Shown: positions 1 to 64,000 of the stretch, piece after piece
Position numbering within the stretch: position 1 is the stretch's first letter
Layout: each line of letters opens with the position of its first letter
Source of the DNA: Verrucomicrobiota bacterium
GTDB taxonomy: Bacteria > Verrucomicrobiota > Lentisphaeria > JABSQK01 > JAJFLO01
Reading direction: 5' to 3'
NCBI GenBank assembly: GCA_021772675.1
Contig: JAJFLO010000068.1
Coordinates: 1-64,000 of the forward strand
DNA: 64,000 nt
Notes under the pieces: generated by a model
Seen by the model: only the letters and a program-made list of their open reading frames with translations
Told to the model about the DNA's origin: nothing
Database searches by the model: none
Position numbers and translations under genes: made by a program

Positions 1-235
1 CGAACCTCTTATGCTATAAATTTAATTGCAGCTCGTTCGTAGTCCCGTCTTCAGGCGGAAGTTTCAGGAGAGCTTCAGCGATCTCCTATGATGGAATGTC
101 CTCGCTGAAGCATCGTTCAGGCTTCCGCCTGGAGGCGGGACTACAAACGAGACATGTCCTATAGTTTGATATAAGATTCAAAATTTCAATGACTTTAGAA
201 TACAAATTCCTATACTATAAAGTTAATAAGTTAAA
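1..235. repeat. Dispersed hairpin repeat, copy 1 (second copy 30029-30270)
   Basis: Near-identical to 30029-30270; imperfect inverted arms 32-61 / 122-151 (27 of 30 match) with inner CTTCAGCG/CGCTGAAG arms. Confidence 0.85.
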
Positions 236-480
236 GCATGGAATTATAAACAATGATGACGTTTGCATAATCCCAACAATTCTTCAGGAAGTGCTTTAGC
301 CTGAAGAATTCATCAGTATTCTGTTGCGAGCCAAAATCTCTGCTCAAATAAGCCGATTAACTCAATTTTACATCTCAGTGAATGAAAATTCACTTTCATT
401 GTGAAATTTTCTCTAATCAATTTATTATGAGCGAGTTAAGTTCTCTCGCGACGAATCGCATGAATTAATCAGGTTAGGGA

Positions 481-732
481 TTTAGGAATGTTAGTGATTA
501 TCAATTAGCAAAAGATTTGCTATTAACTTTTCCTGTTCTTACTCTGGACCCGATTCAGTTAGCAATCGAAGCGGTTGATATTTATCGGATTCTACCGAAA
601 AAAGGAATTACTATCAGTACCACAAATGATTGTTTAATTGCTGCATCGGCAAGAATTTCAAACAGCCAGTTTTTAACAAGTGATACCGATTTTAGCAAAA
701 TAGTTTCGATAATTCTTCTTGATATGGTTTGA
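481..732 (+). pseudogene. C-terminal remnant of PIN-domain (VapC-like) toxin
   Basis: Frame reads FRNVSDYQLAKDLLLTFPVLTLDPIQLAIEAVDIYRILPKKGITISTTNDCLIAASARISNSQFLTSDTDFSKIV, typical PIN C-terminal half; in-frame stop just upstream and no N-terminal half. Confidence 0.6.
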
Positions 733-819
733 CCCGATATTGCATCGTATTACAAGATCAAAAAATTGACCCAATCTTAATCTGCATTCAGACCCGGAAA
801 TATTAATTTTGTATATCCT

Positions 820-1230
820 ATAAACCTAAAATTGGGCGACCCTCAGATTCCTTTTTCTGGAGCGCCGTTTTCACAAAAGTTCCCTGAATAATTTTCTCGT
901 CAGGCGTGTTTCCTCTATTAATCCAATCAATCATAATTTTTAGTGAAGAAGAAACAGGAGAAGTAAATATTTCATTTAGTAAATAATCAAAAATGTCGCG
1001 TTTAAATAACACATTTTTGTAAAAATTTCAAAATATTATTTGTAGAACGAATTGTTTGCTGAAAGTTAATTAGAAGAATACAGCTTTTCAATGTGGGGAT
1101 CAGTCGATAATTTGTTGTTTGGGGCACAGATAGATTGTAAATTGGCCTTCAAGAAAAATCATAGCATTAGGGAACATCAAACCCAAATTCCCCATAAAAC
1201 TTAAAAATAGAGGTGCTGTACCTCCGAGAT
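820..1230. repeat. Dispersed ~400-bp repeat, copy 1 (carries C-terminal ORF remnant 818-1012 minus)
   Basis: Aligns with 6110-6520 and partly with 4555-4720 (ATGTCGCGTTTAGATAACA...CAATGTGGGGATCAG). Confidence 0.75.
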
Positions 1231-1242
1231 TCGATTCGCGTG

Positions 1243-1536
1243 TCACAAGTTCTGCTGCCAGGAAAGTGGCTTACGGTTTTGATGAAAAACTGAAATAATT
1301 AAAATCTGGTTTTTCTCTTTAATAAGGTAGATAATACTGTAAGGAAAACGCTGAAGGTTATAGTGTCGATACTCTTTCGAGAGCGAAGCCCACGCTGTTG
1401 GGAACCTTAGAATAAGATCAATTGCAGCATCAAATTCTTCAACAAAATCGGCTCCAAGGCCGGGCACCTGCCCGTTGTAGAACTCTGCCGCTTCAGTGGC
1501 CTCGCTAAGGGCTGGTGACAAAAACCGATAAGTCAT
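1243..1536 (-). CDS. RelE/ParE-family type II toxin
   Basis: MTYRFLSPALSEATEAAEFYN...LRRFP-type core (LQRFPYSIIYLIKEKNQILIISVFHQNRKPLSW); overlaps antitoxin ORF by 4 nt. Confidence 0.85.
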   Translation of the reverse strand: MTYRFLSPALSEATEAAEFYNGQVPGLGADFVEEFDAAIDLILRFPTAWASLSKEYRHYNLQRFPYSIIYLIKEKNQILIISVFHQNRKPLSWQQNL

Positions 1537-1760
1537 TTGACGAAACGGGAACGAAGCTCTGCTACGGCAGAAGGACCATCGATTGCAGAAATATCACCAG
1601 CTTGATAGGCGCTCATACGGCTATCTGCCTCCGCGACCCACACATTCCTTAATCCAGTTGGAGTTCGCGAAAGGCTCTGAATTAATCGATTTGCTAACAA
1701 TGCTCGGTCTACCTCCGAGAGTTGCATAGCTTCTTTCTCTAATATGGCTGTTTCAATCAT
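1533..1760 (-). CDS. Addiction-module component (antitoxin) partner of ParE/RelE toxin
   Basis: 75 aa, IETAILEKEAMQLSEVDRALLANRLIQSL, typical of addiction module antitoxins; directly upstream and overlapping the toxin. Confidence 0.8.
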   Translation of the reverse strand: MIETAILEKEAMQLSEVDRALLANRLIQSLSRTPTGLRNVWVAEADSRMSAYQAGDISAIDGPSAVAELRSRFVK

Positions 1761-1891
1761 ATTAAAAAATATACATTAAACTAGAAGTCAGCGCAAGTCT
1801 TGAGACATAATTATGAAACTAAGTCTAGGATTTTTTATCGCGAACGATTAGTATAAGCCGTTGAAGTTCATTCTCTTGTTAAGCGACATGT

Positions 1892-2340
1892 CTATGGTTG
1901 AATATCTCTTGCTCTGAGATATTTATCCCATGACTTGTGTTTTCGTTCCAAGCGCTCTTCCTTCGAAATATCGTTTGGCAAAAATTCGGCACCAGTGATC
2001 ACTCCGCCATGACCCGACCAATAGATTTATTTTGTTTATGCATCCCTGTAAGCTTCATTTACAACTCCACCGGTTGGTGACAATGTGACTTTGCCTTTCC
2101 AGTCGAATTCGGCTGTTACCTGTCCTTCGCTTTGACCAACCGAAAAATCCTCAAACTTCGGGTTCTATTGAATTAGTTCATGACTCGATGTAACAAGGTT
2201 CTCAGCCCGAGAATGACTTGACTTGGCCTTTGATCGGAACCCAATGAAATACCCATCGGAATTCTGGATTTCCCAGTACGTTGGCTCGTGTTGTTAGATC
2301 AAGGGAACAATGATCGCATTAGTTTCCATAGTCATGCTAA
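1892..2340 (-). pseudogene. Decayed ORF of unknown function (downstream part), interrupted by IS element
   Basis: Minus-strand frame THE..TYWEIQNSDGYFIGFRSKAKSSHSRAENLVTSSHELIQ*NPKFEDFSVGQSEGQVTAEFDWKGKVTLSPTGGVVNEAYRDA* continues with several in-frame stops; joins in frame with 4426-4530 when the IS is removed. Confidence 0.6.
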
Positions 2341-2481
2341 GGTCAGACCTGGGGTGTTCAATCTGACATCATCTCGCATTATTTTTTCATACTATTTCCA
2401 ATATATAACTCTATTTTATACTTTTTTGAGTTTATTCTGATATCTATAATAAATATCATATAAAATGTCGGAGATAAAAAT

Positions 2482-3099
2482 ATGTCAGTAGAGAAGGTCG
2501 CAAATAAGATCATTCAGGTTTTGAAATCAGGAGTAATGCTACCCGGAGGAATAAAATCACAATATAGCGTTTGCGGTAAAATAGGATGTAAATGTGCTGA
2601 TCCTGATAATCCGATTAAGCACGGGCCATATAATAAACTAAGTTTTTCGGTTTCAGGAAAAAGTTCGACTATGTTTATTAAACAAAATGACTTGATGGAA
2701 GCTCAGAAAATGGTCGAGCGTTTTAATCTGTTTAGAGGTCTTTGTAACGAGCTTGGGCTCGAATATTTCGACTTAATTCGGGAGAAAGGAATTTGCCCGG
2801 AAAACCTGCCTGTCTTTGATCAAATCCTTCTACCTTTAATCAATACAAAGGATAAAACGGTTCTTCAAATAAGCCGAGATAGTTGGAAGACAAAATCTCT
2901 GGTCAGACAAAATATTATCAAGGACTACAGGAGAAAAGTGCGTGATTTGATAAAAAGCCGGATTAAATGGAAGAAGAAAGCAATGGCGGCGAAGAATGAG
3001 ATTGAAGATCTTAAAAGACAATTATCAGCTGTAAATAGTGAGTTGGACCAGCTAAAAAAAAACGGCTTTGGAGCCAGCCACAGTGATTATAGAAGATGA
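2482..3099 (+). CDS. IS accessory protein, DUF6788-like N-terminus plus C-terminal coiled coil
   Basis: GGIKSQYSVCGKIGCKCADPDNPIKHGPY motif with clustered Cys; overlaps the downstream transposase; RBS-like GGAGATAAAAATATG. Confidence 0.7.
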   Translation: MSVEKVANKIIQVLKSGVMLPGGIKSQYSVCGKIGCKCADPDNPIKHGPYNKLSFSVSGKSSTMFIKQNDLMEAQKMVERFNLFRGLCNELGLEYFDLIREKGICPENLPVFDQILLPLINTKDKTVLQISRDSWKTKSLVRQNIIKDYRRKVRDLIKSRIKWKKKAMAAKNEIEDLKRQLSAVNSELDQLKKNGFGASHSDYRR

Positions 3100-4357
3100 T
3101 TTCATAAATCAATCCAGGCCGTTTAACTCCAAGTATTCTCTAGCCACAATGCGCCGGTCAATTCAGCTTGTCATGTTTGGATTAAGTAGTTTGAGAGGGG
3201 CTGTTCGCTGCTTGAATATTTTTTCGGATTCGTCCAAAGATAAAATACCTTCACATACCACAATTCAGAATTGGATATTACGATACGGTCTTTATACATT
3301 GCAGAAAGTTAAAGAGCATAGGGATGACTGGATTTATATCTTGGATTTTACAATCGAGTTTGGTTCCCAGAAATGTCTGGTTATTTTAGGAATTACTTTG
3401 GAAAGACTACGAAACATCGATTTTGAGGTGACTCGTCAGGATGTCACAGTGTTGAAAATTGTGGTTTGTTCTCGTTCAAACGGCGAAATGATTTGTGATA
3501 TCTTGAAGGATTTAGCGAAAGAAACTGATTCTCCTAAGCAATTAGTATCTGATCATGGTTCTGATTTGAAGAAAGGCATAGAGCTTTATTGTCAGAATTC
3601 AGAACGAACAATATATTCTTATGATATCACTCATAAAATGGCAATTCTCCTGAAACATATATTGGAGAATGACAAAAAATGGCAAGAGTTTGTAAAACAG
3701 TGCGCAGACTGCAAACGTAAGACGGTTCAATCTAATCTCGGCTTTCTTGCACCTCCCAAACCGAGGGAAAAATCCCGTTACCAAAATCTGGATAAGTTTG
3801 TTGACTGGGCTGAAAAAGTTTTGAACTGTGATAAAAACAAGATTAATGTCGATTGTGAAAAGTTTGTGGAATACTTCGGTTGGCTGAATGATTTCCAAAA
3901 AGAGTTGAAAGAATGGCGTAAATTTTTGGAGATTATTCGCATAGGCAAACACGAAGTGAAAAAATATGGGTTAAATCGCGAGAACGCGAACCACTTCCGT
4001 AAAGAAGTCATTAAGCTGAATGGGCGGTCGAAAAGAGCCAAACAACTGATCGGGGACATATTCGATTTCTTACATGAACAGTCCAAGTCAATCTCTAAAG
4101 GAGAGTCATTATTGGGCACCTCTGATATTATTGAGTCCATTTTCGGAAAATATAAGAACTTCTCTGCCAGAACCGCTATGAAAGGAGTGGGAAAATTACT
4201 CCTTACAATCCCCACTTTTACCTCACATCTGTCCTTGGAATTAATAAAAAAAGCGACGGAAAGTACAAGTATTCAAGATCTTACAAACTGGATCAATGAA
4301 ATCATAGGAAAATCGTTCTTTTCAAAGCGAAAAAATGCTCTGGTAACAATAAAATAA
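3068..4357 (+). CDS. DDE-type transposase
   Basis: WIYILDFTIEFGSQKCLVILGITL...LVSDHGSDLKKGIE...SDIIESIFGKYKN consistent with D-D-E acid triad; lies between inverted ends. Confidence 0.75.
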   Translation: MEPATVIIEDDFINQSRPFNSKYSLATMRRSIQLVMFGLSSLRGAVRCLNIFSDSSKDKIPSHTTIQNWILRYGLYTLQKVKEHRDDWIYILDFTIEFGSQKCLVILGITLERLRNIDFEVTRQDVTVLKIVVCSRSNGEMICDILKDLAKETDSPKQLVSDHGSDLKKGIELYCQNSERTIYSYDITHKMAILLKHILENDKKWQEFVKQCADCKRKTVQSNLGFLAPPKPREKSRYQNLDKFVDWAEKVLNCDKNKINVDCEKFVEYFGWLNDFQKELKEWRKFLEIIRIGKHEVKKYGLNRENANHFRKEVIKLNGRSKRAKQLIGDIFDFLHEQSKSISKGESLLGTSDIIESIFGKYKNFSARTAMKGVGKLLLTIPTFTSHLSLELIKKATESTSIQDLTNWINEIIGKSFFSKRKNALVTIK

Positions 4358-4554
4358 AAAACGGATGAAGAAAAATTCGGAGTTAAGCCCAAAAAAGAGT
4401 AAAATTTAACACACCAGGTCAGACCGTACGACAACGATAATGAAATCCTCAAATTTTCCATTCCGAAGAATGCTCAACGTTGAAGATCGCTTCACCACGT
4501 CCCTATCCAATTTATCGCTCTTTAGAAAGGCCTGTTTTTTTATATTTTAACAGC

Positions 4555-4720
4555 TCGAAAACAAATTTCGGTCAAAAAATGTCCCGTTTAGATAACAGAT
4601 TGTTATAAAAATTTAATAATTCTATTTGTAGTACGATTGTTTCACTGAAGTTTAATTAAAACAGTACAATCATTCAATGTGGAGATCGGTTGAAAATCTT
4701 CCTATTGGGAAATATACAAA
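4555..4720. repeat. Dispersed repeat, copy 2 (partial)
   Basis: TTTAGATAACAGATTGTTATAAAAATTTAATAATTCTATTTG shared with copy at 6272-6314. Confidence 0.75.
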
Positions 4721-4820
4721 TTACTACTTAAAGGTGTGCTTTTTTACTTTACCACAGGTGAGAAGTGGAAAGAACCACTAAATAGAAGCACAAACCTTCA
4801 ATTATTTAGGGAAAATAGAT

Positions 4821-5969
4821 ATGATAAAAATTGCCTCGCTTAATGTAGAAAACCTATTTGCTCGTCCAAAGGCACTTAATCCAGCGGATTGGACTATTGG
4901 TAGTAACACCTTAAATACATATAACAATCTGAATAAACTGTTATTAAAAAGGAGGTACACAAATTCAGATAAAAACGAAATAATCAATCATTTAATTGAT
5001 CTCGATATATACTATAAAAATGGTTCAGGAGCGACGCGGCGAAAGCGAACTTTATATCCACGATGGGCGTGGTTGAGATAAAACCGAGGAAAATTTGATC
5101 GGCAACCCAGAGATTCAACCAAAGATATTCAAATCATTGCAGAAGGAAGAGAAAGCTGGATTGGATGGGTTGAACTTGCAAAAAACCCCGTTAACGCTGT
5201 TACTACAAGAATGACAGCAAAAGTTATAGAGGATGTTGATGCATATATTATTGGCATTGTAGAAGCTGAAGATAGACCATCACTTGTACGCTTTAACACT
5301 GATATGTTAGATAAACAATATGCCCATGTCATGCTAATCGATGGAAATGATTTACGTGGTATTGATGTTGGTCTGATGACAAAAGATAATTTTGAAATAG
5401 AATCTATTTGCTCAAACGTTGATACAGTCGATAGCGTTGGTACCATCTTTAGTCGAGATTGCCCCCAATATCAAGTAAAGACGCCTAATGGCGCAATCAT
5501 TCATATCTTAGTAAATCGTTTTAAATCGCAGTCAGGAGGAGGCGGGGATAAACGCCAGAGACAATCTGCTCAAGTACGTGAAATTGTTAAGAATTTAGTT
5601 TCTGAGGGTAAACATGTAGTAGTACTCGGCGATTTAAACGAAGGACCTGCGACAGAAAGAGCTCATGCAACAAACCTTGCAAACCTTTTCAACAATGGGA
5701 GTCCATTAGTTGATTGTTATCAGCAGCTCAATTTTGATCAAGGGGGTCGTCCAGGAACTTATGATTCATGTGGATTGAGAAACAGATTAGACTATCTATT
5801 AATTTTTCAAAGCCTAGTCCCACATTTCGATAGTGGAGGCATTCACCGTGAGGGCTTATGGGGTAAACGAATTACACGTCCGACGAATTGGACGACCCAT
5901 CCGGAAATGACTAAATCTGAAGAACAAGCATCTGATCATGCAGCTGTACGGATCAAGCTCAACATTTAA
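4821..5969 (+). pseudogene. Endonuclease/exonuclease/phosphatase-family nuclease interrupted by a single in-frame stop
   Basis: ORFs 4821-5081 and 5211-5969 share one frame; reading through TAA at 5079-5081 gives ...PRWAWLR*NRGKFDRQPRDSTKDIQIIAEGRESWIGWVELAKNPVNAVTTRMTAKVIEDVDAYIIGIVEAED...; motifs SLNVENLF, VVVLGDLNE, SDHAAV. Confidence 0.85.
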
Positions 5970-6109
5970 AAAAATCAGCACGAACCATCCCATAGTCTGA
6001 CTTCCATTAATTTCTTTGGAACTGGACTTGTTACAGGTTGATGACTGCCTTCTGCCCCAGATTAATAAAAACAGAGTTAGTTTAACAGGTTTATTTTTGA
6101 TTTTCTTAT

Positions 6110-6520
6110 CCGTTTAACTCACCTTTTTCTGGAACACTCTTTTCACAAAAGTACCCTGAATAATTTTCTCATCAGGAATGTTTCCTGTATTAATCCAATC
6201 AATCATAATTTTTAGTGAAGAAGAAATGAAAGCTCGAAAACAATTCCCGGGGAAAAAATCAAGAATGTCGCGTTTAGATAACAGATTGTTATAAAAATTT
6301 AATAATTCTATTTGAAGTACGATCGTTTCGTTGAAAGTTAATTAGAAGAATACAGCTTTTCAATGTAGGGATCAGCCGATGGTCTGTAATTTGGGATACG
6401 GGCAAATTATTATTAATAATATTTTTCTTTGATTCATTAGCCACAGCTGGGTGGTCGATGAAAGTTGAGTCCCAATTTTCCATAAAACATAAAACTTAAA
6501 ATTAGAGATGCGCTCCTCTG
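6110..6520. repeat. Dispersed ~400-bp repeat, copy 3
   Basis: Near-identical stretches to 820-1230, e.g. ATTAATCCAATCAATCATAATTTTTAGTGAAGAAGAAA. Confidence 0.75.
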
Positions 6521-6556
6521 AAATTCGAACGTATATAGATAAAAAAGGTATTTAGT

Positions 6557-8017
6557 ATGAGTCAAAATGTATTTGTAATAACCAATAGAAAATTAGCAAG
6601 TAACGTCATTGGACTTCGTAACAATAGCGTAATAAACGATTCAACTGATAATGAGACAAAAATAATAAGCGTAAATGATAAGGTAGCAATTTACCGTGTT
6701 GAGTATCATGAAAACTATAATTATAAAAATAAAGATGAAGAACTTGGGAATGTAGATCTTCACTTAATTCCAGATCTTAAAGAAAAGGTTGAAGAAATTG
6801 TACAATCTGGCCAAGAGCAAAAGAATTGGATTGCATTTCTACACGGAAATGACCAAAAACTATACAAAAACATCCGTAAATGCAAAATTATTGCAGATAA
6901 GTATGATAAAAATGTAATTGTTTTTTCTTGGCCATCTTGGGAGGCTCCAGATAAGGATGACGAATTTCGAACGATTACTGACCATTTAATAGGTATTTCC
7001 CGAGCGTTTACCCCCAATGCGTTAGAATTCAGTAAGTTTTTAGACATTAAAAGAGAACAGTATCATGATGCTCGCGTAAATGCTATAAAATCAATCAATC
7101 ATTTAAGTCAATTCTTTGATCATCTAAAAGAGTTAAATTTTATAGATATGGGTGACTTTAACAAAGAATTTAGGATGAGCTTTTTAGTTCATAGTCTCGG
7201 TCACTATATTCTACGAGAACATATTCAGGACTCAAACTATCCAAATCGACTTCCCTTTTTTGATAATATAATCCTTCACCAAGGAGATGAGTTTAATAAT
7301 CAACATCATGAGTGGGTTACAAAATTACAAGACAATTGCAATGAAATATATGTAACTTATAATGAACATGACGCTGTTCTCGAATTGTCTGATATGATAC
7401 ATGAACAAAATGCATCACTACCTCGAGGTATCTTGCTAGGACGATTTAAGAATGACCGCCTGGGTAATAGTAGGCGTTATAAATGGAAAAATGGAGTAGC
7501 TGGTGTGAATTATCTCGATTTATCTACCTATGTTCCTATTGGAGAACATGGGCCTTGCTTTAGTTATGATGAAACGAAAGACATATTTGAACCGCTTCTC
7601 AATCATGAAAAACTAAGTGAAAATATATTAAAAAAATATGATAGATCCCACTCGTTTCAAAGGCCATATAATAGGGTAAGAGTCCTCTTAAGATCGATTT
7701 TTAAGAAACTAAAGAAAGATGATGATTCAAGTACGAATTCAGAAAGTAGGCCTGTACTGGATAATAACAATAGAAATATAATTGATTTTGTTTTCAATGC
7801 TGTAGAAGCAAACAACACGATTCACGAAAATACTGGGCCAATCCACGAAGTTGGGACAAATGAAATTTATATTAGATCAGAAAAGACCTGTAATTATTGT
7901 CGTGGAGATTTGTATGAAAAAATTGAAGAAATTATCGATAATGAGATTAACCTAAATTGGAAGGAATCTTACATAGATGAAAGTGGAAATCAAAAATTGC
8001 TTAGAACTAAACAATAA
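6557..8017 (+). CDS. Alpha/beta hydrolase (DUF900-like) with long C-terminal extension
   Basis: WIAFLHGNDQ, VIVFSWPSWEA, LVHSLGHYIL (GxSxG-like position is H-S-L-G), YVTYNEHDAVLELSD; C-terminal CNYC. Confidence 0.6.
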   Translation: MSQNVFVITNRKLASNVIGLRNNSVINDSTDNETKIISVNDKVAIYRVEYHENYNYKNKDEELGNVDLHLIPDLKEKVEEIVQSGQEQKNWIAFLHGNDQKLYKNIRKCKIIADKYDKNVIVFSWPSWEAPDKDDEFRTITDHLIGISRAFTPNALEFSKFLDIKREQYHDARVNAIKSINHLSQFFDHLKELNFIDMGDFNKEFRMSFLVHSLGHYILREHIQDSNYPNRLPFFDNIILHQGDEFNNQHHEWVTKLQDNCNEIYVTYNEHDAVLELSDMIHEQNASLPRGILLGRFKNDRLGNSRRYKWKNGVAGVNYLDLSTYVPIGEHGPCFSYDETKDIFEPLLNHEKLSENILKKYDRSHSFQRPYNRVRVLLRSIFKKLKKDDDSSTNSESRPVLDNNNRNIIDFVFNAVEANNTIHENTGPIHEVGTNEIYIRSEKTCNYCRGDLYEKIEEIIDNEINLNWKESYIDESGNQKLLRTKQ

Positions 8018-8089
8018 TTTTTTTTAGCATTCTACCAGTAATTATCTTTACATGCAGATTAGGATGATCTTTGCGGAGTTTATTGATGT

Positions 8090-8728
8090 TCATGTTGGAG
8101 CATTAACTTGTTGTGTTTGTTTGCGGGGCATATTCCATAAAATCGGAACGTAAGATTCTCGATTCAAAACAGCATCCAAAGTTTCGCTGAAAACAATATG
8201 AAATGAATCAGGTGAAGGAATTTTGAATATGATGGCATCAGCCAAATGAAAATCCTGAACGTAGCTGGACAGTTTCAATGTTGAAATCAGCTTTTTGGCC
8301 AAACCAATAGAACCTTCATTAATGTCTAACAACGAAAATTGAATTTCTTCGGGTTCAAACAAAGGAGCCACCAAGGTAACAAAGGGAGCGAACGGCCCAC
8401 AACCGGCGTAAAATATTTGAATCTTCTCATCAGGATATTTTTCTTGTTTCGCTTTAATAGCCTCGACCATACCCTGTAAAAACTTCACTGTTCTTTTGTA
8501 ATCCAAAAAACAATCTGCGGCATGTTTAAGCGAAAGCGCCATGCCTTTAGCAGTAGGAACCGCAGCTAAATGCTTAATTTCATGTTCATAATTCGACATT
8601 TCAGTTAGTTCATGAAAATATAGATAGATCTCCTGTATAACACTCTCTACCTTATTTTGGTCAGTAGAGTTTTCTAATAATAAAGTTGAAAGGTTTTTAA
8701 GATTTGGAATTGACTTTATGGTTTCCAT
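8090..8728 (-). CDS. Class I SAM-dependent methyltransferase-like protein, possibly C-terminally truncated
   Basis: IFYAGCGPFAPFVTLVAPLF...FSLLDINEGSIGLAKKLI motif I/II pattern. Confidence 0.55.
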   Translation of the reverse strand: METIKSIPNLKNLSTLLLENSTDQNKVESVIQEIYLYFHELTEMSNYEHEIKHLAAVPTAKGMALSLKHAADCFLDYKRTVKFLQGMVEAIKAKQEKYPDEKIQIFYAGCGPFAPFVTLVAPLFEPEEIQFSLLDINEGSIGLAKKLISTLKLSSYVQDFHLADAIIFKIPSPDSFHIVFSETLDAVLNRESYVPILWNMPRKQTQQVNAPT

Positions 8729-9425
8729 ATTTCATTCATTTAATTGCCAATTACTTGAGCCACTTACAAAGGCTATTTGAATCGCATTATTAACGTATAT
8801 GAGCATCCCTCATTAGGCAATAAATTATGTTTATACTAAACCGTTCTGAACTCACTTATCACTTGATGAAGGTGTCGCCTATCCGTCAAAACTCCCGCGT
8901 GCGAGGTCTCAATTTTCCCAAAAACGCGAGAAGCACACCCGTTTTGGGAGTGTGGATACGATGCGCTTAGCATGGCATTCAACACTTCTAAAATTCCCGT
9001 ACATCCAAAATAGAATGATGCGTGGTCAAAGATACTTTTGCAAATGGCTCATTTTATGGAGAGCATGCCATGGACTGTTACGAAAACACCAACATTAACT
9101 GTAGTGGCCACATTATTGGCTTCGTCAACGAAGACTTTGCGATCAGTTTTTCCTCACTTGCGATTCGTGTCTAATCAGAAAATGTAATTTCTAATTGCTG
9201 CCTGTCCTGAAAGGTCCAATTTGTATGATTTTGTATTAAAAAATGTGGGCAGTCTGTCCCCCGAGGTGGGAGGCGCTCTCCGACCGGCGATAAATTTTGA
9301 GGCTAATATCACTGTGATGGTTTTAGTTTTTTAGTTATAATTCCAACATAAAAAAACAAAGGACACCCCTTTGAAAAGAGGGATGAATGGGTTATTTTAA
9401 TTGAAACAATTGAAAGGAGAATGTT

Positions 9426-10391
9426 ATGTACCAGAGACGCATTAAACTGAAGGCGCAACAAAAGACGTTTTATCTCATTACAAATCGGATAACAGGAGGG
9501 AGTTTTATATTCGGGGATGTGGAGAAGGAATACTTTAGAAAATTATTGTTTGAAGGGCAAGATAGACTGTCCTATACGGTTTGGGATTATGTAATTATGG
9601 ACAATCATTTCCATGCTTTAATCGAAATTCCCGAGGCTTCTGAAATGACTCGTGATGAATTGGCCCTTCGTTGGCAGAAACATTCTCGGCATTCAGATGC
9701 CAATGATCCGAGTGATGAAGATTTATATACGTTTCGAGAAAAAATTCATGACATAAGCTTAGTGGTTGGCAATATACAACAACGTTTTACGCAATGGTTT
9801 AATAAACGTAATAACCGATGGGGCAAATTGTTTGGTGGCCGGTTTGATAGTGTGTTAGTGGATGAAAATTGTGCAATTGCAAAAATGATGGCTTACATCA
9901 CTTTGAATCCCGTACGGGCGGGAATTGTCGTAGAACCTGCTGAGTATAAATGGAGTGGTTATAGTGAACGATTGGCTTGTGGTAAACTACAGGAAAATGA
10001 TCTTGAAATTGCGACTTATTTGGTGCGCGAACTAGGTTTGCCGGAAAATGCATTGACAGGCAAAGAAAAGGTGGTAATTAATCGAATTTGGGATCGGTTT
10101 CGTGAGTATCTACTCGGTCACTCTTCAGGCCATCGCGATTTAGATATGGCTACCGTTGGGGAATTATTGGATTTTGCCGATATGCCATTAAAGTTGCAGT
10201 GGTCCCAACGGCTAATGCTCCGAGTTCGATTTGCAACCAAAGGTGTTGCTGTGGGCTCTAAATCATTTGTCGCGGATGTTTTGAAGAGTCAAAAAGACAT
10301 CCTAGGATATCGCCGCGAACACAATCCTGTTGAATCTCAAGCCTGGGATAAGGTTTATTGTTTGAAAAAACATCGGGTATTGATTGGATAG
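9426..10391 (+). CDS. REP-associated tyrosine transposase-like (IS200-like Y1) protein
   Basis: YLITNRITGG, HUH motif MDNHFHALIEIP, YITLNPVRAGIV; hairpin motifs flank the gene. Confidence 0.85.
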   Translation: MYQRRIKLKAQQKTFYLITNRITGGSFIFGDVEKEYFRKLLFEGQDRLSYTVWDYVIMDNHFHALIEIPEASEMTRDELALRWQKHSRHSDANDPSDEDLYTFREKIHDISLVVGNIQQRFTQWFNKRNNRWGKLFGGRFDSVLVDENCAIAKMMAYITLNPVRAGIVVEPAEYKWSGYSERLACGKLQENDLEIATYLVRELGLPENALTGKEKVVINRIWDRFREYLLGHSSGHRDLDMATVGELLDFADMPLKLQWSQRLMLRVRFATKGVAVGSKSFVADVLKSQKDILGYRREHNPVESQAWDKVYCLKKHRVLIG

Positions 10392-10455
10392 AGTCATTAT
10401 TAATTGACCATAAATAAATAAAGGACATCCTTTAATTGGGTGTTGGTCATCCGGT

Positions 10456-11009
10456 TTAATATTTTAGTTCGAAATTATAATTCCCAGATTTTTCAACGTT
10501 TTGTTTTTGAAAACGGTTGCGTCGTTGGTCAGTGGTTGGTGTTTCTGGTTCTGTTTGAGTGATCTTGTCTTCAATAACTTTTTCGAGTTCTTTAACCTTT
10601 TTTTCGGGTTGTTTTTTAGAGATTTGTTGTGGTCGGAGACTCTGATTTTTGAGATTAACTTTTGCAAAAAGAGTACGAATATTTAAAATAGGTAATTGCC
10701 AACCAATGCGAGTGACCAGGATTTCTATCAAGAAGAGGAATTGGAAGCAGACTAGAAACCAGTTTGAGATATCACGTTGTGCTTTTCCTTGAGGAACTAA
10801 CCAGATATCGCTTAGGTTTGTACGTTCGGTCCCACCGGAGAGATGGGACAGATGTTTGAGTTCTTTGATCCTGGATTTGTCAAATGACCATTCGGGGTTT
10901 GTTCCGGCTACGATGGGACCAAAGGTTAAGGTGGTATTGCCAAGCTGAACGGCGCCACGGACCCATTGACCCGATTCAAGTTGGGTTGTACTCCGAGAAT
11001 GTCCTGGCT
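10456..11009 (-). pseudogene. Partial duplicate of the 3' end of the VWA gene at 13578-16289
   Basis: About 520 bp closely similar to 13568-14095 (ETLVTRIGWQLPILNIRTLFAKV tail and upstream sequence), no 5' portion. Confidence 0.85.
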
Positions 11010-11072
11010 ATCGTATTTTATGAGATCAATGGCATAGTGGCGTTAAGAGGTAATACTAAGGAATCCAAAGAA

Positions 11073-11343
11073 ATGAAAACCAGAACCATTAAACTTGATG
11101 AACAGGTTGAAAACCGCTTGCGGGAACTTGGGGAGAAAATGGCGTGCAGCCCCCATTGGCTCATGAAAACCGCTATTGACAAGTACATAACGGAGCAAGA
11201 TAATCTATTGGGTGCAGCAAGAGGAAGATTTGGCCTGCTGGAACAATTATCTCATGACCGGTTATGCGATATCTCATGAAGATGTTTCCACTTGGTTGGA
11301 AAGCATTGGCACACCAAGCGAGAAACCATGCCCTATAAGGTAG
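11073..11343 (+). pseudogene. CopG/ribbon-helix-helix antitoxin with frameshift
   Basis: MKTRTIKLDEQVENRLRELGEKMACSPHWLMKTAIDKYITEQ, then typical antitoxin tail TGYAISHEDVSTWLESIGTPSEKPCP in another frame. Confidence 0.65.
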
Positions 11344-11441
11344 TCGAGACAACTCCTGCTCTTTCCGACCTGGTTAGTCTTTGGAGGAAAATCAGGGCTT
11401 ATCAATTGACTTTTTATTCTATTTTTAGCTATAAATCTTAA
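11328..11441 (+). pseudogene. Truncated ParE-like toxin
   Basis: MPYKVVETTPALSDLVSLW... ParE-like N-terminus overlapping antitoxin 3' end; stops after 37 codons. Confidence 0.5.
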
Positions 11442-11456
11442 AGGCCTTGCCATAGT

Positions 11457-11726
11457 TTACCCAGGCATTCCATTTTTATGTGCCGATATTTGCCATCTTG
11501 CTTCAATTGTATCTGCAGATAAGTCAACACCACAATCCCATTCTATAAAATACCCACCATTTGAAACTTGTATAAATTCACTTTGATTTTTCAAATCAGC
11601 AAATGTTTCATATTCAAAATACGGGCTAACGTCAGAAGTACCGATACGACCATCGTCTGCAACTATTTGTAACGTATAGTTTGCATTGGGATGAACCTCT
11701 GTAATTTTGATTGTCAAATCGCTCAT
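11457..11726 (-). CDS. DUF2442-like protein
   Basis: MSDLTIKITEVHPNANYTLQIVADDGRIGTSDVSPYFEYETFADLKNQSEFIQVSNGGYFIEWDCGVDLSADTI; start chosen at internal Met. Confidence 0.7.
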   Translation of the reverse strand: MSDLTIKITEVHPNANYTLQIVADDGRIGTSDVSPYFEYETFADLKNQSEFIQVSNGGYFIEWDCGVDLSADTIEARWQISAHKNGMPG

Positions 11727-11843
11727 ATCTCCTCTATATTCATTTCTCATGTCATATTGGTTAACTGTAAATACCATGAAGATCACCAGAGTTTTGGAGA
11801 ATTGTATACTCATATGGAACAGTAATATACAAAATTACTGACT

Positions 11844-12047
11844 ATGGAAAAACTACTCCTTTTATTTGAGGAGTTGATGCACTCCTTCGCGGAACAAATG
11901 GGAGGTGCATACAAAATAATAATCAGCCAGTTCATGAATTCACACGAGTATAAAATGTTTAAGACCATGCTTGATGAATCTTTGGTTTTAAATGCAAATC
12001 ACCAATCACTGCCTGACAAGCAGTTAAATGTGGCTGAATCAGCATGA
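11844..12047 (+). CDS. Hypothetical small protein
   Basis: Open frame only. Confidence 0.25.
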   Translation: MEKLLLLFEELMHSFAEQMGGAYKIIISQFMNSHEYKMFKTMLDESLVLNANHQSLPDKQLNVAESA

Positions 12048-12080
12048 AAACAGGTAAAAAAATGAACTGCAAAACTTTAG

Positions 12081-12106
12081 TATTTAACCATTACGGTGAT
12101 CCTCCT
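12081..12106. repeat. 26-bp direct repeat (other copy 12403-12428)
   Basis: TATTTAACCATTACGGTGATCCTCCT identical in both copies, with similar flank. Confidence 0.85.
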
Positions 12107-12566
12107 ACAAGGGACTTTCGCCCTATAAGCTCACGCCAGCCGGGCGTACACAAGATATTTGAGTACAATTTCCTATATTTGCGCGCGATTTATAGCTTAA
12201 AGTGTGGCCATCAAAATCATTACTGCAATCACGAGTTTACTCGGCTAGGACATGTCTCAGTTCAACGTTCGCCTATGGAATACTGGACTTAACCTTGGAT
12301 TTCGATTATCGGTAGTCGATTTTCAAATGAGGTCCGGGAGACACTCGAGCGTATTCGAACATTTCCTTGCCGTCGGCTAGTAGTTGACGTAATGTACTTT
12401 TATATTTAACCATTACGGTGATCCTCCTGCAGAGGACTTTCACGTCATAAGATCAGCGCTCATATCGGGCATACACAAATTCATAGATCCAATTTGAGAT
12501 CCGCTGGCGCTCCATTCAAATGGATCATGAAGAAAGTTCGCTGAGAAATGAAACGGACATACAGCA

Positions 12567-12899
12567 ATGAAACTACCCAATGTCGAGAAAGCATTTATCG
12601 ATATCAAAAAATTAGAGAATTATTGTCTCAATCCTCTGCATCCACGAGGAAAGCACAAAGCTAAAGTGTTTGCGTCGGCTCTGGGATTGACAAAAGAAAA
12701 CTCGATTGAATTGAAAGAAGAAATCGTCAAGTCGATTTCAGAAGTACAATGTGAGATATCTGAGACGGATCAATATGGCCAGCGATACGTCGTAGACTTT
12801 GAGTATTTTAGAGGACGTTTAAAGGCATATATTCGTACTTCATGGATAATCAAATCTAATGAAAATTTCCCAAGACTGGTTAGTTGTTATATATTATAG
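12567..12899 (+). CDS. DUF6883-like protein
   Basis: MKLPNVEKAFIDIKKLENYCLNPLHPRGKHKAKVFASALGLT. Confidence 0.65.
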   Translation: MKLPNVEKAFIDIKKLENYCLNPLHPRGKHKAKVFASALGLTKENSIELKEEIVKSISEVQCEISETDQYGQRYVVDFEYFRGRLKAYIRTSWIIKSNENFPRLVSCYIL

Positions 12900-12917
12900 A
12901 TAAAGGAAGGCAAAAGT

Positions 12918-13133
12918 ATGAATACAGAAATCAAAAAGCTTGATGTAATCGCGTTACTCCATGATATTCCGGAAAAAGGACTATTGACCGGGCACGTTGG
13001 AACAGTTGTCGAAATATTGGCTGATGGCGTCTTCGAAGTAGAGTTCATAGACGATAATGGACGCACATATGCAACGTCGGCGCTAAAGAACGAAGAAATA
13101 CTTCTCCTCCATTACGAGTCCGTCGCTGCATAG
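12918..13133 (+). CDS. DUF4926-like protein
   Basis: LDVIALLHDIPEKGLLTGHVGTVVEILADGVFEVEFIDDNGRTYA; AAAGGAAGG RBS upstream, 18 nt downstream of the DUF6883 ORF. Confidence 0.7.
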   Translation: MNTEIKKLDVIALLHDIPEKGLLTGHVGTVVEILADGVFEVEFIDDNGRTYATSALKNEEILLLHYESVAA

Positions 13134-13577
13134 AGTACTAAAGCGAACCAAACAATTGAGAGTAACGTCCAAAATGCCCGCGCGATTTTGAGCAATTAAG
13201 TTGCCGGAAATGTTACATGTCCAGAAGTAAATAATGGACACCCCTTTAACTGGATGACTAATAGAAAGAAATTGCGTTTAATTATTGGGGATGTGAGAAA
13301 AGTGAGCCAATCCTCTATTCTGATTAAATCATGCGCTCCTTAACGAAACGGTGCAGCTTACGTAATTTTAAGTGTGTTAAAGAAGAAATCCGGGTGAAAT
13401 GGTATTAAAATACGTCACGGTTGATTTTCGATTTAACTCCCTGAAATTATTTGATATTCGTTGTTGCAGTAGATTCCTCATGAATTATTCAGGCTAGTCT
13501 TAAATTGTGACTCTAGCGTATTCAAACAATTTTATAATAGCTAAAACTATTATTTATAAATCATAGTTTCCTGATTT

Positions 13578-16289
13578 TCATCGTTTTGCTTTTTGAAAAC
13601 GGTCGCGTCGTTGGTCGGTGGTTGGTTTATCTGGTTCTGTTTGAGTGATCTTGTCTTCAACAACCTTTTCGGGTTCTTTAACCTTTTTTTCGGGTTGCTT
13701 TTTAGAGATTTTTTGTGGTTGGAGACTCTGGTTTTTGAGACTAACTTTTGCAAATAGAGTACGAATATTTAAAATAGGTAATTGCCAACCGATGCGGGTG
13801 ACAAGGGTTTCTAGTAAGAAGAGGCATAGGAAGCAGACAAGAAACCAGTTTGATATATCACGTTGGGCCTTTTCCTGAGGGACAGACCAAATATCACTTA
13901 GGTTTATGCGTTCTGTACCTCCGCTGAGATTGGAGAGATGTTTAAGTTCTTTGATCCTGGATTTGTCAAATGACCATTCGGGGTTTGTTCCAGCGACGAT
14001 GGGACCAAATGTTAAGGCGGTATTGCCAAGCTGGACGGCGCCACGAACCCATTGACCGGATTCAAGTTGGGTTGTGCTCTGAAAATGTCCTGGCTTTAGT
14101 CGTTCCCAAATAAGGGTGTTGATTTTTCCAGATTTACCTTCGGACATGAAAATTTCGGGATTAATCTTGTTCATTTTATCGTGCCACGCATCATCATATT
14201 TTAAGTCAAGTGATAAAGTGCTACCGTCGAGTTTTGCTTTTAACCCGATGCCTTCGGGTAACTCATCCCCCATCAACCATCGACTCAAAGTCTGGATGAA
14301 ATCGCCATATCGGTTCCAACTTCGAATTCTGTTTGAATATTCTCCTCCCAATGGAAACGATACTGCCGCGACTCGTCCTATACCTCTCTGCCAATAAGCC
14401 AACAACGGCGCATTGTATTCATCGGCTGATGATATAGCTACATTCGCTTCCTCTCTGGCATAACTAAGATTGTAACCATCGATTGTGTCTAACCAGTTTA
14501 TAGAACGGGCCGCTAAACCAAGCCAAAGTTGATTTGGGGTAATCTGTACCGGATCTTCAAGAAATGCGGATCGGACAATGGCAACGGTTTCCTGGGCAAA
14601 AAGTGCGGGAAGTTCAACGGGATCTGAATTGAAAAAGATGCGACCATTCCCGCGTTCTGCAATATCTTTTAAAAACTCAGCATCTTTATCATCTTCAGTG
14701 CCCAATCCAATAACGCTGATCGTGCCATTTTCTCTAACGATTTCGGAGATAAGATCTTTATAGTTTCCTGGTTCTTCTGCATCCGCAGCGTCGGCAAATA
14801 GAATAATATGACGTTGCCCGATTGTTGCTTTTTGCAATTTACTCCAAGCGTTAATCAATCCTGTAAACACATAGATTCCACCACCAGCACTGTTGATGCC
14901 TCTAATTGTATTTGAAATACTATTCATGTTTGGTCCCACCTGAGTAAGGGGCACAATTTCATGGGCTTGACTATCAACAGCAAAAACAGAGATAACATCG
15001 TTTGCTCCCAGAAGCTCAACGGAACGCGCAGCACCTTCATTAGCTAGATCCATCTTTGTGACAACTCCAGAGTCCGTCGTGACATGAGCAGCCATACTGC
15101 CAGACCGGTCCATGACAATGGCCATTGCCACCATCAGTTTTCTATGTTCATGTTTTAACTCCATGGATACAGGTAATAATTCATCAATAGCTGAACCGAA
15201 ATAACCACCCGAACCAAAGCTATACTTCCCACCAACCATCATCAACCCACCCCCCTGATGTTGAATATAAAATGGAATGGCGGCAAGAAAAGATTCCGGT
15301 AATTGATATGCAGGTACATTATTCAGAATCAACGCTTTCACTCCAGATAATTTACCGACATTCAATCGGGAAAAATTGTTGATGACTTCCAATTCAAATC
15401 CTTGTTGTTTGAGAACTGCAGCAACCGGATCCCGGGTATAACCAGTTAGCAATAATATTCTTGGACCACTAACCACTTCTAACCAATTTTCGCCACGATT
15501 ATTACCCGGCTTCGTATCGTTTTGTGCTAAAATCTGTACGGAGTATTTATGGGAGCCTGGAACATGTATTCGGTCTGTAAGGCGTAGGACACCTCGGCCG
15601 TCGATTATCTCAACCTTGGTTGTTGAGATTGATTCGTTATCACGAAATATCTCAATCGGAAGTGTCTGATCAATATTTCCTGAAACAACGATTTCGATGA
15701 TATAGGGTTCGCTAAGCTGAGTTTTCTCGGGCACCACAATTTTGTCGATACGAAAATCGACAGCATTTTCATCAGATACAAGGCGATAATCCATCGCTAC
15801 ATTTTTACTGAGGAGTTGCTCGGCTGCATCCAACACTGGATTGGTACTGTAGCCATCGGTTAAAACTAATAGCCTTGATGTCCGATTTGGTTGAAGGCTG
15901 GTTAGAGCCAGTTGAATGGCCAGTTTTGTGCGCGTGTATAAGCCGTTTCCTGAAAACTTTTCCGTGTTGTTATCGCTACGGATAATCGCAATATCGGCAT
16001 AATCGATATAGAAAATACGATCATTTTTTGATTTCGTTTTTTGTAAAATCTTATCCCATTCATTGAAGCTGGCGGGTAACGAATCGGCTGCGGATTGGGA
16101 TCGATCGACCAATAACCAAAGGTCAATCCCTTTGCCTACCAGATTGATACGAGGATGAACCAGATAACCCACCAGGAATATCAAAGATAAACAGCGTAAC
16201 GGCCTCCAGAGTTGTAACGATTTCTGATATATACCCAATGAAATTAGTATGGGAATTAAAATTAACCATTCAGGTGAATTCATAAACAT
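13578..16289 (-). CDS. VWA-domain membrane protein with glutamine-amidotransferase-like segment
   Basis: MDRSGSMAAH MIDAS motif, N-terminal TM, GGGLMMVGGKYSFGSGGY, C-terminal TM. Confidence 0.85.
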   Translation of the reverse strand: MFMNSPEWLILIPILISLGIYQKSLQLWRPLRCLSLIFLVGYLVHPRINLVGKGIDLWLLVDRSQSAADSLPASFNEWDKILQKTKSKNDRIFYIDYADIAIIRSDNNTEKFSGNGLYTRTKLAIQLALTSLQPNRTSRLLVLTDGYSTNPVLDAAEQLLSKNVAMDYRLVSDENAVDFRIDKIVVPEKTQLSEPYIIEIVVSGNIDQTLPIEIFRDNESISTTKVEIIDGRGVLRLTDRIHVPGSHKYSVQILAQNDTKPGNNRGENWLEVVSGPRILLLTGYTRDPVAAVLKQQGFELEVINNFSRLNVGKLSGVKALILNNVPAYQLPESFLAAIPFYIQHQGGGLMMVGGKYSFGSGGYFGSAIDELLPVSMELKHEHRKLMVAMAIVMDRSGSMAAHVTTDSGVVTKMDLANEGAARSVELLGANDVISVFAVDSQAHEIVPLTQVGPNMNSISNTIRGINSAGGGIYVFTGLINAWSKLQKATIGQRHIILFADAADAEEPGNYKDLISEIVRENGTISVIGLGTEDDKDAEFLKDIAERGNGRIFFNSDPVELPALFAQETVAIVRSAFLEDPVQITPNQLWLGLAARSINWLDTIDGYNLSYAREEANVAISSADEYNAPLLAYWQRGIGRVAAVSFPLGGEYSNRIRSWNRYGDFIQTLSRWLMGDELPEGIGLKAKLDGSTLSLDLKYDDAWHDKMNKINPEIFMSEGKSGKINTLIWERLKPGHFQSTTQLESGQWVRGAVQLGNTALTFGPIVAGTNPEWSFDKSRIKELKHLSNLSGGTERINLSDIWSVPQEKAQRDISNWFLVCFLCLFLLETLVTRIGWQLPILNIRTLFAKVSLKNQSLQPQKISKKQPEKKVKEPEKVVEDKITQTEPDKPTTDQRRDRFQKAKR

Positions 16290-16348
16290 AAGACTTTTTT
16301 ACCACGAATTTTCACAGATTGACACGAATAATGATATTTTGATTCATA

Positions 16349-18127
16349 TTAACCACTAAATATTTTTTGCTCCTGCTTAAGGGAATAGTTTCCTAATAGC
16401 AGGCCCAAAATCAATAGTGCCCAGATTGGCCAAAGGGTTTCATGGCGACTGTTTTGAATCGTTAAAGTTTTCACTTTTTCAGCAGAAGGATAGATGGAAA
16501 CAGCTTTCTTGAAATTAGCCTCGCGTACGTCGGCAAAGCTTGATGCACCGTTAAGAAGTGTTTTATTTCCCTGTTTCACGGTAAAAAATCCAGGATAAGC
16601 CGGGGCTCGAAGTAAAGTCTGTTTGGATGGTCTGAATGCTGTTTCTTTGGCGGCTTCAGAGTCGACGGTATTCGAATTATAAATGATTTCTCTACCATCT
16701 GGGTCACAAGCAATTCTGGCTAATTGACTCAGTTCATAATTTCCGGACTCTGCAGCGACTTTTTTATCTCTTGATGATTCTATAAACCGATGAAGCAAAA
16801 TGACAAGCGCAGGTGTTTTCAATGCGTTGCTGTGATGTAAATCAAAATTTATAATCAATCTTTGGATTGAATCATCGCTGCGTAATAGAATCAAAGGTCG
16901 TTTTCCCTGCCAGAGAAGAATCTGATCATTTTTTGTTGTGTTCATGTTCAGTGGTTCAGCATTAATAATTAGACTTTGCCAGTTTAGATCTTCCATCAAC
17001 GGATGATTTTCAGCGATAATTGTCCCAGTCATTGGAAGCGTATTAGTTGAATGTTCAATGAGGAATGAAACACCATTCTGTATGAATTCGGGTGTTTCAT
17101 TACTCTGAAACTCAGTGAAGGTTAAGTCGCTGTCGATTAATGCGTGATTTGGATTTATGTCCTGAAAAACAGTTAGAACCTTCTGATAGAAACTGGCTAA
17201 GGGAGAATCTGAATTGAACTTAATGCCTAATTGTTTCGATTTGGGACGCATGACTGGACAGCGGTCATCCAACGTAAATCTGTCGGGTTCTACGTAGAGA
17301 ACAAACTGATCTATTCCTGTGGGGAAAAATCCGGAAAGCGTCATTGATTCACCGGGATTTAATTGAATCGTATTTTTCTTTTGTTTTTGGTTTTTTGTTT
17401 CAATCCACCAGTTTCTCTTTTGCGGAGTCTGACCATAATTTTTAACAAGCACATTCCATTTAACGGCCTCTTCATTGCGATCAACTTTTAAGCCGGTAAA
17501 TCCACAATTGTCGATGGGATAACCAACGGAGAGATGTTCAATATTTACCGGAAGTGACTGTTTATGGTCCGAAACAAAAATAATATGGCCTTTCTGACGA
17601 ATCATATTTTGGGCGAGGTTGATTGCCGGTAAAAGATCATGATGCCCCTGACTCGGTGTCCATTTTTTTAATGATTGATGCAACTTATTTAGATCATAGC
17701 CGGAATAAAGTGTGCCTTGATTGATATCTGAGGTTATCAGTATCCATTCGGTTTTTGAAGCCGTGTTTTTAAGTTCGCTTAGTCGCTGATTCAGTCGGTC
17801 TTCCAATTCATCTTTAAACGCTGCCATTGATACAGAATTGTCAAGAATGATCACCGCTTTTAATACGGAGTCTGACCGAAGCCACATTGGCTGGATTAAG
17901 AGCCATGTTAGAAGTAGAACAATTAGGAGCTGCAACCAAAGATTTAGCGAATTACGCAGCCGTGTAACTCGACGGCCGGAGATGTCAGGGGGTTCTGTCT
18001 GAGGAAGCAGAAACAGGGTGCTGGTTGGTATTTCATGATAGTTTCGCTGAAGGCAGTGGATAAGAAGTATAATCGGAATACCTATTAGCGTCAGGAATCC
18101 CCAGGGATTTCCAAAGGTCAGGTCCAT
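16349..18127 (-). CDS. BatA/VWA-type membrane protein
   Basis: N-terminal FGNPWGFLTLIGIPIILLIHCLQ, VIILDNSVSMAAF, C-terminal TM; overlaps DUF58 gene by 10 nt. Confidence 0.8.
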   Translation of the reverse strand: MDLTFGNPWGFLTLIGIPIILLIHCLQRNYHEIPTSTLFLLPQTEPPDISGRRVTRLRNSLNLWLQLLIVLLLTWLLIQPMWLRSDSVLKAVIILDNSVSMAAFKDELEDRLNQRLSELKNTASKTEWILITSDINQGTLYSGYDLNKLHQSLKKWTPSQGHHDLLPAINLAQNMIRQKGHIIFVSDHKQSLPVNIEHLSVGYPIDNCGFTGLKVDRNEEAVKWNVLVKNYGQTPQKRNWWIETKNQKQKKNTIQLNPGESMTLSGFFPTGIDQFVLYVEPDRFTLDDRCPVMRPKSKQLGIKFNSDSPLASFYQKVLTVFQDINPNHALIDSDLTFTEFQSNETPEFIQNGVSFLIEHSTNTLPMTGTIIAENHPLMEDLNWQSLIINAEPLNMNTTKNDQILLWQGKRPLILLRSDDSIQRLIINFDLHHSNALKTPALVILLHRFIESSRDKKVAAESGNYELSQLARIACDPDGREIIYNSNTVDSEAAKETAFRPSKQTLLRAPAYPGFFTVKQGNKTLLNGASSFADVREANFKKAVSIYPSAEKVKTLTIQNSRHETLWPIWALLILGLLLGNYSLKQEQKIFSG

Positions 18128-18954
18128 ACCTCAACGACTCCATTTTCGAGTGCCTCATGGCGAAGGGCCTCAATGAATTCACCTGTCTCTGGAATTTTTG
18201 CGATCTGAATTTTATAACGTCGACACTGTTCAAACCACATGTCGAAATGTCGCAGATAAGCATTCTTGTAACGTTCCAAAGTGATTGAGTCGACCTGACG
18301 ACGGTGAATCATTGATGATTCGACATCGATCAGATCCACGTTACCTGACCAGTCCGGCGTGGCTTCCTCCCGAGAATAGGGAACGAATATCACGCCACGG
18401 CCTTTCGCTGAATAGAGTGATGACAAAATATTATCATAGCCTTCAGGGTACAATAAGTCAGATATCAAAATTCTCATGGATCCATATGCCCAGGGAATTT
18501 CGGTTAAAACTGGTGCATGATCAGGATACAGTGGCATCGGAGTTACGTCCCATTTACCTGCAAGTATCAAACTTTTTGACAGTTCGCACCAACCATCGCC
18601 ATGGGTTTGATATACTTTTACTGATGCACCTGATTGAAGGGCATTTTTTAAGCAAAAATAAAACAATTCGAGTGTCCGGTAGGTTTTCCGCTGATCAATA
18701 AACATCGAGTTTGACACATCCAAAACCAGATCAACCTGAGGATTCACTTCTTCCCGGTACAATTTCATTGTGTACTGGCCGGATCGGGCGAATATCTGCC
18801 AATTTATATAGCGCGGATCGTCTCCCGGATAGTAGGCTCGGTGGTCTTGAAAATCAATGGAACTACCAATGCCTGATCCCATCCAGTTTCCCGCAGACCC
18901 CTGCCAATTATTTTTCCGAAATGGCAGATGAATCTGTTGTGCAATGATTTCCAT
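18118..18954 (-). CDS. DUF58-domain protein
   Basis: DHRAYYPGDDPRYINWQIFARSGQYTMKLYREEVNPQVDLVLDVSNSM; ORF track extends to 19026 with a non-ATG start. Confidence 0.85.
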   Translation of the reverse strand: MEIIAQQIHLPFRKNNWQGSAGNWMGSGIGSSIDFQDHRAYYPGDDPRYINWQIFARSGQYTMKLYREEVNPQVDLVLDVSNSMFIDQRKTYRTLELFYFCLKNALQSGASVKVYQTHGDGWCELSKSLILAGKWDVTPMPLYPDHAPVLTEIPWAYGSMRILISDLLYPEGYDNILSSLYSAKGRGVIFVPYSREEATPDWSGNVDLIDVESSMIHRRQVDSITLERYKNAYLRHFDMWFEQCRRYKIQIAKIPETGEFIEALRHEALENGVVEVWT

Positions 18955-19029
18955 ATCTGCCTGGATTTTATTGAGATCGATTGTATACAAACATGCTGGA
19001 AAGGAATTTGTTAATGATAGGTTCAAGGT

Positions 19030-20466
19030 TCAGGGGTTCGGGGGTTCAAGGTTCAGGGGTTCAGGGGTTAAAATTTTATTCTGTTCGAGATTCAATTCTA
19101 TCTCTCGAATTTTCTGTATATTTTTTTTCACTTTGGGTGCCAGAATTAGAATACAGATGATTGTCGTTGATAATGGCATCGTCATCTCAGGAATTACCAT
19201 TCCCCTTTTTTCCCAGGTAAATAAAGCTGCACTTGGCAGGAGATAAATATAATCCATGATTTTGCTGTCTACTTCATCTTTTGCAGCCAAAAGTATGACA
19301 ACAAGAATCAATACACAGACCTGGATTATCCAATAAAATTTATATATAGATTTTTTAGAAGGGAAACATAACGTCACAAGGGCTAAAGGCATGATGATTG
19401 TTCCGATGATGGCAACAAAATGCGCCAGCATATTTTCACTATCTGGATATTTCATACCTGTCAATGCCTGTAGAATTATTAACGTTGTGACAAAGTAGAG
19501 TAAACCACTGCACCATCCTGGATAGAACAGAAATCGCAATCGTTTAATCAATCTGTTCCCTGTTAAAAGATTTTGAGAAATCGATGGGATCATCTTTATG
19601 TCTTCAGTAATAGCCTCTACCCATATAATCAGCATGGGCACCACGGTGCAGCCGAGGACGATATTCTTCTCAAGGTCCGTCAAAAAAAGCAATGCACAAA
19701 CCAGGAGAAACGCAAAGCCGATCCATCGTTTTCTGGCACTGTAGTTTTCTGCATGAGGTGCAATTTTTGAGGCACCTATTGTGAGCATAAACACAATTAA
19801 TAGTGGGCAAAATATCATTAAAAATAGTATTAAATCACTATCTACCTTTGGCATTCGTCTAAAGATTCTCATTTGGCCCAAAATCATCATTAAAAAATAG
19901 AAGAAAATAATACTCCCAACGACCTGGCTTACTCTGCTTGAACTCCGTTTCGATTTCGTTTTAGAGACATAGGCCGATTGGGCAATGGCCATTGAGGTGA
20001 ATAACATTGAGAGAATCAGTAAAATTGCGAAGATCTTGAAATCAGCCAGCAGATTTATTCCACCCAGATAATATCGAAGAATAAAATAGGGTAAGATCGA
20101 ACTAAATAGCAGTAGTATTTGTGATCCATAAGACAACCATTTTCCAAAGACAATGCGCCATGCTGTTAGTCGGGTTAACATGACTAGTTCCATTGTATTC
20201 TGTTCTACTTCCCTACTAATAGAATGAATTCCTCTTCCCGGAAGAACGAAAAGCAGCAATAGACCAACCATCGACCAGAACAAACCGTTATAACCTTCGG
20301 TGCTTTTCCCTGCATTAACTGCAATCAATCCCATAATGACGGTACCAATCATAAGTATTTGAGTCAGTAAAAACCAACCAGTAAAGACCTTGCTCCTCAA
20401 CCCTTGGCGCAGTTCTTTGACAAGTACCGGACTTAAATAATCGCTTTTATCTTTTTGTATCTTCAT
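19030..20466 (-). CDS. ABC transporter permease
   Basis: Multi-TM; SPVLVKELRQGLRSKVFTGWFLL... EVEQNTMELVMLTRLTAWRIVFGKW typical ABC-2 permease. Confidence 0.8.
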   Translation of the reverse strand: MKIQKDKSDYLSPVLVKELRQGLRSKVFTGWFLLTQILMIGTVIMGLIAVNAGKSTEGYNGLFWSMVGLLLLFVLPGRGIHSISREVEQNTMELVMLTRLTAWRIVFGKWLSYGSQILLLFSSILPYFILRYYLGGINLLADFKIFAILLILSMLFTSMAIAQSAYVSKTKSKRSSSRVSQVVGSIIFFYFLMMILGQMRIFRRMPKVDSDLILFLMIFCPLLIVFMLTIGASKIAPHAENYSARKRWIGFAFLLVCALLFLTDLEKNIVLGCTVVPMLIIWVEAITEDIKMIPSISQNLLTGNRLIKRLRFLFYPGWCSGLLYFVTTLIILQALTGMKYPDSENMLAHFVAIIGTIIMPLALVTLCFPSKKSIYKFYWIIQVCVLILVVILLAAKDEVDSKIMDYIYLLPSAALFTWEKRGMVIPEMTMPLSTTIICILILAPKVKKNIQKIREIELNLEQNKILTPEPLNLEPPNP

Positions 20467-20602
20467 TTTTTTAACACCTAAAAATTCTTTTACTCGTAAT
20501 CTTAGTTCTTATTCTTCCGGCAATTCACTAGTCCCTATCTTTTGATTAAGAGTAAGAAGTATGATTAAGATTATGAAAAATACTTTAACAGTCCATATGC
20601 TT

Positions 20603-21565
20603 TTAATTCTCTATACCCATATTTCCGTTTTCCGCTTTTCTAATTATATCTACAAATGCGTCTTCAAGTTTGTGTTCCACGAAGTGAAACTCAATAACTT
20701 GCAATCCATCATTAACCATTCGTTTTAATGTTGCAGCAATAAATTCATGTTCGTCTGATTCGATAGCAATGTGACCGCCATCTTTAGTCTCATTAACCAG
20801 TGATACTCCCGGATTCATTGATACCCATTCAGATAAACCATCGAGACCAGAGGCTAATCGTACATTAATTATGTGTTTACTATCATCCTTGCGTTTAAGT
20901 TTTTCAGATGATCCGTGGTGAACAATTTTGCCATTATCAATGAATAACATGGTATCACACATTTCACTGAGTTCTGATAATATATGTGAACTGATGAAAA
21001 TGGTTTTACCCTCTTTTGCCAGCAAAATAATCAGGTTTCTCAGTTCTATCCTCGCCTTCGGATCAAGACCCGCCGCCGGTTCATCCAATACTAAAACATC
21101 AGGATCATGAAGTAAGGTACGTCCTAAGCAAAGACGCTGCCCCATTCCTTTTGACAGTTGATCCACATACCGAGTCTCTATAGAACTTAAATCTGTAAAC
21201 TCCATGATCTCCTGAATTCGGCTCTGACGATCGTCGCCCTGGTAGCCAAATGCCCTTGCATAAAAATCGAGGTACTCAAATACCGTCATCATGTCATATT
21301 TACCATACGCGTCTGGCATCCAACCGATAGTCGGACGTACCTTATTCGGGTGATTAACGACGTCGACTCCGTTGATCCTGATGCTGCCTGAATCTGGTTG
21401 ATCCAGCGTGACCATCATACGCATAATGGTTGTTTTTCCAGCACCGTTTGCACCAATAAAACCGACAACCTGCCCGGACAAAATTTCAAACGAGACGTTC
21501 CGCACCGCATGTACATCGCCAAAAGAACGACTCAGATTATTTACCTCAATTACTGGAGTACTCAT
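20603..21565 (-). CDS. ABC transporter ATP-binding protein
   Basis: Walker A GANGAGKT, signature LSKGMGQRL, Walker B VLVLDEPAAGLD. Confidence 0.95.
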   Translation of the reverse strand: MSTPVIEVNNLSRSFGDVHAVRNVSFEILSGQVVGFIGANGAGKTTIMRMMVTLDQPDSGSIRINGVDVVNHPNKVRPTIGWMPDAYGKYDMMTVFEYLDFYARAFGYQGDDRQSRIQEIMEFTDLSSIETRYVDQLSKGMGQRLCLGRTLLHDPDVLVLDEPAAGLDPKARIELRNLIILLAKEGKTIFISSHILSELSEMCDTMLFIDNGKIVHHGSSEKLKRKDDSKHIINVRLASGLDGLSEWVSMNPGVSLVNETKDGGHIAIESDEHEFIAATLKRMVNDGLQVIEFHFVEHKLEDAFVDIIRKAENGNMGIEN

Positions 21566-21688
21566 TTTTTGTATCTTTATTTAAAAATTTAATTCCTCGA
21601 CGGTTGCCATCCTCGTTTAGCACACTCACCAGACGTGAGCTTTCTCATAATGTCGATAGTCAATATTTGGCTACATCGAGGCCAATAG

Positions 21689-23512
21689 CTATTCATGTAG
21701 TGTCGATACCATCGGAGTTACCTGGCCAAAATAAAACACGGGTTCATCTTGCCAGCGAATATGTCGCGAGGTTTCAATCGCAACATTTTTTGCAGCTGAT
21801 GAAGTCGCAAAAAAATAATTACTTTTGCCATTCGCTTTCTGTAATATCTTGCCGACATTTTGACCCGCATAATGCTGATATGAATTAAACCATTTTCTAA
21901 ACGTATCTAAATCGGCGTAAATCAATTCCTTGGTTTCACCAGTCCTCATGTTTGTACATGTCCATATCTGCCCGGATGCATCGATATAATAAAATTTGTC
22001 CAGTGTATTCAAAAGAGAAGATTTGCATTTCAATATATCAGACTCATTCTCGCTAACTTTTTCAATCTCTATTTTGCCTCGAGTCGAATCAACTTTCATC
22101 AGGAATTGACCCTGTAACTGACGACTGCGAAACCAATCGTCTGCATACATATTCTCATCTACAGAATAGCTGTTTAATTCTCTTTTTTGGTAATGAGGTA
22201 TTTTTATCTTTTGGGCCAAATTTAATGACGTGATATATAGATCGTCATCCCCCCTAAATTTTTGTGATAGCAATATCCCTGTGCTAGATATCTGTTCCTG
22301 GGATGTAATTTGAGTCATTATATTGGGAATTATTTGTACAGTCGTAAATCGACGCCCTCTACCCCCAACACCGTCCTGGAAGATCATTAATAAAATTAAT
22401 ATGAGGCTAGCGATAATCGCAATGAGTGGTGTTGTCCACAAAAGTTGCATTGGCCGTCCTTTTTTTCTTGACGACCGTAAATTCAACGGCCCAACTACCC
22501 ATGCAAATACAATAATAAAGCCTACAATCATAAAATTTTTCACAGGTTTTGAATCGACTCCCTCCCGCAATGGCCAGGCATCGGCATATTTAGCATTGAG
22601 TCGGTCTGTAATCCTAGACGTGTTCGTTAAGGACTCCGAAAAGTTTAGTGATGTTAAATTATTCTGATGTACCGGAACCATTCTAACAAATCCGGCACCA
22701 ATCTGAACATAATTAGACTGTTGATTGATCGCACGAAAATCTGAAGGAGTTTCCCTTCCAGGAAAGTATAAATTTCCACCCTGAATCAACCATGTTTTTA
22801 GCGCATGTTTCGATTCTGCGGATAATTGAGACCAGTCAGATATCGTCATCCAGATACACTCGATACCTGTTAACCCCAACCAGTTACCTGGAAACTCGCC
22901 GGGATTAAATGAAGAACCAAACAGGTCAATATTCCGTAATCGCTGCTTTACTAATTTCGTTTTAGTCCCTTTGCGCCTGGATTTCTGTTCCTTCATAACA
23001 GTTTCATTATAATAGTTATTTAGGAGTCCCCAATGTTGCTGGTGAAGCACATCGCTCATTAGCAAATAGGGAGTTTTTGCCACACTGGAATATCGTGGAC
23101 CTGAGGCGGGAAATTTAATTTTTCGATTACTAATCCCGAACCCCGAGATGTCGCCAAGTATTTGTTGGTGATAATACCGATTTACTCCAGACGTATAGAT
23201 TGGAACGTTTATACTGAAGATTCGTTCAACATTATTTTTGACCGTGAATCGTTTATTAAATTCAATCTTACCTGAATTTAACTGATATTGATTGATGGCC
23301 GATATGAATGTAAAATCCCAGTGCCTGGTTTTTCCAGAATGATTGGTAATTCGGATATTGACTGGCATGTATCCAGATTGTGGCAGTGCTTCAAAAGGCG
23401 ATGAAACTTTTATATCAATATTGGCGTCATTGTCATAATTCACTCGGGAAAACGGATAATCTGCGTAACAATTAAATAGGAGAATGAAAAATATAAGGAA
23501 TAATTTCTTCAA
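21689..23512 (-). CDS. Membrane-anchored protein of MoxR/ABC cluster, function unknown
   Basis: Signal peptide, large extracytoplasmic region, two TM (FMIVGFIIVFAWVVGPLNL, LIAIIASLILILLMIF); 4-nt overlap with MoxR gene. Confidence 0.65.
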   Translation of the reverse strand: MKKLFLIFFILLFNCYADYPFSRVNYDNDANIDIKVSSPFEALPQSGYMPVNIRITNHSGKTRHWDFTFISAINQYQLNSGKIEFNKRFTVKNNVERIFSINVPIYTSGVNRYYHQQILGDISGFGISNRKIKFPASGPRYSSVAKTPYLLMSDVLHQQHWGLLNNYYNETVMKEQKSRRKGTKTKLVKQRLRNIDLFGSSFNPGEFPGNWLGLTGIECIWMTISDWSQLSAESKHALKTWLIQGGNLYFPGRETPSDFRAINQQSNYVQIGAGFVRMVPVHQNNLTSLNFSESLTNTSRITDRLNAKYADAWPLREGVDSKPVKNFMIVGFIIVFAWVVGPLNLRSSRKKGRPMQLLWTTPLIAIIASLILILLMIFQDGVGGRGRRFTTVQIIPNIMTQITSQEQISSTGILLSQKFRGDDDLYITSLNLAQKIKIPHYQKRELNSYSVDENMYADDWFRSRQLQGQFLMKVDSTRGKIEIEKVSENESDILKCKSSLLNTLDKFYYIDASGQIWTCTNMRTGETKELIYADLDTFRKWFNSYQHYAGQNVGKILQKANGKSNYFFATSSAAKNVAIETSRHIRWQDEPVFYFGQVTPMVSTLHE

Positions 23513-24519
23513 TTAACATCCTTAATTGTAGCAGGAATTCCTTGCTGATTGACCGGTATTTTTTTCAATATTGAATCGACAATCATGGATGTGGTTTTTC
23601 CATCTAGTTTCGCACGGTAATCAAGGATGATTCGATGTTGTAAGACCGGCTTAGCAAGGGCTTTCACGTCTTCGAAACTCGCATTGATTCGCCCATTTAA
23701 CAAGGCTCTGGCTTTTGCTCCTGCAGCAAGTCCTAAGGCTGCTCGAGGACTGGCCCCAAATTTTATCAACGATGAATTGGGGTCTTTTTCATGTGTTGCA
23801 TCGACTATCCGAGCAATATAATTTGCAACAACATCCGGCAAATAAACTCTGTGAACCAAGGCGATTAATTCAAGAATATCATTCTTGTTCATTATGGAAT
23901 CTATATTGGGTTCTATACCCATTTCTCGTTCATTGACAATCTTTTCAAGAGTACTAACATCATTGCGATAGACATTCAGCTTAAACAGAAACCGATCAAG
24001 TTGTGCCTCAGGCAGTGGATACGTCCCTTCAAGTTCGATAGGGTTCTGGGTGGCGAGAACAAAAAAAGGATCTGCGATTTGGTGAACCTCGCCCATGACA
24101 GTGACATGCTGTTCCTGCATGGCTTCGAGCATCGCTGACTGAGTTTTTGGTGATGCCCGATTAATTTCATCAGCAAGAATCAAATTTCCAAAAATAGGGC
24201 CTTTTTGAAAGACAAATTCTCGTTTGCCTTCATTTTCCTGCAAGACTGGATTGCCCGTAATATCACCAGGAAGCAAATCGGGTGTAAATTGAATTCTCTT
24301 GTGATCTAACTGGATACACTTCGCAAGGGATTTGACTAATTCGGTTTTTCCTAATCCGGGCAACCCTTCGAGTAAAATATGACCGCGGGCAAGTAGTCCA
24401 ATAATTACATTTTCAATGAGATTCTTTTGACCAAAAATTGTCGAATTAAGTGTGTCAGCAAGTTTATATATTTTTTTTGATGCTGCAGTCGATTCACTTT
24501 CGCTGATATGTTTTATCAT
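23509..24519 (-). CDS. MoxR-family AAA+ ATPase
   Basis: LLEGLPGLGKTELVKSLA, DLLPGDITGNPVL, LADEINRASPKTQSAMLEAMQE, LATQNPIELEGTYPLPEAQLDRF. Confidence 0.97.
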   Translation of the reverse strand: MIKHISESESTAASKKIYKLADTLNSTIFGQKNLIENVIIGLLARGHILLEGLPGLGKTELVKSLAKCIQLDHKRIQFTPDLLPGDITGNPVLQENEGKREFVFQKGPIFGNLILADEINRASPKTQSAMLEAMQEQHVTVMGEVHQIADPFFVLATQNPIELEGTYPLPEAQLDRFLFKLNVYRNDVSTLEKIVNEREMGIEPNIDSIMNKNDILELIALVHRVYLPDVVANYIARIVDATHEKDPNSSLIKFGASPRAALGLAAGAKARALLNGRINASFEDVKALAKPVLQHRIILDYRAKLDGKTTSMIVDSILKKIPVNQQGIPATIKDVN

Positions 24520-25865
24520 TTGAAATACCGTTTCAATAAATTTTTTTCGTTGGGATCCAGTGATTCACGCCAAACCGTTTCGCCGCCCTTACCCATTTCC
24601 TTTATATTTCCGGCATTAGCGGGACCATTGTATGCATTCGGATTGATATCGTGTTCACCCTTTATATATCCAAGCTGATCTCCAAGGATAGGCTTGGACG
24701 TGTCCTTGTTGCTGACGGATTCAATTTTTGTCGATCCCAAACTCGTCGGTTCGCTGTTTAGCTGAATAGGCAGGGAACCCGGTCCCTCGCTGACACCTCC
24801 ACTACCCATCGTTGCCAAAAGCAACGTTGATGCATCTTTACTATCCAACCCCTCACTCAAACTAATCTCGCAGCCTTCGATACCTTCAGCAAGCTGTTTT
24901 TGTAAATCTGCTAATTGTTCCTTACTCAATTGTTTTAACTGATTTGGGTCAATACTTTTTAACTGCTCCATTAGCTTTGAATTGACTGAGAGATCCGAAT
25001 TGCTAAGATTGTCCAGAATTTTCTTCCAGTCAGATGCTGATTTTTTGAGTATTTCCTCAAGAGATTTATCACCCTTGGTAAATGTGTCTAGCATTGAAGT
25101 ATTATCATCCCCTAATGATAATTTCTGGAGCTGATTAATGGTTAATAGGGTATTTTGGGCTAATTCAAGGTTACGTTCCAATGCTTCGATTGACATCTTT
25201 GCCTGTTCTCGAAGCCGGTCACCCCCCTCCAAACTACTATGATTATACCAGGAATCTTGAGGTTGGTTACGCAACATTTCGATCTGTTTCTCCAGCTTAT
25301 TTAAAGCGTCCTTGTCAACAATTTCATAAGTTTTTAATGTGTCAATCCATGAATCAACTTCGGTCCAGGATATCGGTTCTTCAAGAGAGTATTGGGTTGT
25401 TTCCTCCGAGATATAAAACGGGATCCATATCGCACTGCCCATCAGTAACAAAATCATTAAAATTGGGCCAACAATATGTCTTGGACTCCATACGAGGCCA
25501 GAAGATTCATATTCTTCATAACCAGGCCACTCACCCACTCCCTGATAGGCACTGTAAAGTCGATTATTTAATTTCAATCGATCATCTAATCGAATTAGTA
25601 CATCTCTTGTGTCGTAAAAGCGAGTCCGATTTTTGAAGTAGCTGAGAATAGCCAAACCAACTAATAGGCAATAAAAGAGACACCACAATAGAACTAAACC
25701 AACGACTGACAGACCGTTTCGCTTAACGATAAATATCAGACAAGTTGTTATGCCACTTGTGATAATAGCTCCGGGTAAAAACGTACTGAGACACCAGGCA
25801 AAATTAATTTTCCATGCAATTCTTTTTGCTGTAGTAAGCCAATTTTTTTGGGTACATTCACTCAT
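24516..25865 (-). CDS. Membrane protein with Gln/coiled-coil region, MoxR-cluster associated
   Basis: Three N-terminal TM segments then helical region; likely start MSECTQKNW since ORF-track extension lies in a repeat. Confidence 0.65.
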   Translation of the reverse strand: MSECTQKNWLTTAKRIAWKINFAWCLSTFLPGAIITSGITTCLIFIVKRNGLSVVGLVLLWCLFYCLLVGLAILSYFKNRTRFYDTRDVLIRLDDRLKLNNRLYSAYQGVGEWPGYEEYESSGLVWSPRHIVGPILMILLLMGSAIWIPFYISEETTQYSLEEPISWTEVDSWIDTLKTYEIVDKDALNKLEKQIEMLRNQPQDSWYNHSSLEGGDRLREQAKMSIEALERNLELAQNTLLTINQLQKLSLGDDNTSMLDTFTKGDKSLEEILKKSASDWKKILDNLSNSDLSVNSKLMEQLKSIDPNQLKQLSKEQLADLQKQLAEGIEGCEISLSEGLDSKDASTLLLATMGSGGVSEGPGSLPIQLNSEPTSLGSTKIESVSNKDTSKPILGDQLGYIKGEHDINPNAYNGPANAGNIKEMGKGGETVWRESLDPNEKNLLKRYFK

Positions 25866-25887
25866 TTTAATTATCCCCGAATTAACA

Positions 25888-25988
25888 TATACTGCACGTA
25901 GTAAATTTTTCGATATTCCCACCGCGGCGGATCATTTTGGGCAAAAACTTAACAGAAACCTGTCGAGAACCTGATCGCGATTGGTATA
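25888..25988. repeat. Dispersed repeat (second copy 29776-29868)
   Basis: TATACTGCA...ACAGAAACCTGTCGAGAACCTGATCGCGATTGGTATA shared. Confidence 0.8.
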
Positions 25989-26197
25989 ACTTCGCCTTTT
26001 CCATTTCAATATTCAGGATAGAATAATATGAATCTTGCGGATGAGGTGATGTTCCATTGACCATGAAAAAAGAAAGTTTACTAATCAGGTTAACCTGCGT
26101 TATGCATAAACTTTTGTCATGAGAATTTTAAGCTTGCCTAAGAACAATGAGTTATGAATTTTATCCGCATGCAGGCTAGTTATAAAAACGACAACAA

Positions 26198-28258
26198 TCA
26201 TTTCCCACAGGCAATATAGATTCCTTCTTTATACTCTTTCGTAAAGATCTCAGGTTCATCTAGATAGCTTCGGCTTCGCTTAAGGAATTCCAGGGTAGGG
26301 CCATCATCAGGCCATTTTTGATTGAGATTAGTAAATTTATAAAAACTATCCTGAAATTTTGATTGCATAAGTAACGTTCGGGCATCATTAAATTCAGAGA
26401 TAAGATTGAAAAAATCACCCTGATTGGTGTTTTTTTCAAAAACCTGATAAATTCGAATTCCTTGTGTTTTACCCATCACTTGGACAGTATCTAATTCTCT
26501 AGTCAGTATTTTCTCACTAGAATCAGTGCAGGCTTTTATTAACGCCTCATACGTAGAGCCACTGATAATAATTGGCACATTGTATACTTTACATAGCCCC
26601 TCAAGTCTGGATGCCAAGTTAACTTCATCTCCCAGCACTGTGTAATTCAGTCTGTTTTCAGTACCGACATTGCCAGCGACCAATTTTCCTGTGTTTATAC
26701 CAATACCCATTTTTATTTTTTTGATAGGCGGATTAGCAGTATCGTTGTTGAATTTTTCCAACTCTTCTAACATTTCCTGTGCTGCAGAAACGGCTCTGAC
26801 CACGTCATTCTTTTGATTATCAAGCACTCCAAAAACCGCCATCATCGCGTCGCCAATGTACTTGTCAATAATGCCATGTTGATGTTCAATACACTTACTC
26901 ATATAGGTAAAATATTGATTCAGTAACTGAAGTATTGTTGTGGGTTGAAGACCTTCTGAAAGAGTTGTGAACTCTCGTATATCTGAGAATAGAATCGTCG
27001 CGTATTTTTCTTCCCCCCCCAGCTCTATTTTTCCTTTTAACATCTCTTCAGCAATTTCCTTGGATACAACTTTATCCATTGCGGATCTTACTTGTTCCTT
27101 TTCCTCTAATCCCTGAGCCATTGAATTAAACGAATCTCCTAATAAAACAAATTCGTCATTTGAATTAATGTCCAGGCGATGTTTAAAATTGCCTTTTTCG
27201 ATTTCGCTCGTCGCATTTTGCAGATAACCAATGGGTTGGGTAATTTTCAGTGAAAATAGAAATCCAATTACAATCGCAAGGCAGACACCAATAAACCCTG
27301 TCAATACGATCTTTTTTAGTAATTTCCGCAAAAAGCTTAACTCTTTGTCGAGTGATTTTATGACCAAATATTCAGTTCCTATTTCATTTCGCCCCTTACT
27401 CATATAAGTAATAATTCCAGAATTGGATTCGGAGAGGTCTCCAGCAACAGTGCTCCTAAAGGGCGTAATAAAATACAAAAACCGTTCGTTAAATAGACGG
27501 GTTTCGTTCAGGTCAGATTTTAAATGGAGTTTTTTTGTCTGACGCTTTGACGAAGCCGATATATCCATATTAAATTCCCGGATATATAAGTCATTCTGCT
27601 TCGGGTCGCTGCTCCATTTTGTTGATAGGAAAATCGTGGAACCATTCAAAAAAGCCAGTTCTACACCGCTAATTTCTTTGATCTTCCCAATTGCGTGCTC
27701 AGTAATACGTTTTCCAATACAAACCAAGCCTATCATTTCTTCATTTAAAAAATAAGGATCAATAACGATCTGGTAGAAACTGTCTTCACGATAAATAAAT
27801 CCCAATCCGCTATCTCCATAATCCAGACAATTCCGGAATATGGAGAATTTCTTCAAATCATCGATGACATTTTTTCCGGTGTTGTTGCTCGCAAGAATGT
27901 TTCCTTCAGTATCAGCGACGATGATAAGATCAATATTTTCGCTGAAATAAGAATAAATTTCATCGGTAATGAGATCGTCCCGGGTCGCCTCGTCCATGTT
28001 TTTATCTGTTAATACTTCTTTAACATAAACGTGGCCGATAATTGCATTTGTCGTATCTGATAGTCGTTTAAAACTTTCATCAAGATGGCCTCGGATCATG
28101 TCCTGGGTACTATAGAGATCGGAATGAATGCGTGAGATAAACTGAGTTTCCAGATCATGTTTAACAATCTGGTAGGTAACAAATAACAAAACCAAAAGTA
28201 TTAGTGAGATAATTAAGGTGAGCTTAAACTTAAAAGGAACATACAATGCCTTTTTCAT
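26198..28258 (-). CDS. Class III adenylate/guanylate cyclase with extracytoplasmic sensor and HAMP
   Basis: KYATILFSDIREFTTLSEGL...DKYIGDAMMAVFG; two TM segments flanking sensor; HAMP-like linker. Confidence 0.93.
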   Translation of the reverse strand: MKKALYVPFKFKLTLIISLILLVLLFVTYQIVKHDLETQFISRIHSDLYSTQDMIRGHLDESFKRLSDTTNAIIGHVYVKEVLTDKNMDEATRDDLITDEIYSYFSENIDLIIVADTEGNILASNNTGKNVIDDLKKFSIFRNCLDYGDSGLGFIYREDSFYQIVIDPYFLNEEMIGLVCIGKRITEHAIGKIKEISGVELAFLNGSTIFLSTKWSSDPKQNDLYIREFNMDISASSKRQTKKLHLKSDLNETRLFNERFLYFITPFRSTVAGDLSESNSGIITYMSKGRNEIGTEYLVIKSLDKELSFLRKLLKKIVLTGFIGVCLAIVIGFLFSLKITQPIGYLQNATSEIEKGNFKHRLDINSNDEFVLLGDSFNSMAQGLEEKEQVRSAMDKVVSKEIAEEMLKGKIELGGEEKYATILFSDIREFTTLSEGLQPTTILQLLNQYFTYMSKCIEHQHGIIDKYIGDAMMAVFGVLDNQKNDVVRAVSAAQEMLEELEKFNNDTANPPIKKIKMGIGINTGKLVAGNVGTENRLNYTVLGDEVNLASRLEGLCKVYNVPIIISGSTYEALIKACTDSSEKILTRELDTVQVMGKTQGIRIYQVFEKNTNQGDFFNLISEFNDARTLLMQSKFQDSFYKFTNLNQKWPDDGPTLEFLKRSRSYLDEPEIFTKEYKEGIYIACGK

Positions 28259-28267
28259 TATTTATCT

Positions 28268-28951
28268 TCAATAATTTTCCACTGGCTTTGAATAGGATTT
28301 GCCATATTTATTTTTATGTTTGAAGATTTGCCGCGATACACGGGTACTTCTGATGGAAAGATCAATTTTAACATCTTTATCAAGATTCAATTCCTGAGAA
28401 ACTTTTCCTCCGTAAATATGCCATACATGAATCGTATATTTCCCAGGTGGAATATCTTTTATATGGAAATCGCCTGCTCCATTAGTTACCGAAAAATAAG
28501 AATTTTCGAGAACAATAACATCGCAAATCATTTGCTGATGAATATTACAATATACTTTATAAAACCCAGGGACCTCAAATATTTCTTCTCGATACAACCC
28601 CTTTTCGTATCGGTCGAAATCAAATGATTTTTTTCTATCTTTACAAAATACGTTGTGCTGCACTTTGTCCTGATTCCAAAATTGTACTTTTTGACCTTCA
28701 ACGACCGGTAGAAGTCGAGGCTCAAAAGTTTTTCCAATTTGCTCTGATTTGGCCGGATCTGGAGGAGGAATCGTTTTAATCCCAGAGATATAGACAATCG
28801 CATTTGAAGCATCTTTCAGCCGTTTGTTGCCACGCTTTTTATATACCTCTACGCTTCCACGAATATCAAACGCCCACAAAGAAGTAAGTGAAAAACAATA
28901 AACTAAAAAACAACAATAGTTCTTACAAGAAATCAAGGACTTGATCTGCAT
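28268..28951 (-). CDS. Cupredoxin/carboxypeptidase-regulatory-like exported protein
   Basis: VQFWNQDKVQHNVF...PGFYKVYCNIHQQMICDVIVLENSYFSVTNGAGDFHIKDIPPGKYTIHVWH. Confidence 0.75.
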   Translation of the reverse strand: MQIKSLISCKNYCCFLVYCFSLTSLWAFDIRGSVEVYKKRGNKRLKDASNAIVYISGIKTIPPPDPAKSEQIGKTFEPRLLPVVEGQKVQFWNQDKVQHNVFCKDRKKSFDFDRYEKGLYREEIFEVPGFYKVYCNIHQQMICDVIVLENSYFSVTNGAGDFHIKDIPPGKYTIHVWHIYGGKVSQELNLDKDVKIDLSIRSTRVSRQIFKHKNKYGKSYSKPVENY

Positions 28952-29381
28952 GAATATCTGTTTTCACTTTCTTAATTATCTTTTTAATAAGCCCTTCAGA
29001 GTTAATGACAAAAGTCGTCCGAAATATCCCCTGATACTTTTTCCCATACATTGATTTTTCACCCCATACACCATATGCATTTATGATTGTTTTATTTTCA
29101 TCTGCCAACAAATGAAATGGCAACTCAAATTTATTTGCAAAGCTCTTATGGGATTCAACAGAATCCGGGCTGACGCCAATTACAACCGCATCACTTTGTT
29201 GCAATCTGTCGATACCATCACGTAAAGAGCAGGCTTCTTTAGTACAACCTGGTGTATCATCTTTTGGATAAAAATAGAGAATTATATTTTTTCCTTTGAA
29301 ATCATTAATTGAAATTTTATCACCATGCTGATTGGTTCCCTCAAAATAAGGAGCTTGAGATCCTTCTTTAACTTCTATCAT
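28923..29381 (-). CDS. bcp: Thioredoxin-dependent peroxiredoxin (Bcp/PrxQ)
   Basis: YFYPKDDTPGCTKEACSLRD catalytic Cys motif. Confidence 0.95.
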   Translation of the reverse strand: MIEVKEGSQAPYFEGTNQHGDKISINDFKGKNIILYFYPKDDTPGCTKEACSLRDGIDRLQQSDAVVIGVSPDSVESHKSFANKFELPFHLLADENKTIINAYGVWGEKSMYGKKYQGIFRTTFVINSEGLIKKIIKKVKTDIHADQVLDFL

Positions 29382-29423
29382 TGATCATTCCTTTAAAATT
29401 TACGTCCTTTATTTATGTAATAT

Positions 29424-29572
29424 CTCACATTTTAGATTTGTTATTCAAATATGATTAACTTGCAATCAAAACTGAGTAACGCGGTCATTCCTGGCTACGC
29501 AATTCACAAGGCATCTCAGCCAGGAATGGCCGAGTTACTTTAACAAATCAAAAATGAAACCTAAAATGTGAG
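29424..29572. repeat. Hairpin element with terminal CTCACATTTTAG inverted repeats
   Basis: Outer arms 29424-29435/29561-29572 perfect; inner arms 29476-29496/29518-29538 with 19 of 21 match. Confidence 0.85.
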
Positions 29573-29649
29573 TAATATGTTCCGTACCGAGAACCCGACT
29601 GCCACAAAACTGCACATGATATTTCTTGAGACCATAAATCAGTACGCAT

Positions 29650-29870
29650 GGATATCATACCAAACGCGATCGGGATTTCCATTCCTCATCCGGGATCGCA
29701 AAATCTACTGCTGGCAGTGTAAATAGAATATCGGATTGTCAAAAACAGCCAGAATATATAATGAGATAAATGAAGTATACTGCAAGCAGTAGGTTTTTCG
29801 ACATTCGTTATTCATTTCAGGCAACAATTTTACAGAAACCTGTCGAAAACCTGATCGCGTTTGGTATATA
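29650..29870. repeat. Imperfect inverted repeat element
   Basis: ATACCAAACGCGATC (about 29658) versus GATCGCGTTTGGTAT (about 29853), plus CTACTGCTGGCAGT versus ACTGCAAGCAGTAG. Confidence 0.7.
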
Positions 29871-30028
29871 ATCATTTTGGGTTGAGAGATGGCTTAGCCT
29901 GGATTATTCATAAACCTTCTATTACGAGTTATTATATCACATAATTTCAACGAGTTAACCGGCTGCGCCGGGATTTCTTATCGCGACAATAGGCAAAATC
30001 AATCCTGCTCACAAGCGGGACTGTACTC

Positions 30029-30270
30029 CGAACCTCTTATGCTATAAATTTAATTGCAGCTCGTTCGTAATCCCGTCTTCAGGCGGAAGTTTCAGGAGAG
30101 CTTCAGCGATTTCCTATGATGGAATGTCCTCGCTGAAGCATCGTTCAGGCTTCCGCCTGAAGGCGGGACTACAAACGAGACACGCTCCTTATTCGAGATG
30201 TCCTATAATTTGATATAAGATTCAAAGTTTCAATAACTTAAAATACACTACCTATACTATCGAGTTATAA
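30029..30270. repeat. Dispersed hairpin repeat, copy 2
   Basis: Near-identical to 1-235 with a small insertion CTCCTTATTCGAGA. Confidence 0.85.
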
Positions 30271-30651
30271 AATTCTACGAGATTGAAAGAGTTTCCACCC
30301 ACCACGGCGCGTTATAAACCACGGCAGATTTTCAACATTATTCTCTACGAGCTGGAAGCCTGCACGCGAATAATATTCATAACTCATTGATTTCACGCAA
30401 TCTAATAACTCTCATCACAAAACTTTTTGCATAATCCAGGTTAGACGCTTGAATCAAGCGTCTTTGGAGTGGGGTGACCTGGCGCAGCTTTCATTTACCA
30501 CAGAGTGGTAGGAAGGATTACTGCACCACTCGATAAACACCCAACTTCTATTTGCTCCACAAATTTATAAAGCACAGCCGGGTCTGCGCACTCCAAAGTG
30601 GAGCCTGTATTCAAAAATGCTTAGCGCACTGGACATAATGTAATGTAAATA

Positions 30652-31449
30652 TCAATCGTAATCAGTATATTTTTCAGGTGAAATATATTTTAATCCAGAA
30701 GTGAAAGCATTAATTTTAATCGTAAGTTGATTTGCTGCACTTCTATTTGGATTGTCTGAGCTTGTATCCCCAGCGGTAAATGGATTTTTCACAAGCCAGA
30801 ATCCAGCTAATTTGGTCGCTTCTCCAATAGTAACATAACGATGCTCGCCCACCGGCCGCAACTTTCCCGATTTTGCGTATATAAGTGCTCGACATGTTGC
30901 TGTGAAATTTGTTGTATCATCGAATAGCGGTGCGTCAAATGGCACATTTGTAACTTCACTTGAATTATTATCTTCCGGATCCGTAGTGTATTTAATTGTT
31001 CCTACGATTTTTTGAATACCCACATCATCGTCGGCTTCCATAATAGAATAACTTGTTGGTAGATACTCCCACTTTGTACCTCCAATCCAGCCGGTGAATG
31101 AATAAGTGGCGCCACTGAGAGTCACAGTAGCCAGCCGATATGCCCTAAATTTCTTTTCATCATCCAAATCCAGGGCCGGATTTTCGACAGGACTGACATT
31201 CGTCAATTCACCTGGAATTACTAATGCGACATATTCACGATTTGATTGCGCATATTGACGAGCCAAATTTAATTGGGAACCAATCAATCGAACACTCGAA
31301 TTTAGTTTGCTACTTGAGGTCATACTATCAAAAACAGGAAGAAACATTCCAAGCATAAGCCCCATAATAACCATGACAACTAGCAATTCTACTAAGGAAA
31401 AGGGCCGAATGCGCGACTGATAGTGATTATGTGAATGAGTATTGATCAT
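30652..31449 (-). CDS. Prepilin-type N-terminal cleavage/methylation protein (GspH/PulG-like)
   Basis: RPFSLVELLVVMVIMGLMLGMFLPVFDSM. Confidence 0.85.
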   Translation of the reverse strand: MINTHSHNHYQSRIRPFSLVELLVVMVIMGLMLGMFLPVFDSMTSSSKLNSSVRLIGSQLNLARQYAQSNREYVALVIPGELTNVSPVENPALDLDDEKKFRAYRLATVTLSGATYSFTGWIGGTKWEYLPTSYSIMEADDDVGIQKIVGTIKYTTDPEDNNSSEVTNVPFDAPLFDDTTNFTATCRALIYAKSGKLRPVGEHRYVTIGEATKLAGFWLVKNPFTAGDTSSDNPNRSAANQLTIKINAFTSGLKYISPEKYTDYD

Positions 31450-31602
31450 AACGGTTAAATATAAATTGGATCGGATAAAAATCAACCGAAGTCATTTGTA
31501 TTATTTACCTTTTAGATAAGGTGCAATATCCGTATTTTTATACGACACAAAGCAAATCCATTTGTAATTGTGAAAGATTATTTTAAACTATTCAACAAGA
31601 GT

Positions 31603-31766
31603 GTGTATTCAAAATGTGAGTAACTCTGGTGAATGCCCGGATTGAGTTAAAAGTAACGCGGTTCCACGCAAAGCGGGACTAAATCTGTGATTTAGCTGGC
31701 TGCGCACATGGTATTCATTCGCCGCGGCGAACGATTTACTATTTGTCGCTCACATTTTGAATACAC
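31603..31766. repeat. Palindromic element with GTGTATTCAAAATGTGAG terminal inverted repeats
   Basis: Perfect 18-bp arms 31603-31620/31749-31766. Confidence 0.85.
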
Positions 31767-31808
31767 ATTCATTGAACAATAACTCAATTACTTTTCTCAC
31801 AAACAATT

Positions 31809-32642
31809 ATGCTGTATTTATTCTTATTCATAGCCATTTCACTTACAATTATATCGTTTCATAATTCAAAAAACCGGGAACGGCATCCTCTATGGTCAAA
31901 TTTTAAATTAGATAGAATGCTGGGAACCAATTCCGCAACAGTGTTCTGGGCAACAAGTATACTGATCGCTATTATCATGCTAATTTTGGATTCCGAACCT
32001 GGAGAAACGAAAACGAAACATCAGCGATTAGAAAATGAACGTGTCGCGCAGAAAGCGTTAGGCCACTATTTTGGCAAACGTTTTTCGCATTTGGCACAAG
32101 GAGAATCAAAGGTTTTGATCATTGATAATGCAGGACATGAAGCTGGACGAAATTACCATGGAGCATTTGTTGAGGGTTTTGAATCAGGAATATTTCGTCA
32201 CATCAGTGGAATTAAAGAAGAATTTGTTGGTTTGGAAAATAAGGAGTCAGAAAACGGAGAAAACACTTTTAATGTGGATCTTCATATTGACGCCGAAAAG
32301 ATTGATGAATTGGTTACAAAAAACGAAGAGTGCAAAATCGTAATTCTTTTGACTGATCTTCCCAGAAATTTTATAGGCAGTAAAACCTGGATTAAAGTAA
32401 ATCATAGAGAATTATTGTTGGGTATCGTGACCAGTAATGTCTATAATAAAGGTGGTATGATATTTGAGAGTGAAATTTCAGTTTGTGCTGTCCCGCGAAC
32501 TTTATATAATTATGATAAATCATATCTGAATACGAATTTAGAGGAAGTATTTGCACTCAGATATATAGATATAAATCCAGAAAATGTAGCGGAGATGCTC
32601 AAAAAACACCGGCAATTATTTCAACCTTCGAATTCGCGATAA
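31809..32642 (+). CDS. Hypothetical membrane protein
   Basis: Two N-terminal TM segments and a soluble domain (VLIIDNAGHEAGRNYHGAFVEGFESG). Confidence 0.55.
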   Translation: MLYLFLFIAISLTIISFHNSKNRERHPLWSNFKLDRMLGTNSATVFWATSILIAIIMLILDSEPGETKTKHQRLENERVAQKALGHYFGKRFSHLAQGESKVLIIDNAGHEAGRNYHGAFVEGFESGIFRHISGIKEEFVGLENKESENGENTFNVDLHIDAEKIDELVTKNEECKIVILLTDLPRNFIGSKTWIKVNHRELLLGIVTSNVYNKGGMIFESEISVCAVPRTLYNYDKSYLNTNLEEVFALRYIDINPENVAEMLKKHRQLFQPSNSR

Positions 32643-32665
32643 AGATACCTTCGCTCATTAAATTC

Positions 32666-34105
32666 TTAGCTCGATTCCTTTTTTATCATCTCAGAGGCCA
32701 ACTGTGGATTTGCTTTCCCTTTACTGAACTTCATTACTTGTCCTACCAGAAAATTCAACGCCGATGCCTTACCTTCTTTTAATTGTTGTACCGGTATGGG
32801 ATTATTTTCGATTGCTCGTTTTACAAACTCAAGAATTTCCTTGGTGTCTGTAACTTGTTTTAACCCCTTTTCATCTATGATAACTGATGCTGATTTTCGA
32901 GAAGAAAACATGTCATTAAAAACAGTCTTTGCGATTTTTCCATTAATGGTATTATCCGTTATCAGCAGGATTAATTCAGCAAAATCTTTTGGACTGATTG
33001 GACATTTGTCAAATGTTTTATTTGACTGGGACAATTCCCTTAACAACTCAACCATTATCCAGTTAGATGTCTTTTTAGGATTGGAGCCGAAGCGGATACA
33101 TTGTTCAAAATAATCAGCACATGCTTTATCTGATGTCAATACTGATGCATCATATTCAGGTATTGAAAATTCCTGAATAAAGCGGGCACATCGCTGACCT
33201 GGTGTTTCCGGAACTTCCTTCTTTAATTCCTCCAAATAATCCGAACTAATCTCTATCGGCATTAGGTCCGGTTCTGGAAAATATCGGTAGTCTGCTGCGT
33301 CTTCTTTTGTTCTCATTATATACGTTTCACCGATATCATCATTCCAGCCTCTAGTTTGCTGAACAAGATGTCCCTTGCTCTCAAGAACATCAGATTGCCG
33401 CTCTATTTCATAGTGCAACGATTTGTGAATCGCCTTAAAACTGTTCAGATTTTTTACCTCTGTTTTCGCATTTAATGTTGGAGATCCGGATGGTTTTACG
33501 GAAATATTAACATCACATCGCATTTGCCCCTTTTCCATATCACAATCACTGATATCTGCATATTGCATAATCTGTTTTAACGCGGTTAAATAGGCATAGG
33601 CTTCATCCGGTGTTGTCATGTCCGGTTCACTGACAACTTCCATTAGAGGAACACCAGCTCGATTAAAATCAATCCCGCTGTATTGCTTAAAATGGGTTGA
33701 TTTAGCAACATCCTCTTCCAAATGAATTCGGGTTATTCCAATGGTTTTTGTAGCAATTAATTCCTGCGAAAGCCCTTTGCCGGAAATAACCAGTTTCCCA
33801 TCCTCACAAAACGGCAGATCATACTGGGAAATTTGGTAGTTTTTGGGCATGTCAGGATAAAAATAGCTCTTGCGATCAAATTTACTGTACAAAGCAATTT
33901 TACATTCACACATCAATCCCGCTAATAATGTATTGCGAATTCCTTCTTTATTAGGAACCGGTAATACCCCGGGATATCCCATGCATACCGGACATACTAA
34001 CGTATTCGGTTCTGCACCATATCGATTCGAACACCCACAAAACATTTTCGTATTTGTTCTAATCTGAACATGCACCTCTAATCCGATAACAACATCAAAC
34101 TTCAT
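32666..34105 (-). CDS. gatB: Asp/Glu-tRNA amidotransferase subunit B
   Basis: MKFDVVIGLEVHVQIRTNTKMFCGCSNRYGAEPNTLVCPVCMGYPGVLPV; start corrected from ORF track. Confidence 0.97.
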   Translation of the reverse strand: MKFDVVIGLEVHVQIRTNTKMFCGCSNRYGAEPNTLVCPVCMGYPGVLPVPNKEGIRNTLLAGLMCECKIALYSKFDRKSYFYPDMPKNYQISQYDLPFCEDGKLVISGKGLSQELIATKTIGITRIHLEEDVAKSTHFKQYSGIDFNRAGVPLMEVVSEPDMTTPDEAYAYLTALKQIMQYADISDCDMEKGQMRCDVNISVKPSGSPTLNAKTEVKNLNSFKAIHKSLHYEIERQSDVLESKGHLVQQTRGWNDDIGETYIMRTKEDAADYRYFPEPDLMPIEISSDYLEELKKEVPETPGQRCARFIQEFSIPEYDASVLTSDKACADYFEQCIRFGSNPKKTSNWIMVELLRELSQSNKTFDKCPISPKDFAELILLITDNTINGKIAKTVFNDMFSSRKSASVIIDEKGLKQVTDTKEILEFVKRAIENNPIPVQQLKEGKASALNFLVGQVMKFSKGKANPQLASEMIKKESS

Positions 34106-35603
34106 CGTTCTTTTCCATTTCATTTGCAAATTCAAACCAATGAGCTGCCTGCAAAAGCCTAATTTCATCCATCGAATTCCCAATAAGCTGAATTCCAATT
34201 GGCATACCATCCCCATCAAACGATGCTGGAACTGAAATTGCGCAATTCCCCACCAGGTTGACCGGGATAGTATAAATATCCGAAAGATACATTTGTAACG
34301 GATCACTAACTGAACCAAATGGATACGCTGAAACTGGTGAAACCGGGCTCAATATCAAATCGCAATTGTTAAATGCATTATTAAAATCATCTCGAATTAA
34401 AGTCCTGATTTTTTGGGCGCGAAGGTAATACGCATCATAATAACCACTGCTTAATACATAAGTACCCAAAAGAATTCTTCTTTTGACTTCTTCCCCGAAT
34501 CCATTTTCCCTTGTATCTAGATAAATATCAAGTAAATCAGATGTCCGATCTATCCGATTCCCATAGCGAATACCGTCAAACCTTGAAAGATTGGAACTCG
34601 CCTCCGCAGTTGCGATGATATAATACGAAGATACGGCATAAGCAATACTGGGTAATTTGACGTCAACAATGTCACATCCGCGAGATCTAAATACCGAAAT
34701 AGATTTCTCAAATGCATCGTTTACTTCTGAAGATAAACCATCAATTTCGAGGAACTCTTTTGGGATGCCAATTCTTAATGAACTTACATCAAAATCATTA
34801 CCGACCTCGTGATGATTGAAATCACTATTAGGCAATGATGTAGAATCTAATTCATCGCGCCCGGAGATTAATTCCAACAAAATTGCTGCATCTTTAACAT
34901 CTCTGGTGATCGGTCCGATTTGATCAAGTGACGATGCAAATGCAACCAGTCCGTATCGTGAAACCCTGCCATAAGTTGGCTTTAACCCCACAACGCCACA
35001 AAAGCTTGCGGGTTGCCGAATAGAGCCTCCGGTATCCGAGCCTAATGCTGCCAGCGCCTGTCCTGAAGAGACGACTGCAGCAGAACCACCGCTGGAACCA
35101 CCAGGCACGCGATTGATATCCCAAGGGTTGGACGTTTTCTTATAGGCACTGAATTCGGTCGTGGATCCCATGGCAAATTCATCCATATTCGTTCGACCAA
35201 AACAGATAACGCCGTTTTTTTGCAGGTTATTAATGACTGTTGCATTGTATGGAGATATGAAACCTTCAAGTATTTTTGATGCGCATCCACATGTCTGCCC
35301 TTTAACTGATAAATTATCCTTAATGGCAATGGGTATGCCATCATACCGGCTTAGCTGTTTACCGTTTTTCCGCCTCGCATCTGACGCATTGGCATCCTCT
35401 AAAATTTGACTGGTATCCAAACTCAAAAAACCATTAATTTTACCATCAATGTCATCATGCCGGCCGATTAAATTTTGACAGAGTTCCAATGAACTTATTT
35501 GTCCAGTCTCCAATGCGTCCGATGCCTCATGGATCGTCCCAGAATCAATTTTATTTACAAATTTCTGCGCGGCACTCATTTCAGGCTGGGCCCTCCGAAC
35601 CAT
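34095..35603 (-). CDS. gatA: Asp/Glu-tRNA amidotransferase subunit A
   Basis: NPWDINRVPGGSSGGSAAVVSSGQALAALGSDTGGSIRQPASFCGVVGLKPTYGRVSR amidase signature. Confidence 0.97.
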   Translation of the reverse strand: MVRRAQPEMSAAQKFVNKIDSGTIHEASDALETGQISSLELCQNLIGRHDDIDGKINGFLSLDTSQILEDANASDARRKNGKQLSRYDGIPIAIKDNLSVKGQTCGCASKILEGFISPYNATVINNLQKNGVICFGRTNMDEFAMGSTTEFSAYKKTSNPWDINRVPGGSSGGSAAVVSSGQALAALGSDTGGSIRQPASFCGVVGLKPTYGRVSRYGLVAFASSLDQIGPITRDVKDAAILLELISGRDELDSTSLPNSDFNHHEVGNDFDVSSLRIGIPKEFLEIDGLSSEVNDAFEKSISVFRSRGCDIVDVKLPSIAYAVSSYYIIATAEASSNLSRFDGIRYGNRIDRTSDLLDIYLDTRENGFGEEVKRRILLGTYVLSSGYYDAYYLRAQKIRTLIRDDFNNAFNNCDLILSPVSPVSAYPFGSVSDPLQMYLSDIYTIPVNLVGNCAISVPASFDGDGMPIGIQLIGNSMDEIRLLQAAHWFEFANEMEKNDEV

Positions 35604-35904
35604 GGCGAATAACCACTGGAACTTTTATCAGCTCATCATCAAGCACATCCGGTGCATTATCCAGTAATTCACTTCGAGTCATAGAACCCCTCTCTTCATC
35701 ACTTCGAATTACATTTGTTATTGATGCAGCATGTGCGGTAGGACTAACATCAGATAAATCGACCTTTGACAACTGTTCAGCATAACTCAATATTGCATTA
35801 ATATCCGTTTCATATCGGCTAATTTCCCCGTCATTCAGATTCAACCGAGCCAAATTGGCAATATGCCTGATATCAACATCTTGTGATTTTTCATTCATTA
35901 ACAT
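35581..35904 (-). CDS. gatC: Asp/Glu-tRNA amidotransferase subunit C
   Basis: IRHIANLARLNLNDGEISRYETDINAILSYAEQLSKVDLSDVSPTAHA; operon with gatA/gatB. Confidence 0.95.
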   Translation of the reverse strand: MLMNEKSQDVDIRHIANLARLNLNDGEISRYETDINAILSYAEQLSKVDLSDVSPTAHAASITNVIRSDEERGSMTRSELLDNAPDVLDDELIKVPVVIRHGSEGPA

Positions 35905-36020
35905 AGACCTTTTATTTTAATAACCGCCTCGTTACAGTCATCAGGAAAATAAAGTTAGACATTAAATTGAACTGCTATAATACCGATTGCCAATCTGTTT
36001 TCAAGGTCAAAAAACGGGTT

Positions 36021-36134
36021 AGCCTGATTAATTCATGCGGTTTCGCTACGAGAGTGCTTAGCCTGATTAATTCATGCGGTTTCGCTACGAGAGTGCTTAG
36101 CCTGATTAATTCATACGATTTCTACTGTGAGAAT
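36021..36134. repeat. 39-bp tandem repeat, two perfect units and one degenerate
   Basis: AGCCTGATTAATTCATGCGGTTTCGCTACGAGAGTGCTT at 36021-36059 and 36060-36098, degenerate unit from 36099. Confidence 0.95.
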
Positions 36135-36175
36135 TTTTTTAACTTCATCTGAATGATTTATAAAGAATCTGAAAC

Positions 36176-36342
36176 CTTGAAATAGTTCACTATTCCTCCA
36201 GCCTCAGATTATTGATAAATCATTCACCTAAGGCAAACTAAATCCTCTCGTGACAAAATCGAATGAATTAATCAGGCAAGCATTCTTTAGATCAATGAGT
36301 TATGTAGGTTCCGAAGGTGAAGGAATAGTGAACTATTTCAAG
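36176..36342. repeat. 21-bp perfect inverted repeat pair
   Basis: CTTGAAATAGTTCACTATTCC 36176-36196 and its reverse complement 36322-36342. Confidence 0.95.
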
Positions 36343-37207
36343 TCTTTGGGTTCTTCACAACTCGCTTATATGAAGTGAGATATGCGCACGCAGTAGACGC
36401 CGAATGAATTAATCAGGTTTGCCTGCATTATGGATAAAGTTTTGTGATGAGAAAAGCCACATAGCCCAGATATTTCTCAGCGCGGCGGAGCTGCAACCAA
36501 AAGAACAAAGATTTTTGCCCATCCACCGTTGTTTATTTTTATGATAACTATGGTGAGACAGGCTGAATCACGTGAATCTTCATATCGCAGCCGTTGGTCG
36601 CAACCAAAATTTAACTTAACCATTCATGCTGTGCAGCAGAACAGGCTATTTTTCACGGTTCGACACGGATACAAAACGTAGTAGATCGCGCTGCTCATAC
36701 TGAGAGAAGTCCGCCGCGGCGGATTCTCTCTCAGACTCTTTTCCTAAAACTTTTCAACTCTAACCATGTGAAAGTCCGGAACTTCATTTTAAAAACTTGT
36801 CAAAAAAACAAAGTTTTTACTGATAGTAGTACGAATAGGACAAAGACAAGAACCATATCCACGGTTTCGCCGAGCGTAACCGTGGATACAAATTCGTGAA
36901 GATTCGAGTGATCGGTGGGCAGCTTTTTAAAATTAGTAATTTGCCGTAACACTGTATAGTTAGGACGCAAAACTTGCTAAAAAAACAAGTTTTTAGATTT
37001 AACTGACACAACCAACTAATTTCAAATAGGTTACATATAAATATTTACTTTTTCATGATAATATCCAGGTTAGAAAAGGTATCAATTGAATTCATTGTTG
37101 AAAACACATCTCCGGTGAAATAGGTTTTATCGATCTGTGAATCAATCTTTTGAACGATAAACGTCTCAACAAAACCTGTAATTCACTATAATCTAGAAAA
37201 CAAAAAA

Positions 37208-38038
37208 ATGATGATAGACAGAATAGCATTTCAAATTGGAAACATCACCATATACTGGTATGGGATATGTGTCGCTATATCAGTTCTCGTTGGTTTTTTT
37301 ATAATCCAATACAGAGCGATAAAATTTAAGATCGATTCAGATCAAGTATCTGATTTATGTTTTTACGCAATTCTTGGGGGAATATTAGGTGCCCGGTTTT
37401 TATATGTTGTTTTAAATTTTCAGGACTATTCGGATAATCTCATAGAGATAATCAGAATTGATCACGGAGGTCTGGTATTTTATGGCGGGTTTATCGGAGC
37501 CTGTGCTGCGGTCACGTGGTATATCAAACGAAAAAAATTAGATTTTTGGACCATTGCCGATTTATTTGCTTTGGCACTGCCGCCCGGGCAAGCAATAGGT
37601 CGTATGGGATGCCTTATTAATGGGTGTTGCTTTGGCTCTTCCACAAAAAACTGGTTTTCAATAAAATACCCCAGCGATTCAATCATATTCTCTACCCAGG
37701 TTCACAAACACGAAATTTCACCTTATGCAACCGAATGTTTACCGGTTATTCCTACTCAAATCACCCAAAGTCTGATTAATATTCTGATTTGGTTTATCCT
37801 TATTTTTTCGGCAAAAAAACTGAAACATAAAGGTCAATTATTTTCGCTGTACTTAATTTTGTACGCAATTGGACGCTTTACTAATGAATTTTATAGAGGC
37901 GATTATCTGACATACTATGCTGGAATGACAATTTCCCAAATCGTATGTTTAGTTTTACTTCCCACAGGAATCTTTTTTTATATAAAAAACCGTGTACAAG
38001 GAGCCCCAAAAAATCAACGCACAGGACAAACCAGCTGA
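37208..38038 (+). CDS. lgt: Prolipoprotein diacylglyceryl transferase
   Basis: HGGLVFYGGFIGACAAVTWYIKRKKLDFWTIADLFALALPPGQAIGRMGCLINGCCFG. Confidence 0.96.
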   Translation: MMIDRIAFQIGNITIYWYGICVAISVLVGFFIIQYRAIKFKIDSDQVSDLCFYAILGGILGARFLYVVLNFQDYSDNLIEIIRIDHGGLVFYGGFIGACAAVTWYIKRKKLDFWTIADLFALALPPGQAIGRMGCLINGCCFGSSTKNWFSIKYPSDSIIFSTQVHKHEISPYATECLPVIPTQITQSLINILIWFILIFSAKKLKHKGQLFSLYLILYAIGRFTNEFYRGDYLTYYAGMTISQIVCLVLLPTGIFFYIKNRVQGAPKNQRTGQTS

Positions 38039-38987
38039 ATTAATCACTCGTAGTGCTAGAATTAAGATTAATAAAGACGAGTCCGGAGTAAGATTGGACC
38101 AATTTTTGTCCAAAAAATTTTCTGCCTTTTCGAGAAGTGCGTTGCAGAAGATGATTGAAGACGGTTCTATTTTGCTTAACAAAAAAATGACGCAAAAAAA
38201 AACCAGACTTGTGTGTGGTGACGAAATTACAATTGATTGGCCTGATGAAGAACCTGACTTACTGCCCAATGCAACGATTAAATTTGCGATCATATACGAA
38301 GATAATGATATACTTGTCATTGATAAACCTGCGAATCTTGTTGTTCACCCTGGGGCAGGGACCGAAGATGGCACATTAGTTAATGCGCTTCTCCATCATG
38401 ATTTTACATCATTTAATGCCATGCAAGGAAACGAATTGAGACCTGGTATCGTTCACCGCTTAGATAAAAACACAACCGGCGTCATGGTTGTTGCTAAGAA
38501 TGAACTTGCAAAAACAAGATTAATCGAAGAATTTAAATTAGGGAACACAGCCAAAGAATACCTGGCGCTAGTTAACGGTATTTCCGACTATAACTCTGGC
38601 ACGATAGAAACACTTATTGGTCGCAGCCCGAGAAACCGTAAAAAGATGGGGGTTGTCAATGAGAATGGTAAACAGGCAATTACATCCTATCAGGTTGTCG
38701 CTCAAAAAGATAAACATTCGCTTCTTAAAATAAAAATTAAGACCGGAAGAACCCATCAAATCCGAGTTCATCTGGCCCACATCAATTTACCTGTCGCCGG
38801 CGATACATTGTATAATAAAAAGAAAAAAAACGACATTTATTTCCCCAGGCAAATGCTGCATGCCTTAACGTTAAAATTCCATCATCCAACAAGCGGAGAA
38901 TTGAAAACCTTCCATGCTGAACAACCAAATGATATGATTGAGGCTGCACATGATATCGGATTAAACATTGGAAATTATGACAGTTGA
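37992..38987 (+). CDS. rluD: RluD/RluA-family 23S rRNA pseudouridine synthase
   Basis: S4-like N-terminus; RPGIVHRLDKNTTGVMVVAKN; GRTHQIRVHLAHINLPVAGDTLY. Confidence 0.93.
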   Translation: MYKEPQKINAQDKPAELITRSARIKINKDESGVRLDQFLSKKFSAFSRSALQKMIEDGSILLNKKMTQKKTRLVCGDEITIDWPDEEPDLLPNATIKFAIIYEDNDILVIDKPANLVVHPGAGTEDGTLVNALLHHDFTSFNAMQGNELRPGIVHRLDKNTTGVMVVAKNELAKTRLIEEFKLGNTAKEYLALVNGISDYNSGTIETLIGRSPRNRKKMGVVNENGKQAITSYQVVAQKDKHSLLKIKIKTGRTHQIRVHLAHINLPVAGDTLYNKKKKNDIYFPRQMLHALTLKFHHPTSGELKTFHAEQPNDMIEAAHDIGLNIGNYDS

Positions 38988-39293
38988 TTTAGAATTGGCA
39001 AAAAAAATCAACCCCTGAAGAAATAAACCCCTTTTGAATCAGATGTGGGATCTTTCGCAGCACCTGTAGATAAGATATGATATTAATTCAAAAACAACTG
39101 GGATCATAGTTTCTTAGGAACTGGAAATAAATACATCGTCGACAGAGCTCTCAGATTTGGTCGTAACCATTGAATAACTCCACGGCTGTAGCTTGCCTAC
39201 TGCGAGGATGTTGCGATTGACTTGGGATCAAATATGGAGTGAACCTGAGATGCCAATGTCGATGAGATATTTATTTCCAGTTCCTCGTTGACG

Positions 39294-39725
39294 TCAAGAC
39301 TTTTTCCGGGGTGCACAATAAATCTTTTTCTTTTGTTCTGGACTGGCGGCGGGTCTACCATACTTTCGTAACCCCTTATAATAAGTTTTAGCCATCCGTT
39401 TAGAAACCCCGTCAGCAATACATATATCCCTAAATTCTTCATCTGCTTCTTTTCTATAAGTTCTTGTGTCAAGCTCTTTGTTCCTCATTAGTTGATAAAG
39501 CGCATCATGAACCACGGAAGCACGCATATTTTTCCTAGTATCTGGCACCGGGCCAGAAGGACCGTCCCATGCATATCCTTTTTTGATCGTCAATTTCCCT
39601 TTTTTGTCCAGTTTTATAAATTCTGTATTGATCTTGCGTTCTTGTTTTATTCGTATGTCTACTTCATAGCTTTCTGATAATTGATATTTGTATCCCTTTC
39701 TATAATGAATAAACCCTTTAGCCAT
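39294..39725 (-). CDS. DUF1353-like protein (often phage-associated)
   Basis: LTIKKGYAWDGPSGPVPDTRKNMRASVVHDALYQLMR. Confidence 0.75.
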   Translation of the reverse strand: MAKGFIHYRKGYKYQLSESYEVDIRIKQERKINTEFIKLDKKGKLTIKKGYAWDGPSGPVPDTRKNMRASVVHDALYQLMRNKELDTRTYRKEADEEFRDICIADGVSKRMAKTYYKGLRKYGRPAASPEQKKKIYCAPRKKS

Positions 39726-39798
39726 TTTTCACTTCCTTTCAAGTAAACTTTCTTGATATATTTGGGTGTTGAAATATGATGCCCATATTATCGAACAA

Positions 39799-42700
39799 CT
39801 AATTCGTATACAACATCAATAATTGTTCAACAAATACAAGAGATCCGACCCCTCCGAATGGAAAAAGAAGAGCAACCACAACTGGGTTTTGGGTCATAGG
39901 CGCAAATGCACCTTTTTTAAGCGTTTTGATATCATTTATGAAATAGTTTAATCGTTCAATTTCTTTATGATAGGCAGGCGAAGAATGGTCACATTCACCT
40001 ACATCAGCATCCATAACAAAAAGAAGTTTGGCTTTCAGCCAATCAATTACATAACCACGTGCATTTAATGCACTACGTTGTAAATTGATAACACAAAATG
40101 CAGTCATAAGAAAAGCAGCACAAATTGTCACAATCAAAGAAATCGGCCAGTTCCAATTATCAAAATACGATATTCTAGAAATAATCGACAGAAATAAAAT
40201 GAAAAATGGAAATAGGATTAGGCTACCAACTAGCTCCGTTCTACTGGCAATTATCCGAATACTTAACCACGCATCAAGTGCATCAGGACTGTTAAATTTT
40301 CTTAAAGGATGAAAATGATTTATTTTCGGTGTTGGAATCAAATATTTAGTTCGCGTTTCTTCTGGCCATTTATACACCTGCCGGGTAAGTTCAGTAATAA
40401 ACTTCCTACAATCCAGCGCAACGTTAACAACAAAAAATATCAGTAGGACCATGCAAAAATGAAATGATAGGGTAATGATAAAATCAATGGTATCAGAATA
40501 ACTTCCGCGAAAAGGAATCATTGGGGGAGTATACATTCGATCCAGTGGATTTATTATGACGACGTAAAAAATCGCGATAGTTAATAAAAGAGAAAAAATG
40601 CCTTTCAAGCTACATCCCTTCCGAGTGTATTCATACCATAAAAGTCTTACGTGTGTGTCATTCTTTAAATTATTAATGCCCAACTTTTGACCAATCCAGT
40701 TTTTTATTAGCTTAATCTGAAAAAATCCAGCCAAATTATATATTAGAAACGAGAATGAAATTAATAAAGTCCACAGTCGGCTGTTTTTTTTCGTTTTCTT
40801 GTCCTTAACTATTTCTTTTATTTGTCGTTTAAAAACTTGATCAGTAAGGCTGAATTCACTTGTTAATTTCTTATTGGAAATTATGATTTTCAAAACTGAA
40901 AGAATAAAAAAATACAATGCAAAGAAAATGCCAATTAGGCGAATAACTTCCGTGGGCCAAATACTAACGCCTTCAAAGAATAACCACGGCTCACCCTCTC
41001 CGTTCATATACGCTTGATTAACTATGGCAGGTAACCTTATAAAAACGGTCAAGCTTAGCATAAAGAGCATAAGAAACCAGATTGTAAAATTAGCTCTAGG
41101 CAAATTGTCCAGTTGATTTGCTTCCCTAATTCCAAGAAACGTGGCAAGAACGAAAAGAAATAACAAGGTGAGGGAAGTAGGAGAATACCAAATCTTTCTT
41201 TGGAAAGTTTCCAACGAAAGTTCTCCAATACCTTCTAGCTGATCTTTCCTTCTGGGATGAAGGGAATGACTTGAAGCGTCCCCAGGCGTCAGGTTAATGA
41301 TGTCACGTTTTCCTATTTCAAAAATTCTGGGTTGATGCTTGTGAACCACTTTTTCCTTGATTTCGCCAAGGGCAACTAAAATTGCGGTAAAAATAGACGT
41401 TTGGTAACTATACCGAAATGGTGCGATATCTTTTTGATACAGGTTATTTAGTTTAAGACCGTAACTTGAAGCGACAATCATATTTTGTGTAAAGCTAATT
41501 TCACTAGGATCTGCAAGGCGCGCATCGATATCCGTTGTAAAAAAAAGAACATCCGGAAAATGTTCACGTAATGCACGAGAAATAAGTAATTTATCGTAGA
41601 CATCAGATCCCAATATCCCTATAACCCTCACTTTACTATTCGATTCTTGCCTAATTCTATCGTTATGTTCCCTTATTTCGCTAACAATGCGCTGTAAGTA
41701 GTCAATCTGATGGCGACCAGCGGCATGAGTTTGCTTCTGCTGCTGGTTGATATCCCTGGGTTCGTTAGGATAATTTGATAGCTGTTCTTTCAATAAAATT
41801 TCACGTTTTTTTTCTGGAAGTTTTCCATCCAAACCGCGCAAATAACTAAACGTTTTTACACGTTCGTCCGGGGAAATTTCATTGCGGGTAAGTAGTTCCC
41901 GAAACTCTTGGGATTCGAGATATGGATATAAATTGAATTCTCTCCCATAAAATTGAATCGCTGATTTTTTATTCTCAAGCCCCTCATAATGTTCTGTGAC
42001 TACCTTTTTAAAACTCAGTGGTAACAAACGGCCATAAAACGTATCCCATTCGCTAACCAATACGATATGACCTAATTCATTCTTATACTTTAGGAATCCT
42101 CGCCTGGATAATTCTTCCGTTATAGTTTTTGAAAGTGCGGTGTCTGAATGAATCAAAAAATGAAACCGGATCTTAAATTCTGGCGGTATTGAATTTTGCC
42201 AACTGCTATCCCACCCATTTTCGGCGATTTCCCCGTCATATTTAGGGTTGCTGCCTAATAACTTCCAATCAGCAGTCGCAAAGGGAGAATATATGTGAAG
42301 GGTGCTATTGTTATCGTTAGTATATTCATTATATCTTTTTGATACACTTTTTTTTCTTTCATTTGCCTCGTCAACACACTTTTCCGCTTCTTTTAACTCG
42401 TCGTGAGAGTTCTCCACAATTTGTTTTTCATAATCTATTTTTCCCCTGATTTCTATTAACTTATTACACTGCTTCTTGACTTTCTCAAGGTCTCTGCTTA
42501 ACTCTCTTTTTGCGCGTATATATATTCTTTCTATGTCATCTATCACTGCTTCTCTTGATTTTTGACCGCCTAAAATGAATTCCAGATCTTTTAATGCCAG
42601 TTCTCCCAATTCTCCATTTGGTGTAACTGTTGCCTTTAATTCGAGGTATTTTTCCATATAGTCAAGAATCAATCCATGTTTATCGGAAAATTCATTGACA

Positions 42701-43917
42701 AAAAGGCTATCCAGAAAGATGATATCATCATTATTTTTTGCCAGTTCTTCTTTGTAGTAGCTGCATTCTACTTCAACTTCTCCATTTTTCCGCTTTGCAG
42801 CAGCATTTACTTTAGTTAATGCCATGTAAGATTTTATCCGATTTGACTCACTGTCTTCATGATAACAAATCTTATCTAATTTCTTGAATATTTCTATTTC
42901 CTTTTCTTTCAGGTCATCTGCCATCTCAAGACTGAAATCCAGCGAATATCTAATAGCCTTGGCAAACCATTCAACTCTTGATTTTATTTCTTTTACCCCT
43001 TCAAATAAATTAGCTCGCGCATTTTCTAAATCATTACCAATTGATTCTAGTCCCACCAGACGCTCGGAAGTCTTTTTCCTCTCTTCTTCATACCTGATAT
43101 TTGCTACTTGTAATCTGTCTTTCAGTATATTGAACTTTGATAATGCCTCGTCATAGGAAATTTTCGCCATTTTGGAACCGTTGTCATATTCCTCTAAAAG
43201 ATCAACTGCTGCATTCCGCTGCTCTACGACTTCTAGGACTTCTTTTGCCATTTGGGAGAATGAAGTAGATTCTGGAGGGCCAATGATTTTAATGTCGATA
43301 TCAGGCCTATTATCTAAATCCTTACGGATAGAGTTATTGAATTTTCGAAGTTTAATTAGTGATTTCTCGTTAAACAGATCAGCTGGTGGCCAGACAACCA
43401 AAATTGACTCAGGTTTCTGTATGCTATTTCCACCCCCCGTAGAATTGCTCTTTTTATTCACTGACGAAATATCGAGTTTAAACCATTCGAATGGAATTCT
43501 GCGGCCATTTCCGTAACAAAAATAGCTAAGGTGGCTAGCGTTATCTGGTCGATATCCAGTGGCATTTAACGCTGAAAGCACCGCATAACGTCTTCGTATC
43601 CGGCGCTCTACATCCTCCGAATATGGGAGGTTATTGATTAATACTGAAAAAACTAAAACAGAACCGGATCGTTCCCGCCATAGGTCGAGATTTTCATCCT
43701 CCAAAGTATCAAAATCAATAATAGCTTGGTACGGATCCTGCCAAAGTCTGGTAGGTACTTTTTTTTCTTCTTTACCACCATATTCTGTTTTATCGGCCAC
43801 CGCAGGTCTTCGTGACGTCAATGGAGTATGCAGAAGAGCACCTCCAATTACGGCAGCAATTAATAAAACAAGAGTAGGTGCTGGTGAAGAAGAATTGGAG
43901 GATTGAATGCCCAACAT
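39799..43917 (-). CDS. Giant multi-TM membrane protein with coiled coil and ligand-binding-like segment, unknown function
   Basis: 1372 aa; N-terminal TM, long coiled coil, VRVIGILGSDVYDKLLISRALREHFPDVLFFTTDIDARL segment, about 9 C-terminal TM helices. Confidence 0.75.
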   Translation of the reverse strand: MLGIQSSNSSSPAPTLVLLIAAVIGGALLHTPLTSRRPAVADKTEYGGKEEKKVPTRLWQDPYQAIIDFDTLEDENLDLWRERSGSVLVFSVLINNLPYSEDVERRIRRRYAVLSALNATGYRPDNASHLSYFCYGNGRRIPFEWFKLDISSVNKKSNSTGGGNSIQKPESILVVWPPADLFNEKSLIKLRKFNNSIRKDLDNRPDIDIKIIGPPESTSFSQMAKEVLEVVEQRNAAVDLLEEYDNGSKMAKISYDEALSKFNILKDRLQVANIRYEEERKKTSERLVGLESIGNDLENARANLFEGVKEIKSRVEWFAKAIRYSLDFSLEMADDLKEKEIEIFKKLDKICYHEDSESNRIKSYMALTKVNAAAKRKNGEVEVECSYYKEELAKNNDDIIFLDSLFVNEFSDKHGLILDYMEKYLELKATVTPNGELGELALKDLEFILGGQKSREAVIDDIERIYIRAKRELSRDLEKVKKQCNKLIEIRGKIDYEKQIVENSHDELKEAEKCVDEANERKKSVSKRYNEYTNDNNSTLHIYSPFATADWKLLGSNPKYDGEIAENGWDSSWQNSIPPEFKIRFHFLIHSDTALSKTITEELSRRGFLKYKNELGHIVLVSEWDTFYGRLLPLSFKKVVTEHYEGLENKKSAIQFYGREFNLYPYLESQEFRELLTRNEISPDERVKTFSYLRGLDGKLPEKKREILLKEQLSNYPNEPRDINQQQKQTHAAGRHQIDYLQRIVSEIREHNDRIRQESNSKVRVIGILGSDVYDKLLISRALREHFPDVLFFTTDIDARLADPSEISFTQNMIVASSYGLKLNNLYQKDIAPFRYSYQTSIFTAILVALGEIKEKVVHKHQPRIFEIGKRDIINLTPGDASSHSLHPRRKDQLEGIGELSLETFQRKIWYSPTSLTLLFLFVLATFLGIREANQLDNLPRANFTIWFLMLFMLSLTVFIRLPAIVNQAYMNGEGEPWLFFEGVSIWPTEVIRLIGIFFALYFFILSVLKIIISNKKLTSEFSLTDQVFKRQIKEIVKDKKTKKNSRLWTLLISFSFLIYNLAGFFQIKLIKNWIGQKLGINNLKNDTHVRLLWYEYTRKGCSLKGIFSLLLTIAIFYVVIINPLDRMYTPPMIPFRGSYSDTIDFIITLSFHFCMVLLIFFVVNVALDCRKFITELTRQVYKWPEETRTKYLIPTPKINHFHPLRKFNSPDALDAWLSIRIIASRTELVGSLILFPFFILFLSIISRISYFDNWNWPISLIVTICAAFLMTAFCVINLQRSALNARGYVIDWLKAKLLFVMDADVGECDHSSPAYHKEIERLNYFINDIKTLKKGAFAPMTQNPVVVALLFPFGGVGSLVFVEQLLMLYTN

Positions 43918-43969
43918 AACGTTATAATGATACGAATGTAAAAATCATTAAGGAGGATAATGGAATTCT

Positions 43970-46900
43970 TTAATTACCGTTGGCATCGCCAAGGAACATG
44001 ACAGCAGTCTCATAATCTTGAACCGCATCGTTTCGATTATTCATGACAGCCTCAATCATCTCATGAACAATTGTAGACACAAAACGATTTGCCACTTTTT
44101 CGCCATTTACTGCAGAGTCATAAGTAGTTCGTTTCTCTTTCAGTTCTTTTTCCGCTGCTGCTTTCTCATTTTTCTTATCCACTAGCATTTCTTCAGCAGT
44201 TTCCAGTTTTTTCTTTGCCTGCTGTTCTTCTTCGTGCGCCATTTTTAAAATATCTTGAACAGTATCAACAGACTGCTCGGTAACCGGGAGGGGTTCTTTG
44301 GCTTTCGCTAAATTATTTTGGGCAGTTGTATAATTTTCTTTCTCTTTCTCAACTTTTTTTTCAGCTGCCGTCAATTCTCCCTTTATTTTCTTAAGTTTAT
44401 CATCAGCAGTTTTAAGATTTTGTTTGTCTGCTTTTGTCAGATACAAGTCTCTAATTCCCTGAATAAGCTGATTGTGAAAGCGTCGGCTACCGTGAAGAAC
44501 ACCAATAATCAATTCACCAGTAGTATGATAATCCAGTTTTTTGTTCCGTTCGATCTCCTTCAAATTCATTTCTAATAATTCTATTGGTTCCTTTAAATAA
44601 AGCTTTGTAGCATCATCTCGTTTTATTTTCAACTCATTTATTTTTTGTTTTAAGAACTCATTTGTCATCCACGCATCTTCAAGTCGTTTTGGTAGCGATT
44701 CACCTAATAGTTCAACAACCAATTTCCCATCTTTAGCGGTTTGTGTATTATATGCGATTTCATATTTTAGTAGAAGAGATTCAAGTTGTCCTTTTGAGGA
44801 CTGACCATTATCCGATTCGCCATTGGCACCTTCTTTCTGAGCCTCCAATATCCGGCGATTCAGATTTATTCCCATTTTTCCACTTAATCCCAACAGAGCA
44901 AGATTTTTCGCTGATTCGATAATCGGTTTCGGATCGGCGCTGTACGATTTTACATACCAGTTACCAATATCATCTTTAGCAACGACATAATTGGTTTTGC
45001 CGCCACCGGCAACGCGCACTCGATTCACGTTCTGCCAAAACTGTTTATCGATGTCCGTATTAATGAGGTTACTGGTATTTTTATTCGGATTTAACAGTCC
45101 ATGCCACCGTGCAGCAAAAGGTAGACTCCTCGCTCCCTGTTGACCGAGCATATTGTCCCAGGACAAGTTTGGATCGGATTGCAATGACGTCGAGGGATAA
45201 CTGGTTCTTAAATATGACGAGGCTGGACGTATATGAACCATATTCGCTCGATGTGCATAAGCCGCGTTGAGTGCAGCCGCTATATGCTTAGCACGTCCTT
45301 CCTTTGCTCCACTTTCCCGAACTGCCTGGACATGCTCATAGCGAAGAGCAGCAATCAAGGCATCCGTGACATCTTTCGCATTATGGTCATCCTCTTTTAA
45401 TCCGAAATTAGCCAGATCAATCGGATCAGTAGGGGCTTCGCGACCTTCTAAAGAAATGGCAGCATCACCATAGATTTTTATTGTTTTGTCGGCAGATTCC
45501 ATTTCTGCTTTTGTTTTTGATTTTTCCGCTTCCGCTTTCGATTTTTCTGTGGCATCATTATTTCGAATCGCAACTACCAATCTTGCCTCTGCCTTAATTT
45601 TTTCACTTTCCGCTTCACTTTTCTCACGTTCTGCTTTTGTTTTGCGCTCATTGATCAGTCTGCGAATCCGTGAATATACATCGCTGGGTATACCACCGGC
45701 ATCCGTGGTATCGATCTCCTCCAATAAATCATATTGTATATTCTGAACTGCTTTTACTGCATTCACTTTTTTCGCTTTTTCCCCAATAGACGTATTTAAT
45801 TTTTCTTGTGCATTTTTTAAATTTGCATCAGCTATTGATTTCTCAGATTTCTTTACCTCCAATGTTTCTAACGCCCGGCCCAAATCCGTCTTTTCTTCAA
45901 TCAAATTATCAGCAAGTGGTTTGATTTTATTTTCAACTTTGCCAAAACTTCGTTGCAATCGTTTAATAATGCTGTCAATCGCCGTGTCAGAATCCATTTT
46001 TATATTATCATTTAACGATTTAGTTATTACCATTAAGTTTAAATAATCGATGGCATCCGGAATATTTTCCAGATCAGGTAATCCACTTGAGTTTAATCGA
46101 GGTTCCAGTAAATCCTTCATTTTTCCAGCGATTTTACGTTCAGTATAGGTTATTATTTCCGTTTGTGCGTCTTCATCGTCGCTGTTGTTAACCAATGCTG
46201 CGTCATCTTCTCGGATTCGTTTTTTTAACTCATGCACGATTTCTTCAATGAAATACGACTTAGCATTAATAATAATTTTGTGTTTTGACTTTAACCCTTT
46301 TAACTGTTTTTCTAAGTCGTCAACTTCTGCTTTGGCTTTTATCACGTTTTTCTCAGCGTCAACTTTGGCTTTCTGTGCAACCGCCTTTGCCTCTTCCATT
46401 TTTTTCTTATCTACAGTCAATTTTTCCGCTTTTTCATTCGCATCAGTCACATCTTGTTCTAACGACTTAATAAGATTGTCAAGAGTAATTTTGGGATCAA
46501 TTTTTAGCGATCGCTTCAACGCTTCTAATTCCGTCGCATAGTGATCCTTGAGCTGTTTTTTGTATCCTTTGACAGTTATTAATTCGTTTGCCTGTGTCAA
46601 AATAGAATTGCCAACAGCTTGGAGTACTCGAATATACGAATCTTCATTACCAGGTGGAGTTGACTTACCGAATAATAAACTAAGACTGGAATCCAAAGTT
46701 TTACCTACGATTCCGCGAGCACTTAAATTCATCACATCGCAGACTGCTCCATTCTCATTGGTGCCTTTTTCATTGGTGCCTTTTTCATTGCCCAACAGTC
46801 CGCGGCGAGTTATATCTACTGTATTGTCCAATAGTCCTTTTTCTTCCAGAGGCGAAATAAGCGTCGTATAATTGGCAATTGGCAGAAGCTTTGATGCAAA

Positions 46901-48694
46901 CCGAATTAATGCATTGATTAATTGCTCTTGTTTAATATGAATGGAATCTCTATTCTGATAGGAACTATTTAGATAGCTTTCAATTAGTGTTTCCAGACCT
47001 AGATCAAGCCGTCCCCTTTCCAATCCATGTTTGAAACCAGACAAGGTATTGCTAGCTTGGCTTACGACTTTAGCTGCATCAAATTCTGCACTAGGTCCTA
47101 CTGAAATACCAAATGCTCGTTTAATTGCTGAAGTAAAACTTTGACCGAGACCGGCATTCTGAATTATATTAGCATTATTTAAAAGGTGGTTAGATTTAAA
47201 AAACGAATGGGCGGATTGAAGAGCAATGGCCGTCTCATATGGACGTTGAATAATTTCATGGATCACCGCATCTCTATATACATTAAATATAGGACTATCC
47301 GTATCCCATTTTCCACTGGCATCTCTAATCGGTTTGGTTTGAACAATAAAAAATCCATCTATTGGAATACTTTTCTGTAAATTTCTACTTAAATTCACTA
47401 ATTCCTTAGGAACATTTCGGCTATGTGTTTCAGCAACGGATAACACTGTAGCTAGATCGCGGAGATTAATTATTTCTACAACAAATTCTGCGGGATGTTG
47501 AAACACACGCTTCATTACCTCTGAGTTTGCCTTTTCTCTGTAGTTGAGGCCAGTTTTTTCGATGCCAACTAACGTTGCCTCCAACAAATTTTCGATGGAT
47601 TGGCGACTTTTCATGAATGAAAAGGCAATCTCGATGACCCGTTGTTCAAAATGTTTCCTTTCTTTTTGAATATTTGAATTTTTTTTACAATTGAAGAGAT
47701 ATTTCGTATGATTCTCGACAATGGAAGAATCAGTCAATGCCTTGAAAAAAGCATTCGCACTTCTGTCTATTTGATTGTCATTGAATGTGCCAAATACATT
47801 TTGGGGGGCGAGAATATTGTCTTTATTTAGATATATCATTTCTTGAGCTTCAATAATCTTTGAATCATAACGAAAACCATCTCTATTGGTGAAAAAATTG
47901 CGATAACCAATAAACAACTGTGCTTTAACTATCTGTTGAATTAATTGGTCGATCTCTATCTGAGCGTTGTTTCCTTCAGATTCTTTTTCCATTGCATTGC
48001 CATGTTTTTCTTTCCCTTTTCCAATCCCTTCGACTTCTAACTTTTTAGCCTCTAGCATTAGAGATTTGGCGGCCTTAGATAAATTGTTTCTATAATGTTT
48101 CTTTATTTTTAATTCTTGCTTCCAAAGCTTAATATTTTCCTCAACTGGTTCATTGATAAAATAATCACTACACATACTATTTTTAAATGAATTAAATTCT
48201 CGCTCTCCTTCTTCTGATGATGGTTCTCCAAAGATTCGCCATTCTTGTCTAAAATTGTACAATGCTTGACGACCATCATCAATAACTTGTGTCAATCGGG
48301 TGGATTTGTCCTCATAAAGATATAAAACCGAATTCATTCTATTTGCATTTTCATCATAAAAATAACTTTGCCCATCAATGGTAGGTATATGGCGAGCTTT
48401 ATATCGATCTCTATCTTTCTTAATGTCTACAAATGGAACCATGGAACCGCTATTTTTTAACTCTTTTCTTTTTTCAATTTCTAATTCATCACGGACTTGA
48501 ATTAGCAATGGTTTCGCCCCAATAGCCATAACCGCCATTTGTTCAATCTGTACGTCTTCATGATTTGCCAAACTTCCTTTATAAACATCGACATCAACGG
48601 TTAATACAGCACATCCTACCCCCATAAGACATGATCCTGTTATCGTAATGATGCTTAGTCTTTTTATGATATTTTTTCCTAAAAAATTAGTCAT
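43970..48694 (-). CDS. Giant coiled-coil lipoprotein, unknown function
   Basis: Start chosen at ATG after GGAGGTGGACA; lipobox-like ITGSCLMGVGC; long Glu/Lys/Ala coiled coils. Confidence 0.75.
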   Translation of the reverse strand: MTNFLGKNIIKRLSIITITGSCLMGVGCAVLTVDVDVYKGSLANHEDVQIEQMAVMAIGAKPLLIQVRDELEIEKRKELKNSGSMVPFVDIKKDRDRYKARHIPTIDGQSYFYDENANRMNSVLYLYEDKSTRLTQVIDDGRQALYNFRQEWRIFGEPSSEEGEREFNSFKNSMCSDYFINEPVEENIKLWKQELKIKKHYRNNLSKAAKSLMLEAKKLEVEGIGKGKEKHGNAMEKESEGNNAQIEIDQLIQQIVKAQLFIGYRNFFTNRDGFRYDSKIIEAQEMIYLNKDNILAPQNVFGTFNDNQIDRSANAFFKALTDSSIVENHTKYLFNCKKNSNIQKERKHFEQRVIEIAFSFMKSRQSIENLLEATLVGIEKTGLNYREKANSEVMKRVFQHPAEFVVEIINLRDLATVLSVAETHSRNVPKELVNLSRNLQKSIPIDGFFIVQTKPIRDASGKWDTDSPIFNVYRDAVIHEIIQRPYETAIALQSAHSFFKSNHLLNNANIIQNAGLGQSFTSAIKRAFGISVGPSAEFDAAKVVSQASNTLSGFKHGLERGRLDLGLETLIESYLNSSYQNRDSIHIKQEQLINALIRFASKLLPIANYTTLISPLEEKGLLDNTVDITRRGLLGNEKGTNEKGTNENGAVCDVMNLSARGIVGKTLDSSLSLLFGKSTPPGNEDSYIRVLQAVGNSILTQANELITVKGYKKQLKDHYATELEALKRSLKIDPKITLDNLIKSLEQDVTDANEKAEKLTVDKKKMEEAKAVAQKAKVDAEKNVIKAKAEVDDLEKQLKGLKSKHKIIINAKSYFIEEIVHELKKRIREDDAALVNNSDDEDAQTEIITYTERKIAGKMKDLLEPRLNSSGLPDLENIPDAIDYLNLMVITKSLNDNIKMDSDTAIDSIIKRLQRSFGKVENKIKPLADNLIEEKTDLGRALETLEVKKSEKSIADANLKNAQEKLNTSIGEKAKKVNAVKAVQNIQYDLLEEIDTTDAGGIPSDVYSRIRRLINERKTKAEREKSEAESEKIKAEARLVVAIRNNDATEKSKAEAEKSKTKAEMESADKTIKIYGDAAISLEGREAPTDPIDLANFGLKEDDHNAKDVTDALIAALRYEHVQAVRESGAKEGRAKHIAAALNAAYAHRANMVHIRPASSYLRTSYPSTSLQSDPNLSWDNMLGQQGARSLPFAARWHGLLNPNKNTSNLINTDIDKQFWQNVNRVRVAGGGKTNYVVAKDDIGNWYVKSYSADPKPIIESAKNLALLGLSGKMGINLNRRILEAQKEGANGESDNGQSSKGQLESLLLKYEIAYNTQTAKDGKLVVELLGESLPKRLEDAWMTNEFLKQKINELKIKRDDATKLYLKEPIELLEMNLKEIERNKKLDYHTTGELIIGVLHGSRRFHNQLIQGIRDLYLTKADKQNLKTADDKLKKIKGELTAAEKKVEKEKENYTTAQNNLAKAKEPLPVTEQSVDTVQDILKMAHEEEQQAKKKLETAEEMLVDKKNEKAAAEKELKEKRTTYDSAVNGEKVANRFVSTIVHEMIEAVMNNRNDAVQDYETAVMFLGDANGN

Positions 48695-49406
48695 TGTCCA
48701 CCTCCCGGGAATTTGGAATATCAGCTTGTACATCTTTAGCAAACTCATTAAGCCGCTTTCGTTCATTCGTAATGTTCGATAATGCCTTAAATAACAGTGT
48801 ATTGAGTCTGGAACTATTTTGTTCGCTTATGGCTTTAGAAATAGTTCCAATCGACGTATCGATTGCATTAAAAAAGTCTTCGGGACTTGATCCCATTAAT
48901 ATTACCAATCGATGATCCTTTGGTGCTTCCCGGAAGCCCTCTGGACCGAAAATCATGAGCCGACGTCCAGTAGGAATCGCGCCGGCCACCTCACCTTCGG
49001 CCCTTGTTATCGACACGTTACCTGAACCGTCCTTAAATCCAACTTGTGAACCAAGTGTATCGATCAAATCCGCACGTACCCACCCCGAGGCAAACTTTTT
49101 GAAACTCAGGAAACTGGCCTGTCCCCGAACCCGAACCCGATAAATCGTATCCGGTATTTGTTCCTGAGGATCGAATACGCCAAGATAGTAAACCTGCTCA
49201 ATTTCATTATTTGGTGAGTAGGATCCGTAGACCGTCGCTGCGGCAATCCCAAGAGCTAAATTTTGTTCAGGTGTGGAACACCCTATCAGGAATAAGATAT
49301 TCAGCAGTGCGGCAGTATAGATAATCGTTTTTGTTAATGTAAATTCTCGAATTCGTTCAACGAATCTGTCAGGATTGAAAGGAATATTAATATTTTTTAC
49401 AATCAT
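48687..49406 (-). CDS. Small lipoprotein partner, unknown function
   Basis: Lipobox-like LLNILFLIGC; overlaps next gene by 8 nt; start chosen at internal Met. Confidence 0.65.
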   Translation of the reverse strand: MIVKNINIPFNPDRFVERIREFTLTKTIIYTAALLNILFLIGCSTPEQNLALGIAAATVYGSYSPNNEIEQVYYLGVFDPQEQIPDTIYRVRVRGQASFLSFKKFASGWVRADLIDTLGSQVGFKDGSGNVSITRAEGEVAGAIPTGRRLMIFGPEGFREAPKDHRLVILMGSSPEDFFNAIDTSIGTISKAISEQNSSRLNTLLFKALSNITNERKRLNEFAKDVQADIPNSREVDND

Positions 49407-49703
49407 TTTAACAATCTCCGCTAGGTGTTCAGTTTTTTTGTAAATGAGTATATCCAGACATGAAAGAAGGCATCGGAGGCGCCCCACGCTTATGCGTCTA
49501 ATTACTATCCCACAATTAGTCACTGAGGCAATTTTACCGCATTGAGACATGGTGTCAAGGAAATAAAAAAATAAAATGAATTTTATTCAGAGAAAATTAA
49601 TCTTTTTTACTTTAGTGACAAAAAAATGGAGCGCTAACGTTAATTCGCATTGCTCATAACGACGTTGATGCGAAAAGCGGGTTAAGACTTGCCGAAGGCT
49701 TTA

Positions 49704-49862
49704 GAGTGCATGCGGCCTGACGCCGCTTTGGATTCCCCCGGAGTGGAGGAGGGCCCGGACTACAGTTGTTCCTTTACTTGACCATGCGGAGTTTTGCTTG
49801 AAAATACCCTCCCCCATTTTCGCTCCGCGAAGTTTCAAAGCGGCGTCAGGCCGCACGCACTC
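49704..49862. repeat. Hairpin element with 27-bp inverted repeats
   Basis: GAGTGCATGCGGCCTGACGCCGCTTTG versus CAAAGCGGCGTCAGGCCGCACGCACTC, 26 of 27 match. Confidence 0.9.
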
Positions 49863-50052
49863 CAAAGATTTGCGTTGCAAATCAGGCGCCCCTCGAAAAT
49901 TCAACTTAACGGCCAACAGATACAGTTCATATCTTAACCTGAAAACACAGTTTACTGAATCGATACAACTGCTACGTAAAGAAAAATCTGCATACAATTT
50001 TCAACATATTGATTATAAGAATTTTACAGATTTCCGAGAAGTTCCTTATTAA

Positions 50053-50961
50053 TTATAGATTTGCTATCGTTAGCATACCATTTTTTTCTTTCGCAAACAG
50101 CCTGGCAGCCGCTCCAATTGGCAGCACAACCCGATTGGTATCGTGTCCATACTCCAATCCAGATAAAACTGGACCATTTACATATTCAGCGACTTCTCGA
50201 TATAAAGGTTCCAAATCGCCATGACTTTTACTTTCCGGAGTACAGTTATTGAAGTGACCAAAAACCAAACCTCTAATCTTGTCAAAGATCCCGGAAAGCC
50301 GCATTTGTGTTAGCATCCGATCAATTCTATATGGCTCTTCATTGACATCTTCAATCACAAGGATTGCCTGATCAAGTATTGGCATGTATTCGGTACCAAT
50401 CAAAGAAGTAATTATAGATAGGCAGCCTGCAATTAAAGTGCCATTTGCAACACCTGGTTTTATGATATTGAGATTCTCTACCTGATTAAAATTCCCATGG
50501 CAGCACAGATCCCAAAAGTAGTTATGAGTCAGTTCACTGAATCCATCCTGAGTGCAATCCGCACAAAGTGTTATACCTGAAAATGTAACCAAATTTATTT
50601 TAGAGTATATTGCTAATTGCAATGCTGTGGTATCACTAAATCCGGAGAATATTTTTGGATTATTCTTTAAGAGTTGGTAGTCTACGTTTTTGAGTAGTCG
50701 TGTTGATCCATACCCTCCTCGTGCAACAAATATGGCCGATATTTCCGGATCAGAAAACATGGTATGCAAGTCGTTTAGACGATCGCTGTCGTGACCAGCA
50801 AGGTATCTGTTTTTTTTATAGACAGACTCCCCGAGTTTTACCCGATAACCAAGCTTCTTTAGATAGTCAATTGCAGGCTGCAGCCGGTCCGAACTCACAA
50901 CTCCCGAAGGTGCGATGATTCCGATTCCATCTCCCGATTTCAATAATGCAGGACGTAGCAT
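50053..50961 (-). CDS. S66-family LD-carboxypeptidase/MccF-like peptidase
   Basis: GDGIGIIAPSGVV, AIFVARGGYGSTRLL, FSGFSDTTALQLAI, VLSGLEYGHD. Confidence 0.9.
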   Translation of the reverse strand: MLRPALLKSGDGIGIIAPSGVVSSDRLQPAIDYLKKLGYRVKLGESVYKKNRYLAGHDSDRLNDLHTMFSDPEISAIFVARGGYGSTRLLKNVDYQLLKNNPKIFSGFSDTTALQLAIYSKINLVTFSGITLCADCTQDGFSELTHNYFWDLCCHGNFNQVENLNIIKPGVANGTLIAGCLSIITSLIGTEYMPILDQAILVIEDVNEEPYRIDRMLTQMRLSGIFDKIRGLVFGHFNNCTPESKSHGDLEPLYREVAEYVNGPVLSGLEYGHDTNRVVLPIGAAARLFAKEKNGMLTIANL

Positions 50962-51224
50962 AATGTTTACCGAATATTTATTGATTTAACTGAGTAATAG
51001 CGGCTGAAGCTCGCTTAAAACTTCCGCCTGAAGACGGAACTACAAACGTCGGCATCCATGACTCATCCATAAATTTAAAACACGGAATCTGTACGAAAAT
51101 TTCATGCAGTTTCCCTAAATTTTATATTAGAAAAACGTTCGTTCGTCCATAATTGCTGGTGGTATTGACTTCTTTTCAGGTAATTTACAAAAAATTAAAT
51201 CATAGTATTTTGCGAGTAATTATG

Positions 51225-51366
51225 GAGTCTGTATTCAAAATGTGAGTGGCAAATAGTAAATCGGCCATTCCTGGCTGAATCATATGAGCGCAGTCAGGAA
51301 TGACTGTGTTACTTTGACCTCAACCTAAAGCCTTCCCGGAACCACTCACATTTTGAATACAGACTC
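51225..51366. repeat. Palindromic element with 25-bp perfect terminal inverted repeats
   Basis: GAGTCTGTATTCAAAATGTGAGTGG 51225-51249 and reverse complement 51342-51366. Confidence 0.95.
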
Positions 51367-52106
51367 TAATTATGGGTGAACTCCAACACGTGCTTCGACA
51401 TATATATTGCTTTATCCAAAATACCCAGGATTATACGAATTGTTATGTGACTTTATTAATTAAACGTTCACCCCTAATTGCTGGGATTTTGCACTTGAAA
51501 TGCGTTGAAAACATGAGTTCCCAATCAGCATAGAATCCATGCGAGAGCCTGTCAATCAAAATCAAATAAAATGGTCGGATTCAACCCGCATTTCTCACAG
51601 AAAATCGTTATGAAACGATGTATCAGTTTGAAGTTGCTGAAGATGCGACGGGTAAATTCCACAGACGTACTCGCCAGTATGTCACGGATAATTGCCCGAG
51701 CATTTCTAACCCGGATTTCTCACAATACTTCGATTACAAAAGCGCATAATACCGAGATTCAATGTCTTAACTTGACCCTCAAACTCAAATGTGTATCGAC
51801 ACACTGTGTCATTCTTTCGTCCAAGTTAAACCTCTGAATATAGGCAATCTATGCTTTTCCACCAGAAAGTTCGTGAGAAAACCAGGCTAACAAATACGGC
51901 CTGAGACGGAGTGCCAGCAGGTTTCTTGAGAAATGCGGACTAAGTCCTCTCATTACGAAGTTGGTGAGAAAAACGGGCTAGTGGAGAAATCATTTAATTT
52001 TACATCATTGCTCGCATTGGCATCCAATTGAAAAGTAGCAAACTATCATAACACTTCATTGTCAAATTGAACATACCTTCGCGCAATGGTCTCAAAGTAA
52101 TTCGAA

Positions 52107-53243
52107 TTATTTAGAAGACATAATATTAAATACCAACAATCGATTCGATTCGGGAACAATCAAGAGTAGATATGTCTGATCATCACATACGATAACACCG
52201 AAGCTATTACCGAATGCTGGGGCTTGGACCGAAATCTTGAAATCTAAAATTTCCTGAGCCCCTGAATGCCGGTTGAATACCTTAATCGATTGATAATCGT
52301 TTCCAAGAGTAATTATTTTATCGTGATAGGCGATGAGTGGTCCGCCTCCAGCACCAACCCAAATGGTTTTTCCATCTGAATCAAGGGCCTGAATTGTATC
52401 ATTCTCGACAGCATAGAAATTCCCGTCTTCGTCAACGGCAAAATAGTTGATTCCCTTGCTAAATTTAGGGCTTATTTTTGCTGACTTGGTAAATTTTCCA
52501 ATTTCCGGATCATAAACTTTTAAATGCCCATTATTCCCCATAAAAATGGTTTCTCTTTTTAAGGGTAAGTCAGTGCTTAAGATAGAATGACCAAATGAGA
52601 GTAGGTTTACATGATGATCAGAACCCCATTCAATCTTATTTTTAAAAGGCAACTGTAGCAAAAAGGGTATATAAATATTGTGGTCAATATTTGAATTATT
52701 AATCCTGGGATTTTTTTGCTCCCAGACAAAGGTATAAGCATTCTCCATTGAATAATCATTATAGCTATTGGTATCAATTACTATGGGAAGAAACTTATTA
52801 TCATTGTCTAAAAAACCCCATCCGATTTCCTGTAAATAGAAAAGTGAATCTGAATTACCGGAATAGAAAAAATCCAGGCTTTGGCAGTTGTTACATATTT
52901 CCTCTGAAAGATTTAATCGCCACCGTTCTGACGCACCCGTAAAATCAATCGCGTTGGGCAAAATGTTTAATAGTTTAAAACGTTTTGGGATTCTCTTTTT
53001 ATGGGGTCTAATTTTTGAGGGAAAACTGAACCAATCGTCGTTTTTATTGGCATTCCTAACAGTATCGATTTTTTTTGCAAGTGGATTTAGCAGTAGTGGA
53101 TCACCTAAGCGTTGCTGATGAACAAGTGCTAATGAAATATCATCTCCCTGAACTGACATATTTACCATCAGCAATAAAAACATAACATTAGGTTGAAACA
53201 AATTCACAGGTATTAAATTTCGTAATTGGAAATAATTTTGCAT
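52107..53243 (-). CDS. Exported beta-propeller-like protein
   Basis: Repeated blade-like strands (YFAVDEDGNFYAVENDTIQALDSDGKTIW, GGPLIAYHDKIITLGNDYQSIKVFNRHSG). Confidence 0.55.
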   Translation of the reverse strand: MQNYFQLRNLIPVNLFQPNVMFLLLMVNMSVQGDDISLALVHQQRLGDPLLLNPLAKKIDTVRNANKNDDWFSFPSKIRPHKKRIPKRFKLLNILPNAIDFTGASERWRLNLSEEICNNCQSLDFFYSGNSDSLFYLQEIGWGFLDNDNKFLPIVIDTNSYNDYSMENAYTFVWEQKNPRINNSNIDHNIYIPFLLQLPFKNKIEWGSDHHVNLLSFGHSILSTDLPLKRETIFMGNNGHLKVYDPEIGKFTKSAKISPKFSKGINYFAVDEDGNFYAVENDTIQALDSDGKTIWVGAGGGPLIAYHDKIITLGNDYQSIKVFNRHSGAQEILDFKISVQAPAFGNSFGVIVCDDQTYLLLIVPESNRLLVFNIMSSK

Positions 53244-53350
53244 GCAGTCCTAACCTGAACAATTCATAACTCATTGATATCACGCAATCTAATAACTCTC
53301 ACTACAAAAGTTTATGAATTATTCAGGCCAATGTGCTAAAGATTGAAAAA

Positions 53351-55315
53351 CTAATCCACCAAACAAAGTGACGAGTTACAATCATGAATATTTGTGTTGT
53401 TTAATTCATCGATTTCGTTACTCCAGTGGCAAAGATTTGCGATAAGCCACAAATTTTTGTCGCCAGTATTTAACATTTTTTCTAGTTCAGCAGAGTTAAA
53501 CAGAGATTGCGACAGACTGGAATTGAGACAAAGATCTCTCATGTAATCAGAAAGAGAGGTTGAAAACCAAGCTGAAAAAGGCACCGGAAAGCTCATCTTT
53601 TTCCGATCTATAATCTGATCAGGGAGAATATTTTTGAATGCATTTCTTGTAAGTCGTTTTGTTTCTAATAAATCAAACTCATCGATTTGATCAACTGTAA
53701 GTGATTGTCCCCGCTGCTTTGCTTCGTTGTTCCGCCAATCCATTTTGTAATGATCAGGTAATGAAAAGGCAAATTCCACCAAACGATGATCAGTGAATGG
53801 AACCCTGGCTTCAACAGAAGTAAGCATGGTGCTGCTATCTACTCTTGATAATAAACTTTCTAAATTGAAATTTGCATGTAAGTGTAATCGTTTATCAAAC
53901 GTGGAACATGATTCCAATCGATTAAAAAATGATTCATAAAAAGAAATCATTTCACTATCATCGTCTAATTCTGTCCAAACCTCTTCTTTGAATAACTTAA
54001 ACTTATCAACCAATCCCATCCAGGAACAGGTACTTAAAAAATGATCGGTATCATTGAGGAAAAATGCCCTCCCATATTTCATGAGCATCGACATAGAAAA
54101 TGGGTCAGATAAATCAACAGCATCTGATTCCCGAGAACATCGATCATAATCAAAAGCGGAAAAATGAGGTTGGACATAGCCGCCGAAAATTTCATCGGCT
54201 CCTTCTCCCGTTAACGTTACCGTACATCTCTTCTTCAATGCTTTAGCAAGCTTAAATATTGAGATTTCATTTGGGGTTGATAGCGGTAGTCCCTTGTTCT
54301 TAATCAATGCAATCCAATTTGTTACAAAATCATCTGATGTTATTGTTTCACTGTTCATCTCCAAGGCGAATTTATCTGTTACAAGCTTCGCATAGTGATA
54401 CTCGTTTAATGTTTCATCATCTGTCCCAGCGCAAAACGTTGGTATCTTTTTGAGATAGTGGTTTGCAACGACGGCTGAAATAATTGCCGAATCCAAGCCA
54501 CCACTAATAAATAATCCAAGCGGAACATCACTCATTAATCGCATTTTTACCGAATCGTCAATCAATGCATGACATTGTTCAACTGCTGTATCAAACGAAA
54601 GATTCAATTTTTCCTCATCTGGAATTACGGGAATTTGCCAGTAGCTCTTTGAGGATACATTCCAGGAGTTATAGTTAATCGATCTATAAGTTCCTGGTTT
54701 TAGTGTGTATACATCATTAACAAGTGTAGTTTCCCCCAAACAAGTTCGACCAGTTGTCAGGTAATGCGACATGGCAGACAAATTATAAGAGCACTGTGTT
54801 TCAGACAGTAGGGCCACTGCAGGAATCGTCGAAGCAAAGCACATTCTGTTTTTACTTTGAGTAAAATATAGTGGTTTAATTCCCATACGATCTCTTGCCA
54901 GATGCAAAACTTCTTTTCTAGGATCGACTAAACCTATAGCAAAGAAACCGTTAAAATACTCGAAACAATTTAATCCCCAGTGCAGATATGCTTTTAGGAC
55001 AACTTCAGTGTCACAGTTTGTAAAAAACTGGTATCCATATTTTTTTAGTCGTTCCCTCAGATTGATATAATTATAAATTTCTCCATTATAGGTTAACGCA
55101 CAACCTGAATCACCATCCACCATAGGCTGACTACCCGATTCAATATCTATAATAGCCAGTCTTGTATGACCAAAAACCCAGTGAGAACCTTGGCATGTCC
55201 CCTGCGCGTTAGGTCCTCTGTTGTGGAGAATTTTCAATGATTTATTGATTAAATCATTATTCTTATGACGGAGATTTTCATCGGGCGTACTTATGATACC
55301 GGCGATTCCACACAT
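53351..55315 (-). CDS. asnB: Glutamine-hydrolysing asparagine synthetase
   Basis: MCGIAGIIS nucleophile Cys, HNRGPNAQGT, LSFDTAV..LGLFISGGLDSAIISAVV; start corrected. Confidence 0.92.
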   Translation of the reverse strand: MCGIAGIISTPDENLRHKNNDLINKSLKILHNRGPNAQGTCQGSHWVFGHTRLAIIDIESGSQPMVDGDSGCALTYNGEIYNYINLRERLKKYGYQFFTNCDTEVVLKAYLHWGLNCFEYFNGFFAIGLVDPRKEVLHLARDRMGIKPLYFTQSKNRMCFASTIPAVALLSETQCSYNLSAMSHYLTTGRTCLGETTLVNDVYTLKPGTYRSINYNSWNVSSKSYWQIPVIPDEEKLNLSFDTAVEQCHALIDDSVKMRLMSDVPLGLFISGGLDSAIISAVVANHYLKKIPTFCAGTDDETLNEYHYAKLVTDKFALEMNSETITSDDFVTNWIALIKNKGLPLSTPNEISIFKLAKALKKRCTVTLTGEGADEIFGGYVQPHFSAFDYDRCSRESDAVDLSDPFSMSMLMKYGRAFFLNDTDHFLSTCSWMGLVDKFKLFKEEVWTELDDDSEMISFYESFFNRLESCSTFDKRLHLHANFNLESLLSRVDSSTMLTSVEARVPFTDHRLVEFAFSLPDHYKMDWRNNEAKQRGQSLTVDQIDEFDLLETKRLTRNAFKNILPDQIIDRKKMSFPVPFSAWFSTSLSDYMRDLCLNSSLSQSLFNSAELEKMLNTGDKNLWLIANLCHWSNEIDELNNTNIHDCNSSLCLVD

Positions 55316-55375
55316 ATAATTTATCCCTTTAGGTAATTGACAATAAAATTTTCGCAATTCCGATGCCAGGCAAAA

Positions 55376-56065
55376 ATGAAAAATAGTACAGATCAAAAAT
55401 CATGGGAAGGTAATAACTTTTTCAATCACCTCTTATTTTATCTAATCTCGTTTGGTTTTTTTATTAATGCATATGTAATGGCAACGGGAAGGGATTCAAT
55501 TATATTTTATTTTTGTTTTTCGACGATTTGGTTAGTTTGTGCAGCAATAAATGATGTTTTCCTTAAGAATAAATTTAAGTCATTTATGGCTACCGTCATA
55601 ATCATGGCGAACACGTTTATCATTCCTTTCTCATTATACTCGTATGGATGTACAGTTGGTATGGCAGCGTTGGGAAGTATACTTTACATTATTGTAACAA
55701 TCGCCCTGTCTCCACTATACGTAAATATCGCCGCAGCTTCTGCAGGGATATATTTTTCGTTCATTCAAAAAAGGTATTATGTTCAGGATGATTACAATTC
55801 TGCTAATTTCTTTTACATAATGGCTGCTTATATCAGCCTAATATTTATTGCACTTTGTTGGCGTTTCCTAATACAAAAACTTTATGTACTCATAAATAAT
55901 GCAATCAATTCTGTTCAGAATTTTCAACCTGATGAGGTATCAATTGCGAAAAAGCAGTATAACGATTTAATGAATAATCAACGATTGCTAAAAGAAGAAA
56001 TTGCTTTGCACATCACTGAATTGAACGATATAACCGGGCATCAAAGAAATTTAGCTGATCAATGA
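55376..56065 (+). CDS. Multi-TM membrane protein with C-terminal coiled coil, probable sensor half
   Basis: About six TM helices; ATGA overlap with the histidine kinase ORF. Confidence 0.65.
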   Translation: MKNSTDQKSWEGNNFFNHLLFYLISFGFFINAYVMATGRDSIIFYFCFSTIWLVCAAINDVFLKNKFKSFMATVIIMANTFIIPFSLYSYGCTVGMAALGSILYIIVTIALSPLYVNIAAASAGIYFSFIQKRYYVQDDYNSANFFYIMAAYISLIFIALCWRFLIQKLYVLINNAINSVQNFQPDEVSIAKKQYNDLMNNQRLLKEEIALHITELNDITGHQRNLADQ

Positions 56066-56751
56066 ACACAGACGGTGCGAAAGATAAACCTAATTTATTA
56101 GTAAATCATCATAGAATGAATAAAATCATTCGGCATAAGCTAAGGAACTTGTGCGCGGGCGTAAAAATGGCCATTGATCGAATCGCCGAGCAAACGATCG
56201 AAATTAATCCCAAAATTAGCGAACGATGTTCGATCATAACTTCAGAATTAGATAATCTTGAAAATTTCTCCGTAAGAATGGATCTATTATTTGACAGTCT
56301 CCCCCCGCCTGATTGTTTATCATTATTTGAAATAATTTCTTTATCACGTAATTTCTTTATCCAAAGGTTTCCATTTTGCACATTATCCATAAATGGAAAC
56401 CAAGATGATATAAAATTTATACATGGCTCGTGGCTCTTAACTGCTATCAAAGAGTTATTAATAAATGCAGGCGAAGCAAATGAAATTGATGGAGAAGTAA
56501 AACTATCCTGGGATTTTGAAAATGAACAATCAATTCGCTTAGAAAATTGTGGTGATTCTATACCGGATGAAATTCCTTTAAATCCACCGCAACCATTTTT
56601 CACATTGAAAAGCAGGCATGACGGCCTTGGCTTGGCAATTGCAGACAGAATTTGCCAAGAAATTGATAGCGAATTAAGCATTAAACCCGTCCCTTCTAAT
56701 TCCGTGAATGTAATGTTAAAATTGCCAATAAAAGAAGTTATATATGGATAA
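56062..56751 (+). CDS. Soluble histidine kinase
   Basis: H-box IIRHKLRNLCAGVKMAI, N-box LLINAGEANE, G-box HDGLGLAIADRICQE. Confidence 0.85.
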   Translation: MNTDGAKDKPNLLVNHHRMNKIIRHKLRNLCAGVKMAIDRIAEQTIEINPKISERCSIITSELDNLENFSVRMDLLFDSLPPPDCLSLFEIISLSRNFFIQRFPFCTLSINGNQDDIKFIHGSWLLTAIKELLINAGEANEIDGEVKLSWDFENEQSIRLENCGDSIPDEIPLNPPQPFFTLKSRHDGLGLAIADRICQEIDSELSIKPVPSNSVNVMLKLPIKEVIYG

Positions 56752-58129
56752 ATTTTCAGTATTAATTGTAGAAGACAATCTTCTGGTAAGTACCACGGTA
56801 CAGGATATTTTAACTGATGAAGGTTACAGGGTTGAATGTGCTGAAACTGGAAAATCCGCACAGAAAATTTTGTCAAAAAATGAATTTAATATTGTTATTC
56901 TCGACATGATGCTACCAGACATTGACGGCCGAAGCTTACTGACAAAATGGCATAAAGCATACCCAAATATCGTCATTATAATTATGACGGCATACGGAGA
57001 TGTAAGTACAGCCGTAGATTGCCTTAAATCTGGAGCCTATGACTTCCTGACAAAACCGGTGGATAAAACATTTCTCTTAAAAACGTTAAGCAATTGCATC
57101 GATCACTTAAATTTATCAAAAAAGGTAAATGTTCTTACACAACTAACAAAAAGAGAAACTGACACGGTAGTGATGGGAGAAATTATAGGCAAATCACCCA
57201 TACTTAATAAAACGATTGATATGGCAAAATTGATAGCACAAAGTGATTTTTCCTGTTTATTCATTAAGGGGGAAAGTGGTACGGGGAAAGGTTTATTCGC
57301 CAAAACAATACATAAGATGGGAAAACGTTCTGGTAAACCATTTGTCGAATTAAACTGCTCAGCTCTACCTGCTAACTTAATAGAAAGCGAACTGTTTGGT
57401 CATAAAAGAGGTGCATTTACAGATGCGAAAGAAGATAAAATTGGACTGTTAGAATTGGCGCATACCGGGACGCTATTCTTAGATGAAATTGGTGATATGG
57501 ACGTTACGTTGCAAGTCAAACTTTTAAAGGCCATAGAGGAACAGATATTTCGGAAAATAGGAGGTACTGTCGATGTCACGGTTGATATTAGCATTATCGC
57601 TGCAACCAATCAAAACGTTGAAAAACTCGTTGCAGATGGGAAGTTCCGCGCAGACTTATATTATCGATTAAATGTGGTTCCAATTGAAATTCCACCGTTA
57701 AGAGATCGAATCGAGGACATTCCAAGTTTATCGGATCATTATGTAAACGTATTTTCTCGTAAATTTGGAAAAAACATAGAGGGATTCACAAAAACAGCCA
57801 AAGAAGCAATCTCTAATTATTCGTGGCCTGGCAACGTTAGAGAATTTAGGAATGTTGTGGAAAGAGGCTGTATTTTATCTAAGAATAGTTTGATTGGTAA
57901 TGACGAATTATTATTTCCCGACATTATCGGTCAGGAATCAAATAATAGTGACATAAATGATAATTTGCCAGCCATGCCTTTAGCGAAAGCTGAAAATCTG
58001 ATAATTAAAGCAGCGATGACTAAAGCTAAAGGGAATAAAAATAAGGCAGCACGGATTCTCGGAGTCCATAGAACAACTCTATACAAAAAGCTTGAAGAAT
58101 ATTCGATATCTGTTACAGACTTTATTTAA
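56744..58129 (+). CDS. NtrC-family sigma54-dependent response regulator
   Basis: REC domain (VILDMMLPDIDG), Walker A GESGTGKG, GAFTDA loop, C-terminal Fis-type HTH (KNKAARILGVHRTTLYKKLEEY). Confidence 0.95.
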   Translation: MDKFSVLIVEDNLLVSTTVQDILTDEGYRVECAETGKSAQKILSKNEFNIVILDMMLPDIDGRSLLTKWHKAYPNIVIIIMTAYGDVSTAVDCLKSGAYDFLTKPVDKTFLLKTLSNCIDHLNLSKKVNVLTQLTKRETDTVVMGEIIGKSPILNKTIDMAKLIAQSDFSCLFIKGESGTGKGLFAKTIHKMGKRSGKPFVELNCSALPANLIESELFGHKRGAFTDAKEDKIGLLELAHTGTLFLDEIGDMDVTLQVKLLKAIEEQIFRKIGGTVDVTVDISIIAATNQNVEKLVADGKFRADLYYRLNVVPIEIPPLRDRIEDIPSLSDHYVNVFSRKFGKNIEGFTKTAKEAISNYSWPGNVREFRNVVERGCILSKNSLIGNDELLFPDIIGQESNNSDINDNLPAMPLAKAENLIIKAAMTKAKGNKNKAARILGVHRTTLYKKLEEYSISVTDFI

Positions 58130-60006
58130 TCAAACGCATCATGAATTAAACGTGCCAGTGATTCTATTTTAAACGGCTTTGGCAAAAATGCAAAAGCACC
58201 TTTGTTGATGATCCATTGACTATCCATTCCTCCCGGGAAAGCACTGATTACAATAATAGGAAGTTTGGGCTTTTTTGATAGGAAATAATCCAGAAGATCA
58301 TCGCCTCGGATTCCAGGAAGAACAAAATCCTGAATAATCAAGTCAATCTTATTTATATGTTCCATAAAAATGTCACGCCCATCGACACCATTATCGACTG
58401 ATAAAACGTCGAATCCAAAAGACTTTAACCACGCTGTAATCCCACTGTTTATTAGAGGTTCGTCTTCGATTAATAGAACTGTTTTGATTTGTTCAAACCT
58501 GAAAGGCTTAATTTTTAATAATGGACTTTGGGGTTTAGAGTTGCTGCTTTTTTCCTGGTTTCCAGATTGACTCAATGTTTTGAGTTGAATTTCAAATGTG
58601 GTGCCATGGTTCTTTTTACTTTCTACGGTAATTTTACCACCTAATGTTTTGACAGATTCATTAACCATCCAAAGTCCAAGACCAGTTCCTTTTTCTTTTG
58701 TTGAAAAATAGGCGTTAAAAATTGATTTAATCTGGTCTTCGGATAAACCACAGCCGTCATCTTTAACACGTACAACGACATATTCGTCAGTTTCATTATC
58801 TTTGTTACTCGTTCCTTTTCCGTCTATTTTATAACATTGAATCGTGACTTTACTACCTTGCGCAACCATAGCATCCCGGGCATTAATACATAGGTTGAGA
58901 ATCATATCTTGTAATATGCTTCTAACACCCAAAATCGGAGGCAATGAAGGTTCTATGATTAGGCTAAATGTAATATGAGGAGAAATAATGTGATTAATTA
59001 GATCATCCAGTTCCAAAAGTAAATCACCCAGATTAATTTCCTCTATTAAAGTATTATTACGTTTTCCACCAATTAATCTTAATACATTTGTCAATAGCGA
59101 GGCCGCTTGGTTTGTATACGATATTGTTTTGCTTAATGCATTTGTAATATTTCCAGGTGCCTCGGGTCGGGTCACACACCATTCCACAATATTTTGAATA
59201 CCAGCTAACAGATTTTTAAAATCATGAATCATTCCTTCCACAAGCTTCACTGTTAAGGATTGTTGTTCGATTTGTTTTATTTCGCTAATTGAAAAATCCT
59301 TTTTGACTATACACCCCGATATCACAGGCCATTTGTCATCAAGTTTTATAGCCCCCAGATAGTCATCAACTTGAACAGACCCTCCATATAATTTTTTAAT
59401 CCGATATGATATTTTATAATGACCCCCATTTTTGATACAACTATCCAAAATCTCATCGTAAGAAGCGAGATCCTGTTTCAAGATAATTGAACGCCAATCA
59501 AAAAATTTTAGATTATCTTCTGGTGAAATGATCGACATTTCTATAAGTCGATTTATATCTGAAAAAATTCGTTTGTTCTGCATTAAATCATGTAAATAAC
59601 ACAAGCTGAATTCAGAATGATCTACACCTTCGTATGTAATTGATCTTAAACTTGTCTTCTTTTGATTTTGAATTGATCTTCGATCGGGTAGCCTAGTAAA
59701 AATACCAAATTCCGCAGAAATCAGAAATAACTTAAAACCCGCATCCGATTTTTTACGTTCATACAAAACAATTTTGTTTCCATCTTGACTAATAAAGTAA
59801 TAAATTTTTGAAGGATTAAATCCCTTAGCAGTTTCAAATTCAACTCGGATTGGCTTATGTGATTCAAAATTAAAAAATCTTCGCGCTTCCTTATTTAAGG
59901 ACAGAATTAAATTATGCGCAAAGTCAATTATCAATGCTGGTTTATTTAATTCTTCGACCAATAATGTTAATTGATTTCCCGCAAGAGAATTTTTTGAGGT
60001 TTCCAT
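58126..60006 (-). CDS. Hybrid sensor histidine kinase with C-terminal receiver
   Basis: HDFKNLLAGIQNIVE, LCINARDAM, GTGLGLWMVNESVKTLGG, VLLIEDEPLIN...IIQDFVLPGIRG. Confidence 0.93.
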   Translation of the reverse strand: METSKNSLAGNQLTLLVEELNKPALIIDFAHNLILSLNKEARRFFNFESHKPIRVEFETAKGFNPSKIYYFISQDGNKIVLYERKKSDAGFKLFLISAEFGIFTRLPDRRSIQNQKKTSLRSITYEGVDHSEFSLCYLHDLMQNKRIFSDINRLIEMSIISPEDNLKFFDWRSIILKQDLASYDEILDSCIKNGGHYKISYRIKKLYGGSVQVDDYLGAIKLDDKWPVISGCIVKKDFSISEIKQIEQQSLTVKLVEGMIHDFKNLLAGIQNIVEWCVTRPEAPGNITNALSKTISYTNQAASLLTNVLRLIGGKRNNTLIEEINLGDLLLELDDLINHIISPHITFSLIIEPSLPPILGVRSILQDMILNLCINARDAMVAQGSKVTIQCYKIDGKGTSNKDNETDEYVVVRVKDDGCGLSEDQIKSIFNAYFSTKEKGTGLGLWMVNESVKTLGGKITVESKKNHGTTFEIQLKTLSQSGNQEKSSNSKPQSPLLKIKPFRFEQIKTVLLIEDEPLINSGITAWLKSFGFDVLSVDNGVDGRDIFMEHINKIDLIIQDFVLPGIRGDDLLDYFLSKKPKLPIIVISAFPGGMDSQWIINKGAFAFLPKPFKIESLARLIHDAFD

Positions 60007-60276
60007 AATAAAATTCTTTTAGATAAATGTGATCAATTTTTTACTGTAAACTAGGTTTTTCTACCTAACTCAACATCTTATAATCTACTGTATTATTGAA
60101 TTAAGTTTAAAATTTGAAAATAAACTGTCGATATATATTACAGAACTTGGCCCATTTTTAAATAGAACCCATTCGAATTAACGTCGCACATCATGTGTGA
60201 GCTATTCAAAATGGACACTAAATAGTAATCTCAATATTTTATTGTCCACTAATACAATTCTAACGTAAAAATTACT

Positions 60277-61536
60277 ATGCCTTCAACTAGAACGTCCATT
60301 AATAAAGTGCTAATTATCGACGATGAAGTTAGTATTCGTCTTTTAGTAAAAGAAATACTTGAAGATAAAAACAGTATTCAGGTGTTAGAAGCGGCAAACG
60401 GAGAAGAAGCATTAACGATAGTTGAAAACCACGATTTGAAATTAATCATTACCGATATGGCAATGCCTAAACTTTCTGGATATGATTTACTGATTGAAAT
60501 CAAGAAACGGAATATAGACGTTCCAGTCATAGTTATAACAGGTGAGCAAATCGTTGAAATGGCTGTAGAATGTATAAAGTTAGGGGCTGTAGATTACATC
60601 ACTAAACCGTTTGATATAGTTAATTTCGAAAATTTAATTTGCAACATTCTTACCAAAGAAAACTCTTCGAATAAGATCCAATACGATGACGGTATTCCAA
60701 AAAATCAGAATCGAACACTTGGCGACTATCGAATTATCCAGGTAATTGGTGAAGGAAATATGGGCATCGTATTTTTAGCAGAAAAAATGATACGCGGTAT
60801 ACCACATCAATTTGCTCTAAAGATATTAAAATTAAGCCAAGGAAATGAGAAGCTAAAAGAGCTGTGCAAAGAACGATTTATACATGAAGCAAAAGCTGCC
60901 GCAAGCATAAGACATAAAAATATTGTCAAGATTATTGAGTACGGTATTTCGACAGAGGAGAATATCCCGTATATCGTGATGGAATATATTAAAGGGAGAT
61001 CTCTAAAACATTTTTTAAGTGATAATACCTTAACTTATAAAGAAAAAATTTTAATAATTCGCCAAATTAGCGAAGCTCTCGCAGCCATTCATGAATGCCA
61101 GATATGCCATCGTGACATTAAACCTGACAATATTATAATTGACTGCAATTTGAATGTTATTGTTACTGACTTTGGCATTGCAAGGTTACCCGACTCTGAT
61201 TTAACTATGACTAATGATATAATGGGTTCACCTGCGTATATTTCACCTGAAGCGTTTGTATCAGCAAAAGTCGATTATCGATCAGACATATTCTCATTAG
61301 GATCTGTATCTTACGAACTACTGGTAGGAGAACGGGCTTTCAGAGCAAATAATTTATTTGGGTTTTGTCAATGTATCCGCAAAAAAGAACCAATGGACCC
61401 GAGAAATGTAAAAAAAGACTTTCCTGAATTCTTAACCTATATCCTAAAAAAGATGATGAAAAAAAGGCCGTGTGATCGCTATTCTTCGGCAATTGCCATT
61501 ATTAATGATCTAGATCAATATTTGACAGCGTGCTGA
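60277..61536 (+). CDS. Receiver domain-Ser/Thr protein kinase fusion
   Basis: VLIIDDEVSIRLLVKEIL...IITDMAMPKLSG then IGEGNMGIVFLAE..FALKIL..CHRDIKPDNIIID..VTDFGIA. Confidence 0.93.
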   Translation: MPSTRTSINKVLIIDDEVSIRLLVKEILEDKNSIQVLEAANGEEALTIVENHDLKLIITDMAMPKLSGYDLLIEIKKRNIDVPVIVITGEQIVEMAVECIKLGAVDYITKPFDIVNFENLICNILTKENSSNKIQYDDGIPKNQNRTLGDYRIIQVIGEGNMGIVFLAEKMIRGIPHQFALKILKLSQGNEKLKELCKERFIHEAKAAASIRHKNIVKIIEYGISTEENIPYIVMEYIKGRSLKHFLSDNTLTYKEKILIIRQISEALAAIHECQICHRDIKPDNIIIDCNLNVIVTDFGIARLPDSDLTMTNDIMGSPAYISPEAFVSAKVDYRSDIFSLGSVSYELLVGERAFRANNLFGFCQCIRKKEPMDPRNVKKDFPEFLTYILKKMMKKRPCDRYSSAIAIINDLDQYLTAC

Positions 61537-61631
61537 ATCGAGAAATAAGCATTAATGAACGACCTCAGTACAAGCCTACGAAGAATTAAATCGAAATGCA
61601 GCAAACAGGGGGTATTAAACCCTCAATCCAA

Positions 61632-62516
61632 TTAAAATAAATTTTTAAATTTCGACCACATATTTGACGAATCAGGTCCAGTATTGTCCACCTGCTCTAT
61701 CATCAATTTCAATTCTCTAGATACCTGCAAAATTGTTTCAAATTTCGCCTCATCATCCTTGGCAAGCAACTTCAACAACAATGTGCTTAGATCCCGAGAA
61801 ATCATTTTATTAAATTCTCTCGGTGGAATCGGTGTTGATTCCGTAATCAATTTTATCATTTTTTGGATATTAGTACCCGGGTCAAGGCGGTAAGGAAGTT
61901 CGTATGTTAACATTTCATATAACAAAACTCCAAAACTGTAGATATCGGAACTTTGAGAAATGTACATTCCTTTTGCCTGTTCAGGAGACATATATTTTGG
62001 AGTGCCGATAAGCGATTGACCAAACTTCAATGAATTACTTGGGCCTGAAGTAACAGATCCAAAATCATTTAAAATGGCTTCATTATTTTCATTTATCAGC
62101 ACGTTTCCGGGCTTTAAATCGCCGTGGACAATATTAGAGTTATGCGCGTGAGATAGTGCCTCTGCTATATCTAGGCTAAGAAGCAAAGCGGAATTTATAT
62201 CAAAATATTTTTGAGAAATTAGATTTTCTAAAGTCCCTGGTCCTCTTATCAACGTCATAGCGATAAAATACGCATCATCTGATTTTCCAAATTCCAAAAT
62301 GTGAGTGATTTTGGGGTGTGCTGGCATTTTAATTGCAACTTCTGCATTTTCTAAAATATGTTCAAGGACTCTATTTTCTATAAATGGAGATTCCCTCATA
62401 ACTTTTAGAGCAATTTCTTGCTCATTGGAATCCGTTGCTAAGTAAACAGAACTGATACTACCCTTTCCGATCAAATGCTTTAGTTTATAATTACCAATTG
62501 TTTTTTCTTCATTCAT
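61632..62516 (-). CDS. Ser/Thr protein kinase (HGD-type catalytic loop)
   Basis: IGKGSISSVYLATD, IALKVM, VHGDLKPGNVLI, LNDFGS. Confidence 0.9.
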   Translation of the reverse strand: MNEEKTIGNYKLKHLIGKGSISSVYLATDSNEQEIALKVMRESPFIENRVLEHILENAEVAIKMPAHPKITHILEFGKSDDAYFIAMTLIRGPGTLENLISQKYFDINSALLLSLDIAEALSHAHNSNIVHGDLKPGNVLINENNEAILNDFGSVTSGPSNSLKFGQSLIGTPKYMSPEQAKGMYISQSSDIYSFGVLLYEMLTYELPYRLDPGTNIQKMIKLITESTPIPPREFNKMISRDLSTLLLKLLAKDDEAKFETILQVSRELKLMIEQVDNTGPDSSNMWSKFKNLF

Positions 62517-62543
62517 TTAGGCTTTGGATCGTTAATATAAGTT

Positions 62544-63587
62544 TTAGCTAATTGGTGGCCAAGGTTCAATTTCATCACGTTTTATATACAAGAGATCCGC
62601 TATCGTTTTTATCTCACTTTTGGCTAACGCTGGGTATATAGGTATTGATAGGATATGGTCGTATGCCCAATTTGTAGTAGAAAATTTAGTATCGTCCAAG
62701 TTTAACAATTTTGATATAGGTTTGTATACCGGTCTTTTAGTTTCTACTCCTGCATGTTTAAAAAAACTAATTGCATCGCCAATATTGGGAACTTTGATTA
62801 AAAACCGTGAATATATACTATTTGCAATTTTTTTGTTACCAGTGAGGGCAAAATTAAATCGTTCTGCAATCTTTATTCGTTGCTCAATAAATTTATCCAG
62901 TTGATTAATTTGACTGATTCCTAGTGCTGCATTAAAATCTGACATTAAAAAATGATAATGAGCATCCCATTTATCCTGTTTGTCGTGGGTTAAAAGATGA
63001 ATAGCCCGATCATAATCACTTTCCTCATCTCCCAATATCATACCGCCATGACCTGTTGTTAAAAGCTTTGTTCCGTAAAACGAGCAAACAGTAAATTTCC
63101 CCATACAACCAACCCGTTTTGATCCAATGTTTGCGTTGAGTGTTTGAGCACAATCTTCGATAATCGTTACGTTTTTTTGATCTTCGATATTGACCGGAAT
63201 CCCGAATAAATGAGGGACAATTATAGTTGCCACTATTTCCCTAATGACTGAGATAGATTCGTGGCCTATCGATAGAGTTCTTCTATCAATATCGAATGGA
63301 AATGGCAAAGCCCCAATTATTGAAAGCGCATCAAGTGGAGCACTGCACATATAGGAAGGCAAGCCAACCCTATCCCCCGTTTTTACTCCAGCCAGAAGCA
63401 ATGCTGTAACAATGGCATCTGTACCACTTTGAGTCGCGATGCCCCATTGTTTTCCTGTTTTAAGCGCCACTAACTTGGAAAACTCTTTTGCTTTTGCACC
63501 ATTCGTAACAAAGCCTGACTTTAAAACTTGAAGTACAGACTCGTCATCAACTCGATTAAAAAAAGGTTTTGAATGACTTATATTCAT
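62544..63587 (-). CDS. DegT/DnrJ/EryC1/StrS-family PLP aminotransferase
   Basis: TQSGTDAIVTALLLAGVKTGDRVGLPSY, IIEDCAQTLNA, SFYGTKLLTTGHGGMIL. Confidence 0.9.
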   Translation of the reverse strand: MNISHSKPFFNRVDDESVLQVLKSGFVTNGAKAKEFSKLVALKTGKQWGIATQSGTDAIVTALLLAGVKTGDRVGLPSYMCSAPLDALSIIGALPFPFDIDRRTLSIGHESISVIREIVATIIVPHLFGIPVNIEDQKNVTIIEDCAQTLNANIGSKRVGCMGKFTVCSFYGTKLLTTGHGGMILGDEESDYDRAIHLLTHDKQDKWDAHYHFLMSDFNAALGISQINQLDKFIEQRIKIAERFNFALTGNKKIANSIYSRFLIKVPNIGDAISFFKHAGVETKRPVYKPISKLLNLDDTKFSTTNWAYDHILSIPIYPALAKSEIKTIADLLYIKRDEIEPWPPIS

Positions 63588-63931
63588 TTTTAGAGAAGAA
63601 AAAAAAGAATTCCAAAACAGCCTGATTCTTAATTAATTTATAAATTGCGATAGAAAAATTACACTTTTCTTGTATATTACCATTTCAATTTCAGTTATTT
63701 ACGATATAAAACAAGTGTTTACTTAAATATAGAACCAAGGAATCGTAACGTCTTCATACGACGAAATTATATATAGGTAATAATTTTACAATTGATGGTC
63801 ACCTTGTAAGCTAACTCAATTTTTAAAATCGCAAAGATTTTTAAATATTTTTTATGAGCAGGTTTCTTAATCCCTTCAATAACTACCCCAGACTTAAATT
63901 GACACTAATTAACCATTCTAAATAATCGCAT

Positions 63932-64000
63932 ATGGACAATAATAGAACAAATACAGTTGCACCGTCCCCAAGTGGTTCAACAATAGACATTATGGACTAC
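63932..64000 (+). CDS. Possible CDS start running off the window
   Basis: Open frame MDNNRTNTVAPSPSGSTIDIMDY to the edge. Confidence 0.3.
   Translation, partial: MDNNRTNTVAPSPSGSTIDIMDY

Follow-up and report, generated by a model that had tools for sequence, protein, structure and literature searches.

A Verrucomicrobiota locus encoding a predicted Venus-flytrap membrane protein of possible insect-chemoreceptor-like architecture, beside a conserved lipoprotein pair

The odorant and gustatory receptors of insects (OR/GR; Orco, MhOR5, BmGr9 and Gr43a) are 7TM ion channels (7TMICs), a class to which PHTF and DUF3537 also belong and for which requirements on topology, inner-loop length and a split S7 have been laid down (PMC9998090, PMC11100771). 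BmGr9 and Orco are described with long S2, S4 and S6, a short S3 and a split last helix (PMC9998090, PMC11100771), and global similarity within the class has been taken as a TM-align score of about 0.6 or more to Orco/OR/GR together with a Dali Z above 10 (PMC9998090). Surveys from 2020 and February 2023 reported no 7TMIC in prokaryotes (PMC7746228, PMC9998090). In a passage of a 2024 review that cites Himmel et al. 2023 (Curr Biol, doi 10.1016/j.cub.2023.10.008), several lines of evidence are said to support a eukaryote-to-prokaryote transfer (PMC11526382), and bacterial 7TMICs as such may therefore already be reported. No account of a 7TMIC fused to a Venus flytrap was found in the literature searched. 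Flytrap and membrane domain are joined in one chain in the ionotropic glutamate receptors and class C GPCRs, an arrangement that is predicted also for the protein described here.

The locus lies in a stretch of 64,000 nucleotides (hereafter the window) from a draft genome of 7.3 Mb with a GC content of about 38%. Of the named genomes with which the GatB of this genome was compared, those of Verrucomicrobiota came nearest (51% and 50% identity). Three minus-strand ORFs, which follow each other 5' to 3' as P3, P2 and P1, bear out the three same-strand genes, the protein sizes and the 8-nt P3/P2 overlap given in the initial annotation. The P2 start is preceded by GGGAGGTGG. About 53 nt separate P2 from P1, and a further 73 nt or so separate P1 from a DUF1353 gene on the same strand, which is possibly in the same transcript as P1. 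The longest possible ORFs would give 1598 aa for P2 and 287 aa for P3; the shorter forms listed below, which follow the earlier choice of starts, are supported by the homologues of both proteins, which begin near the lipobox. The features are as follows.

48687..49406, minus strand: P3, 239-aa lipoprotein with Cys43 at 49278-49280, conserved partner of P2 (Anammoxibacter homologue, five-genome alignment, 11 Nitrospiraceae genomes)
43970..48694, minus strand: P2, 1574-aa coiled-coil lipoprotein (homologues directly behind P3; heptad pattern)
48479-48613, minus strand: conserved N-terminal motif of P2, GCAVLTVDVDVYKG
44891-45334, minus strand: conserved core of P2
39799..43917, minus strand: P1, 1372-aa putative membrane receptor, divergent member of a family of about 1050 aa
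43822..43884, minus strand: N-terminal membrane anchor of P1, aa 12-32 (hydropathy)
43225..43752, minus strand: first part of the predicted P1 Venus flytrap, aa 56-231, with RLWQDP and GP..S (AF2 model of the reference member L035, Foldseek, alignment)
42274..43224, minus strand: coiled-coil insertion inside the flytrap, about aa 232-548 (alignment gap comparison, heptad pattern)
41320..42273, minus strand: second part of the predicted flytrap, aa 549-866, with SEWDTFYG, RGLDG, GSDVYDK and PFR..YQT (invariant columns, fold)
39802..41214, minus strand: predicted C-terminal membrane domain of P1, a TM0 re-entry helix and seven S1-S7-like helices (AF2, Foldseek, topology)
39925-39978, minus strand: S7a-like helix of P1 (AF2)
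39805..39885, minus strand: last helix of P1, S7b-like, proposed pore helix, aa 1345-1371 (AF2; high S7b conservation)
39294..39725, minus strand: DUF1353 (phospholipase-A2-type) gene, next downstream of P1 (Pfam)

Elsewhere in the window are a 686-aa protein with HAMP and adenylate/guanylate cyclase domains and a weak Cache-like sensor match (26198-28258, minus strand) and a VWA/BatA cluster (13578-18127).

No convincing family match was obtained for P1, P2 or P3 in Pfam, NCBIfam, PHROG or PADLOC. Matches of P1 and P2 to SpiroCoCo / SEC10-PgrA surface exclusion (19.1 of 125 and 21 of 70 bits) stayed below the curated cut-offs and covered coiled-coil stretches only. The earlier statement that no known family applies is thus accurate as far as sequence libraries go, yet P1 falls into one family and the P3/P2 pair into another that have so far gone unnamed. 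The locus is more than a chance assembly, since P1 can be matched along its length to a family present in at least 80 genomes and P3 and P2 occur together in 14. Viral contigs contained no relatives of the three proteins, for which reason a viral origin was rejected; a plasmid search returned none for P2 and P3 and a single doubtful, partial match for P1.

Peptide patterns built on the whole of P1 had no match in the genome contigs. A 91-aa segment of the flytrap, taken where a Rossmann-like stretch had been called, retrieved 91 relatives from them, 80 of which were kept. Most of these loci encode a protein of about 1050 aa, and phmmer matches extend across the whole of P1. On sequence grounds P1 is a divergent member (30% identity to L035 in the alignment) of this uncharacterised family, for which Pfam and NCBIfam hold no model; over the flytrap part of the 62 members scanned, none of their models matched more than a single member. 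The family spans Nitrospirota, Pseudomonadota, Planctomycetota, Verrucomicrobiota, Acidobacteriota and records titled Deltaproteobacteria. Its Pseudomonadota members include many Nitrosospira and Nitrosomonas, Nitrococcus and methanotrophs, and its Planctomycetota members two anammox genera. Nitrifiers and anammox bacteria account for nearly half of the relatives' loci (L002-L081), and methanotrophs for several more. One record titled Nitrosospira (L030, CAADGJ010000067.1) falls within Nitrospira in the P1 tree and has Nitrospira-like neighbours; given that position and the isolate name NOB2, it is probably mislabelled.

Of the 118 genomes sampled from the Nitrospiraceae, to which Candidatus Nitrospira defluvii belongs, 81 carry P1, often in two copies. 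In a search through 149 genomes from the window's relatives, P1 turned up in one, the window's own (G000), so that the gene has a patchy distribution there and may have been transferred. In the tree the position of the window's P1 is insecure, on a long branch next to a Phycisphaeraceae row. No neighbourhood of P1 conserved across genera was found. The neighbours that recur in Nitrospira look like simple synteny, and genes of 700-1100 aa upstream of other P1 loci were rejected as P2 homologues by phmmer and by reading.

What P1 looks like was approached by structure prediction. An AlphaFold2 model of L035, built with 62 sequences, was confident (pLDDT 85, pTM 0.85), and in a Foldseek search of the PDB its N-terminal half matched the type-I periplasmic-binding fold, best with 8wch (E 3.7e-7), followed by 4mlc (E 9e-6), 8tg1, AmiC and animal flytrap receptors, CaSR, mGluR3, GABA-B and GluN chains being listed via this domain. 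The window's P1 aligns to the same conserved flytrap blocks. On this modelling we regard a type-I (Venus-flytrap) domain in P1 as nearly certain, although no member of the 62 scanned had a sequence match to any Pfam family of the fold. The Rossmann-like segment that the initial annotation took for half of a periplasmic fold (LGSDVYDKLL..FFTTDLDARL) falls in the second lobe of the predicted domain, so that this reading stands. With the described type-I binding proteins (SAR11_0655, 8wch; Desulfitobacterium SBP, 4mlc; AmiC, 1qo0) the P1 family shares the two-lobe fold and the block order; it differs from them in that the flytrap is tethered to the membrane at both ends, carries the novel motifs RLWQDPF and GSDVYDK and has no ABC transporter link. 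P1 departs from ionotropic glutamate receptors in lacking a type-II binding domain and a P-loop pore, from class C GPCRs in a membrane domain that does not match GPCR folds, and from both in being bacterial. One feature sets the window's copy apart from all others among the 62 aligned: 321 residues lie between two conserved flytrap blocks, versus at most 84 in the other rows, and this insertion of about 320 residues is heptad-patterned.

For the C-terminal part, hydropathy across the family points to a single N-terminal helix and a further eight beyond the flytrap, and the window's P1 has an additional weak hydrophobic stretch; the count of about nine TM helices made earlier was therefore right. 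If the flytrap lies outside, TM0, the first of these eight helices, is predicted to re-enter the cytoplasm, and the other seven to start inside and end outside, S7 running from in to out. The positive-inside rule is strongly followed, with 7-9 K/R in the three main inner loops versus 0.4-1.2 in the outer loops, and in L035 the inner loops measure 72, 48 and 54 residues versus 22, 11 and 12 for the outer ones. In the L035 Foldseek search the flytrap dominated, and insect OR5 (first of these; E 0.005, prob 0.97), Gr43a and Gr9 also appeared; for this reason the window's C-terminal domain was folded alone (pLDDT 78, pTM 0.76). Among 350,542 PDB chains, ranks 1-9 for this model were all insect gustatory or odorant receptors (BmGr9, Gr43a, OR5-Orco and Gr64a), AgamOR28 took ranks 11 and 13, and other folds followed with low probability.

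These matches are weak, with E values of 0.012-0.2, none passing 0.001, and Foldseek TM-scores of 0.23-0.37. TM-align to Orco gives about 0.6-0.96 for accepted 7TMICs and 0.08-0.34 for unrelated membrane proteins (PMC9998090), values that are not strictly comparable with those of Foldseek. The predicted topology and charge distribution fit the 7TMIC plan. The AF2 models have long S2, S4 and S6, a short S3 and a split last helix. In 7TMICs S4-S6 reach into the cytoplasm as an anchor; the corresponding helices of the window's model have 41, 36 and 48 residues, followed by an S7 split into a cytoplasmic helix of 18 residues and a membrane helix of 27, and L035 shows the same S4-S7 pattern with S5 broken. 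Inner loops are long, S5 is among the long helices and the C-terminus is predicted outside, as in 7TMICs. S5 and S7b are the best conserved of the helices, and conservation is also good in each of the three outer loops, which would fit coupling to the flytrap. Unlike the accepted members, P1 is bacterial and has an extra TM0 and a large periplasmic flytrap in front, and its TM-scores are below those published for the class. No P1 gene was listed when a 7tm_7 profile was run over 44 genomes, other sequence-level tests linking the membrane domain to 7tm_7 or any known family were likewise negative, and a link to 7tm_7 at the sequence level was rejected accordingly. The TYhhhhhQF motif is not recognisable in P1; it is also absent from many accepted members (PMC7746228, PMC9998090).

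How are these observations best read? The weak scores and negative sequence tests, together with the hydrolase neighbours of P1 described below, would suit a flytrap receptor that has no channel, in which an independent helical fold passes ligand binding on to a partner in the cytoplasm, or transports a substrate, for example a lipid, and resembles the insect receptors through convergence on long-helix bundles. Type-I flytraps serve many kinds of output in bacteria, which counts in the same direction. We consider this unlikely, though, in view of the specificity of the matches, where the first nine ranks belong to insect receptors, where two different models point the same way and where no rival membrane fold competes; helix number, direction and lengths and the split of S7 all agree with the 7TMIC plan as well. 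Our modelling thus makes a 7TMIC-like fold of the P1 membrane domain probable. That P1 is a ligand-gated channel is a serious possibility on the same models, if a little short of an even bet. Only tentatively would we suggest that the insect chemoreceptor channels have true homologues, fused to a Venus flytrap, in several bacterial phyla, with nitrifiers and anammox bacteria as the notable carriers.

The other two genes make up a separate pair. It occurs in 14 genomes: the window's, that of Candidatus Anammoxibacter, and those of 11 Nitrospiraceae and the Nitrospirales NPIRA01, which came out of a search through P1-bearing genomes and Nitrospiraceae. In Anammoxibacter the P2 homologue (identity about 37%) stands directly behind that of P3 (about 53%), and the following gene is a DUF900 hydrolase. 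P2 homologues range from 1251 to 2016 aa; the longest, from NPIRA01 (L101:2974-9024, minus strand), has a large extra middle stretch that by eye is repeat-like and may be a beta-solenoid. In an alignment of five genomes the lipobox cysteines, C43 of P3 and C28 of P2, are invariant. The evidence supports a conserved pair of envelope lipoproteins, and the lipobox anchoring proposed at the outset can be retained for P3 and P2; P1 has an N-terminal membrane anchor and no lipobox. Weak P3-like matches in the window's phylum (G303, G380) were unconvincing.

Seven Nitrospiraceae loci continue from the pair into a protein of about 260 aa, an alpha/beta hydrolase (DUF900 where tested) and a lipoprotein-like second hydrolase, and most of them further into a small protein and a large 'HGIGEQ' hydrolase; the operons of L133, L135, L099 and L100 run through this whole series. 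In one Nitrospiraceae locus (L141) P3 and P2 look broken (149 aa; 350 + 355 aa), and the hydrolase genes that follow remain. A 1070-aa gene behind one P3-P2 operon was considered as P1 and is not P1.

Whether the three genes belong together is less clear than the pairing of P3 and P2. P1 adjoins P3/P2 only in the window and is encoded apart elsewhere among the genomes examined, including those with all three, and many genomes have P1 without P3. It could thus be that the P1 receptor and the lipoprotein system of P3 and P2 are independent, and neighbours by chance in one genome. P1 is present in each of the 11 Nitrospiraceae genomes that have a strong P3, versus 81 of 118 overall, an association whose p of 0.013 is uncorrected for genome size or shared ancestry and so leaves independence some room. 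Against it, the window genes are tightly packed on one strand, P1 has gained its coiled coil exactly where it adjoins the coiled-coil P2, and one hydrolase family stands beside both P1 and P3-P2: a gene two ORFs before P1 in NPIRA01 shares 51-57% identity with the HGIGEQ hydrolase encoded in the Nitrospira P3-P2 operon. Independence therefore strikes us as rather doubtful. The single three-gene system first envisaged is accordingly upheld only in part, for the P3-P2 pair; P1 is linked to it indirectly, by the shared hydrolase neighbour and by co-occurrence in Nitrospiraceae, adjacency being confined to the window. Trans-envelope sensing, likewise proposed, is supported for P1, whose polytopic membrane domain is predicted to carry a ligand-binding fold in the periplasm; for P2 and P3 the evidence bears out envelope lipoproteins.

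Hydrolases also occur around P1 itself. The DUF1353 gene downstream of it scores 30.6 bits in Pfam (cut-off 22.5), and the only PDB match of its product, which is not significant (E 0.33), is to a phospholipase A2 with a common HD..Y pattern. One DUF1353 protein is a proven phospholipase A2 (PMC11525133); given this and the phospholipase match, the PHROG label 'tail assembly chaperone' for the gene is doubtful. The window gene shares domain and HD..Y pattern with such TtaP-type enzymes (PMC11525133), and differs in its genomic setting; its product is a candidate phospholipase A2. By motif or phmmer, lipase-like neighbours were found at seven of the 80 P1 loci, with patatin at L019 and L075, a DUF2235-like gene at L075 and alpha/beta hydrolases at L017, L023, L035, L043 and L072. 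Together with the hydrolases of the P3-P2 loci, they hint at a link to membrane lipids.

Lipases beside a receptor also bring to mind a conflict or abortive-infection type of system, in which P1 would sense an envelope signal and the lipases, or a membrane pore, would be the effectors. The patatin, DUF2235-like and alpha/beta hydrolase genes near P1, the P3-P2-DUF900 operons and the DUF1353 gene of the window are compatible with it, but the window proteins have no PADLOC match, the lipase-like neighbours are confined to so small a share of P1 loci, and frequent, often two-copy presence in Nitrospiraceae is more like that of a sensory gene. We think such a system quite improbable.

We propose instead, with a probability of roughly 0.45, that P1 is a ligand receptor of the envelope, and possibly a ligand-gated channel, which works with lipoproteins and lipases. 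What speaks against this reading is the low TM-scores and negative sequence tests, the adjacency of P1 to P3/P2 in the window alone among the genomes examined, and the small number of P1 loci with lipase-like neighbours. P1 would reside in the inner membrane, where its periplasmic type-I flytrap would bind a small ligand and close; closure would act through the conserved periplasmic loops on the C-terminal seven-helix domain of 7TMIC plan. S7b, the last helix, would line the pore, and ligand binding would open it or modulate ion conductance. In the window genome, the coiled-coil insertion that is unique to this flytrap probably meets the coiled coils of P2 in the periplasm. The output of the receptor may bear on membrane lipids, judging from the hydrolase and lipase genes around P1 and P3-P2. 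The ligand, the channel activity, the P1-P2 contact and the lipid link are all things that we infer.

Should the membrane domain prove to be a 7TMIC, this large family of bacterial proteins would bear on the origin of the channels with which insects smell and taste, and, if the proposal is true, a flytrap-gated channel would be open to tests in simple bacteria. Even without a channel, a flytrap receptor for which no family model exists, carried by about 70% of the sampled Nitrospiraceae, would be a missing piece in how these organisms sense their environment, and the same gap extends to the ammonia oxidisers, anammox bacteria and methanotrophs that carry the P1 family.
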